From Methanofollis ethanolicus (lineage in GTDB: Archaea; Halobacteriota; Methanomicrobia; Methanomicrobiales; Methanofollaceae): a stretch of DNA of 64,000 bases. The notes beneath the pieces were generated by a model. The model was not told where the DNA came from. It made no database searches and saw only the letters and a program-made list of their open reading frames with translations. Where the stretch lies: positions 2,581,470 through 2,645,469 of the forward strand of contig NZ_BCNW01000001.1 of assembly GCF_001571385.1 (NCBI RefSeq). The letters are read 5' to 3'. Positions 1-64,000 of this stretch are shown piece after piece; positions within the stretch are counted from its first letter, which is position 1; each line of letters opens with the position of its first letter. A program made the position numbers and the translations under genes.

Positions 1-1
1 G

Positions 2-409
2 CGGGTCGGACCTTCGATCGCAGTGGCACGGGCCAGGGAGAACATTACCCTCACCATCACCCCGATCAGTCTCAATGGCTCAGCGAAGATCGGGGGGTCA
101 GGGCCGGCGCGGATAGAGACCAGGATGCGTGGGAGCGATCCCTCCTCCCTTGACGGCACCTACGACCGGGTGGACCTGGTTGTCATGACCAAAGATATGG
201 AAACGGCATGGGCATGGGAGAGGGCCTTCAAAGAGGTGCAGCAGAGGGCGAGGGCAGAAGGGGTCGATCCCTTGCAGTGCCTGCCCGGTCTGAGCGAAGA
301 CGGGGCCACACTGATGATTCAGCCGCAAGAGGGCAAGAAAGTCATCCTCAAACTCTATCCGGCAAATTACACGGTGACGATCCACAACGCGGCGTCCCTG
401 ATGGAGTGA
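2..409 (+). CDS. 3' part of a DUF7289-like archaeal surface/pilin-associated protein (5' end outside window)
   Basis: The reading frame is open from the first bases of the window and ends in TGA at 407-409. A GTG lies at 23, but codons upstream stay open and there is no ribosome binding site, so this is most likely the C-terminal part of a longer gene. The fragment is mostly beta-rich, with a segment around DLVVMTKDMETAWAWERA that resembles the C-terminal region of archaeal proteins having an N-terminal pilin-like hydrophobic helix (DUF7289-like, by recall). The next gene, four bases downstream, encodes an archaeal type IV pilin, which supports a surface role. The exact family is uncertain. 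Confidence 0.6.
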   Translation, partial: RVGPSIAVARARENITLTITPISLNGSAKIGGSGPARIETRMRGSDPSSLDGTYDRVDLVVMTKDMETAWAWERAFKEVQQRARAEGVDPLQCLPGLSEDGATLMIQPQEGKKVILKLYPANYTVTIHNAASLME

Positions 410-413
410 GAGC

Positions 414-1229
414 ATGACACACGACACCCATGAAGAAGGAGTCTCCGAGGTGATCGGGGCCGTTCTCCTCGTCGGCCTGACAGTCCTCGGCGTGGCGATC
501 GTAGCGGCCGTCCTCCTCTCCGGCCCCCAGACCACGGAGATCCCCCATGCCACGATCGTCGCGGGGAATGAGAGCGGCAACATTGTCCTTGTCCACGAGG
601 GAGGCGACCCCCTCCAGAAGGGGGAGTACAGGATCTATCTCGATACAAGGAATGGCCTTGTGGACGGGACCGGTGACTTCACCGGACCTGCAGACGGCGT
701 CTGGTCGATCGGTGAGGCCATCACCTATACGGGGAGTGTAAAACCCCATCGTGTGGTCGTCACCGCCGTCACAGGGGGCGGGGAGACGTTCCTTGCCGAA
801 CCTGCATTCGATGGCGGTGGGGCGGCGGTCTTCGCGCCCGACCCGGTGGACCCGGGGGCAGGCGGAGGAGCGGTGACGCCGGGTGGAGAGAATGAAACAC
901 CCCCCGTGGTTATCGTCATTCCAGAGCTCGGTACAGATCTAAAATTTGAAAAAAACGGCCATTATTATTCAAACGTAAATGCTAACGTCACTGATCCAGA
1001 CATTAAACGGGTGGATTTTGTAATGTACGACTATGATACAAGGCCACCAAAAGTAGTTGACATTCAACCCGCATCCAAAGATCCCGCAACTCAAGAGTAT
1101 TCAGCAAAATTTGAGTTCCCACCGGGTCAGATAAAGGGAGTAAAACAGGTCGTCATTATGGCAATTGCCTTTAATGATACTGCAGTTGTCGGAAAGGACG
1201 CATGCAAAGTAAATATCACAGGGACATAA
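414..1229 (+). CDS. archaeal type IV pilin N-terminal domain protein
   Basis: This 271-residue protein opens with a short polar leader and then EEGVSEVIGAVLLVGLTVLG, the class III signal/hydrophobic helix of archaeal type IV pilins (DUF1628, PF07790), normally cut by a prepilin peptidase. The motif DPLQKGEYRIYLD in the middle recurs as DPLEKGHFTLLVD in the next gene, so both share this fold. After a Gly/Pro-rich linker (about residues 138-160) comes a C-terminal domain encoded by visibly AT-richer DNA from about base 940. The ATG at 414 follows the previous stop by four bases, which suggests cotranscription. The pilin identity is firm; the role of the C-terminal domain is unknown. Confidence 0.8.
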   Translation: MTHDTHEEGVSEVIGAVLLVGLTVLGVAIVAAVLLSGPQTTEIPHATIVAGNESGNIVLVHEGGDPLQKGEYRIYLDTRNGLVDGTGDFTGPADGVWSIGEAITYTGSVKPHRVVVTAVTGGGETFLAEPAFDGGGAAVFAPDPVDPGAGGGAVTPGGENETPPVVIVIPELGTDLKFEKNGHYYSNVNANVTDPDIKRVDFVMYDYDTRPPKVVDIQPASKDPATQEYSAKFEFPPGQIKGVKQVVIMAIAFNDTAVVGKDACKVNITGT

Positions 1230-1249
1230 AATTTTTCGGAGATATTCTC

Positions 1250-3601
1250 ATGACGCACACAGACACCGCCGCCAGCGAACTCACCGCCGTCATGGCCCTC
1301 ATCGCCATCTTCATGACAGCGGCGGCGGTCGTCGGCGTCATGGTCCTCTCGAACCCGCCGGGCGACAAGGCGCCCGCGATGCTTGCGCATGTCGAGGAGG
1401 AGAACGGGAGCGCCTATCTCTACCATGACGGCGGCGACCCCCTCGAAAAAGGGCACTTCACCCTTCTCGTCGACGGAGCGCCCTGGACTAACGCCACCCT
1501 CGTCGATGCGTCGGGTATTGAGCCTGAGGCCGGGATGTGGACGACATGGGGGACCGGGCAAGCCCTCGTCCTTTCAGGCGTCTCTTCGGCGGCAGAGATC
1601 AGGATCGTCGCCGACGGCGTCGACCGGAGAGGCGGCTCTTGGCTCATTTTCGAGAACGGCACGGCGGCAACACCGACAACCGTCACAACAGTACCGACGA
1701 CCACAACGATAGTGCCGACAACAACAGTCACAGCAGTACCGACGACTGAACCGACCCCGGTGCCCATCGACACCGACTTCGTCGCCAATATGACCCTGGG
1801 CACGGCACCCCTGACCGTCGGGTTCACCGACCTCTCCACCGGCGATCCCACAGCGTGGTCCTGGGACTTCGGCGACGGCGTCAACTCGACGGAACAGAAC
1901 CCGACGCATATCTACACCACACCGGGCATCTATACCGTCAAACTCACCGCCTCGAACACATACAGCTCCGACAACGAGACGAAGACCGCATACATCATCG
2001 TCCAGCGGTGTGCGGCGGCCGGCATCACAGGCACCTATTACCCCACAATCGGCTTTACCGGCACACCGGTCCAGAGAATTGACAGGAGGATCTGGTTTGC
2101 AGACCAGGCCGCGAACACGACGCCCTATATCCGTGCCGAAACCGACGAATATGACTGGCCTCAGTCGACGCTCGGAAAACAGAACCAGTTCAGCGTGATC
2201 TACGAGGGGTACCTGATCGTGCCGGCAGACGACACCTATACATTCTATCTCACCTCGGACGACGGGTCGTGGCTCTGGCTGGACGCAATCAGAGAGAGCG
2301 ATCCCTCGCTGATCGATAACGGAGGCTACCACAAGGTACAGGAAAAAACGGCGTCGATCGCTCTCGCTGCCGGAGCCCATCCGATAAAGGCGAAGATGTT
2401 TGAAAACCAGGGAGAGGCGGTCTTCCACCTCGAATGGTCCTCCTCCGCCTTCGGTCGCACGCCGATCAACTCCTTCTGCCAGGGTCCGGGGACGGCGGTC
2501 GGGGCTGACTTCACCGCCGACCCGACAGCAGGGGAGGCCCCGCTCACTGTCCAGTTCACCGACATGTCCACCGGTGCGCCGACCGCATGGTCCTGGGACT
2601 TCGGCGACGGGGCAACCTCGACAGACCAGCACCCGACGCACACCTACACCGTCCCAGGCACCTACACAGTCACCCTCACCGCGTCGAAGACCGGGAGTTC
2701 CGACACCGAGACGAAGACAGGCTACATCACCGTGGGCAGTTCATTCATCGATTATGTCATCGACGAGAACGTCTTCGTCTACGGCAACGCTCTCAGATTC
2801 GGCGGGAACACCGTCACCGGAACAGGAGCAACTATCGTTATCACCGGTGGATTGGACACTGCGGACCTCAACGGCGGTGCTTCCGTCTCCGTTTCCACCA
2901 TCTACATCGACGGCGACGTCACCCTGGACGGAGGGAGTGCCGGCATCGGATCGGCAACAAAACCCGGAAATATCTCCATCAACGGAGACCTGACGCTGAA
3001 AAGCGGCGGCAGAGACATCTATGGCGATGTGTACGTTGCCGGCGATTTCTCCCTCAAGGACGCAAGGGTCCACGACAACGTGTACGTCGACGGGGACCTG
3101 ACGCTCGACTGGACGCCGACGATCGATGACGACGCCCGTATTTACTATACAGGCACGTTCACGCATCCCCCGTCCATGGATGACAGCATACTCTCGAAAT
3201 GCATCCACACGACATCCGTGCCGGCCGTCGAGATGCCCGACCAGAAGATCCCGTCCACAAAACCCGCCGGCTGGTACGCTGCAAGAGAGTACGTCTCAGG
3301 CGGAGCCCTGACGAGCACCATGAAGGTCTATGCTGACAGGTACTCGTCCACGTCCTGGAGCAAAACGGCGACGAACGTCGTCATCATTGCATACGACGGG
3401 GACATCACCATAACAGGAAAGGGAGGAAGCGGCGTTACCGGCGTTTTCTTCGCACCCAGAGGGAAGGTAACCTTCGAAGGCGCATACCTTGAAGGCGTCG
3501 TCATCGCTCGCGACGGGTTCTTCGTCACGAGCGGCGGGACGGAGGTCACTTTCAAGAATATAGAGAATTACATCAGCAATCCGAATGATTATCCATTCTA
3601 A
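1250..3601 (+). CDS. pilin-like anchored surface protein with PKD-PA14-PKD domains and a C-terminal beta-solenoid
   Basis: The ATG at 1250 is preferred over one at 1202, which lies inside the preceding gene. The 783-residue product starts with a pilin-like hydrophobic helix (about residues 9-37), then a pilin-type domain, a Thr/Pro-rich linker (about 150-172), a PKD domain (WSWDFGDGVNSTEQNPTHIY), a PA14-like domain (YLIVPADDTYTFYLTSDDGS, a carbohydrate-binding fold), a second PKD domain (WSWDFGDGATSTDQHPTHTY), and a region of short repeats (GNISINGDLTLKSG, YVAGDF, YVDGDLTLD) that looks like a bactofilin-like beta-solenoid. It is likely exposed outside the cell and used for adhesion or matrix contact; this is inferred from the domains. 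The gene is followed by a repeat-rich spacer. Confidence 0.8.
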   Translation: MTHTDTAASELTAVMALIAIFMTAAAVVGVMVLSNPPGDKAPAMLAHVEEENGSAYLYHDGGDPLEKGHFTLLVDGAPWTNATLVDASGIEPEAGMWTTWGTGQALVLSGVSSAAEIRIVADGVDRRGGSWLIFENGTAATPTTVTTVPTTTTIVPTTTVTAVPTTEPTPVPIDTDFVANMTLGTAPLTVGFTDLSTGDPTAWSWDFGDGVNSTEQNPTHIYTTPGIYTVKLTASNTYSSDNETKTAYIIVQRCAAAGITGTYYPTIGFTGTPVQRIDRRIWFADQAANTTPYIRAETDEYDWPQSTLGKQNQFSVIYEGYLIVPADDTYTFYLTSDDGSWLWLDAIRESDPSLIDNGGYHKVQEKTASIALAAGAHPIKAKMFENQGEAVFHLEWSSSAFGRTPINSFCQGPGTAVGADFTADPTAGEAPLTVQFTDMSTGAPTAWSWDFGDGATSTDQHPTHTYTVPGTYTVTLTASKTGSSDTETKTGYITVGSSFIDYVIDENVFVYGNALRFGGNTVTGTGATIVITGGLDTADLNGGASVSVSTIYIDGDVTLDGGSAGIGSATKPGNISINGDLTLKSGGRDIYGDVYVAGDFSLKDARVHDNVYVDGDLTLDWTPTIDDDARIYYTGTFTHPPSMDDSILSKCIHTTSVPAVEMPDQKIPSTKPAGWYAAREYVSGGALTSTMKVYADRYSSTSWSKTATNVVIIAYDGDITITGKGGSGVTGVFFAPRGKVTFEGAYLEGVVIARDGFFVTSGGTEVTFKNIENYISNPNDYPF

Positions 3602-3739
3602 CTGACCGGAGAGCAGAAGTGCGCGAGCACTTCCTGCACCTTCCGATCCTCCAGATTCACCAAACAGACGAGGAGCATATCCCAAAACTCTCGTTCATTC
3701 CCCCCATCTCTGCATGCAGGGATCGGGAGAGAATATCAT

Positions 3740-3956
3740 GATCGGGTCGATATCTTCCTGAATTCCCTGAAGAATCGTGCGAAACCACCGCCTTCCCCTA
3801 CCTCTCTGCCGGGGGACTGACGTCCCCGGACCCCCGAAACAGGATAGGGTCGGGGAAGAGAGAAGAGAGATCCTGATGAAGGAGATTGTCATCCACCCCC
3901 TATCGCAATGATGGGGGTCGGGGGGAGGGAGCGATAGCGACCTTGAGAAAATCTCT
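3740..3956 (+). repeat. degenerate copy of a dispersed GC-rich intergenic repeat
   Basis: The stretch contains the hairpin ccgggggactgacgtccccg at 3809-3829, then aggatagggtcggggaag and a ctatcgcaatgatggggg block. These blocks recur in the spacers near 11.2-11.4 kb, 26.2 kb and 51.8 kb. No convincing reading frame covers it. It probably belongs to the same repeat family as the better preserved copy immediately downstream. Confidence 0.55.
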
Positions 3957-4204
3957 GATTTTCGGGCTCTGTAGAAACCCTCACCTTTTCCGTGTATGAA
4001 CGTGACCCAACCGCCTTCCTCCATCTTCGCACCGGGGGACTTTTGCCCCCGGACCCCCGCACGAGGATTAGGCCTCAAAAGGGCAAACGGGCATCTTGAA
4101 GAGGGGACTGCCCTCCACCCCCCTATCCTCATGGCGGGGGGACCGGGGGGTGGCAGCCCCCCGGACGAGACACTCCAGAATAGGGTTTCTACAGAGCCGA
4201 AAAT
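3957..4204 (+). repeat. MITE-like element with terminal inverted repeats
   Basis: The left end reads attttcgggctctgtagaaa and the right end (4182-4204) reads agggtttctacagagccgaa. They are inverted copies of about 23 bases with one extra G. Inside are two strong hairpins, ccgggggac-ttttg-cccccgg (4032-4052) and ccgggggg-tggcag-ccccccgg (4143-4164). It is about 248 bp, has no convincing coding frame, and shares both hairpins and the right end with the copy at 26.2-26.5 kb, and the left end with 11.14 kb and 51.76 kb. A non-autonomous mobile element is the simplest reading; a structured RNA is an alternative. Confidence 0.65.
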
Positions 4205-4283
4205 AGAGAGAAGCAATTTCCAATGCCTTGGAAACGCTTCATCCCCCGCTTAAGGAGCAATTCTTCGCACAATATATCTCATT

Positions 4284-5408
4284 TTACCCCGAAACTTCCA
4301 TGAACTCTGCCGGCACCGGCATGTCTGTCACCGGCTCCGTATAGTCCTCGAACCAGAGGGCCGACGGGTTTCGGCGGAACGCCAGGAACTTCCCGATATT
4401 TGCCGGGTCTGCCGCCTGGTGATACTTGAAGAAGGTACACCCCTCTGTCAACCCAGCGATCTCGATCTTCCCGGTCGCATGAGACATCACAAACCGTGCC
4501 CTCTTCGCGAGCCCAGAGACCCGCCCTTTGGCCGCCTCGAAGATCTGGTACCCCTCCTCCACCGGCACCTGAAACATCCCGTTCCCGAGGGTCGGGCGGC
4601 ACTGGAAGACATAGTACGGCGGCACTCCGATGAACGAAAGTTTCCTGAACAGTTCTGCAAGGACATCCGGGTCGTCGTTCACCCCCCGCAGAAGAGGCGT
4701 CTGGTTCACGACGATCGCCCCGGCCTTCTGGAGGAGGGCGAGCGCCTCCACCGCCTGCGGCGTCAGTTCCCGCGGGTGGTTGAACTGGGCCATGATATAG
4801 ATCCGCTTCTCGTCGGTCGAGTACTTCCCGATCATCTCCAGCAGGGACGGGTCGTCGATGATACGATACGGGTTGAAGGCAGGCATCTTCGACCCGATCC
4901 TGATGATCCCGACATGGTCGATCGCCCGCACCGACCTGACGATCGGTTCGAGTTTCGACGTCGCCATGATCAGGGGGTCGCCGCCTGTCAGGAGCACGTT
5001 CGTGATCTCGGGGTGGTCCCTGATATAGGCGACCTCCTCGGTCACATCCCTCGTCACCTCCGCCCCCCGGTCCATAAACAACCGTTTTCTAAAGCAAAAG
5101 CGGCAGAAAGTCCCGCACACATCGGACACCAGGAGAAGAGACGTCTCCCTGTACTTGTGCTGGAGACCCGGAGCAACCGTGTAGTTCTTCTCCTGTGAAG
5201 GGTCGAGCACTCCCGTCTCCTCGCATTCCAGCGGGCTTGGGACCGCAATCCTGCGGATCGGGTCAAGAGGATCGTCCCAGTCGATCAAAGAGAGATAATA
5301 ATCGTTCGAGCGGAAAGCGAACTTTTCTTCCACCTTCCTGAGGGCGGCCTTCTCATCCGTGCTCAGCGCGTCGATCTGGTCAACTCGTGTCAGGTATTGT
5401 GGTTTCAT
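4284..5408 (-). CDS. KamA-family radical SAM aminomutase (lysine 2,3-aminomutase-like)
   Basis: The 374-residue product carries CGTFCRFCFRKR, the CxxxCxxC cluster motif of radical SAM enzymes in the KamA arrangement, followed by LLTGGDPLIM. The C-terminal SHATGKIEIAG has a lysine where KamA enzymes bind pyridoxal phosphate. Known members interconvert alpha- and beta-lysine, and in methanogens AblA makes the precursor of the osmolyte N-epsilon-acetyl-beta-lysine. No acetyltransferase ablB is adjacent, and the protein is shorter than classical AblA (about 415-430), so the substrate is uncertain. The ATG at 5408 is chosen over a GTG at 5417 because GAGGTGA sits five bases before it. Confidence 0.8.
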   Translation of the reverse strand: MKPQYLTRVDQIDALSTDEKAALRKVEEKFAFRSNDYYLSLIDWDDPLDPIRRIAVPSPLECEETGVLDPSQEKNYTVAPGLQHKYRETSLLLVSDVCGTFCRFCFRKRLFMDRGAEVTRDVTEEVAYIRDHPEITNVLLTGGDPLIMATSKLEPIVRSVRAIDHVGIIRIGSKMPAFNPYRIIDDPSLLEMIGKYSTDEKRIYIMAQFNHPRELTPQAVEALALLQKAGAIVVNQTPLLRGVNDDPDVLAELFRKLSFIGVPPYYVFQCRPTLGNGMFQVPVEEGYQIFEAAKGRVSGLAKRARFVMSHATGKIEIAGLTEGCTFFKYHQAADPANIGKFLAFRRNPSALWFEDYTEPVTDMPVPAEFMEVSG

Positions 5409-5592
5409 GATGTTCACCTCTATCAGTCCCGGTCAGATCCAGAAAGGAGTTCAATGCAGAACCGGGCATCACGCGGCGTCAAAAAATATCGGCACAAGGA
5501 CATCTCTGCCGCGTACTGAGTGAGCACTGATCCTATGGCCCCCACCGTATAAAAAAGTATAGATCCCGGGAAAACCGTAAGAAATGATATTT

Positions 5593-5997
5593 TTATTGCT
5601 TTTTTTTGCGTTTGCCCATAGAGAAGATGTCGACAAAGTACTTCCCTTCCTTGCCGAATCCAACGACCATCTCCTCGTCCCGGGCCAGTTTCTCGATATT
5701 CAGTTCATAGGTGCCGGGCTCGAGGACACGGATCGCCTCGACCTGGTCATACCTGTCTATATGATCCCGGACCTCCTCTGTCTTGCGGGGCGGGGAAGGT
5801 GTCTCGGGAACCTCAATCTCCTCTGTATCGGTCTCCGAGGCGAGTTCTTCGATCGTCTTCCCCTCAAGCACGTCGTCGTGCCTCTTCGACTCACCGATAT
5901 AGAGGAACTTCTTCCCGCCGCAACTCGGGCAGCCCCTCAGAATCTCGGTTGAGCCGTCTTCAAATTCCCTTCCACATTTGGTACACTTATGGGGCAT
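5593..5997 (-). CDS. arvC: zinc-ribbon protein ArvC/OapC (DUF2072-like)
   Basis: The 134-residue protein begins CTKCGREF and continues with CPSCGGKKF, two knuckles of a zinc ribbon. An acidic linker and a C-terminal domain ending in a Lys-rich tail follow. It is the third gene of a compact cluster with a DUF2073 protein and an Era-like GTPase. That trio is known in haloarchaea as OapABC, later called ArvABC, with the GTPase linked to extracellular vesicle formation. Its own biochemical role is not known. The start has GGTGAGGTGG just upstream. Identity rests on the zinc motif and gene order. Confidence 0.75.
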   Translation of the reverse strand: MPHKCTKCGREFEDGSTEILRGCPSCGGKKFLYIGESKRHDDVLEGKTIEELASETDTEEIEVPETPSPPRKTEEVRDHIDRYDQVEAIRVLEPGTYELNIEKLARDEEMVVGFGKEGKYFVDIFSMGKRKKKQ

Positions 5998-6003
5998 TCC
6001 ACC

Positions 6004-6375
6004 TCACCGTGACGAAACCCAGGCGCGGATCAGGTTCTCATCCTTCTTGATCGTCTTGAGCTGGTTCGCCGGCCCGATCACCGTGAGCCTGGACTCAGAC
6101 TTCTTGCCGACAAGTTTGGAGAAGAAACCGCCGAAACCCTCTCCTCCCCCCTTCACCGGATAGGTCTCAAGTTCGATCCCGGAGAATCCATCAGGCCTGA
6201 TCTCCATCATCGTCACCTCGATGAGTTTGCTCTGCTCGTCCGGAGCAAGCCCTTTTTCCAGTACGACGATGTTTCCGTCCCGTACGTCGTCGAGGATCAG
6301 CCTGACCTTCTCCATCATGGTCAGCCGGTCCATCCTTTCAGCCGAGAGGAAATCGATCTGAACTCCCTGAATCAT
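6004..6375 (-). CDS. arvB: DUF2073 family protein ArvB/OapB
   Basis: This 123-residue protein (MIQGVQIDFLSAERMDRLT start) has a C-terminal half with GPANQLKTIKKDENLIRAWVSS and matches the DUF2073 family found beside the small GTPase in many Euryarchaeota. The ATG at 6375 follows AGGTGAT with good spacing; a GTG at 6384 would overlap the arvA stop and is the alternative. It lies between arvA and arvC with gaps of only a few bases, so the three are surely cotranscribed. Function is unknown beyond association with the GTPase. Confidence 0.75.
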   Translation of the reverse strand: MIQGVQIDFLSAERMDRLTMMEKVRLILDDVRDGNIVVLEKGLAPDEQSKLIEVTMMEIRPDGFSGIELETYPVKGGGEGFGGFFSKLVGKKSESRLTVIGPANQLKTIKKDENLIRAWVSSR

Positions 6376-6380
6376 CCTGA

Positions 6381-7022
6381 TCACCTGAACGTCTCAGCCA
6401 TCTTTTCATAGAGCATCTCGATATTGTCTCCCTCCATGCCGGAGATCGGAACGACCGGGTGCTGCGGGAAGGCACTCCTGATCCGCTGGGGAGCAGCGTC
6501 GGGGAGGTCGATCTTGTTGGCGACAATAACAACCGGGAGTTTCCGGCTCTCGATGATCCCGATCATCATGATGTTCACCTGCATAAAGGGATCCTGCGTC
6601 GAGTCCAGCATGTAGATGACACCGTCGATATCGTCCCGAAGCCAGTGCATCGCTTCGGCAACACCTTCCGTCGCCTCTCTCGCCCGTATGATCGCTTCGT
6701 CCTTCTCAAGACCGTACTCGAGGAACTCGTTGTAATCGATCTTCGTGGTGACGCCGGGAGTATCGACGATGTCGATCATGATCGAATTGCCGTTCGAACC
6801 GGAGATCGTGATGTTCTCCTTCCGCCGGGCCCGCCGGGTCTCGTGGGGGATCTCGCTCACCGGACCGATCGCATCACCGGTCCAGTCGCGTACAATCCTG
6901 TTGGCAAGAGTGGTCTTGCCAGCATTGGGGGGGCCGTAAATTCCAATCTTTGACTTCTTTTTGCGGAAGAAGGCATGGAATAAATTAGATACCGTCAGCT
7001 TTGCGCGAATAAGAAAATTCAT
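6381..7022 (-). CDS. arvA: Era-like small GTPase ArvA/OapA
   Basis: The 213-residue protein has the P-loop GPPNAGKTTL near residue 30, the switch/G3 motif DIVDTPG near 88, and NKID near 166, the motifs of a TRAFAC-class GTPase. The N-terminus (FHAFFRKKKSKIGIYG) is basic and could contact membrane. It heads the arvABC operon. The haloarchaeal homologue was reported to drive extracellular vesicle formation; a similar role in this methanogen is inferred. Transcription probably starts from the TATA-like ggtataaatatcccc (7077-7091) read on the minus strand, facing the CBS-gene operon. Confidence 0.85.
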   Translation of the reverse strand: MNFLIRAKLTVSNLFHAFFRKKKSKIGIYGPPNAGKTTLANRIVRDWTGDAIGPVSEIPHETRRARRKENITISGSNGNSIMIDIVDTPGVTTKIDYNEFLEYGLEKDEAIIRAREATEGVAEAMHWLRDDIDGVIYMLDSTQDPFMQVNIMMIGIIESRKLPVVIVANKIDLPDAAPQRIRSAFPQHPVVPISGMEGDNIEMLYEKMAETFR

Positions 7023-7076
7023 GCTTCATCCCCTATTCAAGACTTTTCAGTTGCTCATTAGATGATTATCCACCCC

Positions 7077-7163
7077 GGTATAAATATCCCCCTATATTGG
7101 GTGAATATCACCCGGGCGAATATATGTTCGAATTTGAAAATACTCGCCAGTATTCTTTTATAG
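7077..7163. promoter_or_regulatory. divergent promoter region with palindromic operator candidate
   Basis: Between arvA (minus) and the first CBS gene (plus) lie a minus-strand TATA (ATATTTATA, within 7077-7091) and a plus-strand TATA (cttttatag, near 7155). Between them is the perfect inverted repeat gggtga-ata-tcaccc (7099-7113), followed by cgaa-tatatg-ttcg (7117-7130). The placement suits a repressor or activator acting on both operons. No regulator gene is adjacent, so the protein is unknown. Confidence 0.55.
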
Positions 7164-7227
7164 GGGAATCTCCTAGGTAGTGGTATCTGGAATCATCCAG
7201 AAAACAGCGACCCTACGGGGTGAACTC

Positions 7228-7791
7228 ATGGCTAACGCACGAGACACCATATACGTCGAAACACGGGTTCCGCTGAAGGAAGTAATGAGAGGCAGCCCCA
7301 CCACCATCGAGGCCGAGGCCACGGTCGCAAAGGCCGCAGCCCGCATGTGCCGGAGCGAGGTGGGAAGTTGCATCGTTCTTTCAGGGAACGTCCCTATCGG
7401 GATCGTCACCGAACAGGACATGAACTGCAAAGTCGTCGCCAAGGACCTCAAGCCAAGTTCCATCTATGTCAGGGAGATCATGAGCACTCCGCTCATCACC
7501 ATCGATTCTGAGAGAACCGTGGGGGAAGCTGCACAGATGATGATACGGCACCGGGTCAGACGACTCCCGGTCGTCGAGAACGGCAAAGTCACCGGCATCG
7601 TCACGGTCAGGGACCTCCTATCCGTCGCCAACGAGCTTAACGAGATTATGTCAGACCTGATCGTCATCAACCGGGAGGAAAATTATTCCATGGGCCTCTG
7701 CGACCGTTGCGGCAAGATGAGTGACAACCTGGTCTCCATGGACGCGATGATGCTGTGCAATGATTGTAGGGAGGAGGAGCGCTTGAGATGA
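7228..7791 (+). CDS. CBS-domain pair protein with C-terminal zinc ribbon
   Basis: The ATG at 7228 is preferred over GTG 7180 because ggggtga lies just upstream. The 187-residue product has two CBS motifs (about residues 10-70 and 78-135, with GIVTEQDM and GIVTVRDLL) and a C-terminal CDRCG...CNDC zinc-binding element (about 160-182). CBS pairs typically bind adenine nucleotides or S-adenosyl compounds and sense energy state. This is the first of five consecutive CBS genes; it overlaps the next by four bases, so they form one operon. The ligand and target are unknown. Confidence 0.85.
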   Translation: MANARDTIYVETRVPLKEVMRGSPTTIEAEATVAKAAARMCRSEVGSCIVLSGNVPIGIVTEQDMNCKVVAKDLKPSSIYVREIMSTPLITIDSERTVGEAAQMMIRHRVRRLPVVENGKVTGIVTVRDLLSVANELNEIMSDLIVINREENYSMGLCDRCGKMSDNLVSMDAMMLCNDCREEERLR

Positions 7792-8546
7792 AGGTGGCAG
7801 ACGACGTGAGAGTCAGGATCCCGGTGCTTACCACGGCAGATCCGATGACCAGGGCACGCCAGGTCCTGCGGGACGACACATTCCGCGAGATCGCGATCAC
7901 CGATACGAAGGGGCGGTATGTCGGGTATATCAATATCACCGATGCCCTGAAAGTCACCACCACCAAGTCGGACGTCCAGATCGAGGGTTTTGTCCGGGAT
8001 GGTGCGGTGGTGAAACCCGATGATTCGCTGATTGTCGTTGCACGGGCAATCAGGGAGAAAAAGTCCGACTCGGCCGTGATCACGAACAACGATGGGCAGG
8101 TCCTCGGGGCGGTCCTGCTCTCGGAGATCTTCCCGATCCTCTGTACACGGGAAGACCTCCGCGGCACCGTCGCCGATCACATGCACCGGAGTCCCGGAGT
8201 CTGCGAGGCCGACGACCCGGTCAGCAGGGTCTATGCAAAGATGGTCGAAGAAGGGATCGCCGCCTTCCCGGTAATGAAGAGCCGGCACCTCATCGGCATC
8301 ATCTCAAGGAGAGATATCTTAAATAGCGGCAGGGTGAGAAAGACGCTGGAGAGCGGAGGAAAGATTCCGGTCGAAAGCGTGATGGTCACACCCGTGATTG
8401 CCATCGGGCCTGACGAGAGTCTCAGGTCGGCGGCAGAACGGATGGTGGAACATGATCTCTCCCAGATGCCGGTCCTCGACGGTGATGTTCTTGTGGGCAT
8501 GATCGACCGGCATGGCGTGCTGAATGGTCTCTCTGCAAGGGAATGA
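7788..8546 (+). CDS. four-CBS-motif protein (second gene of CBS operon)
   Basis: The 252-residue protein consists almost wholly of CBS motifs, with repeated signatures GYINITDALK, GAVLLSEIF, GIISRRDIL and GMIDRHGVL at about 60-residue spacing, giving two Bateman modules. There is no catalytic, DNA-binding or membrane domain, so it probably acts as a nucleotide-binding regulatory subunit. The ATG overlaps the previous stop by four bases and follows a gaggag site. A specific partner cannot be assigned. Confidence 0.85.
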   Translation: MKVADDVRVRIPVLTTADPMTRARQVLRDDTFREIAITDTKGRYVGYINITDALKVTTTKSDVQIEGFVRDGAVVKPDDSLIVVARAIREKKSDSAVITNNDGQVLGAVLLSEIFPILCTREDLRGTVADHMHRSPGVCEADDPVSRVYAKMVEEGIAAFPVMKSRHLIGIISRRDILNSGRVRKTLESGGKIPVESVMVTPVIAIGPDESLRSAAERMVEHDLSQMPVLDGDVLVGMIDRHGVLNGLSARE

Positions 8547-8550
8547 TGCT

Positions 8551-9492
8551 ATGCATAAGAATAATCAGACGATGAAACAGGGCGACAGACTGCTGAAAAT
8601 GCCCGGTAAACTCGACCGCGGCCCGATCGAGTTCAAGTCGCGGATCGCCGGGAGCGAGGGCGAGGTGATGGGGATTGCAACCCGCGGCGTCATCTCGGTC
8701 CCCCAGACGATGACCATCATCGGTGCTGTGGAGACGATGACGGCCTATGGTTTCCGCCGTCTTCCCATCACCGATGCAGGCACGCACCGTCTTCGCGGCA
8801 TCATGACCGCACGGGACATCATCGACTTCCTCGGCGGCGGCGACCGCTTCAACCTTGTACGGGTCAAGCACGGCGGCAACCTCCTCTCGGCGATCAATGA
8901 GAGTGTGCGGGAGATCATGACGCAGCGGGTGACGACAATGCCGCACACCGCCACGATCGCCGGGGCCGCCGAGATCATCGTCACGAAGAAGATCGGCGGC
9001 CTCCCGATCGTGGACGATGAGGATGCCCTCGCCGGGATCGTCACCGAGAGAGACGTGATGAAGGCCCTCGCCACCGAGGACACGGACGTGACTGTGGAGG
9101 AGGTCATGAGCACGGGCCTCAGGGTGACCGGCCCTGACACTCCCATCGGGTCGGTCACGAGAGAGATGATCGCCCACGGTTTCAGGCGCCTGCCCCTGGT
9201 CTCGGACGACGTGCTCTTCGGGATCATCTCGGCGTCCGACATCATGAAGTACCTCGGGTCAGGGGAGATCTTTACCCGCCTCTCGACCGGAGACGTGGCC
9301 GAGGTGATGGGTCTGCCTGTGCGCACCCTCACCGGGGCGGAGTTGTATACCACGGCCCCGACCACGAACATCAATGATGCAGCGCTGAAGATGCTGCAGA
9401 AAGGGGTCGGCGCCCTCCCTGTCATCGAAGAAGGGAAGTTGATCGGCCTGATAACCGAGTTCGACCTTGTGAAAGCGTTTTATGAGGAGTGA
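8551..9492 (+). CDS. four-CBS-motif protein (third gene of CBS operon)
   Basis: The start at ATG 8551 follows AAGGGA at 8538-8543; an upstream ATG at 8524 lies inside the preceding gene and is less likely. The product (313 residues) has a short basic leader (KLDRGPIEFKSR) and four CBS motifs with GIMTARDII, GIVTERDVM, GIISASDIM and GLITEFDLV. The GIVTERD-type motif is the classic ribose/phosphate contact of CBS modules. It stands between similar genes with tiny gaps. Confidence 0.85.
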   Translation: MHKNNQTMKQGDRLLKMPGKLDRGPIEFKSRIAGSEGEVMGIATRGVISVPQTMTIIGAVETMTAYGFRRLPITDAGTHRLRGIMTARDIIDFLGGGDRFNLVRVKHGGNLLSAINESVREIMTQRVTTMPHTATIAGAAEIIVTKKIGGLPIVDDEDALAGIVTERDVMKALATEDTDVTVEEVMSTGLRVTGPDTPIGSVTREMIAHGFRRLPLVSDDVLFGIISASDIMKYLGSGEIFTRLSTGDVAEVMGLPVRTLTGAELYTTAPTTNINDAALKMLQKGVGALPVIEEGKLIGLITEFDLVKAFYEE

Positions 9493-9498
9493 AAGGAG

Positions 9499-10338
9499 AT
9501 GAAGGCAGAGGATGTGATGTCGTCCCCGGTCAGGGTGGTTTCGCCCGAGGATACCGTCGCCTATGCGAGAAACCAGATGATCAAACACAGGATCTCCCGC
9601 GTGCTGGTGATGGACAGCGGGAAACTCGCCGGGATCTTCACGAAAAAGGACATCGCCTATCGCCTCAGGCAAACCGAACCGATCTGGCGGAGACGGCCGA
9701 TTGACCGTATTCCTGTATCTGTCCTGATGACGCCGGAGCCCGTGGCCGTCGGCCCGGACACGCCCATGCGGGAGATCGCCGCCCTCATGCTCGACCGGTC
9801 CATCAGCGGCATCCCGGTCGTAAACGACGGGGAGGTGATCGGCATCGTCACCAAGTCGGACATCCTCAGGTCGGCAGCGGCACGCTCGCTGACGGAACCG
9901 ATCTCAGCCCTGATGGAGAACCCGGTGACGGTGAGCCGGTACCACTCCCTCGACCATATCATCGACCTCCTCTCCGAAAGGGACGAAAAACTCATCGTCG
10001 CCAACAATGACGGGACTCTTGCCGGGATCATTACCGAAACGAACCTCGCGTTCTTCATTTACCGGAACGAGTCCGGCGGCATCCCGGAAAGAGATATAAA
10101 GATGCTGAGAAAAGAAGCATCTGGTGGAAGAAAGGCATACAGGTATGTCCAGGAGGTCTCCACAGTCGCCGAGGACGTGATGACGCACCCCGTTCTGACC
10201 GCACCCCCTGAGACAAGCACCGCGGACGCGGTGCAGATGATGATCGACCGCCGCATCAACAGCGTGGTCATTGTTCGAGGACCAGAGGTTCTCGGGATCG
10301 TGAAAAGGGACAATATATTACAGGAAGTGGCAAAATGA
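9499..10338 (+). CDS. four-CBS-motif protein (fourth gene of CBS operon)
   Basis: The 279-residue protein has four CBS motifs (GIFTKKDIA, GIVTKSDIL, GIITETNLA, GIVKRDNIL), beginning directly with MKAEDVMSSPVRVV. A charged insert between motifs three and four (about residues 190-215) is the main difference from its neighbours. It starts six bases after the previous stop, behind a gaggag/aaaggag site, and overlaps the next gene by four bases. A regulatory nucleotide-binding role is inferred from family knowledge only. Confidence 0.85.
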   Translation: MKAEDVMSSPVRVVSPEDTVAYARNQMIKHRISRVLVMDSGKLAGIFTKKDIAYRLRQTEPIWRRRPIDRIPVSVLMTPEPVAVGPDTPMREIAALMLDRSISGIPVVNDGEVIGIVTKSDILRSAAARSLTEPISALMENPVTVSRYHSLDHIIDLLSERDEKLIVANNDGTLAGIITETNLAFFIYRNESGGIPERDIKMLRKEASGGRKAYRYVQEVSTVAEDVMTHPVLTAPPETSTADAVQMMIDRRINSVVIVRGPEVLGIVKRDNILQEVAK

Positions 10339-11123
10339 GCGAAGAGCTATACATCCACATCAAGGACATAATGGCAAAGCCGGTAACAATCTCGAAATCA
10401 GCGCCCATCACTGACGCCCTTGACAAGATGCTTGACGAGAATATCGATCCCCTGATCGTCACCGACAACGGGACCGTCGTCGGCACCATCTCCCGGCAGG
10501 CGATCGCCGAGGCGATCGGCAAGAAGAGGAATGCCACCATCCCCCCGACACAGATCCATGTCGCAAACACCGTGGAGGGAGAGTTTACCGCGGCATACCC
10601 CGACCAGGGGATCGAGATCCTGCCCACCCTCCTGCAGCACGCAAAGATCGTCGTGGTCTTCGACGAAGACCACAAACTCATCGGCCAGGTCAGTTACGGA
10701 GACCTGCTGAAGGTGGTGCAGCCCTCGAAACAGGTGAAGGAGATCCTGGAGCCGGCCTCCACCATCAATGTCGAGGAGCGGGTCGTCCACCTCCGCCGCC
10801 GGATGATGGACGAGGATATTGCCAGGTTCCTCGTCACCGACGAGAATGGAGCGCCGATCGGGATCGTCACCGAGACCGACGTCGCCCGCGCGATGGTCGC
10901 CTTCAGGGAGGTTGTGGAGGGGAAGTATCAGGACCACCGGATCCGGAACCTGCTTGTCCGCGATATCATGTCCGCACCCCTCATCTCAGTGAACACCAGC
11001 ATGCCGGTCGGCGAGGTGATCGACACGATGCTCACCAAAAAGATCAGTTCCCTGCCCATCACCGACGGGAACGGCCACATTGCAGGCATCGTGACCCGCA
11101 CATCCCTGATCCAGGCACTCTGA
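10335..11123 (+). CDS. four-CBS-motif protein (last gene of CBS operon)
   Basis: The 262-residue protein carries CBS motifs with GTISRQAIA, GQVSYGDLL, GIVTETDVA and GIVTRTSLI. The second motif is the most divergent, so one of the two Bateman modules may have lost ligand binding. It ends the operon; a repeat element begins about 20 bases after the stop. As with its neighbours, no effector domain is attached. Confidence 0.85.
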   Translation: MSEELYIHIKDIMAKPVTISKSAPITDALDKMLDENIDPLIVTDNGTVVGTISRQAIAEAIGKKRNATIPPTQIHVANTVEGEFTAAYPDQGIEILPTLLQHAKIVVVFDEDHKLIGQVSYGDLLKVVQPSKQVKEILEPASTINVEERVVHLRRRMMDEDIARFLVTDENGAPIGIVTETDVARAMVAFREVVEGKYQDHRIRNLLVRDIMSAPLISVNTSMPVGEVIDTMLTKKISSLPITDGNGHIAGIVTRTSLIQAL

Positions 11124-11142
11124 ACCTCATTTCCACTTTTTT

Positions 11143-11440
11143 TGGCTCTGTTGAAATCCCTATCCCGGGGGTGATGTCTCCCCATGGTCGCGGGGAGGGA
11201 GGCGCGGATCCCCGCCTTCCTCACAGAGAGACCGGGAAGCAGGATACGATCCCGGACATGCGGCACGCAAAAGATCGTCTCAGGGATACCGACGGCAGCC
11301 TGATGCCAAACACGACCTCCCACAGGAGAATCTTATAGAGAGGGCCGGACACAGCGCGCAGGGACGGACTGTGAGGGACGTCAAGGGGGAGCGGAACAGA
11401 GAGGTACCATCTCAGGATCGGGTCGGGAAGGAGAGACGAG
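11143..11440 (+). repeat. degenerate copy of the dispersed intergenic repeat
   Basis: The copy begins ttggctctgttgaaatccct, close to the left terminal repeat at 3957, and its far part has caggatcgggtcgggaagga like 3840-3870. The internal hairpins are degraded. It fills most of the 494-base spacer between the CBS operon and deoxyhypusine synthase; the rest holds the promoter of the latter. Confidence 0.5.
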
Positions 11441-11617
11441 ATCATGATGATCTATCTTAACGTGGAGGGACGACCGAAGAGAGGCGAGAATATTCCTGCC
11501 ATCCCTCGCCCCCATACCCCTCCATATCCTGTCAGGAATACACCCTTCTTTCCTCCATCTGACCCAAACCAATGGATTAATCTGATAGAATTCCGATTAT
11601 ACCTCAGGAGAACAGCC

Positions 11618-12592
11618 ATGGACATGAACCCACGCCGTTCCGTCTGTCCGACGACAGATGTACCATCACTTGTTGCCGCAATGAGCGAATCCGGTTTTCA
11701 GGGAAGAAAACTCGGGGAGTCCGTCAGGGTCTGGTCAGAGATGATCCAGGACCCCGACTGCACCATCCTCCTCGGCCTCTCCGGCGCCATGGTGCCTGCC
11801 GGCATGCAGGAATGCCTCATCGAACTGGTCAGGCACAGGTACGTCGATGCTATCGTCTCGACAGGGGCCAACATCTTCCATGACATCGCCGAACACCTCG
11901 GCATCAACCACTATCTCGGCCACCACCATGTCGACGACGAGTCCCTGTACAGGCAGGGGATCGACCGCATATACGACGTCTTCGCCTATGAAGATGAGTT
12001 TCGGAGCGTTGACCGGAGCGTCGCAAAGTTTGCCGCGGAACTCGCCCCCTACCACGCTTCCTCGGCCGACTTCCTCAGCCGCCTCGGTCATCACATCACA
12101 GAAGTCGCCCCCCACGGGCGCTCGATCCTCGCCACCTGCACACAGATGGGGGTGCCGGTCTTCGTCCCGGCCCTCGGCGACTCCTCCCTCGGCATCGCCC
12201 TCACCGTCGCCAGGAGGAGAGGAGTGAAGATCGCCATCGACCAGATCGCCGACGCCGACGAACTCACCCGGATCGTTGAGACGTCAAAAAAAACAGGGGT
12301 CGTCTATATCGGCGGCGGCGTCCCGAAAAACTTCATCCAGCAGACACAGGTGATCGCCTCCATGCACGACCGCGACCTCGGCGGCCACGCCTACGCCGTC
12401 CAGTACACCACCGACGCCCCGCACTGGGGCGGACTCTCCGGGTGCACCTTCGAGGAAGCGATCTCCTGGGGGAAGGAGTCGGTCGAGACAAAAAGAGTCC
12501 AGTGCTTCTGCGACGCCACCATTGCACTCCCGATCGCCGTTTCCGCCCTTATCGGCAGCGGCCTTGTGCGGCCATACGCCCCGGAGGACTGA
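11618..12592 (+). CDS. dys: deoxyhypusine synthase
   Basis: The enzyme transfers an aminobutyl group from spermidine to a lysine of translation factor aIF5A, using NAD. The 324-residue product contains the NAD-binding TGANIFHDI and the active-site segment GGGVPKNF, whose lysine matches the catalytic lysine of the family, plus DAPHWGGLSG. The ATG at 11618 is chosen because caggag precedes it by eight bases; the frame is open further up (from 11444) but through repeat sequence. It is monocistronic and precedes tRNA-Ser and the ribosomal protein block. Confidence 0.9.
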   Translation: MDMNPRRSVCPTTDVPSLVAAMSESGFQGRKLGESVRVWSEMIQDPDCTILLGLSGAMVPAGMQECLIELVRHRYVDAIVSTGANIFHDIAEHLGINHYLGHHHVDDESLYRQGIDRIYDVFAYEDEFRSVDRSVAKFAAELAPYHASSADFLSRLGHHITEVAPHGRSILATCTQMGVPVFVPALGDSSLGIALTVARRRGVKIAIDQIADADELTRIVETSKKTGVVYIGGGVPKNFIQQTQVIASMHDRDLGGHAYAVQYTTDAPHWGGLSGCTFEEAISWGKESVETKRVQCFCDATIALPIAVSALIGSGLVRPYAPED

Positions 12593-12688
12593 CCACAATC
12601 CTTATTACTCTCTCAACCTAATATAACTGAACATCATTCATGGAGCAGCGCTGTGCGTTGCGAGTATCCACGGATGCGACATTGACAA

Positions 12689-12773
12689 GTTGAGGTAGCC
12701 AAGCCTGGTATGGCGCAGGTTTGCTAAACCTGTGTCCCCCTGGGACTCGAGGGTTCAAATCCCTCCCTCAGCG
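12689..12773 (+). tRNA. tRNA-Ser (anticodon GCU)
   Basis: A full cloverleaf of 85 bases is present: acceptor gttgagg pairs with cctcagc, the anticodon stem caggt/acctg encloses ttgctaa (anticodon GCT), there is a long variable arm as expected for serine tRNA, and the T arm is gaggg-ttcaaat-ccctc. The discriminator is G and CCA is not encoded. It lies just upstream of rps13. Confidence 0.95.
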
Positions 12774-12802
12774 CTTTGACCACATCTAATTGAGGCGATT
12801 GG

Positions 12803-13255
12803 ATGGATCAGGAAGAAGAAATAAAGTACTTCGTCAGGATCAGAGACACTGATCTCGACGGCACAAAAATGGCCCTCATCGCACTCACCGGCATCAAGGG
12901 AGTCGGAAGGCATGCCGCGACCTATATTGTCAACAAGGCACAGGTCGACTCGCACGCCCTTCTCGGCAAGATGTCGGACGAGGACGTTGAGAAGCTCCGT
13001 ACAGCAGTCGACGAATTCGCGGAAAGCGTCCCCTCGTGGATGCTGAACCGGCCCATCGATGTTCTTTCGGGCAAGCCCCGGCACCTCCTTGCAAGCGAGG
13101 TCGACCTGACGCTTGAGGAAGACATCAACACGATGCGCAAGATCCGCAGTTACAGCGGTATCCGCCACGAGACCGGCCAGAAGGTCAGAGGCCAGCGCAC
13201 CAAGTCCACCGGCAGAACCGGCACGACCGTCGGCGTAAAGAGAAAGAAGGACTGA
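12803..13255 (+). CDS. rps13: small ribosomal subunit protein uS13
   Basis: The 150-residue protein has the uS13 core [13 protein letters not shown] and the C-terminal [14 protein letters not shown] tail that contacts the P-site region of 16S rRNA. It opens the archaeal alpha-operon order S13-S4-S11-RpoD, as seen in the following genes, 16 bases before rps4. The ATG at 12803 has a gaggcga site upstream. Confidence 0.97.
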
Positions 13256-13271
13256 GTGAGGAGGCACGATC

Positions 13272-13811
13272 ATGGGATATCCAGGAAAGAACCACAAGCA
13301 GTACTCCACACCAAAGCGCCGCTTCGAGAAGACGCGCCTTGAAGAGGAGGCAAAGATCGTCATTGAATTTGGTCTCCGGAACAAGCGTGAACTCTGGAAG
13401 GCCGAAAGCGCCCTCAGGAAGTACCGCAAGGCCACCCGTGAGATTCTTGCCCTTCGTTCCGCCGGTACCGACCTGAAGCAGGCCGAGGCCAAGAAGGCGC
13501 AGCTCCTCAACCACCTTGAACGCTACGGCCTTCTGTCAGGCGAAAGCGACATCGAGGACATCCTCGCGCTGAAGAGCGAGCAGGCACTCGAACGCCGTCT
13601 CCAGACCCTCGTGTACAGAAAGGGCCTCGCCCGCTCACCGAAGCAGGCCAGACAGCTCATCACCCACGGCCACATCATCGTGAGCGGCCACCGGGTCACC
13701 ATCCCCGGCTACCTCGTCCCGAGGAGCGAAGAGGCGTCCATCGGTTACTACGCCCACTCGCCGCTCGCCGCCGAGTCGCACGCTGAACGCAGCAGGATCA
13801 CCGGGAGGTAA
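13272..13811 (+). CDS. rps4: small ribosomal subunit protein uS4
   Basis: The 179-residue archaeal-type uS4 contains the S4 RNA-binding domain ([20 protein letters not shown] then [16 protein letters not shown], about residues 103-155) behind a basic N-terminal helix region. It binds 16S rRNA early in 30S assembly. It is preceded by gtgaggagg and is two bases from rps11, so translation is probably coupled. Confidence 0.97.
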
Positions 13812-13813
13812 AC

Positions 13814-14209
13814 ATGGCAGCCGATAAGGAAAAGTGGGGCATTGCACACATCTTTGCCTCGTTCAACAACACCATCATCACCGTCACCGACCTCTCCGGG
13901 GCCGAGACGATCACCAAGAGCAGCGGCGGCATGGTTGTCAAGCAGGACCGCAATGAAAGTTCGCCCTATGCTGCGATGCAGATGGCAATGAACGTCGCCA
14001 ACTCCGTCAGAGAAAAGGGCCTCATCGGCCTTCACGTGAAGGTCCGCGCACCCGGTCAGGGTAAGCAGCGCAGCCCAGGCCCCGGCGCCCAGGCGGCCAT
14101 CCGCGCCCTTGCCCGTGCCGGCATCCGCATCGGTAAGATCGAGGACGTCACCCCGGTCCCGCACGACTCAATTCGCCAGAAAGGCGGGAGACGCGGAAGG
14201 AGAGTCTGA
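13814..14209 (+). CDS. rps11: small ribosomal subunit protein uS11
   Basis: The 131-residue protein shows the uS11 signatures [18 protein letters not shown] and [16 protein letters not shown], with the basic tail [11 protein letters not shown]. It forms part of the 30S platform. Its TGA shares bases with the ATG of rpoD (overlap of one base), a sign of coupled translation. Confidence 0.97.
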
Positions 14210-15033
14210 TGCAGATCGAATTTGCCAGAATTGATGATGACGCCGCGAGGTTCGTCCTCAGCGGCGCCACCCCAGCGTTCGCGAATGCCCTGCGCCGCAC
14301 CATGATCGGTGAGGTGCCCACGCTCGCCATCGAAGACGTAAAGATCTATGATAACTCTAGCGTGCTCTTCGATGAGATTCTGGCACACAGGCTCGGACTA
14401 ATCCCAATAAAGACCGATCTTTCAAGATTTGTCAAGCAAGAGGACTGCTCGTGCGAGGGTGCCGGGTGCCCGCTCTGCTCGGTGACCTTCACCATGAGTG
14501 TTGAAGGCCCGGGAATGGTATATTCCAGCGACCTCATCTCGGACGACCCTGAAACCCGACCAGTCCTCGACAACGTCCCGATCGTCAAGCTCTTCGAGGG
14601 CCAGAAGATCGTGCTCGAAGCGCGCGCCACCCTGAACACAGGGAGAGTACATGCCAAGTGGGAACCGACCACCGCCTGCGGGTACAAGAACTACCCGGTT
14701 ATCACCATCGGTGAGAACTGTGACGGGTGCGGCATGTGCATCGACGAGTGCCCTCGCGGCGTGCTTGAGATCAAGGATAGACAGGCACACGTGGTCGATG
14801 GAAAACGTGAGGCATGCTCCCTCTGTAAACTCTGCGAGAAAGCGTGCCTGACCACCGGTATCGGCACCGAGCCTGCGATCACCATCAAGTCTGACATTTC
14901 AAAGTTCATCTTTGTCGTGGAAAGCGATGGTTCGTTGCCTGTTCTGACAATCATCGAAAAAGGACTTGAATACATCAGAAAGCAATCAACGGATCTCTCA
15001 GAGACGTTGGTCGAGATAGCCGGAGTGAATTAG
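14209..15033 (+). CDS. rpoD: DNA-directed RNA polymerase subunit D (Rpo3) with ferredoxin-like domain
   Basis: The 274-residue subunit is the archaeal counterpart of bacterial alpha and eukaryotic Rpb3, forming the assembly platform with subunits L, N and P. The N-terminal segment FANALRRTMIGEVPTLAI is the dimerisation motif. A ferredoxin-like insert holds CDGCGMCIDECPRG (about residues 171-184) and CSLCKLCEKACLT (about 204-216), which supply ligands for two 4Fe-4S clusters; all eight cysteines are intact. It lies between rps11 and rpl18e with no gap. Confidence 0.97.
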   Translation: MQIEFARIDDDAARFVLSGATPAFANALRRTMIGEVPTLAIEDVKIYDNSSVLFDEILAHRLGLIPIKTDLSRFVKQEDCSCEGAGCPLCSVTFTMSVEGPGMVYSSDLISDDPETRPVLDNVPIVKLFEGQKIVLEARATLNTGRVHAKWEPTTACGYKNYPVITIGENCDGCGMCIDECPRGVLEIKDRQAHVVDGKREACSLCKLCEKACLTTGIGTEPAITIKSDISKFIFVVESDGSLPVLTIIEKGLEYIRKQSTDLSETLVEIAGVN

Positions 15034-15402
15034 ATGGCAAAGGGAACATACCAGAAGACGAACCCCCGTCTTTCGTATCTCGTTGCGCTGCTCAAAGAGA
15101 CGGCACGGGAAAACGACGCGAAGGTCTGGCGGGTCATCGCACAAAATCTGGAAGCACCCAGCAACAACTATGCTGAGGTCAACATCGGAAAGATCAACCG
15201 GTACGCCCAGGACGGCGAAACGATCCTGGTCCCCGGCAAGGTGCTCGGGAGCGGCGTGCTGAACCAGAAGGTCTCGGTTGCGGCACTCAACTTCTCCGAG
15301 TCCGCGATCGGCAAGATCACCGGCCTTGACGGCTCGTGCATGACCATTGAAGAACTGGTCGCACAGAACCCGAAGGGTACAGGCGTGAGGATACTGAGGT
15401 GA
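15034..15402 (+). CDS. rpl18e: large ribosomal subunit protein eL18
   Basis: The 122-residue protein starts [20 protein letters not shown] and contains [12 protein letters not shown], typical of archaeal eL18, a protein absent from bacteria. It starts at the base after the rpoD stop and has rpl13 immediately after. The function in the 50S subunit is from family knowledge. Confidence 0.95.
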
Positions 15403-15407
15403 GAATC

Positions 15408-15836
15408 ATGGTGACGATCATCAATGCAGAAGGACTGCTCCTTGGGCGGCTTGCAAGCAACGTCGCACGGCGCTCACTTCAGGGTGAGAAGTTCGCCATC
15501 GTGAACGTCGAGAAGGTCATCGTTTCCGGCCACCGTGCCATGGTGCTCGGCAACTACCACCACAAGCGTCAGCGCGGCTCGCGCGAAGGCGGCCCGTTCT
15601 TCCCGAGAAGACCGGACCACATCATGAGGCGGACAGTTCGCGGCATGCTCCCGTACAAGCGCCAGCGGGGAGCCGAGGCATTCAGGAACGTCATGGCCTA
15701 TGTCGGAGTCCCGGTCGAGTTCCAGGGCAGGGAAGCCGAATTTGAGACCATCGAACAGGCAGGGATTGAGCGGTTGAACAACCCGAGATATGTCACCCTC
15801 GGTGAGATCAGCACCACGCTCGGGGCCAAGTACTGA
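15408..15836 (+). CDS. rpl13: large ribosomal subunit protein uL13
   Basis: The product begins [17 protein letters not shown], the usual uL13 start, and contains [22 protein letters not shown]. The ATG at 15408 is chosen over GTG 15399 because GAGGTGA lies five bases before it and includes the end of rpl18e. At 142 residues the length is normal. It continues the operon with rps9. Confidence 0.95.
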
Positions 15837-15847
15837 AGGTGAGTAAG

Positions 15848-16249
15848 ATGGCAAAGGTCGTAAATACAAGCGGTAAGAGAAAGACCGCAATCGCACGGGC
15901 AACCCTCAAGGAAGGAAACGGGCAGATACGGATCAACTCCGTACCTCTCGAGATCTACGCGACCGAACTGGTGCGCATGAAGATCTCCGAACCGCTCCAC
16001 CTTATCCCGAATACCATCGATAGCGTTGACGTCTCCATCGAAGTGAGCGGGGGTGGGATGATGGGTCAGGCCGAGGCTGTCAGGACCGCGCTTGCTCGCG
16101 GCATCCTCGAATGGACCAACGATCCCAAGGTCAAAGACACCTTCATCACCTATGACCGCACTCTCCTCGTCAATGACTCGAGGCAGAAGGAAGCCAAGAA
16201 GCCGCACGGCCGTGGCGCACGCGCGAAGTTCCAAAAGTCTTATCGGTGA
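15848..16249 (+). CDS. rps9: small ribosomal subunit protein uS9
   Basis: The 133-residue protein has the uS9 start [20 protein letters not shown] and ends in [10 protein letters not shown], the conserved C-terminal tail reaching the P-site tRNA. The ATG at 15848 follows GAAGGTGA; a GTG at 15839 is the less likely alternative. rpoN follows in the usual archaeal order. Confidence 0.96.
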
Positions 16250-16281
16250 GCCAGACAAACACCATAGAGGAAAATCGAGAT

Positions 16282-16470
16282 ATGATCCCGGTCAGATGCT
16301 TTACATGCGGCAAAGTGATCTCCTCTACATGGGTGGAGTTCAAAAAGCGGCGGGATGCAGGCGAGGATCCCAAAAAGATCCTCGACGATCTCGGTTTAGA
16401 ACGCTACTGCTGCAGACGGATGCTGCTCACACACAAGGAGATTGTGGACGACATCAACCCGTACCAGTGA
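16282..16470 (+). CDS. rpoN: DNA-directed RNA polymerase subunit N (Rpo10)
   Basis: The 62-residue subunit starts [17 protein letters not shown] and has CCRRMLLTH, giving the CxxC and CC zinc ligands of Rpo10/Rpb10. The canonical N-terminus fixes the ATG at 16282; the frame is open upstream but those residues are not part of the family. An agagg site is 11 bases upstream. The stop codon is directly followed by the first base of tRNA-Pro. Confidence 0.95.
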
Positions 16471-16545
16471 GGGGTCGTGGGGTAGCCTGGACTATCCTAG
16501 GGCGTTCGGGACGCTCTGACCTGAGTTCGAATCTCAGCGACCCCA
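16471..16545 (+). tRNA. tRNA-Pro (anticodon CGG)
   Basis: A 75-base cloverleaf begins at the base after the rpoN stop. Acceptor ggggtcg pairs with cgacccc, anticodon arm gggcg-ttcggga-cgctc gives CGG, the T arm is ctgag-ttcgaat-ctcag, and the discriminator is A. No intron and no encoded CCA. It sits between rpoN and rpoK, so it is probably released from the mRNA by RNase P and RNase Z. Confidence 0.94.
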
Positions 16546-16574
16546 TTATCTATTATGTGTTTTGAGGATGCATC

Positions 16575-16745
16575 ATGGACCAATATACTCGCTATGAGAA
16601 AGCACGGATCGTAGGAGCCAGAGCGCTCCAGATCTCGATGGGTGCCCCGGTCCTGATCCAGACGAGCAATGTTGATCCCCTCAACATCGCACTTGAAGAA
16701 TTCGAGGACGATCGGATCCCCATTACGGTAAAGAAAAAGGCGTGA
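16575..16745 (+). CDS. rpoK: DNA-directed RNA polymerase subunit K (Rpo6)
   Basis: This small gene encodes 56 residues from ATG 16575 to TGA 16745. It contains [19 protein letters not shown] and [10 protein letters not shown], the signature of archaeal RpoK (homologue of bacterial omega and Rpb6), which clamps the largest subunit during assembly. The order rpoN-rpoK-eno-rps2 is standard in Euryarchaeota. An aggatg motif lies just upstream. Confidence 0.95.
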
Positions 16746-16749
16746 TCTG

Positions 16750-17937
16750 ATGACCGATATTGAACAGATCGTACTGAGGACTATTCTGGACAGCAGAGGG
16801 AACCCGACCGTCGAGGCAGAGATCTACACCTGTTGCGGGTTCGGCCGGGCAGCCGCACCGAGCGGCGCATCCACCGGGACATGGGAGGCAAAGGTCAGGT
16901 CACCACGCGAGGCGGTTCCCGCCGCACGCGAACACCTCGTCCCCACGCTCGTCGGGCTCGACACCGCGGATCAGGCAGGTTTTGACAGGGCCCTTCACGA
17001 GGCCGACGGGACTGCGGACTTTTCGAACATCGGCGCAAACGTGACCGTTGCACTCTCCCTCGCATGCGCGAAGGCTGCGGCGAATTCGTTCGGCATCCCG
17101 CTCTTCCGGTACCTTGGCGGGGCCTTCGCCCGGAAGACTCCCTTACCCCTTGGCAATGTCATCGGCGGCGGGGCGCATGCCACGAACGCCACCGACATCC
17201 AGGAGTTCCTGGTCATCCCGACCGGCGCCTCCTGTGCAGACGAAGCAGTCTTTGCAAATGCCGCCGTCCACAAAAAGGTGAAGGATTTGCTCGTCAAGGC
17301 GGGCAAGGGCTGTGGCAAGGGCGACGAAGGCGCGTGGGCACCGAGGATCTCCGACGCAGAAGCGTTCGAATTCCTGAACCAGGCTATCGGAGCCGTCTCC
17401 GACGAACTGAACTTCGCGATCGACATGGGTATCGACGTCGCATCCAGCGAGATGTGGAACGGAAACACCTATGTGTACAGTGACATGAAGAGGACGACCG
17501 AAGACCAGGTCGCCTATATCACCGAACTGGTAGACCGTTACAACCTCGCCTATGTGGAAGACCCCCTCGTCGAGGAGGACTTCGAGGGCTTTGCCAGAAT
17601 CAACAGACAGGTCGGAGACCGGTGCCTGATCTGCGGCGACGACCTCTATGTCACCAATGCCGAGCGGATCATGCGCGGGATCGAGACAGATGCCTCGAAC
17701 TGCGTGCTGATCAAGCCCAACCAGATCGGGACGCTGACCGACACCTTCGAGGCTGTCCACCTGGCAAAATCCCACAGCATGGACACGGTGATGAGTCACC
17801 GGTCCGGAGAAACGACCGACGAAACTATCGCCCATCTTGCCACCGCATTCGAATGCAGGTTGCTGAAATCGGGGGTCGTGGGCGGAGAAAGAATCGCAAA
17901 ACTGAATGAACTGATACGTATTGAGGAGCTGATCTAA
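16750..17937 (+). CDS. eno: enolase (phosphopyruvate hydratase)
   Basis: Enolase interconverts 2-phosphoglycerate and phosphoenolpyruvate. The 395-residue protein has [11 protein letters not shown] at the start, the Mg-binding and catalytic region [11 protein letters not shown], the catalytic lysine motif [11 protein letters not shown] and SHRSGETTD. It is slightly shorter than many enolases (about 420-430) but lacks nothing essential. It follows rpoK by four bases and precedes rps2 by two, inside the ribosomal protein operon as in many archaea. Confidence 0.96.
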
Positions 17938-17939
17938 AC

Positions 17940-18551
17940 ATGGTTGAAGAGACTGAGATGGAAATTGTGCTGAACGAGCCCCTCGTTCCGGTGGAAGAGT
18001 ACCTCGCCGCAGGAGTCCACATCGGCACGCAGCAGAAGAGCCAGGACATGATGAAGTTCATCTACCGCGTGCGCGGGGACGGACTGTACATCCTTGACAT
18101 CAGAGCAACCGACGAGCGCATCAAGACCGCGGCGAAGTTCCTTTCCGGTTACGACGCCCCGAAGGTCCTCATCGTCGCTTCCCGCCAGTACGCCCAGTAC
18201 CCGGCAAAGAAGTTCGCCGACGCCATCGGAGGCACCGCGGCTATCGGGCGGTACATCCCCGGTCTCATGACCAATCCGAACTTCCACGGCTACGTGGAGC
18301 CCGAAGTCGTCGTCGTCACCGACCCGATGGGCGACGCTCAGGCGATCAAGGAAGCGATCCAGAACGGGATACCAGTCATCGGCCTCTGCGACACGAACAA
18401 CATGACCAGCAACCTCGACATGGTCATCCCGACAAACAACAAGGGCAGAAAGGCACTCTCCCTCGTCTACTACCTCCTCACCAGAGAGATCCTCCATCTC
18501 CGCGGTGTTTCCACCTCCTATACCCTCGAGGACTTCGAGACCGAACTGTAA
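17940..18551 (+). CDS. rps2: small ribosomal subunit protein uS2
   Basis: The 203-residue uS2 contains [35 protein letters not shown] and VIGLCDTNN, all typical of archaeal uS2. It joins the 30S late, near the platform. The short N-terminal extension ([16 protein letters not shown]) is common in Methanomicrobiales. Memo follows after 12 bases with an aaggagg site. Confidence 0.96.
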
Positions 18552-18563
18552 GGAGGAAGAGAG

Positions 18564-19352
18564 ATGCAGACGAGGGCATGCACCGTCGCAGGCATGTTCT
18601 ATCCGGGAGACCCCGCTCATCTCGAGCAGTTCCTCGGCATGGTCACCCCTGAACCGGTGACCGACATGCCTGACGCCCTCGGTATCGTCGCACCCCATGC
18701 AGGTTATCCATATTCAGGTGCCGTGGCGGCCCGGGCTTATGCCGCCATACCACCCTCTTTTGACGGGACATTCATCATCATCGGGCCAAGCCACCACGGT
18801 TTTACGACCTCCGCCTCGGCGATACCATGGGAGACTCCCCTTGGCATCGTGGACGTCGACGCCGACCTCGTGCAGGCGATCGGCGTGCCGATCGACGACG
18901 ATGCACACGCCACCGAACACTCAATCGAGGTCCAGGTGCCTTTCATCAAGTACCACTTTCCGCGGGCCAGGATCGCACCGATCATGATGGGCGACCAGAG
19001 CCTCAGGAGCGCGGAGAAACTTGCAAAGGCAATCGTAGCCGCAGTCAGGAAGACCGGCCGCAAGGTGCGGATCGTCGCCTCCAGCGACTTCTCCCATTAT
19101 ATCCCGGAGGACCTCGCGCACCATGTGGACCTGCAGGCGATCGAGGCATTGAAGACTCTCGACGTCCCGGAGTTCTACCGGAAGATCGAGTATCTCGACG
19201 TCAGCGCATGCGGGTACGGCCCGATCGCGACGATGGTCCTTGCCTGCAAGGCATTCGGCGCGACCGAAGGGAGGTTGCTCACCTATACCACGAGCGGAGA
19301 GGTGACCGGCGACCCCCTTGTCGTCGGATATGCTGCCATAGCGGTGGTGTAG
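18564..19352 (+). CDS. MEMO1 family protein (AmmeMemoRadiSam system protein B)
   Basis: The 262-residue protein has AGMFYPGDP at the start, then APHAGYPYSGAVAARAY, IIGPSHHGF and ASSDFSHY, the histidine- and aspartate-rich motifs of the Memo family, which is related to extradiol dioxygenases. Its reaction is not established. The gene sits between rps2 and mevalonate kinase, as in many Euryarchaeota, and no AMMECR1 or partner radical SAM gene is next to it here. The ATG follows aaggagg. Confidence 0.9.
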   Translation: MQTRACTVAGMFYPGDPAHLEQFLGMVTPEPVTDMPDALGIVAPHAGYPYSGAVAARAYAAIPPSFDGTFIIIGPSHHGFTTSASAIPWETPLGIVDVDADLVQAIGVPIDDDAHATEHSIEVQVPFIKYHFPRARIAPIMMGDQSLRSAEKLAKAIVAAVRKTGRKVRIVASSDFSHYIPEDLAHHVDLQAIEALKTLDVPEFYRKIEYLDVSACGYGPIATMVLACKAFGATEGRLLTYTTSGEVTGDPLVVGYAAIAVV

Positions 19353-19353
19353 A

Positions 19354-20223
19354 GTGGCGACCTGGAGCGCCCCCGGTAAGGTATTTCTTTTTGGAGAGCA
19401 CGCTGTTGTCTATGGGAAACCAGGCGTGGCGATGGCGATCAGGCCGCGCGTGGCGGTGACGGTGAGGAGGGTAAAAAACCCCGCACCAGTCCGTTCTCCC
19501 TATATAGACGAGTGTTTCCGTTCGACCGGGGTACAGGGGAGCGTTTATATCAGGTCGCAACTCCCGAGTTCGTCAGGGCTCGGGTCCTCAGCGGCGGTGA
19601 CCACCGCCACCCTCGCCGCCATCTCAGACGAGTTCGGCCTCGGCTTTACAAAGGACGAGATCGCAGAGCGCGCCTTTGCGATCGAGAAGAAAGTCCAGAA
19701 CGGAAGAGCGAGCCCGACCGATACCTATGTAACGACCTTCGGCGGGATCGTGCTGATCACGAAAGGATCGAAACGACGCCTGCCGCCGCAGAGCCTCCAC
19801 CTCGTCATCGGCAACACCCTCGTCCCCCATTCGACCGCAAAAATGGTGGAGCACGTGGCACAGATGCACCAGAAACACCCCGCCATCGTCAACCCGATCA
19901 TGGACTCGATCGGGGCGGTGACCACCCAGGCGATCAAGTGCATGAACAAACCGCAGCAGCTCGGTCACTGCATGGACGTCAACAACGCCCTCCTTGAGGC
20001 ACTCGGCGTCGGCCACCCCGCTCTCTCCAAACTTGTCCTGACCGCCCGTGCGGCCGGGGCCTTCGGCGCGAAGGTCACCGGTGCCGGCGGAGGAGGGTGC
20101 ATGGTAGCGCTCTGCCCGAAACACGCAAAGAACTGGGTCGCAGGGGCGATGGACGCCACAGGCGCAAAGTCGATCATCACCACCATCGACACGACCGGCA
20201 TACGCAAAGAGAAAGATGGATGA
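19354..20223 (+). CDS. mvk: mevalonate kinase
   Basis: Mevalonate kinase phosphorylates mevalonate for archaeal lipid synthesis. The 289-residue GHMP kinase has APGKVFLFGEHAVVYG at the N-terminus, the ATP loop LPSSSGLGSSAAV, and the C-terminal KVTGAGGGGCMVAL. It starts with GTG one base after memo, and its end overlaps ipk by eight bases. Together with ipk, fni and idsA it forms the modified archaeal mevalonate pathway. Confidence 0.95.
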   Translation: MATWSAPGKVFLFGEHAVVYGKPGVAMAIRPRVAVTVRRVKNPAPVRSPYIDECFRSTGVQGSVYIRSQLPSSSGLGSSAAVTTATLAAISDEFGLGFTKDEIAERAFAIEKKVQNGRASPTDTYVTTFGGIVLITKGSKRRLPPQSLHLVIGNTLVPHSTAKMVEHVAQMHQKHPAIVNPIMDSIGAVTTQAIKCMNKPQQLGHCMDVNNALLEALGVGHPALSKLVLTARAAGAFGAKVTGAGGGGCMVALCPKHAKNWVAGAMDATGAKSIITTIDTTGIRKEKDG

Positions 20224-20971
20224 AAAGATTATTCTGCTAAAATTCGGCGGAAGTATCATTACCGACAAGGCTGGAACCGGCGCCGTCGATCATGCCCGCC
20301 TTGCCGCGCTTGCCGGAGAGATCGCACAACGGCCCGGCCTCAGGCTTGTTCTGGTCCACGGGGCCGGGTCATGCGGCCACCCTGAAGCCGCCCGATACCA
20401 TCTCCAGGAGGGAGTCGGCCCCGCAAACAAAGAAGGGATAGCCGTCACCCATGAGGCGGTCGCCGGTCTCAACAGGGCAGTCGTGACCGCGCTGCGTGAG
20501 CACGGTGTGGACGCCGTCGGCATCCACCCCCTGGCCGGATGCCGTGCCGACAACCGACATCTCATATCCTGTGAGCACCTACCTATTGTACAACTGGTGC
20601 GGCTCGGCATTACCCCGGTTCTTCATGGAGACGTGGTGATGGACGCGAGTCGTGGTGCCTGCATCATTTCAGGCGATCAGATCATCCGGTACCTTGCCGT
20701 AGCCCTTGGGGCGGCCCGCGTCGGTCTTGCGACCGACGTGCCCGGCGTCCTTGACAACGGTGCGGTGGTACCGGTGATCACAAGGGACACAGTCGGACGT
20801 CTGTCTATCGGGTGTTCAGGGAACACCGACGTGACTGGCGGGATGAAAGGGAAGATCACGGAACTCCTCGCACTCGCAGACGAGGGTATCGAATCGCACA
20901 TATTCCATGTCTCCCGGACGGCCGCATTCCTTGACGGGAAGGGTCACGGCGGCACGATAGTCAGAAAGTGA
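20216..20971 (+). CDS. ipk: isopentenyl phosphate kinase
   Basis: This amino acid kinase family enzyme makes isopentenyl diphosphate from the monophosphate, the step replacing the classical decarboxylase route in archaea. The 251-residue product has ILLKFGGSIITDK, LVHGAGSCGHP with the substrate-binding histidine, GDVVMDASRG, ATDVPGV and DVTGGMKGKI. The start overlaps the mvk end. The spacer to fni is short and carries an aggagg site. Confidence 0.95.
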   Translation: MDEKIILLKFGGSIITDKAGTGAVDHARLAALAGEIAQRPGLRLVLVHGAGSCGHPEAARYHLQEGVGPANKEGIAVTHEAVAGLNRAVVTALREHGVDAVGIHPLAGCRADNRHLISCEHLPIVQLVRLGITPVLHGDVVMDASRGACIISGDQIIRYLAVALGAARVGLATDVPGVLDNGAVVPVITRDTVGRLSIGCSGNTDVTGGMKGKITELLALADEGIESHIFHVSRTAAFLDGKGHGGTIVRK

Positions 20972-21022
20972 AAGAAAAAAGAAGGACAGGGACAGGCACA
21001 CCAGAGAACAGGAGGAATTCAT

Positions 21023-22066
21023 ATCAAAGAGAGTACACAGACGTCCTCGCGGAAGCTGGACCACCTGCGGATCTGCTGCGAGAAGCAGGTTGAAGTCGGC
21101 AGCGCAGGCTTTGAAGACGTCAAACTGGTGCATACCGCCCTTCCAGAATGTGACCTTGATGCGATCAGGCTGGAGACCAGGTTTCTCGGCGCACGTCTTG
21201 CGGCGCCGCTCTTCATCGCCGCCATGACAGGCGGCCACCCTGCAACGACCGAGGTCAACAGGCGACTTGCACGGGTCGCGGAGAGTTTCGGCCTTGCTAT
21301 GGGTGTCGGGTCGCAACGCGCGGCCCTCGAACACCGGGATCTTGCAGAGAGTTTCTCGGTCGTGCGCGACGAGGCGCCTCATGCCTTCATCTGTGCCAAC
21401 CTCGGCGCAGTGCAATTACGGGAGCACGGGACAGAGTGGGCCGAGCGCGCGGTGGAGATGATCGGGGCCGACGCCCTCTGCGTCCACCTGAACTTCCTGC
21501 AGGAGGCGATCCAGCCCGAGGGCGACCACAATGCCCGTGGCTGCCTTGCCGCCATCGCCGACCTCTGCGAGAACTTCAAGACGCCGGTGATCGTCAAGGA
21601 GACCGGAGCAGGCATCTCGAAAGAGACGGCCGGCCTGATCTGGGGCGCAGGCGCCGCAGCGATCGACCTCGGCGGTTTCGGTGGCACCTCGTGGGCGGCG
21701 GTCGAAGTCGAGAGGGCCAAAGAAGATCGTCTGCGCGCGCTCGGGAAGGCGTTCCTCGACTGGGGCATCCCGACCGTGGTGAGTCTCCACGAGGTGGCGG
21801 GAAGCGGCCCGGTGATCGCCACCGGAGGCGTGAGGAATGGAATAGACATCGCGAAGGCCCTCGCACTCGGGGCCGACCTCGGCGGGATGGCCCTGCCCCT
21901 GCTGAAACCCGCGATGGACGGAGAAGAGGCGCTTACGGCGGTCGTATCTACAGTCCTGCAGGAACTGCGGGCCGCCATGTTCCTCACCGGATCTGGCAGC
22001 GTTGCCGATCTCAGGAAAACACGGGCTTATATTACCGGTACGACCCGGCAGATGCTCGAAGAATAG
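21023..22066 (+). CDS. fni: type 2 isopentenyl-diphosphate isomerase, probable AUC start
   Basis: The FMN- and NADPH-dependent isomerase interconverts IPP and DMAPP. Motifs include TGGHPAT, GVGSQRAAL, HLNFLQEAIQPEGD, VKETGAGIS, DLGGFGGTSW and ATGGVRNGID. The first usual start codon in frame is GTG 21128, but 35 codons upstream encode SSRKLDHLRICC and GFEDVKLVH, the conserved N-terminus including the substrate-binding Arg-Lys of the family. The frame has no ATG, GTG or TTG there; a perfect AGGAGG (21010-21015) lies seven bases before ATC 21023. I therefore call AUC initiation; a base error at that codon is the alternative. Confidence 0.85.
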   Translation: MKESTQTSSRKLDHLRICCEKQVEVGSAGFEDVKLVHTALPECDLDAIRLETRFLGARLAAPLFIAAMTGGHPATTEVNRRLARVAESFGLAMGVGSQRAALEHRDLAESFSVVRDEAPHAFICANLGAVQLREHGTEWAERAVEMIGADALCVHLNFLQEAIQPEGDHNARGCLAAIADLCENFKTPVIVKETGAGISKETAGLIWGAGAAAIDLGGFGGTSWAAVEVERAKEDRLRALGKAFLDWGIPTVVSLHEVAGSGPVIATGGVRNGIDIAKALALGADLGGMALPLLKPAMDGEEALTAVVSTVLQELRAAMFLTGSGSVADLRKTRAYITGTTRQMLEE

Positions 22067-22086
22067 GATTCATACGGAGACAAAAA

Positions 22087-23424
22087 ATGGATACAGAAAT
22101 TGTTGCAGTGGGCGGCTATAACGAAGTCGGCCGGAACATGACCGCCGTCCGGTGTGGAAAAGAGATCGTCATCTTCGATATGGGCATCAGGCTCGACCAG
22201 ATCATGATCCACGAGGACGCGGAGATCGAGAATATGCACTCCCTCGATCTGATCGAGATGAAGGCCATCCCCGACGACACCATGATGAACACGGTGGAAG
22301 GGAGCGTGAAGGCGATCGTCTGCACGCACGGCCACCTCGACCATATCGGGGCGATCCCGAAACTCGCGCACCGGTACAACGCACCCATTATCGGGACGCC
22401 GTACACGGTCGAACTGATCAAACAGCAGATCCAGGGCGAACAGAAGTTCGGGGTCACCAACAAAATCCAGGTGCTGAAGGCGGGCAACCGGTACCGGATC
22501 TCCCCGAACCTCACCCTTGAGTTCGTCAAGATGCAGCACTCGATCATCGACACGGTGATGGCGGTGCTCCACACGAAAGACGGTGCCGTCGTCTATGCGA
22601 ACGACTTCAAGCTCGACCGGACGCCTGTGATCGGCGAACCGCCCGACTTCGCCCGCCTCCGTCAGATAGGGAAGGAAGGGGTGCTCGCCCTCATCGTCGA
22701 GAGCACGAACATCGAGAAGAAGGGCAGGTGTCCGAGCGAACGGATCGCCCGCGACCTTGTCAGGGACACGATCACCAGTTACGAGGACGACAAGAACGCG
22801 ATCATTGTCTCGACCTTCTCTTCACACATTTCACGTATCAAGACAATCGCCGAGTGCGCCCATGAGATCGGGAGAAAACCGGTCCTTCTCGGCCGCTCGA
22901 TGGAACGGTATTCGACGGCGGCCGAACAGCTCAAACTGGTCGCATTCCCCCAGAGCCTCTCGGTCTTCGGGAACAGGCGGACGGTGGACCGCACCCTGCG
23001 GCATATGATGAAGACCGGGAAGGACAAGTTCCTCCCGATCGTCACCGGTCACCAGGGCGAGAGCGGCGCCATCCTGACGCGGATTGCCCATGGCGACACG
23101 CCGTACAAGGTCGAGAAAGGCGACAAGATCCTCTTCTCGGCCAAGGTGATCCCGAACCCCATGAACTTCGGGCAGCGCCACCTCGTCGAGACTCTCCTGA
23201 AGATGAAGGGCGCCAGGATCTTCGATGAAATCCACGTGAGCGGCCACGCGTACCGTGAAGACCACTACGAACTGCTCCATCTCTTAAACCCCCAGCACAT
23301 CATTCCGTCCCACGGGAACATCGACATGACCGGTGAGTACATGCGGTTTGCCGAGGAGTGCGGTTACACCCTGAACAACGACGTCCACCTGCTCAGAAAC
23401 GGGCAGAGGGTCCTGTTGAAATAA
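22087..23424 (+). CDS. rnj: archaeal RNase J
   Basis: RNase J is a 5'-to-3' exoribonuclease of the metallo-beta-lactamase/beta-CASP superfamily. The 445-residue protein has GYNEVGRNM, the metal motif HGHLDHIG, HSIIDTV, ANDFKLDR, STFSSHISRI, GHQGE, and the C-terminal PSHGN. The ATG at 22087 follows the fni stop by 20 bases. Its place among lipid genes is usual in methanogens and need not mean a functional link. Confidence 0.93.
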   Translation: MDTEIVAVGGYNEVGRNMTAVRCGKEIVIFDMGIRLDQIMIHEDAEIENMHSLDLIEMKAIPDDTMMNTVEGSVKAIVCTHGHLDHIGAIPKLAHRYNAPIIGTPYTVELIKQQIQGEQKFGVTNKIQVLKAGNRYRISPNLTLEFVKMQHSIIDTVMAVLHTKDGAVVYANDFKLDRTPVIGEPPDFARLRQIGKEGVLALIVESTNIEKKGRCPSERIARDLVRDTITSYEDDKNAIIVSTFSSHISRIKTIAECAHEIGRKPVLLGRSMERYSTAAEQLKLVAFPQSLSVFGNRRTVDRTLRHMMKTGKDKFLPIVTGHQGESGAILTRIAHGDTPYKVEKGDKILFSAKVIPNPMNFGQRHLVETLLKMKGARIFDEIHVSGHAYREDHYELLHLLNPQHIIPSHGNIDMTGEYMRFAEECGYTLNNDVHLLRNGQRVLLK

Positions 23425-23437
23425 ACGAGGTTTTGTC

Positions 23438-24406
23438 ATGAGTGATCTGAAGACTTATCTTGAGAAAACCGCCGAGCAGGTCGACATCGCGCTCGAGCGG
23501 AATTTTGGAGACGTATTCGGCGACCTCTATAAGGCGAGCGCCCATCTCCTGCTCGCGGGCGGCAAGCGCCTGCGCCCGGCGGTGCTGCTCCTTGCAGCCA
23601 ACGCCGTGAAACCGGGTCGTGCCGACGACCTGATCACCGCGGCGATCGCGGTCGAGATGACTCACACCTTCACCCTTATCCATGACGACATCATGGACGG
23701 GGACGTGACAAGGCGGGGCGTGCCGACGGTCCACACGAAGTGGGACGAACCGACGGCGATCCTGGCGGGCGACGTGCTGTATGCGAAGTCCTTCGAGTAC
23801 ATCACCCATGCCCTCGCCGAGGACAGGGCGCGGGTGAAGGCGGTGACCCTCCTTGCCCGGACCTGCACGGAGATCTGCGAGGGACAGCACCAGGATATGG
23901 CCTTCGAGCAGAAGGGCGCCGAAGTCGAGGAGGCCGACTACATCGAGATGGCCGGGAAGAAAACTGGTGCCCTCTATGCAGCGGCGGCAGCGATCGGCGG
24001 GACTCTTGCCGGCGGGAATGCCATGCAGGTCGATGCCCTCTACCAGTACGGCATGAATGCCGGGATCGCCTTCCAGATCCAGGACGACCTCATCGACCTT
24101 CTGGCCCCCCCGGAGACGAGCGGAAAGGACAGGGCCTCCGACCTCCGCGAGGGGAAGCAGACCCTTATCGCCATCATCGCACGGGAGAAGGACCTCGACC
24201 TCTCGAAGTACCGCCATACCCTCACCACCACCGAGATCGACGCGGCGATCGCCGAGCTCGAAGGGGCGGGCGTGGTAGACGAGGTGCGGCGGGCCGCGGA
24301 GGAGAGGGTCGCGACGGCAAAGCGCGCGCTCTCTGTCCTGCCCGAATCGATGGAACGCACATATCTTGAGGAAATCGCGGATTACTTCCTGACACGGAGT
24401 TTCTAA
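23438..24406 (+). CDS. idsA: trans-prenyl diphosphate synthase (geranylgeranyl/farnesyl)
   Basis: The enzyme elongates allylic diphosphates to C15-C20 chains for archaeal ether lipids. The 322-residue protein has LLLAGGKRLRPAVLLL, the first aspartate-rich motif IHDDIMDGD and the second FQIQDDLIDL, plus GKDRASDLREGKQT. It follows RNase J by 13 bases and is one base from gltX. Product chain length cannot be fixed by eye. Confidence 0.93.
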   Translation: MSDLKTYLEKTAEQVDIALERNFGDVFGDLYKASAHLLLAGGKRLRPAVLLLAANAVKPGRADDLITAAIAVEMTHTFTLIHDDIMDGDVTRRGVPTVHTKWDEPTAILAGDVLYAKSFEYITHALAEDRARVKAVTLLARTCTEICEGQHQDMAFEQKGAEVEEADYIEMAGKKTGALYAAAAAIGGTLAGGNAMQVDALYQYGMNAGIAFQIQDDLIDLLAPPETSGKDRASDLREGKQTLIAIIAREKDLDLSKYRHTLTTTEIDAAIAELEGAGVVDEVRRAAEERVATAKRALSVLPESMERTYLEEIADYFLTRSF

Positions 24407-24407
24407 G

Positions 24408-26087
24408 ATGGAGACAGAGATCAGGAGAGTCCTGTACATCTACGCGCTCCAGAACGCGGTAAAACACGGCAATGTGCCGAATGCAAAGGCAGTGATGGGG
24501 AAGGTGCTCGGCGCCCACCCAGAACTCCGCCCGCATGCAAAGGATATCCCGGCCCTCCTCGCGGGCGTGCTCGACGAGGTCGCGGACCTGCCGGCAGAGT
24601 CATGGCAGGCAAAACTCCAGGAGATCGCTCCCGAACTTGTGGCCGAGATGAACGAGGTCAGGAAGGAGACAAAGAAGGAGCTCCCGCCCCTCGAAGGTGC
24701 CGAAAACGGCGTCGTGATGCGGTTTGCGCCCAACCCCTCCGGGCCCCTGCACCTGGGGCACGCCAGGGCGGCCTTCCTGAACGATGCCTATGTGAAGAGG
24801 TACGGCGGGAGATATGTCCTGCGGATCGAGGACACCGACCCGCGGCGGGTAGACCCCGAGGCCTATGAGATGGTCCAGGAAGACATCAGGAATCTGGGCC
24901 TTGGCATTACCGATATCGTCTACCAGAGCGACAGGATGGAGATTTACTACGACCTCTGCCGGCAACTCATCGAACTCGGCGGGGCATATGTCTGCACCTG
25001 CGACGCGGAGAGGTTCAGGGAACTGAAAATCGCGAAGACGGCCTGTCCGTGCCGGTCCCACACTGTCGAGGAGAACCTCGATCTCTGGGACCAGATGCTC
25101 GCCGAGAAGTTTGCCGAGGGGCAGGTGACAGTGCGGGTGAAGACCGACCTGACACATCCCGACCCGGCGATGCGCGATTTCTCCATCTTCAGGATCGTCG
25201 ACAGCCCGGCCCACCCGCGGATCGACGCCCGCGTCTATCCCCTGATGAACTTCTCGGTCGTGGCCGACGACCACCTCCTCGGCATCACCCACGTGATCCG
25301 GGGCAAGGACCATATCGCGAACACCCGCCGCCAGCAGTACATCTACGACTACTTCGGCTGGAAGGCGCCGGTGTACCGCCACTACGGCAGGATGGGTATC
25401 GAGGGGGTCGTCCTCTCGACCTCGTCGATGCGCGAGGGTATCAACGCCGGAACGTACACGGGCTGGGATGATATCCACCTCGGCACCCTGAGAGCGATCG
25501 CACGCCGGGGCATCGAGCCCGAAGCGGTGAAGGAGGCGGTCCTCGATATCGGTATCGGCGAGACCGACATCTCCTTCTCCTGGGAAAACCTGTACGCGAA
25601 GAACAAGGCGATCGTCGACCCGTCATCAGACCGCTTCTTCTTTGTCCCCGAACCTGTGCGGGTGACTGTCGAGGATGCGCCGGCACAGACGGCTGAAGTG
25701 CCCCTGTACCCGGGCAACGAGGCGCGGGGTGTGCGGAAACTTGCCTTTGAGAGTGTAGTCGTCCTGCCAAAGGTCGAGGTCGCGGGGGCCGGGATGATCC
25801 GGCTGAAGGATCTCTTCAATATCGAGATGAGAGGCGAGGGGCAGGCAGTCTATGCCGGCGACGACCTGGCGGCGGCGCGGGCGGCGAAGGCCCCGATCGT
25901 CCAGTGGCTCCCCGAGGGAGCGGGCATCCCCTGCACCGTCCTCACCCCGGAGGGCACGCTCACCGGACTCTGCGAGGCCGCGGTCGCTCGCTATGCGGGG
26001 AAGACCGTCCAGTTCGAGAGAGTTGGCTTTGTCAGGATTGACAGGGCCGACGAAACGGGCGTCGTCGGGTACTTCTCCCACCGGTGA
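24408..26087 (+). CDS. gltX: glutamyl-tRNA synthetase
   Basis: The 559-residue archaeal-type class I synthetase has FAPNPSGPLHLGHARAAF (HIGH motif as HLGH), RIEDTDPRR, and VLSTSSMREG for the KMSKS loop. An N-terminal helical region (about residues 1-90) is typical of archaeal enzymes, which usually charge both tRNA-Glu and tRNA-Gln. It is the last gene of the block; a T-rich run (26096-26110) follows the stop and may end transcription. Confidence 0.95.
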   Translation: METEIRRVLYIYALQNAVKHGNVPNAKAVMGKVLGAHPELRPHAKDIPALLAGVLDEVADLPAESWQAKLQEIAPELVAEMNEVRKETKKELPPLEGAENGVVMRFAPNPSGPLHLGHARAAFLNDAYVKRYGGRYVLRIEDTDPRRVDPEAYEMVQEDIRNLGLGITDIVYQSDRMEIYYDLCRQLIELGGAYVCTCDAERFRELKIAKTACPCRSHTVEENLDLWDQMLAEKFAEGQVTVRVKTDLTHPDPAMRDFSIFRIVDSPAHPRIDARVYPLMNFSVVADDHLLGITHVIRGKDHIANTRRQQYIYDYFGWKAPVYRHYGRMGIEGVVLSTSSMREGINAGTYTGWDDIHLGTLRAIARRGIEPEAVKEAVLDIGIGETDISFSWENLYAKNKAIVDPSSDRFFFVPEPVRVTVEDAPAQTAEVPLYPGNEARGVRKLAFESVVVLPKVEVAGAGMIRLKDLFNIEMRGEGQAVYAGDDLAAARAAKAPIVQWLPEGAGIPCTVLTPEGTLTGLCEAAVARYAGKTVQFERVGFVRIDRADETGVVGYFSHR

Positions 26088-26233
26088 AGAGATCTCTTTT
26101 TCTTTTTTTTGGGCTCGGAAGAATTTTTTTTGTTCTGTGAGAGGAGGCCACTCTATGGACCCCGGGATTTTGTCCTGGGCAGGGGACAGCAGAATCCTAA
26201 GACGAGACGCCGATCCACCGTCTTCAATCAAGA

Positions 26234-26462
26234 CCGGGGGACTACGCCCCCGGACAGCGAAGACCTGGCGGTCTTCTCGAACTCGCTGAAGCTCGTTCCC
26301 CGCTCACGATTGGACCTCGGTTGGGTGAAATCCTGCATTTTTATCCTAATGGCAGGGGGCGAACGAAGTGAGCATGAGAAAACCGGAGGTTTTCGAGGGG
26401 CCGGGGGGCGCAGCCCCCCGGCAGAGGCACTCCAGAATAGGCTTTCTACAAAGCCAATTTTT
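26234..26462 (+). repeat. copy of the dispersed intergenic repeat
   Basis: The copy has ccgggggactacgcccccgg (26234-26253), ccgggggg-cgcag-ccccccgg region (26401-26421), then cactccagaataggctttct (26428-26447) and tacaaagcc, matching the right half of the element at 3957-4204 almost base for base. The left end near 26110 is degraded. The surrounding spacer (26088-26602) otherwise holds only the promoter of the next gene. Confidence 0.6.
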
Positions 26463-26602
26463 TCGAGTTTTGAGAGGGGCGAGCATCGGCAATATCGAGA
26501 AAGCCATAAGACTTGCGATTATTCCCCGCAGGAGGATCGATTCTTTGTTCCATGGTTCACACCCCCGCACATCATATATACCCTCATCTCCCATGCACCC
26601 GC

Positions 26603-27133
26603 ATGCGAACTCTAACCCTCATCCTCATCGCGGTGTCCGCACTCCTCCTCGTCCAGGCGGCAGCGGCGGCGGCCACTCTGGAGATCGGGGAGGTCGAGAA
26701 AAACCCTGACGAAACCCTCACCGTCCGCGGGACGACGAACATCGCACCGGGCAATGAACTTCTTGTCGATATCGTCTCTTCGGGTTTCAAGCCGACCACG
26801 AAGGAGACGGGGGGTGCATTCTACGGGTCAAGCGGCACCGTGACGGTGGAGGCCGGGGACCCATACAACACCTGGTCCTACATCTTCGAGGTGCTCCCGC
26901 CCGAGACCTATACCATCACTGTCGCGTGGGTGGAAGGGGACGCCACGGCAAGCGGGACCTTCACGATCACCAACGAGACAGTGAGCGACGTCACGACGGC
27001 CGCGACGACCGTACCACCTCCGGCGACGACGCCGGTCCCGGCCGCTACGACACCGACACCGACGCAGGCACCATGGAGTGCCGCCGGGGTCGTCCTCGGC
27101 CTGGCGGCTGCGTTGTGGATACGCCGTTCTTAA
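26603..27133 (+). CDS. exported hypothetical protein with C-terminal membrane anchor
   Basis: From ATG 26603 the 176-residue product has a signal peptide (MRTLTLILIAVSALLLVQAAAA), an immunoglobulin-like beta domain (about residues 25-125, with TVRGTTNIAPGNELLVDI and PPETYTITVAW), a Thr/Pro-rich stalk (about 130-155), and a C-terminal hydrophobic helix ending in RRS. That layout is common among methanogen cell-surface proteins. A TATA-like catatata (26573-26580) lies about 25 bases before the ATG and there is no ribosome site, which suggests a leaderless mRNA. The function is unknown. Confidence 0.75.
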   Translation: MRTLTLILIAVSALLLVQAAAAAATLEIGEVEKNPDETLTVRGTTNIAPGNELLVDIVSSGFKPTTKETGGAFYGSSGTVTVEAGDPYNTWSYIFEVLPPETYTITVAWVEGDATASGTFTITNETVSDVTTAATTVPPPATTPVPAATTPTPTQAPWSAAGVVLGLAAALWIRRS

Positions 27134-27159
27134 ATAGACAAAACCCGATATCTCCATCC

Positions 27160-28452
27160 ATGAAAAAAGAGAATATAACCGGGGCGCTCCTCCTGGCAAC
27201 CTTTCTCTGTCTCCTCTGCGGGACAGCGGCGGCCGAGGAGTCCCCTGACTGGACCTACACGACCCAGGGGATCCTGCGGGGCGTCTCCATCTCCGCAGAC
27301 GGTTCTGCCGTTGTCGCTGGCGGTGACGACGCAAAGGTCACCCTGCGTGATGCTTCTGGCAGCGTCGTATGGCAGAGGAGTGCACAGGCAACCGTAAACA
27401 GTGTCTCTATCGCACCTGACGGGACAGCGGTCGGCGCCGCGTCCTCGGACAACAGGGTCTATCTCTACAACAGGTCAGGCAACCTCAGGTGGAGCACAGT
27501 GCTGCCCGGTCGCGCCTACGCCGTTGCGGTCGCAGACGGCGGGGAATATGTCGCAGCCGGGTGTTCGGACGACAGGGTCTATCTCTTCGATGAAGAAGGC
27601 AACACCCTCTGGTCATACCAGACAAAAGGTGATGTCTTCGGGGTCTCCGTGACACCGAACGGGACTCTTATCGCAGCGGGATCGCAGGACGACACAGTCT
27701 ACCTCTTCGAGCGGGACGGTTCACTCCTCTGGTCCCAGGTGGCCCGCGCGGACGTGCTCGGGGTCTCGATATCGCCTGACGAAACCTTTGTAGCAGCGGG
27801 ATCGGCCGATACGCGTGTCATCCTCTTCGATGCAAACGGCACACTCCTCTGGAGCGTACCGATGACGGGGTCGGTCACGGCCGTCTCGGCAAGCGAGCGC
27901 GGGGAGAAGATCGCCGCAGGGTCTCTCGACCAGAATATCTATATCCTGGACAGGACAGGCTCGGCGATCCTGAGCAAAGTGATCGGGTCGGCGGTGCGGG
28001 GAGTGGCCCTCACCCCAGATGGTACCACTTTCGCCATTGCAACATCAGGTGGTGAGGTCAGTCGCTACACCACCGCGCCGGAGCCCACCCCGACGCCGAC
28101 CACTACCGTCACCACCCCGACGCCGACCGCACGTATGACCGGATCGCTTGCAATCTCCTCGGTGCCGGCGGGCGCGGCCGTCCACATCGACAACCTCTAT
28201 GTGGGCAGGACGCCGGTCACCGTGCCCAACATCGAGGCTGGCAATCACACCGTCCTCCTTGAACTCCGCGACCACGATACGTGGAGCGGGACCTTCTCTG
28301 TCGAGGCAGGAGTCACGGCCACGGTGAATGCCACCCTGGTGCCGTCGACAACGCCAGCGACGACGACACCGACCCGCGCCGCCGCCCTGCCGCTGACCGC
28401 CCTTGCAGGGGTCGGTATCGCTGTCGTTCTCCTCATGATGAGAAGACAATAA
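27160..28452 (+). CDS. exported seven-bladed beta-propeller with PEGA domain and membrane anchor
   Basis: The 430-residue product has a signal peptide (about residues 1-25), then seven repeats of about 40 residues with cores such as GVSISADGSAVVAGG, VYLYNRSGNLRWS and VYLFERDGSLLWS, forming a PQQ/WD40-like propeller. A Thr/Pro linker leads to a PEGA domain (SLAISSVPAGAAVHIDN..., about 325-392), a second Thr-rich stalk and a C-terminal helix followed by MMRRQ. A TATA-like cttaaata (27129-27136) is about 25 bases before ATG 27160, so translation is probably leaderless. It is a surface protein without a known ligand. Confidence 0.8.
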   Translation: MKKENITGALLLATFLCLLCGTAAAEESPDWTYTTQGILRGVSISADGSAVVAGGDDAKVTLRDASGSVVWQRSAQATVNSVSIAPDGTAVGAASSDNRVYLYNRSGNLRWSTVLPGRAYAVAVADGGEYVAAGCSDDRVYLFDEEGNTLWSYQTKGDVFGVSVTPNGTLIAAGSQDDTVYLFERDGSLLWSQVARADVLGVSISPDETFVAAGSADTRVILFDANGTLLWSVPMTGSVTAVSASERGEKIAAGSLDQNIYILDRTGSAILSKVIGSAVRGVALTPDGTTFAIATSGGEVSRYTTAPEPTPTPTTTVTTPTPTARMTGSLAISSVPAGAAVHIDNLYVGRTPVTVPNIEAGNHTVLLELRDHDTWSGTFSVEAGVTATVNATLVPSTTPATTTPTRAAALPLTALAGVGIAVVLLMMRRQ

Positions 28453-28548
28453 ACCATCCTCTTTTCTTTTCCCCGGGGAATTTCCAGGGAATAATGTCGG
28501 TGATATAATAGAATATCATTTAAAGATCGCAGGTCCAGAGACAACAAT

Positions 28549-29559
28549 ATGATCGAAATGAAACGATATAAGACCGGGATCTTCATCATCATACTCCTCT
28601 GTCTTGCATGCACGGCCGGGTGCACCGCCCCGCCACAGTCGCAGACACGCGGTTATGTCACCATCGCCGACATGGATATCGTTATTCCCCAGGGCCAGCC
28701 CCCCTCGAACACCACCGCGATCGAAGTCATCCCCTATATCGAAGCCCTATACGGCGACCTGGAGAAGGTCGATGTCCTGGTGAGCGCGAAATATGCCGGC
28801 ACAGACGTCGTCGTCACCGAGCGGCGCGTCTCAGGCCTGAGCCTAGAGGAAGGGAAGACACACAGGGAGGTAATCCCGATGAAACTCGAAAACGGGCATA
28901 ACTACGACATCTGGGCCTCGATCTGGCAGGACGGGAGGAGACAGGTGACAGGGTCGGTCGCCGTCGCCCTCCCTGACCGCACCGCCCATGCGAAAACGAT
29001 CGCCCGTTCCCTCCTTGCCGTCACGGCCATCGACGTGATGACCCCGGACCTGGAGGCCGACCCCATCACCCTGGATATCTTCCTTGGCCTGGAGAATATC
29101 GGGCTCTCTCCCTCGGGCCAGGTCGCGGCGAAGGTGAAGGCCTACAACCTGCAGAAAGGGATCACGGCGGCACGGGAGTCGGCGACCCTCGGGACCCTCG
29201 CCGGGAATGCGTCCACGGAAAGGAGTATCCGCCTCACTGTTCCAAATGGCTATGACTACGAGATCGGGATCGAAGTCTTTGAAAACGGCGCCCTCATCAC
29301 GGGTGGTACCGGCCGCGTGACCCTGGCCCCTCCACAGGGCGACTCAAAAAGCGGGGAGACAGGAAAGGTGACAAAACCGCCCACCATGACCGTCACCGCC
29401 GCGCCGACGCCTATACCCGGGGAGGTGCAGGTGGGGCAGTTCAGGGTCGTGGAGGGCGGACGGGTCGGGCCGACCCAACCGGGTTTTGCGGCAGTACTTG
29501 CTCTTCTGGCCCTCGGTGCAGCCGCGTATGTTGTCCGACGGGAGAGGCGCGAGGGATGA
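28549..29559 (+). CDS. lipoprotein-like surface protein with C-terminal anchor (DUF7490-like)
   Basis: The 336-residue product has an N-terminal hydrophobic helix ending in LACTAGC, a lipobox-like motif, then two related beta domains (about residues 35-150 and 155-255) rich in NGHNYDIWASIW and NGYDYEIGIEVF motifs, a Pro/Thr linker, and a C-terminal helix AAVLALLALGAAAYVVRR with a basic tail. The paired domains recall DUF7490 of methanogens, by memory. tttaaag (28519-28525) sits about 27 bases before the ATG, again a leaderless arrangement. Having both a lipobox and a C-terminal anchor is unusual. Confidence 0.7.
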   Translation: MIEMKRYKTGIFIIILLCLACTAGCTAPPQSQTRGYVTIADMDIVIPQGQPPSNTTAIEVIPYIEALYGDLEKVDVLVSAKYAGTDVVVTERRVSGLSLEEGKTHREVIPMKLENGHNYDIWASIWQDGRRQVTGSVAVALPDRTAHAKTIARSLLAVTAIDVMTPDLEADPITLDIFLGLENIGLSPSGQVAAKVKAYNLQKGITAARESATLGTLAGNASTERSIRLTVPNGYDYEIGIEVFENGALITGGTGRVTLAPPQGDSKSGETGKVTKPPTMTVTAAPTPIPGEVQVGQFRVVEGGRVGPTQPGFAAVLALLALGAAAYVVRRERREG

Positions 29560-29837
29560 AGGGCGGGATCACCGCATGGAGGATGTACCTCTATGCCGTC
29601 ACCTTCCTCTCCCTCCTGGTGATGGTCATCGGGGCGGTCGACGTCTGTACGGTCCTGCTGGAGGTCTTCGTTTACCCACAACCGGCACCGTATCCGCAAC
29701 CGCCCCCTTATTATGCCGGCCTCCCCAGAGCAGCGGCTATGCTCCTCGTCGGCTTTGCAGTCTGGGTCTACCACTGGCAGGTGCTCAGGAAAGACGGAAA
29801 AAAAGGGGCAGAAGAGGAGGGATATTCCCCTCCCTGA
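29556..29837 (+). CDS. small two-helix membrane protein
   Basis: The 93-residue product has a hydrophobic helix (about residues 10-36), a Pro/Tyr-rich loop (QPAPYPQPPPYYAG), a second helix (about 56-74) and a charged tail. It overlaps the previous gene by four bases, so both are in one operon. It resembles small DUF5671-like or accessory membrane proteins, but I cannot assign a family. Confidence 0.65.
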   Translation: MKGGITAWRMYLYAVTFLSLLVMVIGAVDVCTVLLEVFVYPQPAPYPQPPPYYAGLPRAAAMLLVGFAVWVYHWQVLRKDGKKGAEEEGYSPP

Positions 29838-29844
29838 GCAGATC

Positions 29845-30165
29845 TCACCGCTGAAACCACGCAAGAATACCCTTCTGGTCTGGTTTATGATAGAGGTGCA
29901 TGCCTTCCTTGACGGTTCTGACATCTCCGATGGCAAAGATGTTCTGGGGATGGCAGGCCTTCAGTGTGTCAAGAAGATCCTGGAGAACAGAACGCGGGAC
30001 GATGGTGAAAAGCACCGCCACACGTGAACCACAACAGCCAGTTCCGTCGACGCGGCTGATGCCGAAACCCTGTTCCCGCAGTTCGGCGACGACGACATCG
30101 GCGTCGTCGCGCACGATGGTCCGGACCATGACATTCCCCACCTTGATCCTCTGTTCAAGGTTCAT
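29845..30165 (-). pseudogene. DUF2179 domain remnant of a UPF0316/DUF5698 membrane protein, 5' truncated
   Basis: From ATG 30165 the frame encodes 106 residues, a DUF2179 domain (VMVRTIVRDDADVVVAELRE, GFGISRVDGTG). In UPF0316 proteins this follows three membrane helices. Codons upstream of the ATG, back to a stop near 30316, stay open and encode ISVIGIGQVNYLVLLTHL and IACILAYIGGYAFGTVVG, which look like the last membrane helices of that family. There is no start codon in that stretch and the first helix is missing. The gene has therefore lost its 5' end; the soluble DUF2179 domain might still be made from 30165. Confidence 0.6.
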
Positions 30166-30391
30166 CCCAACAACGGTGCCGAACGCATAGCCACCAATAT
30201 AGGCAAGGATACAGGCGATGCTGGTAAGGTGAGTGAGCAGAACCAGGTAATTTACCTGCCCTATGCCTATAACACTGATCTTTTGAGGCAGGAAACCAGA
30301 CCCGGAACACCGGGATCAGAAGAAAAAAACGCCTCTATTCCCTGCTCGCGCACACCGCGGGGATGAGATCCTGCGAAGAAAAAAAGAGAGG

Positions 30392-31858
30392 TTATCCGAG
30401 GAATTTCCTGACATTTGCTGCCCGCAGGATCCCTGACCTGACGTCTGCAGTCCGGTTCTCCTTCAGGGCCCCGCGGATAGAGGCCGCGATCTCCCGGTGC
30501 TCTGCATCGGGTTCGACATCGACGAGATCGAGGACAGCCTTTGCAAGGGACGGTAACACATACTCAGATTCAGGGTCGAAGTACCGGGCGGCATCGGCAA
30601 GGTCGGCATCGAAATTGACATAGACCTTGCGGAGGAACTCGATCTCGTCGGAGTCGAGGGCGTCGAGGCCGAGGAGTTCGGGAGGGAGGCCGACCGAGTA
30701 CAGCGCGGAGGTGAAGGTGATCGCCCGCGGGAGGGAGATGCCACCGGCGCTCCGTGAGTAGCCGAAGAGGCCGATATGGAGTTTCCTCTTTCTCCTGCTC
30801 GGGACGAAAGTGGCGACCCGGTTGATGAGGTCGGAGAGGCCGGTGATCGCCTGCATGTAGGCGCCGGTGTACTTCTGGATGAGGGCGACTGCGTCCTCCT
30901 CGTCGATCTCGGGTGGCATGGTAGTGTTCTGCCCTTCGAGATCAGCGACTGCCCGGTGGACCATGTCCAGGGGATAGTCGTACTTGAAGGCCGACTGGAT
31001 GGTGAAGGTATGCACGCCGGGATACTCGGCAACGCAGCGCTCGACTGTGTCAGGACGGAGGTTTCCCCGGAAGGGCGCGGAACCGACGCCGATGATCGGG
31101 TATATCGGAACTCCCGTCTCCTCGGCAAGGAGGTGGAGGCGGAAGAGGGCTATCTTGTTGAGAAGGATCGCCGGGATCATGCCATAGTTCATGGCCGGGT
31201 CAGAACGCGCGAGGAAGACCCGCTGGTAGGTGAGGTCTTTGTCCTGCATGTACCGCCCGACAATCCCGGCGGCGTTGAGCATACTCGGCGCGTCCTCGAA
31301 GAGAGGGATGACATTGATCTTCTGCGGAGAGAAAGGACCGATCCATTCGGCGATGGTCATGTCCCTCCCACCGAGGCGCTTGTGCTGCTGTCCGACGACG
31401 AAGTCGCAGTAGTACTGGTAGATGTTGTCGACGGCGACGTGCGACGATGTCATCGGGAGGATCACCTCATAGATCGGAGGGACGTCATTCCCGGAGAAGA
31501 GGCGGGCTACATCGAAGGAGCGCGGGATGCTCTCCAGGGTTTCGAGGAGGATCTTCGCTTCGGCGCGTTCGACCTCAGGGTTCGGGACGCGCAGGGTGAG
31601 AAAGAGATCTTTTCCGAGCTGGTTGTCCCGGAAAAAGGATTCATACCTGGAGAGAAGTTTTTTGACGACGAAGTTGTCGACTTCCTTTCCCTCACAGTCC
31701 CACATCTGTTCCCTGCATCCAAGATGGGAGTAACTGTAGTACGCCTCCTGCACTTCGTCGTCGCCACCGAGTTCAGAGTTCTCGGCAAAGAACGGAAGGT
31801 GGACATTGTCCGGGTGCTGGGTGCTCATGCACCGTGAAATTCGTGGAATATCTGCCAT
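30392..31858 (-). CDS. ppcA: phosphoenolpyruvate carboxylase, archaeal type
   Basis: PpcA fixes bicarbonate onto phosphoenolpyruvate to give oxaloacetate for biosynthesis. The 488-residue protein starts MADIPRISRCMSTQHPDN, with the typical STQHPDN, and has VFLARSDPAMNYG, GVGSAPFRGNLRP and SRSAGGISLPRAITF, the motifs of the short archaeal family, about half the length of bacterial PEPC. ATG 31858 follows GGTGAT closely. The frame is open upstream to 32128, but that stretch has no family homology and holds a TATA-like tract. Confidence 0.93.
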   Translation of the reverse strand: MADIPRISRCMSTQHPDNVHLPFFAENSELGGDDEVQEAYYSYSHLGCREQMWDCEGKEVDNFVVKKLLSRYESFFRDNQLGKDLFLTLRVPNPEVERAEAKILLETLESIPRSFDVARLFSGNDVPPIYEVILPMTSSHVAVDNIYQYYCDFVVGQQHKRLGGRDMTIAEWIGPFSPQKINVIPLFEDAPSMLNAAGIVGRYMQDKDLTYQRVFLARSDPAMNYGMIPAILLNKIALFRLHLLAEETGVPIYPIIGVGSAPFRGNLRPDTVERCVAEYPGVHTFTIQSAFKYDYPLDMVHRAVADLEGQNTTMPPEIDEEDAVALIQKYTGAYMQAITGLSDLINRVATFVPSRRKRKLHIGLFGYSRSAGGISLPRAITFTSALYSVGLPPELLGLDALDSDEIEFLRKVYVNFDADLADAARYFDPESEYVLPSLAKAVLDLVDVEPDAEHREIAASIRGALKENRTADVRSGILRAANVRKFLG

Positions 31859-32503
31859 CTCTATCACCATACATCCTGGAAGTGGGACAAAGCCCGTAAA
31901 GGGGGCTGGGATGCGGTCACACTGGTCACATGGACAGCGTGCCAGATGATATGTGAGGATATACCAGATAATGGTGCCTCTCAAGAAGAGGGATACGATC
32001 AGGTGCCGGCAGAGGCAACGACCTGTGTGATCCCTCAGTCCCGTAGGGGTGAGGACAAACAAATCGTCGGGATCGAAACGATCGCCGTCGAAGATGAGTA
32101 TTGTATCAGGCGATGAGAGGAATGGCACAGGTAAACACTTCAGGACGGTGGTTGATGATCAGCAGTTACCAGGACTGACTGCGGCGCACAGGAAAGAAGT
32201 ACCTCTAGCAGTGGGGATACAGTGGTTGCACAGGGAAAAACAAATGGCACGGATCATCCAACCAATCACAAAGACTGGTTCAAGAGGATTTTTCCCCAGG
32301 ATAAAGCCACCAAGAATGACCCGGACAACAACAAAGATAAGATCCCATGCCAACACCGGCACTTTGGTATTCGCTCAGGTCGACGAATTGTTCTCAGGGT
32401 TGCAATGATGAGGCTATGCCAGGATCATATTGAGGACAATACGAGAAAATTCTCCGGGAATACAAAAACAACAAACAGACATTCGTTCGCGGCATAGAAG
32501 AAA
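31859..32503. other. spacer of about 645 bases without a supportable gene
   Basis: The spacer separates ppcA from the downstream 5S gene. It holds the ppcA promoter region (minus-strand GGTATATCC near 31955). Several short frames exist; one on the minus strand (32159-32362) encodes a hydrophobic stretch, VLAWDLIFVVVRVILGGF, that might be a decayed membrane protein gene, but no start site, length or family supports it. Confidence 0.4.
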
Positions 32504-32624
32504 TATAGCAGCGAATTACTTTTCCCAAGTGCTCGCGCAACTCAGTACACGGTAATACGTGAACGGGCTTAACTGCCGGGTTCGGAAAGAGTCCGGGTGT
32601 TTCCCCGCTGCTATGGCCGCTATA
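32504..32624 (-). rRNA. rrf: 5S ribosomal RNA, distal copy
   Basis: The 121-base gene (minus strand) is nearly the same as the 5S copy 236 bases upstream, with several differences in helices (for example gaacgggc against gagtgggc). Its ends TATAGCGGCC and GCTGCTATA pair as helix I. It lies after the rRNA operon and has its own TATA box, so it is an extra 5S gene. Confidence 0.9.
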
Positions 32625-32644
32625 CACTATAGAATCAGCATGAT

Positions 32645-32658
32645 GGGATATAAGGATA
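32645..32658 (-). promoter_or_regulatory. TATA-type promoter of the distal 5S gene
   Basis: On the minus strand the tract CCTTATATCCC lies about 25-30 bases before the 5' end of the distal 5S RNA. That is the normal archaeal TATA distance, so this 5S copy can be transcribed on its own. The rest of the spacer (32625-32859) shows no gene. Confidence 0.55.
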
Positions 32659-32859
32659 TGCACGCGGGCGGAATAGAAAGACAGAAACTGATTCAGGAGA
32701 GAAATAATAGAGAGCAGAAAAGGCGGTCAGAATGACTTGACGTTATATCAATGGTAAGAATCAAGAAACAAAGTAGACCTACGATTCAGAAGAATCGCAC
32801 AGAAAACACTGGAATACAAACAAGATAACCTAAGAACAGTCACAATTCATAAGGAAGGG

Positions 32860-32980
32860 GATAGCAGCGAATTACTTTTCCCAAGTGCTCGCGCAACTCA
32901 GTACACGGTAATACGTGAGTGGGCTTAACTTCTGGGTTCGGAAAGAGTCCAGGTGTTTCCCCACTGCTATGGCCGCTATC
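32860..32980 (-). rRNA. rrf: 5S ribosomal RNA, operon copy
   Basis: The 121-base RNA begins GATAGCGGCC and ends GCTGCTATC, which pair as helix I; the conserved GAACCCAGAAGTTAAGC is inside. It directly follows tRNA-Cys and closes the 16S-Ala-23S-Cys-5S operon. Confidence 0.93.
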
Positions 32981-32985
32981 ACCCA

Positions 32986-33057
32986 AGCCAAGGCCCGGAA
33001 TCGAACCGGGATGTAGTTGATCTGCAGTCAACCGCGTAGCCTCTCCGCCACCTTGGC
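32986..33057 (-). tRNA. tRNA-Cys (anticodon GCA)
   Basis: The minus strand has acceptor GCCAAGG pairing with CCTTGGC, anticodon loop CTGCAGA giving GCA, and T arm CCCGG-TTCGATT-CCGGG, with discriminator U as expected for cysteine tRNA. Length is 72 bases. It lies between 23S and 5S and is processed from the operon transcript. Confidence 0.94.
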
Positions 33058-33098
33058 AGCCGTGTCCTCTATAATGTAACACATTATAGTGTTTAAAG

Positions 33099-36080
<2,982 letters not shown>

Positions 36081-36157
36081 TATACACGGCCTCGACAGGT
36101 CATTGATTTGACCTTCGGCCCTTCCCTGGTGATTCACATCTCCAGGTGCATTGAAAG

Positions 36158-36229
36158 TGGACTCAGGGGGACTTGAACCCTCGGCCTCCGCCTCGCAAAG
36201 GCGGCGATCTACCACTGATCTATGAGCCC
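36158..36229 (-). tRNA. tRNA-Ala (anticodon UGC)
   Basis: The minus strand holds acceptor GGGCTCA pairing with TGAGTCC, anticodon stem CCGCC/GGCGG around TTTGCGA (anticodon TGC), and T arm GAGGG-TTCAAGT-CCCCC. The 72-base gene is in the 16S-23S spacer, the usual euryarchaeal place. Confidence 0.94.
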
Positions 36230-36239
36230 TCTTCCCTTT

Positions 36240-37833
<1,594 letters not shown>

Positions 37834-37974
37834 CCAACGTCAGAATCAACACCGACCAATCGGTGATTTTGATTCTCCATCAAAACACAGAATCAAGTTC
37901 TGTGTCCCTTTTTGGGAGCGACTTTGAGTGTCGTTCCCGAGTGACTTCGTGGGATTACAGTATTGGACACCAAG

Positions 37975-38673
37975 GGATATAAACCTTTGTGGCCAACCTT
38001 CTGAACCAGAGAGACCGATTCAGAGTCACTGTGCGAGGTAACAATCTACGACTTCAGAGCATATAATACTTTGTACCCCGTGAAGAGTTGCAAAGATCTT
38101 ACCTCAGAAGACTGAATCCCAGTGGCTGATTCCGGACTTGCCGGGGTCATCAGCACCAGTCATCGTGCTCTACTATGTTGCACCGTGGAGGATATAAACC
38201 TTCGTAGCCCCCTTTGAGGGGCGAAAGGCAGACATCCCGGCACACCACATTAGAGTGTGAGATAACACCATTGGAGTTCGGAGAATATAAACCTTCGCAG
38301 TCACCCCGAAGGGCGTTAAAGGAAGATCCACATCCCCGTTACCTCAGTCCCATGAGAGTCGATTCCGATCTCGTCGGATTCATCGACCCCGGTCATCTTG
38401 CGAGGTAACAACATTGTATCCCACAGGATATAAACCTTCGCAGTCACCCCGAAGGGCGTTAAAGGAAGATCCACATCCCGGAGCACCAATCCCCACAGAT
38501 TGCAGAGCAACCCATGAGAGTTACCTTGTGTGATAACAAACTTGGTCTTTGACGTATATATACCCTTTCTTTCCCGGAAGACCCGAGAAATAGATATATC
38601 CACAGGAGCATTCACCCCTGTGAGTCGTCTCAGACACGACCCCAATATGTTGTCGCCTCTTCCATATAAACCT
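37975..38673 (-). promoter_or_regulatory. array of tandem rRNA operon promoters with repeated upstream elements
   Basis: On the minus strand, TATA-like tracts occur at about 37975-37987, 38190-38202, 38283-38295 and 38425-38437 (each GGTTTATAT), at 38551-38563 (GGGTATATATACG), and perhaps at 38663-38673. About 25 bases after several lies a shared TTGTTACC/TTGTTATC motif, a likely start site. Two units (38285-38336 and 38427-38478) are identical over 52 bases and carry CCTTCG-N9-CGAAGG directly before the TATA. The array spans about 700 bases upstream of 16S. Confidence 0.75.
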
Positions 38674-39154
38674 AATCTGTATCCAGGCGCTCCTGGCCAC
38701 CCGCGAGATCAGCGGTCTTGAAGTAGCGTGAGAATTCCGGCGTCGTCTGGAGGACATAACTCCTCCCCTCGCGCTGGCGCGCCACCAGATTCCGCCCCAC
38801 CAGCTCGTCCACATGGGCGTACGAGCCGCTCCCCCGGATCTCCACCAGATCACTCTGCAGAATCGGCTGCCTATAGGCGACCACCGAAAGGGTGCGCAGC
38901 ACCGCACGCGAGATCTCCGGGCGGACCAGAGGATAGACCAGATCGCTGAACTCCTCTTTCAGGACCATAAACACACTCTCCCCTGAGTCCAGTACCTCAA
39001 GAGGAGATGCGCGCTCCAGAAGGCGCCCGGAAAGTTCCGCCGCAAGCGCAGGCACATCCTCGTGCCGCACACCAAGCATACGCTCCAGATCCCGATACTC
39101 CACCGGCGCGTCGGCCACAAAAAGAACCGCCTCAAGCATCGCTACTCTGTCCAT
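38672..39154 (-). CDS. scpB: segregation and condensation protein B
   Basis: The 160-residue protein has two winged-helix domains and the segments LEAVLFVADAPV and VLRTLSVVAYRQPILQSDLVEIRG, typical of ScpB. With ScpA it joins the SMC heads in the condensin complex. It overlaps scpA by 23 bases and its stop codon borders the outermost rRNA promoter candidate. Confidence 0.9.
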   Translation of the reverse strand: MDRVAMLEAVLFVADAPVEYRDLERMLGVRHEDVPALAAELSGRLLERASPLEVLDSGESVFMVLKEEFSDLVYPLVRPEISRAVLRTLSVVAYRQPILQSDLVEIRGSGSYAHVDELVGRNLVARQREGRSYVLQTTPEFSRYFKTADLAGGQERLDTD

Positions 39155-39872
39155 TCTCTTTCCTCCTCACATACACGTCGCCAAAATACTCTTCCTGCCA
39201 GATCTCGACTGTCCCCTCGAGCATGAGAAAGAGGAGCGGGATATAGACATCTATCGTCCCGCGCCCGAGAGAGGAGCAGAGAGAGCGCATCGTCACCGCA
39301 GAACCCTCAGGGGCCAGTCTGCCATAGCACGCCATCACCGCCGCCGCCGCCCCCCCATAGTCTTCATCATGGGCCACCGAGACGACATCTGAAGCGCGGA
39401 TCAGGTCATCTCCCGGGGGACGGGGACTCTGACGCTGGCGTTGACGGCGACGCTCCTCTTTCTCAGCCGCCTTCAGTTCCGTGATCAGTTCATAAAGGGT
39501 GACAGGCCTGTGTCGTACCTTCTTCCGACCAATCCTGCGCCGGATTTCCCGTTCGAGGTTCTCGATCGGTTCTCCGATCTCGGGCCCACCAAAGTCGTCA
39601 TCCTCCTCCCCCGCATCGACATCGCCCTCCACCTGTTCCTCATCGGGATCAGCAGAAAGGTATTCTGACTTCATCCGCAGGAGAGTCGCCGCGTAGAAGA
39701 GAGTCCTCCCCGAAACAGCAAGATCAAGTTCCTGGCACCGTTCCAGTTCGGAGAGAAAGCGATCGGTCACCTCGACAATATCAATATTCCAGGGATCGAT
39801 CTCCCCACGCTCCGCGAGGCGCGCCAGGATCTCAACAGGCTCCTCATGCATGATTCTCGACACCAGTGACAA
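39132..39872 (-). CDS. scpA: segregation and condensation protein A (kleisin)
   Basis: The 246-residue kleisin has an N-terminal part with PVEILARLAERGEIDPWNIDIVEVTDRFL and a C-terminal winged helix (VTMRSLCSSLGRGTIDVYIPLLFLMLEG). It bridges the SMC heads. A charged, acidic middle (about residues 75-120) is the flexible linker. It overlaps smc by 29 bases and scpB by 23, so the order smc-scpA-scpB is tightly coupled. Confidence 0.9.
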   Translation of the reverse strand: MSLVSRIMHEEPVEILARLAERGEIDPWNIDIVEVTDRFLSELERCQELDLAVSGRTLFYAATLLRMKSEYLSADPDEEQVEGDVDAGEEDDDFGGPEIGEPIENLEREIRRRIGRKKVRHRPVTLYELITELKAAEKEERRRQRQRQSPRPPGDDLIRASDVVSVAHDEDYGGAAAAVMACYGRLAPEGSAVTMRSLCSSLGRGTIDVYIPLLFLMLEGTVEIWQEEYFGDVYVRRKENGQSSDA

Positions 39873-42800
39873 GTGTACTCTTGTCCGGGCGGATCGTCAC
39901 GCCCATGATCCTGTCCGCGCACTCGATCATCGGTTTGCGGAGGGAGACCGTGATGAACTGTGCATTCCGAGAAAGTTCCCGGATCATGGCAGCAACCTGC
40001 TCCACATTCGAACCGTCGAGGAACATGTCCACCTCATCGAACGCATAGAACGGAGCAGGGAGATATTTCTGGATCGAGAAGAGGAAAGCGAGAGTTGTCA
40101 GGGACTTCTCTCCTCCGGAGAGAGCGGAGAGAAGTTGCACCTTCTTCCCGCGCGGCTGGACTGCAAAGGTGAGACCGCCGGCGAAGGGATCCTCCTCATC
40201 ATCCAGCGCAAGGTGACCGCTCCCGGCGGTGAGCCGCGCAAAGATCTCCCTGAAGTTCGCGTCTATCGCCCTGAAAGCCGTCATGAAAGAGTCGTATTTC
40301 ATCTTGTCGAAGTGCTCGATCCGCTCGATGATGGAAGTCCTCTCGGCCGAGAGGACCCCCTTTTTCCGGGTCCGTTCCTCAATCCTCTCCGCGACTTTCC
40401 CGTACTCCTCGATGGCGAGCATGTTCACCGCCCCGAGCGCGCGCAGGGATCGATCGGCCTCCGTGATCCCCTCATCGATCTCGGCCAGGGAGAGGTCAGT
40501 CTCCTCCCCCCCGTCCACCTGCAGGGACTCGATCTCGACCATAAGTGCATCGGCCTTCTCGGTGAGCGTCATGACCAGAAGACGGATGCGGTCGGCCTGC
40601 GCGTTCAACCCGGCGCACCGCTTCTCGGCGGCGGCGATCTTTGCAGCGATCTCATCGCGTTTTGTGCGCAGAGCAGTGATCTCGGCGGAGAAGGACTGCT
40701 GCCGCCCCTCAAGGTCTGCGATCTCGGTACGCGCCGATGCGATCTCCTCTCCGGCCGCGGCGACCTCGCCGTCGATCCCGCGGTTCTTCCCGGTCAGACG
40801 GTCGCGCTCGGCAGAGAGTTCCTGCACCCTCTTCTCGAAGTACTGCCTCTCGCGCTGGGCATCGGTGATGTCGGCCTCCTTGTTCCGCAGCCTCCGCTCA
40901 ACACCCTCATACTCCCGCCGCGCCCGTTCCAGTTCCTCGGTAAGGCGCGGGATCTCGGTGTCGTCCAGTTTCTTCTTCAACTCGTCGATCTGTCCATTCA
41001 GTCCCGCAAGGGCGTCTCCAACCCCGTCTAACTCGGTTTCGACAGCTGCAAGGGCGGTGGCGCTCTCTTCCACCTCGCCCTTCAGGGCAGCAAGATCCCT
41101 GCCAACCCTCTCCTCCTCAGCCTTCTGAGACGCCAGACGCCGGCCGTACTCCTCGGTGACAAGGCCATAGCGCGCGAGGCCTTGCTCGATCCCGGCGCGC
41201 TTCTGCCGACCCTCGTCCACCTCCGCGGTGAGGCGGGAGATGGACCGTTCGAACCCGGCCGCCTCCTCCTGCTTTCCGGCAAGAGCATGGGAGACCTTCG
41301 CGATCTCGTCTTCGACAGCCGCACCGAAGCCTCCCCCCTGCTTCTTCTTCAGGAAACCACCGGTCATCGCCCCAGACTTCTCCAGGAGTTCACCGTCGAG
41401 AGTGACCATCCTGTACTTCCCGAGGAGGCGGCGCGCATTCTCCAGAGTGTCCACCACCACAGTCGAGCCGAAGACCTGCTGGAAGGCAAGGTCATACCGG
41501 CGGTCGAAGGAAAGCAGGTTGACCGCATAGTCGATCACGCCGGGATCGCGCACAGGCGGGTACTCCCGCGGCTTCATCTTATTGAGGGGGAGGAAGGTGA
41601 GCCTGCCAAGCCTCCCTTCCTTGAGGTACTGGATCGCACCCGCGGCGATAGTGTCATCCCCGGCCACGACATAGCGGAGCTTACCCCCGGCCGCCACATC
41701 GAGGGCGGTGGCGTACTCGGGAGGGGCCCGGCCGAGTTGGGCGACCGTCCCATAGACGCCGTCCATCGCGAGCACCGCCTCAAGGGCGGGGCCGCCGGCC
41801 CCGTCCCTCGACTGCTGCTGCGCTTCCAGCCGCATCATATCCCGTTCGTCTGTCTGGATCTCCTTTCTGAGACGTTCGAGGGACGACCGCCTGGCAAAGA
41901 GGGTGCTTTCCGTCTCGGAGAGCCGGCGGTCGAGGGCCGCCTTCTCCGCCGCAGCCACCTCAGTTGCCTTTCTTGCCTCCCCTATCCCGGCCTCCAGGGT
42001 GCCGTACCCCGCACGCGCCTCGGCAAGGCGCGCCTCCAGCCGCTCGATCTCCGAGGTCCGCATCCTGCTCTTCTCGATCAGCAGGTCCTGTTCGTGCAGG
42101 AGCTCGGAACGCCTGTTCTTCTTCGCGCCGGCCGCCTCCATCAGAGAGAAGAGTTGCTGCTTCAGGCCCTCGGCCTCCTTCCCGCCCTGCGAGATCTCCG
42201 CTTCGAGGTTCTCGGTATTCGCCTTCGCGGCGGCGCACTCCATCGCAAGGTTCGCCCTGTCGATGGAGAGGGCCCGGACCTGCTCGGTGCAGGCCGTCAC
42301 CCGTTCTGCGGCCCGCTTCTCATCGAGGAAGGCCCTGTTGATACCCTCCAGGTTCTCATCCTTCTCCTTTTTCAGGCGGGCGATCGCCCCTTCTGCAACC
42401 TTGATCCGTCCCTTCGCCTCTTCAAGAGCAGCGATCAGTTTGAGGTATTCGGTGCCGCTCTTCTCGTTGATCTCGGCATCTGCATCGGCAAGGTCACCCC
42501 TCAGGTACGCCAGGTCGTTCTCCTCGATCCCGAGGTCGGCAAGGGCGCGCTCAAGGGCAAGGTCCTGGTCCGCGATCTGGGTGGTGAGGGAAACATGCTC
42601 GGCACGCATCTCGCGCACGCGTGCTACGGCCCGGCAGCGCTGGAAATGCTCAAGCCGCTCCTTCCAGTGCTGGTACGCCAGCGCCTGTTCCCGCTCCTGC
42701 TTCAACGCGTCCAGGCGGGCGTTGAGCTCGAAGAGCACCACCTCCTCGCGCTCGATCCGTTCGCGCACCACTTCGAGTTCGTCGAGGGCACGGGCCTTCT

Positions 42801-43284
42801 TCCCTTCGAACTCGGAGACGCCGGCGATCTCGTCGATGATCCTGCGCCGATCTCCGTCGCTCATCTCCATGATCCTGGTGATGTCGCCCTGCATCACCAC
42901 ATTGTAGCCCTCGGGCCTGATCCCGATCTTTGCGAGGACCTCGATAATATCGTTCTGTTTGACGAGCCTGCCATTGAGATAATTATAGGAATAGTAGTTA
43001 GAGGTCGTCCTCTTGATCCGCCGCCTGATCTCGGTGCCGTCAGAAAAGGTGATCGCTACCTCGGCGGTATTTTTGCCCGAGTTGAGGTTGATGAGATCTG
43101 TCAGTTTCTCGGCCCGGAGACCGCGGGCGCTCGCAAGGGCGAGGGCGAAGAGCAGGCTGTCGATGATATTGCTCTTTCCGGACCCATTCGGGCCAGACAC
43201 AACGGTGAAACCCTCTAAAAATGGAATAGAGGTCTTTTTTGCAAAAGACTTGAAATTGTCGATCTCAATTCCGGTGATGTACAC
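39844..43284 (-). CDS. smc: chromosome segregation protein SMC
   Basis: The 1146-residue ATPase has the Walker A loop GPNGSGKSN (about residue 32), a coiled coil to about 480, a hinge (about 495-640, with YGTVAQLGRAPPEYATALDVAAGG), a return coil, the signature LSGGEKSL and Walker B APFYAFDEVD near the C-terminus. It organises and segregates the chromosome. A coiled-coil protein gene lies 11 bases upstream in the same direction. Confidence 0.96.
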   Translation of the reverse strand: MYITGIEIDNFKSFAKKTSIPFLEGFTVVSGPNGSGKSNIIDSLLFALALASARGLRAEKLTDLINLNSGKNTAEVAITFSDGTEIRRRIKRTTSNYYSYNYLNGRLVKQNDIIEVLAKIGIRPEGYNVVMQGDITRIMEMSDGDRRRIIDEIAGVSEFEGKKARALDELEVVRERIEREEVVLFELNARLDALKQEREQALAYQHWKERLEHFQRCRAVARVREMRAEHVSLTTQIADQDLALERALADLGIEENDLAYLRGDLADADAEINEKSGTEYLKLIAALEEAKGRIKVAEGAIARLKKEKDENLEGINRAFLDEKRAAERVTACTEQVRALSIDRANLAMECAAAKANTENLEAEISQGGKEAEGLKQQLFSLMEAAGAKKNRRSELLHEQDLLIEKSRMRTSEIERLEARLAEARAGYGTLEAGIGEARKATEVAAAEKAALDRRLSETESTLFARRSSLERLRKEIQTDERDMMRLEAQQQSRDGAGGPALEAVLAMDGVYGTVAQLGRAPPEYATALDVAAGGKLRYVVAGDDTIAAGAIQYLKEGRLGRLTFLPLNKMKPREYPPVRDPGVIDYAVNLLSFDRRYDLAFQQVFGSTVVVDTLENARRLLGKYRMVTLDGELLEKSGAMTGGFLKKKQGGGFGAAVEDEIAKVSHALAGKQEEAAGFERSISRLTAEVDEGRQKRAGIEQGLARYGLVTEEYGRRLASQKAEEERVGRDLAALKGEVEESATALAAVETELDGVGDALAGLNGQIDELKKKLDDTEIPRLTEELERARREYEGVERRLRNKEADITDAQRERQYFEKRVQELSAERDRLTGKNRGIDGEVAAAGEEIASARTEIADLEGRQQSFSAEITALRTKRDEIAAKIAAAEKRCAGLNAQADRIRLLVMTLTEKADALMVEIESLQVDGGEETDLSLAEIDEGITEADRSLRALGAVNMLAIEEYGKVAERIEERTRKKGVLSAERTSIIERIEHFDKMKYDSFMTAFRAIDANFREIFARLTAGSGHLALDDEEDPFAGGLTFAVQPRGKKVQLLSALSGGEKSLTTLAFLFSIQKYLPAPFYAFDEVDMFLDGSNVEQVAAMIRELSRNAQFITVSLRKPMIECADRIMGVTIRPDKSTLVTGVENHA

Positions 43285-43295
43285 CAGGCAGCCCC

Positions 43296-43886
43296 TTATT
43301 TCCTGATACTCGTGTCGTCCTCTTCCTCTGCAAAGATGATGGCGCCGGACCGTCTCTCCGTGTTCCTGCGAGAGCCGGACCGCCGCTCAGAGGTGAGACA
43401 GGCAGGGGCCTGGTTTGTGGGGGCAACGATGTAATCGGAATGTTTTCGCCGTTCCTTCTTGAGTGTCCCGTCGGTCTGCATGATGAGGTCCATGCCGCTC
43501 TCGTCCTCCTCGGGGGCAGGGGCGGGGGCAGGGATGACAACCTTCTGCGGGGCAGGGGCGGCCGCGGGCCTGCGGACGACGTCTTCCTTCATTTCGGGCA
43601 CCTCTTCGATAAAGACCTTCGGCTTCATACGTTCCGCCCGTTCAACCTCTGCCTTCGCCTCAAAGGCGCGGTTGAGCCGCATCGTCACCGTCTTGAGGTC
43701 GAGTACCTCATCGGTCAGTCCCTTGACAAGGGCCTCCATCTCCTTCAACCGCTGTTCAAGCCGGTAGATCCGCTCGTCTTCCGGCGACGCAAAAGTCTTC
43801 TCCGAGTCCCGCATCGACACAATCTCCCTCTCCCTCTCTTCAAGTTGATGCTCAAGGAATTTCACTTTGGCATCTTTATTGAGCAT
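43296..43886 (-). CDS. coiled-coil protein upstream of smc, function unknown
   Basis: From ATG 43886 (with TTGAGGGA just upstream) the 196-residue protein has an N-terminal coiled coil (about residues 5-75, DAKVKFLEHQLEEREREI and RIYRLEQRLKEMEALVKGL), a Pro/Ala-rich linker (AAPAPQKVVIPAPAPAP), and a basic C-terminal part. It is 11 bases from smc, so the two are likely cotranscribed. No known domain was recognised; a role as an SMC accessory protein is a guess from location. Confidence 0.75.
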   Translation of the reverse strand: MLNKDAKVKFLEHQLEEREREIVSMRDSEKTFASPEDERIYRLEQRLKEMEALVKGLTDEVLDLKTVTMRLNRAFEAKAEVERAERMKPKVFIEEVPEMKEDVVRRPAAAPAPQKVVIPAPAPAPEEDESGMDLIMQTDGTLKKERRKHSDYIVAPTNQAPACLTSERRSGSRRNTERRSGAIIFAEEEDDTSIRK

Positions 43887-44166
43887 ATTGTCCCTCAAGA
43901 TTAAGATGATGCTATTGACCTATAATGATTGTGCTCTTATTCTCCGCCGATCCGGAGACAGAATAATAAAGGGCAGAATACCAGACTGACGCCCGGACAC
44001 CCTGACAGGGAGGGCGAGACAGGGGAGTCTGACCCCGCGGGGGAAAGAGGACGAACGAGAAATAACCGGGATCCTGCCGCCCGGGAGAACAATGCCCGGG
44101 ACATGGCGGCATTCTGCACTGGCAACGGCCGAAGACATAATACTGATCACGGCGATGTTTTTGTAC

Positions 44167-45411
44167 ATGTCTAGTCTTGCCAGTACTGATCCAGAACTCA
44201 CGGAAATTATCGAAAAAGAGCGCCTCAGGCAGACAAACGGCCTTGAACTTATCGCATCGGAAAATGTCGTATCGAAGGCCGTCATCGAAGCCGCAGGCTC
44301 GATCCTGACCAACAAGTACGCCGAAGGATACCCCGGGAAGCGGTATTACGGCGGCTGCGAATACTATGACATGATCGAGAACCTCGCACGGGACCGTCTT
44401 TGCCAGCTCTTCGGCGCGGAGCATGCAAACGTCCAGCCCCACTCGGGCTCTGGGGCCAACATGGCCGTCTACTTCGCCACCATCAAGTACGGCGACAAGA
44501 TCATGTCCATGAAGCTCTCCGAGGGCGGCCATCTCTCCCACGGTTCGCCGGTGAGCTTCTCCGGCAAGATGTACAATGTCGTCCAGTACGGCGTGGACCA
44601 TGAAACCGAGGTCATCGACTACGCGACCCTCGCCGACATGGCACGGAAGGAGAAGCCGCAGATGATCGTCTGCGGCGCCTCGGCATACCCGCGCGAGATC
44701 GACTTCAAGGCCTTCGGCGAGATCGCCGAGGACGTCGGGGCCTCCTGTATGGCCGACATCGCCCACATCGCAGGCCTTGTCGCCACCGGCCTCCACAACT
44801 CCCCGCTGGACGTCCTCCCCTTCACCACGACGACCACTCACAAGACCCTCCGCGGCCCCCGCGGCGGCGCGATCATGTGCCGCAAAGAAGACGCACAGGC
44901 CATCGACAAGGCGGTCTTCCCCGGCCTGCAGGGCGGCCCCCTGATGCACATCATCGCTGCCAAGGCAGTCTGCTTCAAGGAAGCGCTCACCCCGGCCTAC
45001 AAGGACTACTGCAAACAGGTCGTCAGGAACGCCAAGACTCTCGCCGCTACCCTCGACTCCGAAGGGCTGCGCCTTGTCTCCGGCGGCACCGACAATCACC
45101 TCATGCTCCTCGATCTCTCTGACAAGGGCCTGACCGGCCTGCAGGCCGAGAACGCCCTCCATGACGCCGGGATCACCGTGAACAAGAACACGATCCCGCG
45201 CGAGACCCTCTCCCCCTTCGTGACCAGCGGTCTGCGGATCGGCACCCCGGCCGTCACCTCCCGCGGCATGAAAGAAGAAGAGATGAAGCAGATCGGGCAC
45301 TTCATCGCCACCATCCTCAACGATATCGAAAACAAGGAGAAGATCGCAGGGGTGAGGAAGGACGTCGAGACACTTGCGAGCAAATTCCCCATCTACGCGG
45401 TAATCGAATGA
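44167..45411 (+). CDS. glyA: serine hydroxymethyltransferase
   Basis: The PLP enzyme moves a one-carbon unit between serine and a tetrahydropterin. The 414-residue product starts [15 protein letters not shown] and has [22 protein letters not shown], and [14 protein letters not shown] with the PLP lysine. ATG 44167 is chosen because a TATA-like cataatac lies about 25-30 bases before it, suggesting a leaderless mRNA; the frame is open to 44092 but upstream residues are not part of the family. It overlaps folD by four bases. Confidence 0.94.
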
Positions 45412-46253
45412 TTCTCGACGGCAAGGCCCTATCGGAGAAGAGGCTCGAACTCCTCAGGGAAAAGATCGAGGAGTCGGGGCTCTACCCCCACCTCGCCACG
45501 GTTCTGGTGGGCAGCGACCCGGCCTCGCAGATGTATGTCCGGATGAAGCACCGGGCCTGCGAACGGGTCGGTATCGGATCGGTCCGCATCGAACTCCCTG
45601 AGACGGCGACGACGCAGGAAGTCCTCCAGGCGGTCGAACGCCTCAACAACGACCCCGAGATCTCAGGGATCCTGGTGCAACTCCCCCTGCCGCGGCAGGT
45701 GGACACGGAGAGGGTGATCAACGCCGTCCTCCCGGAGAAGGACGTCGACGGCTTCCACCCGGTGAATGCCGGGAAACTCTTCGCCGGTCAGCCGCAGTTC
45801 GTGCCCTGCACACCAGGGGGCATCATGACGATGCTCTCCGAGTACGGGATCCCGATCGCCGGCAGGAACGCCGTCGTTGTCGGGAGGAGCGTGGACGTCG
45901 GGAGGCCGATGGCCGCCCTGCTCCTCAACGCCGACGCAACGGTGACGATCTGCCACTCGAAGACGGTGGATCTCCCCGCAATCGTGCAAAGATCTGACAT
46001 CCTGGTCTCCGCGATTGGCAGGGCCAGGTTCGTGAAGGCCGAGATGGTGAAAGAGGGAGCGGTTGTCATTGACGTCGGCATCAACCATGATGAAAACGGG
46101 AAACTCTGCGGCGATGTCGACTTCGATTCTGTCGCGGAGAAGGCTTCGGCCATCACCCCGGTGCCGGGCGGCGTCGGGCCCATGACCATTGCAACCCTCA
46201 TGGAAAACACCTTCAAGGCCGAACAGGCGAGGTCATGCAATCCTGTACTGTAA
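45408..46253 (+). CDS. folD: bifunctional methylenetetrahydrofolate dehydrogenase/cyclohydrolase
   Basis: The 281-residue protein has [23 protein letters not shown], the NADP-binding [16 protein letters not shown] and [12 protein letters not shown], all typical of FolD. It is one of few folate enzymes in this lineage, where most one-carbon flow uses tetrahydromethanopterin, so a small folate pool is implied. It lies between glyA and a dihydropteroate synthase. Confidence 0.93.
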
Positions 46254-47044
46254 AGGGCATGACAGTCGGCGGCGGGGCACCCGTCCGCATCATGGGAATC
46301 ATCAATTGCAGCCCCGAATCTTTTTTTTCCGGATCTTATGTCCCGGGATGCGCCGTCCGTGACCGTGCCTTCGCGATGATCGACGAGGGCGCGGATATCG
46401 TCGATGTCGGTGCGCGGTCCACCGCACCCGGATCGGTACCGATCACGGTTGCTGAAGAGATCGAGAGGATTGAAATAGCCCTTGCCGAACTCGACGGGAG
46501 CGGTGTCGCGGTTTCGGTAGACACGATGTACCCCGAGGTGCTTGATGCCTGCCTGCGCCACGACATCCATTTGATCAACGACATCAGCGGCCTCTCGAAC
46601 CCGGCGTACGCACGCCTCGCGGCAGATTCCGACCTGCCGGTCGTGGCCATGGCGACCGGTCGCCTCCCCGGCGACCCGAAAGGGACGGAGGCGACTCGCG
46701 CCGTCCTCGGTCAGGTGATAGAGCGTGCTCGCGCCGCCGGGATCGAGGGCCTGATCCTCGACCCCGCTGTCGGTCGGTGGACACCGGAACGAACCTATGC
46801 AGATGACTGGGAACTCTGCCGCAACTTCGGCAGGTTTAAAGCAGCAGGGTACCCGATCCTCCTTGCGATCTCGCGCAAGTCCTTCATCGGCGACCTGATC
46901 GGCCGGCCATCGGAGGAGCGCCTCGCGGCCACCCTCGCCCTGACGGCGAGACTCCTCACGGACGCGGATATGGTGCGGACCCACGACGTGGCGGCGACGC
47001 GCGATGCAGTCCGTGTCATCGAACATATGGAGCAATCACTATGA
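46235..47044 (+). CDS. dihydropteroate synthase-like protein
   Basis: The 269-residue TIM-barrel protein has [52 protein letters not shown] and [10 protein letters not shown], the pterin-binding signature of the FolP family. Archaea that use tetrahydromethanopterin normally build it with a different enzyme, so its true substrate here is open; the glyA-folD context suits a folate-like role. An ATG at 46259 is an alternative start; the one at 46235 overlaps folD. Confidence 0.85.
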
Positions 47045-47844
47045 GCGGATGGTTCAGTGTCTATGCCCTGCATACCGGGCTTATCCATGACGGCGACGAC
47101 CTGACCGGAAAGGTCCTCGCGGCGGCAGGCGTCGCCCCCTGCCAGGGAGTGCAGGACGGGGACATTCTCCTCCTCGCCGAATCGGCGGTGGCGACGGCCG
47201 AAGGAAGGGTCGTCAGACTGGATTCTGTCGCCCCCTCTGCGGAGGCACTCACCCTTGCAGAGCGCTACCACCTTGAGCCGAGGATCGCGGAGGTCGTCCT
47301 GCGCGAGTCAGACTGCGTGGTCGGCGGGATACCGGGCTACCTTCTCACCCTCAAGAACGGCACCCTCCTCCCGAACGCAGGGGTGGACCACTCAAATGCA
47401 CCGGACGGCGCCGTCGTGCCCCTCCCGGCCGACCCGGACAGAAGCGCCGCACAGATGAGAACTGCGATCAGGGAGAGACTGGGGGCAGACATCGGCGTGC
47501 TTGTCATCGACTCCCGCACCCACGCGATGCGCCTCGGGTGCAGCGGTGTCGCCATCGGATGTGCCGGCATCCGCGCGGTTGTCGACGAGGCCGGAAGGCT
47601 CGACCTTTATGGCAGGGAACTCGAAGTAACGAAAAGGGCGGTCGGCGATTGTCTCGCCTCGGCGGCCGAACTTCTCATGGGGGAGGCCGACGAGTGCGTC
47701 CCGGCCGTGCTCTTCAGGGGCAGCGGCATCGGGATCACCGACGATGTCGGGATCCCGACGATCGACGCCTCAGACTGTCTCTTTATGGGTGCGGCGCTCC
47801 ACGCCGACCCTGCCCTTTTCAATAGAAAGGGCAAAACCGAGTGA
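47041..47844 (+). CDS. cofE: coenzyme F420-0:L-glutamate ligase
   Basis: CofE adds the glutamate tail to F420-0 using GTP. The 267-residue protein contains GLIHDGDDLTG, GGIPGYLLTLKNGTLLPNAGVDHSN, and VLVIDSRTHAMRLGCSGVAIGCAG, which match the family. It overlaps the previous gene by four bases and its 3' end overlaps convergent cofC by 75 bases. Confidence 0.93.
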   Translation: MSGWFSVYALHTGLIHDGDDLTGKVLAAAGVAPCQGVQDGDILLLAESAVATAEGRVVRLDSVAPSAEALTLAERYHLEPRIAEVVLRESDCVVGGIPGYLLTLKNGTLLPNAGVDHSNAPDGAVVPLPADPDRSAAQMRTAIRERLGADIGVLVIDSRTHAMRLGCSGVAIGCAGIRAVVDEAGRLDLYGRELEVTKRAVGDCLASAAELLMGEADECVPAVLFRGSGIGITDDVGIPTIDASDCLFMGAALHADPALFNRKGKTE

Positions 47845-48411
47845 CTCGAGGTACCTGCGGGCCGCACCGGCCCCGTGGATCAGGACCTCGACCAGATCCT
47901 CTTTTTCGTCCACGTCGGTATGGAGCCTGAATGAATCGACGACTTCGCAGGAGAGGCCGGCATCAGCCGCAATCGCCGCGTGTTTCAGGAAACTCGCCCC
48001 ATAATAGTCGACATGATACCGGGACGGTTCCCGCACGAAGATCGCGTTCGTCCCCCCGCCGCGGCCGGGCATGATGGCAATGTCGGCTGACGTCGCGATC
48101 ATCCGCGCGATCGCCGCACCGTCGGCAAGGGGGAGGTCGGCCATGATGATGAGCAGGGGGCCCCCTGCCGAGGCAAGGACACGGTCCAGGGACTCGTTGA
48201 GCCCGGCCGGATCGACAGTCACCGGGGCGTCGGGGTGCTCGAAGGGCGCGGTGCAGAGGAGGAGAGGGGCGCACCCCCCCATGCGCACGGCACGGATGAC
48301 ATCGGAGAGCATCGCCCGTGCAAACGCTTCCCTCTCCTCCTGGTCCATCACGCAGGAGAGACGGGTCTTGGGGTTCTTCGGCTTGAAAGGGATGACAGCA
48401 TCAACTGGCAT
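47770..48411 (-). CDS. cofC: 2-phospho-L-lactate guanylyltransferase
   Basis: CofC activates 2-phospholactate with GTP for F420 synthesis. The 213-residue product from ATG 48411 starts MPVDAVIPFKPKNPKTRLS, the nucleotide-binding start of the family, and has LLIIMADLPLADG, MPGRGGGTNAIF and FRLHTDVDEKEDL. The frame is open upstream to 48645, but those residues are not part of the family and the divergent cofG starts there. Its 3' end runs 75 bases into cofE on the opposite strand. Confidence 0.92.
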   Translation of the reverse strand: MPVDAVIPFKPKNPKTRLSCVMDQEEREAFARAMLSDVIRAVRMGGCAPLLLCTAPFEHPDAPVTVDPAGLNESLDRVLASAGGPLLIIMADLPLADGAAIARMIATSADIAIMPGRGGGTNAIFVREPSRYHVDYYGASFLKHAAIAADAGLSCEVVDSFRLHTDVDEKEDLVEVLIHGAGAARRYLESLGFALSIEKGRVGVERRTHKETV

Positions 48412-48592
48412 TTCAAAAGACTTTAGCCCGATACCCCGAAAAAACAATCGGATTTGCCCCGACCGCGCATGTCGGCCCATGCAGTCGATCTCGCGCCTCG
48501 CCTCTCCGGACAGGCCCCCGACAGAGTGATGGAAATCCCCTGCCGCCACCGACGCGAAGGTTAGATGAAGGTGGAAGGGGAATGGTACCTGC

Positions 48593-49576
48593 ATGCACCG
48601 CCGGGTGATCACCTTTTCACGGAACATCTTCCTCCCGCTCACCACAGTCTGCGCGAACGCCTGTAGTTACTGCTGTTTCAGGAGAGACGTCGCCGAAGGG
48701 TGCGTCATGCCGCCCGGAGAGGTGCACAGGACGATCGACGGGGGGGCGCGACTCGGCTGTACCGAGGCACTATTCACCTTCGGCGAGAGGCCGGGCGAGG
48801 TGCGGGGTTTCAACGATCACCTCGCCGCGATCGGTTATGCCGATATCCTCGACTACTGCTATGACCTCTGCGCGTATGCGGTCGGGGCCGGGGTCCTGCC
48901 GCACACCAATGCCGGCATCCTGACCTACGACGAACTCGCACGTCTTCAAGACGTGAATGCCAGCATGGGGCTGATGCTTGAGACGACGGCCGATGTCCCT
49001 GCACACCGGAACTCACCCGGGAAAGACCCTCTCGTCAGGATCGAGATGATCGAGAATGCAGGGCGGCTCAGGATACCTTTCACGACCGGCATCCTCGTCG
49101 GGATCGGGGAGACGGCCGCGGACAGGGAAGAGTCCCTCGAAGTGATCGCAGGGTTGCACCGGCGCTACGGCCACATTCAGGAGGTCATTGTCCAGAACTT
49201 CTGCCCGAAGGAAGGGACAGGGATGGCCGAAACCACCCCGGTGACGACCGACGTGATGGCCGAGACGATCAGGCTCGCCCGAGAGGTCCTGCCCGAAGAG
49301 GTCGCCGTCCAGATCCCGCCAAACCTCGCCGATGCCGCCTCGCTCCTTGCGTGCGGGATCGACGACCTCGGCGGGGTCTCCCCCCTGACCATCGACTATG
49401 TCAACCCCGAGCACCCCTGGCCGCAGGTCCAGGAGCTCAAGAGCCTCGTCGGGGACGCAACGTTGCAGGAGCGCCTCTGCATCTACCGCCGCTTCATCGA
49501 GAAGGGATGGTATGCGGAGAGGCTGGCGCCGTTGATCCACACACTCCAGAAAGATATTGAGGAGAGGTCTTTGTGA
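48593..49576 (+). CDS. cofG: 7,8-didemethyl-8-hydroxy-5-deazariboflavin synthase, CofG subunit
   Basis: CofG is one of two radical SAM subunits that build the F420 chromophore Fo. The 327-residue protein has CANACSYC near residue 20, the CxxxCxxC cluster motif, and TGILVGIGETAADREESL and QNFCPKEGT further on. CofH is not in the window. It is divergent from cofC and overlaps purC by four bases. Confidence 0.94.
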   Translation: MHRRVITFSRNIFLPLTTVCANACSYCCFRRDVAEGCVMPPGEVHRTIDGGARLGCTEALFTFGERPGEVRGFNDHLAAIGYADILDYCYDLCAYAVGAGVLPHTNAGILTYDELARLQDVNASMGLMLETTADVPAHRNSPGKDPLVRIEMIENAGRLRIPFTTGILVGIGETAADREESLEVIAGLHRRYGHIQEVIVQNFCPKEGTGMAETTPVTTDVMAETIRLAREVLPEEVAVQIPPNLADAASLLACGIDDLGGVSPLTIDYVNPEHPWPQVQELKSLVGDATLQERLCIYRRFIEKGWYAERLAPLIHTLQKDIEERSL

Positions 49577-50280
49577 CTGAACAGGAACCCATCTACCGCG
49601 GAAAGGCAAAGTCCGTATTCCGCTCTGACAACCCTGACGAACTGATCGTGAAGTTCAGGGATGATATCACCGCCTTTGACGGTGCGAAGAAGGACGAACT
49701 CGCACGGAAGGGCGCATACAATGCCCGGGTCTCGGCGTATCTCTTCAGGTACCTGGAGGAGAACGGCGTTTCGACGCACTTCGTCCGGATGGAGGACGAA
49801 ACGACGATGATCGTGCGGCCCCTGAAGATGATCCCGGTCGAAGTGATCGTCAGGAACATCGCTGCGGGTTCCCTTGTCAGGAACTACCCCTTCGAGGAGG
49901 GCGCACCCCTGAACCCGCCGGTGATCGTCCTCGACTATAAGGACGACGCACGCCACGACCCCATGATCAACGACGAGATCATCGTCGCCCTCGGCTTCAT
50001 GACCACCGGGGAGATCGCAGAGGTCAAAAAGGCCGCCCTGAAGATCAACGACCTTCTCAAGGAGAAGATCGATAAAATCGGCCTTGACCTTGTCGATTTC
50101 AAGCTGGAGTTCGGCCGCCACGGGGATGAGATCCTCCTCGGCGACGAGATCTCCATGGACTCGATGCGCCTGTGGGACAAGAAGAGCCATGCTTCGATGG
50201 ACAAAGACGTTTACCGTTTCGACAAGGGTGACGTCATGGCCACCTATGCCGAGGTCGTACGGCGCCTCACCGGAGAGTGA
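49573..50280 (+). CDS. purC: phosphoribosylaminoimidazole-succinocarboxamide synthase
   Basis: The enzyme joins aspartate to CAIR in purine synthesis. The 235-residue protein has YRGKAKSVFR, VKFRDDITAFDG, PVEVIVRNIAAGSL and GDEISMDSMRLWD, all typical of PurC. It starts at GTG 49573, overlapping cofG by four bases, and leads the purCSQ set. Confidence 0.95.
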   Translation: MTEQEPIYRGKAKSVFRSDNPDELIVKFRDDITAFDGAKKDELARKGAYNARVSAYLFRYLEENGVSTHFVRMEDETTMIVRPLKMIPVEVIVRNIAAGSLVRNYPFEEGAPLNPPVIVLDYKDDARHDPMINDEIIVALGFMTTGEIAEVKKAALKINDLLKEKIDKIGLDLVDFKLEFGRHGDEILLGDEISMDSMRLWDKKSHASMDKDVYRFDKGDVMATYAEVVRRLTGE

Positions 50281-50284
50281 AATA

Positions 50285-50530
50285 ATGAAGTACACTGCCA
50301 AGATCACGATTGCCCTGAAAGACGGGATGCTCAACCCCGAGGCGCGTGCGATCCAGCACGCCCTCGCGAACCTCGGATTCACGACTGAGTCCCTCTCCAC
50401 CGCGAGGGTCTTCTTCGTCACCCTCGATGCTGCAAGCGCCGACGCCGCACAGGCCGAGGCCGAGAAGATGTGTGAGCGCCTGCTCGCGAACCCGGTCATC
50501 CACCGCTACGAGGTCGAGGTCGCAGCATGA
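50285..50530 (+). CDS. purS: phosphoribosylformylglycinamidine synthase subunit PurS
   Basis: The 81-residue PurS starts MKYTAKITIALKDGMLNPEA and has IQHALANLGF, as in the family that links PurQ to PurL. It begins four bases after purC and overlaps purQ by four bases. PurL is outside the window. Confidence 0.94.
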   Translation: MKYTAKITIALKDGMLNPEARAIQHALANLGFTTESLSTARVFFVTLDAASADAAQAEAEKMCERLLANPVIHRYEVEVAA

Positions 50531-51228
50531 AGTTCGCGGTGGTCCAGTTCGGGGGGAGCAACTGCGACCGCGATGTCCGGTATGTCCTCGCCGACGTCTG
50601 CGGCGTGGACTGCGACCTCGTCTGGTACAAGGACGGGCTGAAGCAGGACTATGACGCGATCGTCATTCCAGGTGGCTTCAGTTACGGCGACTACCTGCGG
50701 GCAGGGGCGATCGCCGCACGGACGCCGGTGATGGACGCGATCCGCCGGCACGCCGATGCAGGCAGGCTTGTCCTCGGGATCTGCAACGGCGCTCAGATCG
50801 GGGCGGAGAGCGGGATGGTTCCCGGCACCTTCACGACCAATGCCACGCCGAAGTTCATCTGCCAGCCTGTCTGCCTCAGGGTCGAGACCGCCGACTCGCC
50901 CTTCACCCGCCTGTATAAGAAGGGCGAGGTGGTCAGGATCCCGATCGCCCACAAGGAGGGGCGGTATGTCGCGGCCCCTGAGACCCTCGCAGGCCTCAAC
51001 GCGGAGGACAGGGTCGCGTTCAGGTTCTGCGACGAGGCCGGGAATGTCACACCGGCGGTGAACCCGAACGGCGCAGCGGAGAATATCACCGGCATCATCG
51101 GTGGCAATGCGAGGAACGTCCTCTGCATGATGCCGCACCCGGAGCGCGCCTCAGAAGAGGTGCTCGGCTCTGCCGACGGCAAGAAGATCTTCCTTTCCAT
51201 GGTCAGGACGATCGAGGAAGGGAACTGA
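50527..51228 (+). CDS. purQ: phosphoribosylformylglycinamidine synthase subunit PurQ
   Basis: The glutaminase subunit supplies ammonia to PurL. The 233-residue protein has IPGGFSYGDYLRAGAIAA, the nucleophile in LGICNGAQIG, and MMPHPERAS with the catalytic histidine and glutamate. It ends the pur set; a short spacer with a T-run follows. Confidence 0.95.
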   Translation: MKFAVVQFGGSNCDRDVRYVLADVCGVDCDLVWYKDGLKQDYDAIVIPGGFSYGDYLRAGAIAARTPVMDAIRRHADAGRLVLGICNGAQIGAESGMVPGTFTTNATPKFICQPVCLRVETADSPFTRLYKKGEVVRIPIAHKEGRYVAAPETLAGLNAEDRVAFRFCDEAGNVTPAVNPNGAAENITGIIGGNARNVLCMMPHPERASEEVLGSADGKKIFLSMVRTIEEGN

Positions 51229-51292
51229 TCCCTTTTTTTCACGCGGGGCCGCCCCGCGAAAGAATTTATCTCCTCCAGCCGATAGTCTCACG

Positions 51293-51586
51293 ATGACAGA
51301 TATCGCACAGGAAGAACTCGAAGAGCAGATCCTGAAGTGGGCAGAGGATTACGCCCGGAAAAACGGATGGACGCTCAACCCGGATGACAAACAGTTGCAG
51401 ACCGTGATCAGGGGGCTTGCACGAAACACTATCCGGTTCGGCGAGCAGTACTGCCCCTGTCGTCTGCGGAGCGGCGATGCCGAGGAGGACAAAAAGATCG
51501 TCTGTCCCTGCATCTACCACCGGGACGAGGTGGAGAACGAGGGGCAGTGCCACTGTCGTCTCTATTTCCAGAAGACAGACGCGTAA
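51293..51586 (+). CDS. ferredoxin:thioredoxin reductase catalytic subunit-like protein
   Basis: The 97-residue protein has CPCR, CPCIYHRDE and CHCRLYF, the spaced cysteines that in FTR bind a 4Fe-4S cluster next to a redox disulfide. In methanogens such proteins pass electrons from ferredoxin to thioredoxin-like proteins. No variable subunit gene is adjacent. An aagaatttatc TATA-like tract (about 51260) lies some 30 bases upstream, so the mRNA may be very short-leadered. Confidence 0.88.
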   Translation: MTDIAQEELEEQILKWAEDYARKNGWTLNPDDKQLQTVIRGLARNTIRFGEQYCPCRLRSGDAEEDKKIVCPCIYHRDEVENEGQCHCRLYFQKTDA

Positions 51587-51607
51587 AAGACCATACCTTG
51601 AAACAAA

Positions 51608-51641
51608 GAGGCGGTTGGGAGGCCGCCTCTCTTTTTTTCAG
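51608..51641 (+). terminator. hairpin plus T-run downstream of the FTR-like gene
   Basis: gaggcgg-ttgggagg-ccgcctc followed by tcttttttt forms a stem of seven G/C-rich pairs and a T tract, about 20 bases after the stop codon. T-runs end archaeal transcription; the stem may add stability. Confidence 0.6.
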
Positions 51642-51755
51642 GAACAGATTCTGTAGAATTCGGCATGAACGCCGGGCTCAAGCACACCTCGAAGTTATCC
51701 CAGAACTGATCCGAATCCTCAGTCACGCAGGTGAAATGACTCACATTCTGTTCTG

Positions 51756-51945
51756 AAAAATCGGCTCTGTTAAAACCTTTTCTGGTGTGCCTGCGCCGGG
51801 GGACTACGCCCCCGGACCCCCACTCAGGATTGACAGGGATACGACAATCTCCCTCCTCAGAAGATCCTGTTCGCTCTTCCTGGGGCCAATCGCAATGGGG
51901 GGTCCGGGGGTGAAACCCCCGGCAGGCAGTATGGGGAAGGCGGGG
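51756..51945 (+). repeat. copy of the dispersed intergenic repeat
   Basis: The left end aaaaatcggctctgttaaaa matches the terminal repeat of the 3957 element, followed by ccgggggactacgcccccgg (51796-51815), identical to the 26234 copy, and ccggggg-tgaaa-cccccgg (51904-51922). The right terminal repeat is not evident. The spacer 51642-52009 otherwise shows no gene. Confidence 0.6.
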
Positions 51946-52009
51946 GATCCGCGTCTCCTCTCAGGAAAGGGAGAGAGACATCAACCTGAAATGAGGATTA
52001 AGGGCCACC

Positions 52010-53191
52010 TCATCCCCGCTCCCCCGCCACCCTCCTCCCTGCCAGCGCTTTCCAGGGGTACGGGACGGCGAAAACGAGGAGGAGGGCCGCGACGACCGGG
52101 AGGGGGAGGGTGGCAAGGGCGGTCCCGAGGGAGGAGGCGTCGGCTATCGCACCGGAGACGGCGACGCCAATCCCGCCCGCCCCAACGGCAAGGCCGAGCA
52201 TCAATCCTGAGGCAAGCCCGACATTGCCGGGCATCACCTCCTGCGCCATCGCCACCGTGACCGAGAAGGTGGACCAGAGGAAGAAGCCGAAGATGAGGAG
52301 GGCAACGTAGGAGACCGACCCCGAAGTGGCGAGGAAGAGGACGAAGAAGGGGATGGAGGCGGCAAGGCCGAAGACGGTCCACTCCTTCCTCCCATAGGTG
52401 TCGGAGAGGACACCGCCGACATACTGCCCGACAACGCCAGCGACGAGCATCAGGGAGACGAGGGTGTTGGCGGTGAGGAGGCCGACGCCGAGGTGGACGT
52501 GGAAGTAGGTCGGCAGGTAGGCGATGGCCGAGAAGATCGCCCAGGAGCGCAGCGCCCCCACGGCGACGATCAGGGCAATCGGCCGGTAGGAGGCTGGGGC
52601 CTCACGCACCGCGGGACTGACGGTATGTCCGGCTTCGACACTCTCGCGGGGGAAGATCAGCGGCGAGAGGAGGGCGGTGACGACACCGATGACGGCGAGG
52701 ACAAGGAGGCCAGGGAGGCCGAGGGCGCTCACCGCAAGTCCGGCAAGGACCGGGCCGAGGGCGAAGCCGAGGTTGCCACCGATAACGAAGATGGAGGTGA
52801 GCCTCCCGCGGTTATCGGTTCTGCTGGCCCTGTTTACTGCCAGGAGGGCGAGGGGGTGGAAGGTCGCGGCGCCGAAGGCGGCAAGGGCGGCGCAGATGAG
52901 GAGGAGGGCGTAGTCGTCGACAAGACCGAAGGCTCCAATGCAGAGGGAGGCGATGAGGAAGGGAACGGCAAAGGGAACGGAAAATCCCCGTCTATCAGAG
53001 AGGTAGCCGATGGCAGGCTGGAGGAGAGAGGAGGTGATGTTGAACGCGGCGACGATGAGGCCGGCAAAGAAGTACGACCAACCGTGCGTGGCGATGAGGA
53101 GGGGGAGGACGGCCGGGATGACCGGCGAGTAGATGTCGATGACGAGGTGGCCGAAGGAGAGGGAGAGGACCGACTTCAGTTCCTTGAGCAC
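52010..53191 (-). CDS. MFS transporter, fosmidomycin-resistance (FSR)-like
   Basis: The 393-residue protein has about 12 hydrophobic helices. The N-terminus LSLSFGHLVIDIYSPVIPAVLPLL and YLSDRRGF resemble the FSR family of drug exporters; the second half has GGVLSDTYGRKEW. The substrate is unknown. GTG 53191 is chosen: it directly follows the stop of the methyltransferase gene and has AGAGGTG upstream, while the open frame further up covers the other gene. The two are in one operon. Confidence 0.85.
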   Translation of the reverse strand: MLKELKSVLSLSFGHLVIDIYSPVIPAVLPLLIATHGWSYFFAGLIVAAFNITSSLLQPAIGYLSDRRGFSVPFAVPFLIASLCIGAFGLVDDYALLLICAALAAFGAATFHPLALLAVNRASRTDNRGRLTSIFVIGGNLGFALGPVLAGLAVSALGLPGLLVLAVIGVVTALLSPLIFPRESVEAGHTVSPAVREAPASYRPIALIVAVGALRSWAIFSAIAYLPTYFHVHLGVGLLTANTLVSLMLVAGVVGQYVGGVLSDTYGRKEWTVFGLAASIPFFVLFLATSGSVSYVALLIFGFFLWSTFSVTVAMAQEVMPGNVGLASGLMLGLAVGAGGIGVAVSGAIADASSLGTALATLPLPVVAALLLVFAVPYPWKALAGRRVAGERG

Positions 53192-53192
53192 C

Positions 53193-53801
53193 TCAACACC
53201 TCTCGATCCGCAGGATTTCGACCGGGATATCGAGGCGGTCGCGCCGGTGGAAGGCGAAGGTCCGCGGGAGGGTGAAGGAGCCCCCAACCGCGCCGGTGAT
53301 CCTGCCGCGGCCGGCGATATAACTCTCGATAAAGGGGCGGGACCCGGCGTTGAAGATGCCGTAGACGACGCCAGCCGAGGCAAGGGCGCAGTCGATGAAG
53401 GGGCGGTCGGCGTGTTTTTTCTGGGCGCCGAAAGGGGGGTTCATGACGACGGTGTCGAAGGTCTGTGGCCGGATCGGGAAGGCGAGGCCGATCTCCCCGC
53501 AGACGAGGTCGACCTCCGCCCCAACAAGGGCGGCATTTGCCTGCGCGGTCCGCAGGGCCGCCCTGTCGACGTCGACCCCGACGACCTCTCCGGCCCCGAT
53601 GAGGGAGGCGCCGCAGGCGAGCATCCCGGTACCGCAGCCGAGGTCAAGGACACGTTTCCCCTCGACCGCATCCTCCCCCGCGGCATGGTGGAGGAGGCGA
53701 GCGGCGACAGTCGCCGGCGTGGCGTACTGTTCAAGCGCCGGCTTTGGCGCGGGAAATCCGGAGAGTTTCTGGAGTGTCATCTCAAGGTGCCGCAGGCGCA
53801 T
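53193..53801 (-). CDS. METTL5-like RNA N6-adenine methyltransferase
   Basis: The 202-residue protein has LEQYATPATVAARLL, the SAM-binding VLDLGCGTGMLACGA and the catalytic NPPFGAQKKHADR, characteristic of the METTL5 family. Eukaryotic METTL5 modifies 18S rRNA; an rRNA target here is inferred. It overlaps a hypothetical gene by 25 bases upstream and is contiguous with the MFS gene. Confidence 0.88.
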   Translation of the reverse strand: MRLRHLEMTLQKLSGFPAPKPALEQYATPATVAARLLHHAAGEDAVEGKRVLDLGCGTGMLACGASLIGAGEVVGVDVDRAALRTAQANAALVGAEVDLVCGEIGLAFPIRPQTFDTVVMNPPFGAQKKHADRPFIDCALASAGVVYGIFNAGSRPFIESYIAGRGRITGAVGGSFTLPRTFAFHRRDRLDIPVEILRIERC

Positions 53802-54256
53802 ATCTGCATACTACTTGGAAAGAGAGGGGGATGAACGTGCCGGAGGGGGTCAGCCCTGGGAGGGTGCCAGACGGTAATAAGTCCATTGTACTCGATAACC
53901 GCAGAGACCACAGTGCCGTTCACCGAGCGCGCCTGCATATAGTCCCACGAGAGAGCCAGGTCCTCATCTCTGTTGAGGACGATTGCACTCCAGTCGTCTC
54001 CGGGCGGCGGGAGGAAGAAGAGAGGGGTGGGACGCCGCACCTTCTTCCCCTCGACGATAAGGTCGTACAGGGCGGGGTGGGCGGCGAAGTCCTCTTCGGT
54101 GAGGTGGATGACGACGGAGGAACTCACGGACGGAGGGGAGCAGGGAGCGGCGATCACATGCTCCGGCGTCCCTGCGACCATTGGGAGGAAGAAGAGGGTA
54201 GAGAAGAGAGTGAAGGCAACGAGAAAGAGGAGGGCGTACCTGAGGAGCGGGCGCAT
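53777..54256 (-). CDS. exported or membrane-anchored hypothetical protein
   Basis: The 159-residue product starts with a hydrophobic segment (RYALLFLVAFTLFSTLFFLP, about residues 6-25), either a signal peptide or an anchor, followed by a polar region with VVIHLTEEDFAAHPALYDLI and VEYNGL-like strands. No family is recognised. The end overlaps the methyltransferase gene by 25 bases, which is long for an operon overlap but keeps both frames intact. Confidence 0.6.
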   Translation of the reverse strand: MRPLLRYALLFLVAFTLFSTLFFLPMVAGTPEHVIAAPCSPPSVSSSVVIHLTEEDFAAHPALYDLIVEGKKVRRPTPLFFLPPPGDDWSAIVLNRDEDLALSWDYMQARSVNGTVVSAVIEYNGLITVWHPPRADPLRHVHPPLFPSSMQICACGTLR

Positions 54257-54294
54257 GATAGACCCTCTCCCCGGTGATCGAAATATCTTCCTCT

Positions 54295-55257
54295 TCAGAT
54301 CTCGTCGATGACGTAGTCATCCCATTCACGCACGGCGACCAGGATCTCAAACTCCTGGGGGGTGAGGAGGGGGACAGGGAAGCGGACCTGATCATCATAC
54401 GCGAGGCGGGGGCAGGCGGTGTTCACATAGGCACCGCACCCGAAGTTGGTCATCTCCGCGGCCGAGACCTCGCGCATCGTGATCACGACCGCCTTCTCCG
54501 AGAGGGCAGCGAGGCGGGCGGCGAGCGCGGGCCGTGCCTGTCCGCTCTTTGTCGAGAGAAGGATGCCGATGCTCTCCGCGGACCGCGCCTTCTCGATGAG
54601 GGCGAAGCGCCGCCGGAGAAGACGGTCGGCGGAGACCTCCTGCGTCTCTCTGGTATAGGGGTCGAGGGCGACGACCCTCTTCCCTGTCGCCATCTGGACG
54701 CCGATCGCATGGAAGACCCCTGTCCCCACAAAGAGGATCTCAGGGGCCGCAAGGGCGCGGGCATTCGCATAACTACAGCCGAGCACCTGGCCGGGCAGGG
54801 GGGTGCGCCCGCCGCCGGGTGCGACCTCGGCCGCGATGCCGTGCGCGGCGAGGGCGGCGGCGATGTCCGGCAGGAGGTGGACGTGCTGGACCGTCGTGAC
54901 GAGGCCCACCTCCGTCCCGGAGAGGAGGGGGAGGGCGGCCGAGACGACCGCAGGGTCAAAGTCGAAGGGGAGATACTCGTAGACGACGCCCGGCCGCTCC
55001 TCCACAGGGGCGTGGCCGATATGGACGAGGAGGTCGGCACCTGTCAGGGCGACGGCGTCAAGGGCAAGGTCGCACGCACCATAGCAGGGGTCGCCGGCCA
55101 CCGCCGTCACCTCTATACCTTCGGCTGCGAGGGCCCGCGCCAGGGGCGCGGCATGGCGTTTCAGCCCGTCGGGGAGCTGGAGGACGACACGCCGCGCGCC
55201 CTCTGCCTTCACCCGCGCCGCAATATCAGCGGCACGAATCGGTGACATGAACCCCAT
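54295..55257 (-). CDS. dph2: 2-(3-amino-3-carboxypropyl)histidine synthase (diphthamide step 1)
   Basis: Dph2 starts diphthamide synthesis on elongation factor 2 by a non-classical radical SAM reaction. The 320-residue protein has [30 protein letters not shown] and [11 protein letters not shown], which provide the three widely spaced cysteines for the 4Fe-4S cluster. An ATG at 55248 is an alternative start. It overlaps hpt by 32 bases. Confidence 0.92.
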
Positions 55258-55777
55258 GTTCGTCGACGTCGATGGTGACGAGCGTGGTGAACGGGCGGTC
55301 GAGAGAGGGGTTCCCGCGGCGGATCACGACACAGATATCCTCGATCTCCGCACCGGCACTCTCCAGGGCGGCAATGACCGCCTTGAGCGTGCCGCCCGTG
55401 GAGATCACGTCGTCGATGATGACGACGCGGTCGCCCTTCTCGATCCCGTTCAGGTAGAGTTGCCCGCTCGAGTAGCCGGTCGACTGGTGGACGGCAACCT
55501 CGCCCGGGAGGCTGTACTGACGCTTCCTGATGATGTTCAGGGGTATATCGGTCACCAGGGAGAGGGCGGTCCCGATGTGGATGCCCATCGCCTCGGCGGT
55601 GACGATCTTGTCGACGTCGCGGAGGTCCATGACGCTGACCATCGCACACGCCACCTCGCGGAGGAGGCAGGGGTCGAGGAGAGGCACGCCGTCCGTGATC
55701 GGGTGGATGAAGTAGTTGTAGTCTCCCCGCCGAACGATGGGGCAGGACTCAAGCGATGATTTCAGCCTTTCAAGCAT
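55226..55777 (-). CDS. hpt: hypoxanthine phosphoribosyltransferase
   Basis: The purine salvage enzyme is recognised by [16 protein letters not shown] and [16 protein letters not shown], the PRPP-binding loop. At 183 residues it matches the archaeal Hpt family. It overlaps mfnA by eight bases and dph2 by 32, so the minus-strand set ppsA-mfnA-hpt-dph2 is probably one transcript. Confidence 0.93.
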
Positions 55778-56867
55778 TCATTTCACCTACATCTCTGAGA
55801 AATTCTTCGATCACGTCCCTGTGGACATGGGGCATCATGACCGTGCGCATGTGCCCGCGCCGGGTCCATGAGACACGCCAACCCGGTGGAACCGCGCCGG
55901 CCTCGAAGGTCGCCACATTCAGGTCCGGAGTGACGGCACGCCGGTATCCGAGGGTCTCCATCCCCTCGATGAGCCGCACAGTATTCTTCATGCACCCCTC
56001 GACGACCGCCTTCATGCCGCTCATCCCGAGATACTCGAGGACGGCAAAGGCCCCGACGACCGCACCGCCAGAACGCGTCCCGGCAAGGGTGCACTCCTGC
56101 TTCACGGTGAGATAGGGAGTCTCCACGTTGAGGAGGTTGAACCATGCAGGGTCCCTGACAACAAGGCAGCCGCACGGGATCGTGCTCATCCCCATCTTGT
56201 GGGGGTCGACGGCGATGCTTGCTACGCCGGGAAGGGCAAAGTCGAAGGGCATGGGTTTCTTCAGGAAGGGGATGACAAGGCCGCCGAAAGCGGCGTCCAC
56301 ATGGAGGGGAACGCCCCCGTCATGGGCGATGCCCGCGACCTCCCGGATAGGATCGACGACGCCGTACTCGGTCGTCCCGGCGATCCCGACGATGCAACAG
56401 GTGTTCCCGTCGATACGCTCCTGCATGGCCCCGGTGTCCATCCTGAAGGTCTCGTCGCAGGGCACGGTCCGCATCTCGAGGTGGAGGATGTCGCAGGCCT
56501 TCTCAAAGGAGAAATGCGCCGACTCAGGGACGATCACATTCGGGCGGCGCGACTCCTTCATCTTCGCGTAGATCCTGAGAGCCTGGAGGTTTGACTCGGT
56601 CCCCCCGGAGGTCGCATAGCCTCCGGCACCGGCGTGGTGGAAGAGGGCGCCGATACGCTCCACCAGGAGTTCCTCGATAGACGCCGTCCCCTTGAATAAG
56701 CCCGGGTCACCAAGGTTTGCCTCAATGAACATCTGGTGTGCACGCACCGCAACCGGATGGGGGACCGTGCACATCGAGCTGAGTACATGGTGATAATTGG
56801 AATCCTCTCTCTTCTTCAAAGAGAGGAAGGAAAAGAGTTCTTCCTCTGATATGCCTGTTTCATGCAT
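55770..56867 (-). CDS. mfnA: L-tyrosine decarboxylase (methanofuran synthesis)
   Basis: MfnA makes tyramine, the first step toward methanofuran, and may also decarboxylate aspartate to beta-alanine. The 365-residue PLP enzyme has [25 protein letters not shown] and [12 protein letters not shown] with the PLP lysine. It overlaps ppsA and hpt by eight bases each. Confidence 0.93.
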
Positions 56868-59154
56868 TCTTGAGTCTCACAGAGTCGAGGATCATCCGCT
56901 TCTCGGTCCGCGCTGCAGTCTCGCGGATCTTCGGGACAGCGTCGATATTTGCCGAAACGCTCGTGATACCATTCTCGATGAGCCACTGGACCATTGCGGG
57001 TTCAGAACCGGCCTGGCCGCAGATTGAGCACTCGACATCGTACTGCCGGCAGACGGCGATGGCATCCTTGATCAATTTGAGAACGGCCGGGTGCCGGGGG
57101 TTGTACATCGGGGCAACGAGTTCGTTGTTCCGGTCGATGGCGATGGTGTACTGGATCAGGTCGTTCGTGCCGAAGGAGGCGAAGGAAACGCCGGCCTTGC
57201 AGAAGTCCTCGATGAGGATCGCGCAGGCCGGGATCTCGATCATGATGCCGAGAGCGATCTCGTCCACCTTCACGCCCCAGGAGGCAATGAGATCCTTTGC
57301 CCGGACAAACTGGTCCGGGTGGGAGACGAGGGGGAACATCAGGCCGAGGTTGTCGTAGCCCGCGTCCCAGAGCCGCTTGAAGGCCTCGATCTGCATCCTG
57401 AACTGTGCCGGGCTCTGGAGGTCGCGGCGGAGACCGCGCCAACCGAGCATCGGGTTGTGCTCGTCAGGTTCTTCCTCGCCGCCGAGCATGTTGCGGAACT
57501 CGTCGGTGGGGGCGTCGAGGGTTCGGACCCAGACAGGTTTGCCCGGGAAGGCGTCGAGGACGACCTTGATACCTTTGTAGAGCTCGTTGATGAACTCCTC
57601 TTCCTTGCCCTGGGAGATGAACCAGCCCGGGGTCTTGTTCAGGCCGAGGATGAGGTGCTCGATCCTGAGGAGCCCGACGCCATCGGCGCCGGTGGCAGCG
57701 GCCCGCGCTGCGGCTTCGGGGAGGGAGACGTTAACCTTGATGCTCGTCGCGGTGATGACCTGAGCCTGTGCCAGGAGGGCGGCGACCGCTGTGGGGGCGG
57801 CGGGGACTGTCGGGGTTGCCGGAGCAGTTGCGATAGCGCCTTCAAAGACAAGGCCCTTCTCACCGTCGAGGGTGATCATCTGCCCATCTTTCAGGGTCTT
57901 TGTAGCCTTCTTCGTCCCGACGACCGCAGGGGTGCCGAGTTCTCTGGAGACGATCGCCGCGTGGCAGGTCATCCCGCCCTCATCGGTGACGATGCCGCCG
58001 ACCTTGCGCATCGCCGGGACCATGTCGGGGTTTGTCATCTTGGCAACAAGGATGTCGCCTTCCCTGACCTTGCCGAGGTCCTTGACATCGTGGACGATGA
58101 TCACACGGCCACTGGCGACACCCGGCGAGGCGCCGTTCCCCTCAAGGAGGACCTTGCCAAGATCGCCGGTTTCTGCTGCGGCCTTCTTTTCATCGGCCTT
58201 GATGGTGGTGATCGGACGGGACTGGAGGATATAGATAGTGTCCCCGACGATCCCCCACTCGAGATCCTCCGGGACGCCGTAGTGTTCCTCGGAGATCCGG
58301 GCGTATTCAGCAAGAGCCTCTACCTCGGCGCCGGAGAGGACGGGCATGTCCTGGCGGTCCTTCGGGATGGTCACCAGTTCGGTCCCGTGGTCCCCTGTCG
58401 GGACGATCATATATTCCTTGTTCGAGATGAGCCGGTCCACGATCCGCTTCAGACGCCTGTCATAGACATATTTGTCCGGAGAGACACTCCCCGAGACCAC
58501 GGCCTCGCCAAGACCCCATGATCCTTCGATGATGGTGAGGGGTTCGCCGGTGACAGGGTGCGACGAGAACATGACGCCCGCCTTCTCCGACCTGACAAGT
58601 TGCTGGACGACGACGGCGATGTTGACGGTCCTGTCGTCGAAGCCCTGCTTTGCGCGGTAGTAGATGGCGCGGGCACCGTACAGGGAGGCCCAGCACTGCT
58701 GAACCGCCTCGATGACCGCAACCTCTCCCTTGATGTTCAGGTATGTCTCCTGCTGACCGGCGAAACTTGCATCAGGCAGGTCCTCTGCAGTAGCACTGGA
58801 CCTGACGGCGACAACCATCTCACCGTCACCCATCTTATCATAGGCTACAAGGATCTCTTCCCTGATGTCTTCGGGCATCTTCGCACCGATGACCATCGCC
58901 TTGACGTTCTGCGAGACTTCCTCGAGTTCGTCGCTGTTTTCAACATCGAGGTCAACAAGCAGGTCAAAAAGGGAGTCTTCAAGCCCGGTGTCAATGAGAA
59001 ACTTTCTGAATGCCTGGGCCGTTACCACAAATGCATCGGGGACGGGCAGCCCGACAGAGGTCATTTCACCGAGGGATGCACCCTTTCCCCCGACGAACGG
59101 GATATCGTCCTTTGATATCTCTGAGAGCCACAAAATGTTGGGCATTTCGGTCAT
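56860..59154 (-). CDS. ppsA: phosphoenolpyruvate synthase
   Basis: PpsA converts pyruvate and ATP to phosphoenolpyruvate, AMP and phosphate, the entry to gluconeogenesis in methanogens. The 764-residue protein has FVGGKGASLGEM, the phosphohistidine GGMTCHAAIVSRELG and the C-terminal ECSICGQAGSEPAMVQWL. ATG 59154 (MTEMPNILWL) fits the family start. Possible TATA tracts ATCTATATG and CCATATATG lie 15-40 bases upstream. It leads the mfnA-hpt-dph2 set. Confidence 0.94.
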   Translation of the reverse strand: MTEMPNILWLSEISKDDIPFVGGKGASLGEMTSVGLPVPDAFVVTAQAFRKFLIDTGLEDSLFDLLVDLDVENSDELEEVSQNVKAMVIGAKMPEDIREEILVAYDKMGDGEMVVAVRSSATAEDLPDASFAGQQETYLNIKGEVAVIEAVQQCWASLYGARAIYYRAKQGFDDRTVNIAVVVQQLVRSEKAGVMFSSHPVTGEPLTIIEGSWGLGEAVVSGSVSPDKYVYDRRLKRIVDRLISNKEYMIVPTGDHGTELVTIPKDRQDMPVLSGAEVEALAEYARISEEHYGVPEDLEWGIVGDTIYILQSRPITTIKADEKKAAAETGDLGKVLLEGNGASPGVASGRVIIVHDVKDLGKVREGDILVAKMTNPDMVPAMRKVGGIVTDEGGMTCHAAIVSRELGTPAVVGTKKATKTLKDGQMITLDGEKGLVFEGAIATAPATPTVPAAPTAVAALLAQAQVITATSIKVNVSLPEAAARAAATGADGVGLLRIEHLILGLNKTPGWFISQGKEEEFINELYKGIKVVLDAFPGKPVWVRTLDAPTDEFRNMLGGEEEPDEHNPMLGWRGLRRDLQSPAQFRMQIEAFKRLWDAGYDNLGLMFPLVSHPDQFVRAKDLIASWGVKVDEIALGIMIEIPACAILIEDFCKAGVSFASFGTNDLIQYTIAIDRNNELVAPMYNPRHPAVLKLIKDAIAVCRQYDVECSICGQAGSEPAMVQWLIENGITSVSANIDAVPKIRETAARTEKRMILDSVRLKNA

Positions 59155-59336
59155 TATCGCACCACATATATGGTGGGTCTGACGAATCATATAGATTCTC
59201 CCTCCCCTCACTTTTCGCCACCTGCGCGGGGCAGGAGATGTGAAAAAATGAGACCCGACCTCTTTCCAACGATAGCCCCCGGGCATCCCCATCCCTGAGA
59301 GAAAAAGACATGAATACCATCAGGGCATCATACATA

Positions 59337-60932
59337 ATGGGGTTTACATTGAAATTCAGAGTCCTTGTCAGCGACCCGCTGGCTGAAGAAGGCATTGAAA
59401 TATTAAAGGAGACGTGCGACGTCGATGTCCGCACGAACCTGACCGAAGAGCAGTTGATCGAGGCGATCAAAGACTACGATGCAATTCTCGTGCGGAGCGG
59501 AACCGAGGTCACGGCAGCAGTGATCGAGGCCGGGACAAACCTGAAGTACATCGGGCGCGCAGGGGCCGGCGTCGACAATATCGATACCGAAGCAGCGACG
59601 CGCCGCGGCATCCCGGTTGCGAACGCTCCGATGGGCAACACCCTCGCGGCGACCGAGCACACGATTGCGATGATGCTCTCCCTTGCACGCAACATCCCGC
59701 AGGCAACCGCATCCCTGAAAAAGAAGGAGTGGAAGCGCTCGAAGTTCATGGGAGTCGAGGTGAACGAGAAGACTCTCGGCATCGTCGGTCTCGGTCGGAT
59801 CGGCCGTGAGATCGCAAAGCGCGTCATCGCGATGGACATGAAGGTCGTCGGCTACGACCCCTTCATCACGAAGGAGAACGCGGCGCAGATGGGCGTCGAG
59901 TTGATGGGTATCGACGACCTGGTGAAGGTCGCGGACTTCATCACGGTGCACACGCCCCTGACGCCCGAGACGAAGCACCTGATCAATGCCGAGCGCATCG
60001 CCACGATGAAGGACGGCGTCAGGTTGATCAACTGCGCCCGCGGCGGCATCATCGATGAGAAAGCGATGTACGACGGGCTTGTATCCGGGAAGATCGCCGG
60101 CGCTGCCCTCGATGTCTTCGAGAGCGAACCTCCCTTCGAGTCGCCTCTCCTCACCCTCGACAGCGTGATCGTCACCCCGCACCTCGGGGCAAGCACGGTC
60201 GAGGCGCAGAAGAATGTGGCGGTCTCGGTCGCGAAGCAGTGCCTTGCCGTCTTTGCCGGCGAGCCTGCAAAGTACGCGGTGAATGTGCCGATGGTTCCGC
60301 CAGACCAGCAGGACCTGATGGAGCCCTTCGCCTACCTCGGGGAGAGGATGGGCAAGCTCGCCACCCAGCTCGTCGAGGGCAGGATCGGGGAGATCAACAT
60401 CACGTACGGTGGCGACCTCGCCGGGAACCGCTTCACCAGGTACATCACCCGCGCCGTCCTCAAGGGGATTCTGGACCCGGTCCTCCGCGAGCCTGTGAAC
60501 TTCGTCAACGCCGAATACGTGACGAAGGAGCGGGGCATCAAGGTGGCGGAGACGAAGACCGAGGCGTCCTCGGGATTCAAGAACCTGATCACCCTGACGG
60601 TGAAGACAGATGTGGGCGAAGAGACGGTCTCGGGTTCGGTCTTCTCGAAGGACAGGATCAGGATCACCTCCATCGGCGGCTACACGATGGACATGGTCCC
60701 CGAGGGCTCGGTCATTATCTCTCGCCACCTCGACAAGCCAGGCGTGATCGGCAGGGCTTCGACGATCCTGGGCGCTGCAGAGATCAACATCGCCGGTATG
60801 CAGGTGGGCAGGAAGAAGCCGGGCGAAGAGGCGATCATGGTCCTCAACGTCGACTCCGATGTCCCGGCGGCGGTCATGGACGAGATGCGCGCCAAGGTCG
60901 GGATCTTCTCCGCAAAGTTTGCAAAGCTCTGA
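59337..60932 (+). CDS. serA: D-3-phosphoglycerate dehydrogenase
   Basis: SerA begins serine synthesis from 3-phosphoglycerate. The 531-residue long form has GRAGAGVDNID, the NAD-binding GIVGLGRIGREIAKRV, NCARGGIIDE, PHLGASTVEAQ, an intervening domain, and a C-terminal ACT domain (SVIISRHLDKPGVIGRAS) for feedback control. The start is unsure: ATG 59310, ATG 59337 and TTG 59349 are all in frame and the family core begins at KFRVLVSD; no ribosome site is visible, and a cataca/ataat TATA-like tract lies near 59330. Confidence 0.93.
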   Translation: MGFTLKFRVLVSDPLAEEGIEILKETCDVDVRTNLTEEQLIEAIKDYDAILVRSGTEVTAAVIEAGTNLKYIGRAGAGVDNIDTEAATRRGIPVANAPMGNTLAATEHTIAMMLSLARNIPQATASLKKKEWKRSKFMGVEVNEKTLGIVGLGRIGREIAKRVIAMDMKVVGYDPFITKENAAQMGVELMGIDDLVKVADFITVHTPLTPETKHLINAERIATMKDGVRLINCARGGIIDEKAMYDGLVSGKIAGAALDVFESEPPFESPLLTLDSVIVTPHLGASTVEAQKNVAVSVAKQCLAVFAGEPAKYAVNVPMVPPDQQDLMEPFAYLGERMGKLATQLVEGRIGEINITYGGDLAGNRFTRYITRAVLKGILDPVLREPVNFVNAEYVTKERGIKVAETKTEASSGFKNLITLTVKTDVGEETVSGSVFSKDRIRITSIGGYTMDMVPEGSVIISRHLDKPGVIGRASTILGAAEINIAGMQVGRKKPGEEAIMVLNVDSDVPAAVMDEMRAKVGIFSAKFAKL

Positions 60933-61007
60933 AAGTGACCGGGAGGTGCATGCGCGGGGGCGGTTCGTCCCCGCTCTTCACCTTTCCAGACTATACCGGC
61001 TTCAACA

Positions 61008-61020
61008 AAGTTTATATCAA
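61008..61020 (+). promoter_or_regulatory. TATA-type promoter of tRNA-Val
   Basis: agtttatatcaaa stands about 45 bases before the tRNA, the right distance for a start site some 20 bases upstream of the mature 5' end. Confidence 0.55.
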
Positions 61021-61062
61021 ACCACATTCAATCTATAGAGAGTCGGATTATCCGGCGCACAA

Positions 61063-61136
61063 GGGCTCGTGGTCTAGCTGGCTATGACGTCGCCTTGACA
61101 TGGCGGAGGTCCTGAGTTCGAATCTCAGCGGGCCCA
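61063..61136 (+). tRNA. tRNA-Val (anticodon GAC)
   Basis: Acceptor gggctcg pairs with cgggccc, the anticodon stem tcgcc/ggcgg holds ttgacat (anticodon GAC), and the T arm is ctgag-ttcgaat-ctcag; discriminator A, 74 bases, no intron. It lies at the boundary to AT-richer DNA. Confidence 0.94.
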
Positions 61137-61418
61137 TACTTCTTTTCACAAGGTCGGAACGGATCGACCACGATTCTGATTTGGAATAAAATCTTCATGT
61201 ACGATCACCATTGATACCAGATGCGTACTCTCCATTTCAAGGTGATATGATATTACTTGTTCAGATGAAAGGCAAATAGCCCGGACATATAGTACGGGAT
61301 AAGGATTTAAAACGACAAATAATGATTTCTATTTGATCAAATTTGGAAAGTTCTCGATCTGTGGTGATCAGAACTGAAAACGTTCAAAAATGGAAAAATT
61401 CTACAAATTAAGATGTGA
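61137..61418. other. AT-rich spacer without a visible gene
   Basis: The stretch after tRNA-Val is clearly AT-richer than the first 61 kb. I see no tRNA-like direct repeat of the tRNA 3' end and no integrase, so there is no direct proof of an integrated element, though the position next to a tRNA is suggestive. Confidence 0.4.
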
Positions 61419-62213
61419 TTATTTCATTTCTGCTCCTACACGGCATATGTTACCATAACCATTTCCATCATTAGTCACCCGGATACGGATGATGTTTGGG
61501 TATTTAAATGATATCGCGTATCTATCGATGTACCTTGCTGGCCAGGAATACTCTTTTGGATATATGTAATCATTTGGATTGAGAGAGACCTGATACCATA
61601 GTGTAGTTCGTTCATAAACAGTAACCTTCGAGACGTTGTTAAGATCTATCGAATCCCACGATGCCTCGACATAGCCATATCCTCCGATTACGGTGTGTGT
61701 GTCGGAGACATTGCCGAGCATATTCTGCAGTGATTCTGCTGATCCATCGCCACCAAGACTATAGTTGACAATATTGTCAAGCCAACGTGTACCTCCAACA
61801 CAGATGGTGCCGGGGTACCATCCTTTTGACAGTCGATATGCCGAAACCCTCTGCATATCGATGATACTATTGTTTATGGAGAGGGTCAGAGAACCGACCG
61901 ATGAGGGTACCGACGCGGTGTCCCATGTTATCTCCGCCCCATTCTCGTCTGGAACAGCGATCGATAGATTCCATCTCAGATCCTGGTTTTTCACCTTATG
62001 GGAGTACAGATCATCAAGATGCATCACTGTTTTGTCAATGCGTGGTGCGGCAGCGTAGGTGTCGTTACTTCCAGTCCCATTATCGACGCCGTTTTCATAA
62101 TACCCGAAGTATATCGGTTCCAACTGGTTTTCTGCTGTGATTCCAACATTCCATGCTGCGGAGGCTGCTGCGGGCAGCATGATCATACAGATGAACAATG
62201 CGAGATATTTCAT
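61419..62213 (-). CDS. exported hypothetical protein
   Basis: From ATG 62213 (with GGTGTGAG just upstream) the 264-residue product has a signal peptide (MKYLALFICMIMLPAAASA) and a beta-rich mature part with LSINNSIIDMQRVSAYRLSKGW, GDGSAESLQNMLGN and RIRVTNDGNGYGN. No C-terminal anchor is seen, so it is probably secreted or held by partners. It is AT-richer than the rest of the window and divergent from the TSP3 protein gene. No family is recognised. Confidence 0.65.
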   Translation of the reverse strand: MKYLALFICMIMLPAAASAAWNVGITAENQLEPIYFGYYENGVDNGTGSNDTYAAAPRIDKTVMHLDDLYSHKVKNQDLRWNLSIAVPDENGAEITWDTASVPSSVGSLTLSINNSIIDMQRVSAYRLSKGWYPGTICVGGTRWLDNIVNYSLGGDGSAESLQNMLGNVSDTHTVIGGYGYVEASWDSIDLNNVSKVTVYERTTLWYQVSLNPNDYIYPKEYSWPARYIDRYAISFKYPNIIRIRVTNDGNGYGNICRVGAEMK

Positions 62214-62432
62214 CTCACACCAGAAATGCGTCCGATTTTCTGATTTCAATTTATCTTCTCCGGTTCCAATTATTAGATGCTTGCAAATTATACAATAAAT
62301 AGATTATGAGCAGATCGTTTAATAATAACATTTATATTGGTTTAAACATATCAGAATTACTATTAAGCCAATTAAACGGCTTTAATTGGACATCAATTCG
62401 GTATAGTGGATACTATCTATGGAGGAATTTCA

Positions 62433-64000
62433 TTGATTCGAAAACAAGCGTTCTTGAGCATCTTTTTCGTGACCGCCATAGTGCTTGCAACGGTGCAGCC
62501 GTGCCTTGCGGCAGTTTTGGCATCTCCGAGGAGTTCTGAGAACAATGCATTTACTCTGCACCTGAATGCCGGGTGGAACCTTGTCTCAGTTCCCCTCATG
62601 GCATCGAACACTTCTGTCGAGGGCATCTTTGGTGAGGTTGAGACACGGGATGAACACCTCGTCCTGTTCTGGAACGGTAAAGAGTTCGTATCGGTTGATA
62701 CAATCGAGCCTTTGACCGGTTATTTCGTCTATACCGATCATCCGCGCTCGATTGAGATCCAGGGTTCGAAGATCGTGGGCATAACAAAAGATCTGAAACC
62801 CGGTTGGAACATGATCGGGGGGTATGGGCCGACCGTTACCTTTGATCTCTCCGAGATCCCGAATCAGGTCACAGAGTGCCCCTCGCTCTCATTTGACAGC
62901 GGAAATTATGTGGAAACCCGGCTTCTCTCGCCGGGCAAAGGCGGATGGGTGTTTGTCGAGAATGAGACTGTCATCGACGAAGATATCCTGTCCAAACCGA
63001 GAATCGAGATAATTTCGCCAAGAGAAGACAATTATGCAAATGAAACAATTGTTCTTGCGGGTCATCTTGAAAATTCAGGTGCTGATGTGGTTCAGATCCA
63101 CCATAATGGAAACGATTTCACTGCTCCCGTATCCAGTTCCAATTTCAGTGCCGAACTCGACCTTGCAGACGTCAATACCATCTCGATCTACGTTACCGAG
63201 AATGGTATTGTCTATTCTAAAGAGATCCTGCTCGACGGCGACCATCTCTGGGACGAAGATGAGAGAGAACTCGGCTTCGACCCCCTGAATCCCGATTCAG
63301 ATTGTAGCAGAACCGAAGAGATCGAGGCAGAAAATGGGATCGCCGACGGCTATGAACTCCTGGATGGCAACCTGCCGGTCTTTGCGAAAGTGAAAGTCGG
63401 TGCGGATCCGTTTAATGCAGATACCGATGGGAACGGCCTTACCGATGAGTTCGAACTGACGAAACTGGGTATCATCCCCGGCGGCTCCTCGCAGCCTGCT
63501 CCCTCATTGTTGATGTCGGGCTCTGCGGCAGGTTCGTTCCGCGTCAGCAGCGGCACGACCGACGACCCCGATGGCGACGGCCTCTCGAACCTTCAGGAAC
63601 AGACCTACGGGACCGATCCACTCAAAGCCGATTCAGACGACGACGGTCTTTCAGATGCGGAAGAGATCGAAAGCGGAACCGACCCGCTCTCTGCCGATTC
63701 AGACGACGACGGGCTCAGCGACGACTGCGAATTGAAACTCGGAACCAACCCGCGGAACGCCGACTCGAACGGCAACGGGATCCTGGACGGCGATGAGAAC
63801 TACAATGCTCAGGGTTCATTTATAGAGAACACGCTTGATCTGACTGTTTTTGGCAAAGGATACGCGATCGGAAATGTCACGGTTTCTGAGGTGAATTACA
63901 CCCATCTGATCAGCAACGAGATCCTCGTCAGCAAGGTCTATGATATCGCGTTCGGCCAGAACGTACGTTCCGGCGAGTTGAAGATCACATACAACCCTAC
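62433..64000 (+). CDS. large secreted protein with TSP type 3 calcium-binding repeats (3' end outside window)
   Basis: The frame is open from TTG 62433 to the window end, at least 522 codons. GGAGG (62421-62425) lies seven bases before the TTG, and the product starts with a signal peptide (LIRKQAFLSIFFVTAIVLAT, ending near CLAA). An N-terminal domain (FTLHLNAGWNLVSVPL) and a beta domain lead to repeats such as DPDGDGLSNLQEQTYGTDPL, DSDDDGLSDAEEIESGTDPL and DSDDDGLSDDCELKLGTNP, typical thrombospondin type 3 repeats that bind calcium. Further beta structure follows. It is surely a surface or secreted protein; the full length and anchor are unknown. Confidence 0.85.
   Translation, partial: MIRKQAFLSIFFVTAIVLATVQPCLAAVLASPRSSENNAFTLHLNAGWNLVSVPLMASNTSVEGIFGEVETRDEHLVLFWNGKEFVSVDTIEPLTGYFVYTDHPRSIEIQGSKIVGITKDLKPGWNMIGGYGPTVTFDLSEIPNQVTECPSLSFDSGNYVETRLLSPGKGGWVFVENETVIDEDILSKPRIEIISPREDNYANETIVLAGHLENSGADVVQIHHNGNDFTAPVSSSNFSAELDLADVNTISIYVTENGIVYSKEILLDGDHLWDEDERELGFDPLNPDSDCSRTEEIEAENGIADGYELLDGNLPVFAKVKVGADPFNADTDGNGLTDEFELTKLGIIPGGSSQPAPSLLMSGSAAGSFRVSSGTTDDPDGDGLSNLQEQTYGTDPLKADSDDDGLSDAEEIESGTDPLSADSDDDGLSDDCELKLGTNPRNADSNGNGILDGDENYNAQGSFIENTLDLTVFGKGYAIGNVTVSEVNYTHLISNEILVSKVYDIAFGQNVRSGELKITYNP

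Follow-up and report, generated by a model that had tools for sequence, protein, structure and literature searches.

Little is known of how archaea that have one or two rRNA operons adjust their rRNA synthesis, and the locus studied here raises this question in a simple form. The genome of this methane-producing archaeon, a Methanofollis (2.71 Mb), has one 16S gene, in agreement with the first-pass annotation, which had spoken of the only rRNA operon, and about 900 bp separate this gene from scpB upstream of it. What is contained in such a long interval, and what could a series of TATA tracts do in front of a single operon? We analysed a stretch of 64 kb around the locus (the window) and, with the region upstream of the operon as query, collected rRNA leaders from 12 genomes of Methanofollis and from further families of the order; counts for whole genomes were obtained by searching with patterns, families and models. 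The seven-unit array that we describe is real, conserved and more structured than had been seen at first, and the idea of a regulator bound at a palindrome is unsupported.

Promoter-like units between scpB and the 16S gene

The interval carries seven units on the minus strand, each composed of a BRE, a TATA box and an initiator (P1 to P7, counted from scpB; Table 1). The first-pass annotation had proposed five or six tandem promoters, and while the tandem minus-strand units are indeed there, their number had been set too low. Minus-strand TTTATAT occurs six times in the window, with five of the occurrences inside the leader region, and TTTATAT or TATATATA is found there six times, where 2000 dinucleotide shuffles gave 0.04 on average and never more than 2. 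When scored with a PWM, the seven units reach 27-47 bits and the best match elsewhere in the window 14.4, but the PWM was trained on these same seven units of this genome, so that their scores are high by construction and independent support has to come from relatives. The sequence that had been noticed after several TATA boxes proved to be TTGTTAYC, which follows four of the seven at a fixed distance and is exact at P2, P3 and P6, whereas P4 has it with a mismatch, as GTGTTATC. It had also been remarked that the outermost TATA touches the scpB stop codon, and the P1 box does begin one base beyond it.

Table 1. Features of the rRNA leader and its surroundings, in window positions. PWM scores are those of training sites and high by construction.
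Feature	Position	Strand	Remarks
rRNA operon		minus	order 16S, tRNA-Ala, 23S, tRNA-Cys, 5S
16S rRNA gene	36293..37759	(-)	sole 16S in genome
scpB	38672-39154		directly upstream of rRNA leader; name as in the first-pass annotation
P1 BRE	38671-38678	(-)	overlaps scpB stop codon at 38672-38674
P1 TATA box	38664..38670	(-)	PWM 27.1 bits; predicted start ~38645
Hairpin after P1	38601..38622	(-)	CACAGGGG...CTCCTGTG; seen by eye and folding
P2 TATA box	38556..38562	(-)	PWM 38.6 bits; initiator TTGTTATC; predicted start ~38537
Hairpin after P2	38491..38519	(-)	11-bp stem; double-sided changes at 7/11 pairs; 97.3% of cells paired
Exact 52-bp repeat, P3 copy	38428..38479	(-)	element + BRE + TATA
Element before P3	38435..38469	(-)	CTTCCTTTAAC + inner hairpin with UUCG loop + GACTGCGAAGG (BRE)
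P3 TATA box	38428..38434	(-)	PWM 46.6 bits; initiator TTGTTACC; predicted start ~38409
Stem-loop after P3	38354..38391	(-)	double-sided changes at 5/13 pairs
Exact 52-bp repeat, P4 copy	38285..38336	(-)	
Element before P4	38291..38327	(-)	same as element before P3
P4 TATA box	38285..38291	(-)	PWM 46.8 bits; predicted start ~38266
P5 TATA box	38192..38198	(-)	PWM 42.6 bits; predicted start ~38173
Stem-loop after P5	38121..38158	(-)	structure as after P3; double-sided changes at 5/12 pairs
P6 TATA box	38061..38067	(-)	PWM 42.4 bits; initiator TTGTTACC; predicted start ~38042
Hairpin after P6	38001..38025	(-)	by eye and folding; mean z -2.4 (7 leaders), antisense -1.9
P7 TATA box	37977..37983	(-)	PWM 43.9 bits; predicted start ~37958
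Hairpin after P7	37914..37938	(-)	double-sided changes at 3/8 pairs; 91.3% of cells paired
16S-proximal leader stem-loop	37834..37883	(-)	model R2 69.2 bits (training sequence)

In every fully scored Methanofollis leader the PWM from this genome alone finds six or seven units, and these keep their positions: there are seven in this genome and in five others, six in G001, and six (P2-P7) at every operon of G002 and G004, two genomes that have two operons each. Antisense matches in the same leaders number 0-1. The second operon of G002 and G004 has a different upstream sequence, yet P2-P7 are retained there. P1 scores above threshold in G009 and G011 (27-29 bits), is weak (15-16 bits) in one clade, that of G006, G003 and G005, and was not found by the PWM in another, at the operons of G002 and G004. 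Between Methanofollis clades the leaders share about 70% identity, and BRE, TATA and initiator are kept at six or seven positions; in the P2 unit, AAGGGTATATAT is invariant across 10 aligned leaders. The tandem-promoter claim, which by the first-pass annotation would fall if close relatives had not kept the repeated unit, was not refuted, the unit being conserved across the genus. With at least two units that point the same way ahead of 16S, and with their conservation between species, the locus probably belongs among the archaeal tandem rRNA promoter arrays. No description of such arrays in Methanomicrobiales was found in the open literature, a body of work that leaves most subscription journals outside.

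In other Methanomicrobiales the same PWM finds mostly 2-4 units, and it finds none at loci L025, L028, L031 and L032 of the order; because the PWM is genus-specific, unit counts outside Methanofollis are lower bounds, and they do not settle whether promoter number acts as a gain control. That suggestion had been made for a single operon, and it is weakened within the genus by the two Methanofollis genomes with two operons, each of which is preceded by six units. On the same observation, promoter number as a simple compensation for operon number is unsupported within the genus.

The best PWM match outside the array lies at 33097 (-), between the 23S and tRNA-Cys genes, and its place just before tRNA-Cys and 5S suggests a candidate separate promoter within the rRNA operon. 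Downstream of the operon's own 5S gene there is a second 5S rRNA gene (32503-32624, minus strand), and the spacer before it is AT-rich, with a TATA-like CTTATAT.

The repeated element before P3 and P4

The exact repeat of 52 bases reported earlier is real, although its second copy, given as 38427-38478, was off by one base, and it sits inside an 81-nt repeat at 88%. Both copies contain CCTTCG-N9-CGAAGG, as had been seen, and this palindrome had been interpreted as the binding site of an activator or repressor. When we compared relatives, however, we found that only one of its arms is kept. The right arm, CGAAGG, is the BRE and is retained; the left arm reads CCTCCG, CCTCTG or CTTAT. We required both half-sites of a palindromic operator to be conserved, and the candidate was rejected on that ground. 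In this species CCTTCG forms the loop of a small hairpin, and since CGAAGG is the BRE, the apparent dyad is, on a reading of the aligned leaders, a hairpin loop and a BRE that happen to be complementary. When as many as two mismatches are allowed, the motif is not specific: the genome then yields 533 forward matches, and the control 129.

The conserved arrangement consists of CTTYCTTTAAC, a variable hairpin, CTGCGAAGR and the TATA box, with lengths of 34, 36, 38 or 40 nt for the whole element. Its inner inverted repeat varies by compensatory and G-U changes, as RNA hairpins do, around a loop that is UUCG or UCCG in most species, and in the inner stem of the P3 element 100% of cells are paired, with compensatory changes. 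It could nevertheless be asked whether the element, from CTTYCTTTAAC to CGAAGG, is the DNA site of an rRNA-specific activator or repressor, which would be compatible with the promoter array. The blocks CTTYCTTTAAC and CTGCGAAGR hardly vary, both adjoin BRE and TATA, and the two occurrences of CTTYCTTTAAC in the window are both in this leader; in a pattern search of the 12 Methanofollis genomes, the two blocks were paired at rRNA leaders only, in 10 of the 12. A protein may bind CTTYCTTTAAC, the invariant flanking blocks or the BRE side. However, the stretch between the blocks changes in length and in sequence and keeps its pairing, G-U pairs included, and this, together with the unconserved left arm of the proposed palindrome, leaves the regulator site as a possible but rather unlikely explanation.

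A hairpin that comes after CTTYCTTTAAC is also what would be expected of a boxA/boxB-like antitermination signal, with leader-like stem-loops loading factors onto RNA polymerase. We take CTTTAAC to match the core of the bacterial boxA and count this in favour of antitermination, and the element would be transcribed if P2 fires. The boxA match is short, however, and the element is present at P3 and P4 only, so that transcripts from P5-P7 would lack it. NusB (PF01029), which we found in 10 control bacteria, is absent from the genome, and bacterial-type boxA antitermination is unlikely for that reason; a literature search on archaeal boxA returned nothing useful. We regard an antitermination role of the element as highly improbable.

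The P3 and P4 units evolve in concert. Their mean identity is 0.89 within genomes, compared with 0.81-0.83 between orthologues, and their elements show parallel changes in both copies, which suggests that the two have probably been homogenised by gene conversion. At one locus (L038, G007:C11), a single CTTCCTTTAAC-hairpin-GACTGCGAAGG copy is retained and the TATA box that followed it is lost.

RNA structure in the spacers and next to 16S

Hairpins were found in most of the spacers that follow the promoters (Table 1). Single-sequence folding gave modest scores (-0.85 for P5 and -1.04 for P2), and as it is weak for several units, we relied on covariation. In an alignment of ten leaders, taken from genomes that are related to one another, 97.7% of the cells in spacer helices form standard pairs, against 32-54% when one strand is slid, and shuffles give 22.7 +/- 3.5 double-sided changes where the leaders have 62. 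Covarying helices follow P2, P3, P5 and P7, and others precede P3 and P4. At P1, where the alignment is poor, relatives have a stem-loop with a different stem sequence, and downstream of P4 no clear hairpin was found by folding (mean z -0.18). No Rfam family matched in the leader spacer.

Are these helices a property of RNA? Cells with G-U number 111 and cells with A-C number 5, a comparison biased by the folding program that chose the structure, since it allows and favours G-U, and the consensus energy is -94 kcal/mol for the sense strand and -60 kcal/mol for the antisense strand. Two of the five alignment windows fold in antisense with a departure from randomness that roughly equals or exceeds that in sense. 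From the G-U excess and the more stable sense consensus, the spacers are most likely transcribed, as the rRNA-sense strand, and the long rRNA leaders of Methanofollis are suggested to be functional RNA rather than mere spacing between promoters.

Another stem-loop lies close to the 16S gene, where it adjoins the leader-trailer processing helix. One covariance model, R1, was trained on the stem-loops that follow P3 and P5, and a second, R2, on the 16S-proximal copies alone. R1 gives 49 bits after P3 and 47.1 bits after P5, both of which are training sequences, and it also matches the 16S-proximal stem-loop in other families, at L032 with E=9e-11 and at L025, L028, L031 and L023 with E from 1.6e-4 to 0.02. 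Matching between the upstream and the proximal copies is reciprocal, although it is weak from R2 to the upstream copies: taken singly these have E from 0.014 to 8 (9.1 bits and E=7.7 for the stem-loop after P3), and all R2 matches across the DNA searched lie at rRNA leaders, with none in the window beyond this leader. Across the genus, R1 exceeds 28 bits twice per operon and nowhere else, the exceptions being G007 with one match and the fragmented G008 with none. Of 54 good genomes from the order, 48 contain between one and five matches to R2. The stem-loops after P3 and P5 thus resemble the 16S-proximal one as judged by the models, a likeness that could have come from shared ancestry or from convergence. 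The proximal stem-loop, beside the processing helix, recalls the archaeal 16S leader with its bulge-helix-bulge processing stem (PMC8339473), but in Methanofollis similar stem-loops appear again after P5 and P3, some 360-630 nt before the 16S gene.

Possible function and comparison with other rRNA promoters

The explanation that we favour, and consider probable, is a tandem array of seven promoters with a long, transcribed and structured 5' leader that runs into one pre-rRNA operon. The units would be archaeal promoters of the TBP/TFB type, all pointing into this operon, and most of them would consist of a promoter (BRE, TATA and initiator) followed by a hairpin early in the transcript, P4 being the one without. 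We infer that the promoters fire from the conservation of the units and from the RNA-level selection on the spacers. Stacked initiation would then give more transcription of the operon, and the hairpins could give the long leaders structure, protect them or assist in their processing, and would keep the upstream transcripts compatible with 16S excision. A unit might go further and be a promoter joined to an RNA device, with the early leader stem-loop acting on RNA polymerase or on 30S assembly, which we think distinctly doubtful; if it were true, the array would multiply not only promoters but also an RNA signal that acts in cis.

Haloarchaea are already known to have tandem rRNA promoters, and those of Halobacterium cutirubrum are reportedly the subject of work by Dennis in 1985. 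In H. cutirubrum there are five, two of them hardly detectable, and growth-rate-dependent use has been reported for one promoter, while Hfx. volcanii has three rRNA start sites (PMC4983044). Like the Methanofollis array, the haloarchaeal ones stack several promoters before 16S, all into one operon; they differ in their promoter sequences, and Methanofollis has seven units. The two hardly detectable promoters (PMC4983044) also speak for a more modest reading of our locus, in which one or two TATA boxes work and the remainder are leftovers of leader duplication. Duplication is indeed shown by the repeats and by their concerted evolution, and one copy in G007 stands without its TATA. However, BRE, TATA and initiator would hardly be expected at six or seven positions of leftovers in clades as divergent as these, and covarying RNA follows P2, P3, P5 and P7, so that a leader with few working promoters is unlikely in our view.

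What is new in the seven-promoter array is that promoter units and leader-like RNA stem-loops occur together, and such built-in hairpins appear to be undescribed. The stem-loops resembling the 16S-proximal one inside an array are shown here for Methanofollis leaders. Eukaryotic rDNA has spacer promoters, where duplicated units ahead of the gene promoter increase output; the arrangement is similar and serves here as an analogy, as the polymerase system is different. The array offers concrete parts for the study of rRNA synthesis: the starts predicted here, the strengths of the promoters, and a leader stem-loop that is conserved and lacks an Rfam family.

Among the loci sampled, leaders are more stable than shuffles in Methanofollis, in family f4 and at the probably haloarchaeal loci, and three loci of family f8 are not. 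Four loci with a TTCCGG-type 16S start (L065, L066, L069 and L070), which are probably haloarchaea by a label taken from that start sequence only, carry direct repeats 43-70 nt long ahead of 16S, and hairpin-like sequence occurs in some of these.
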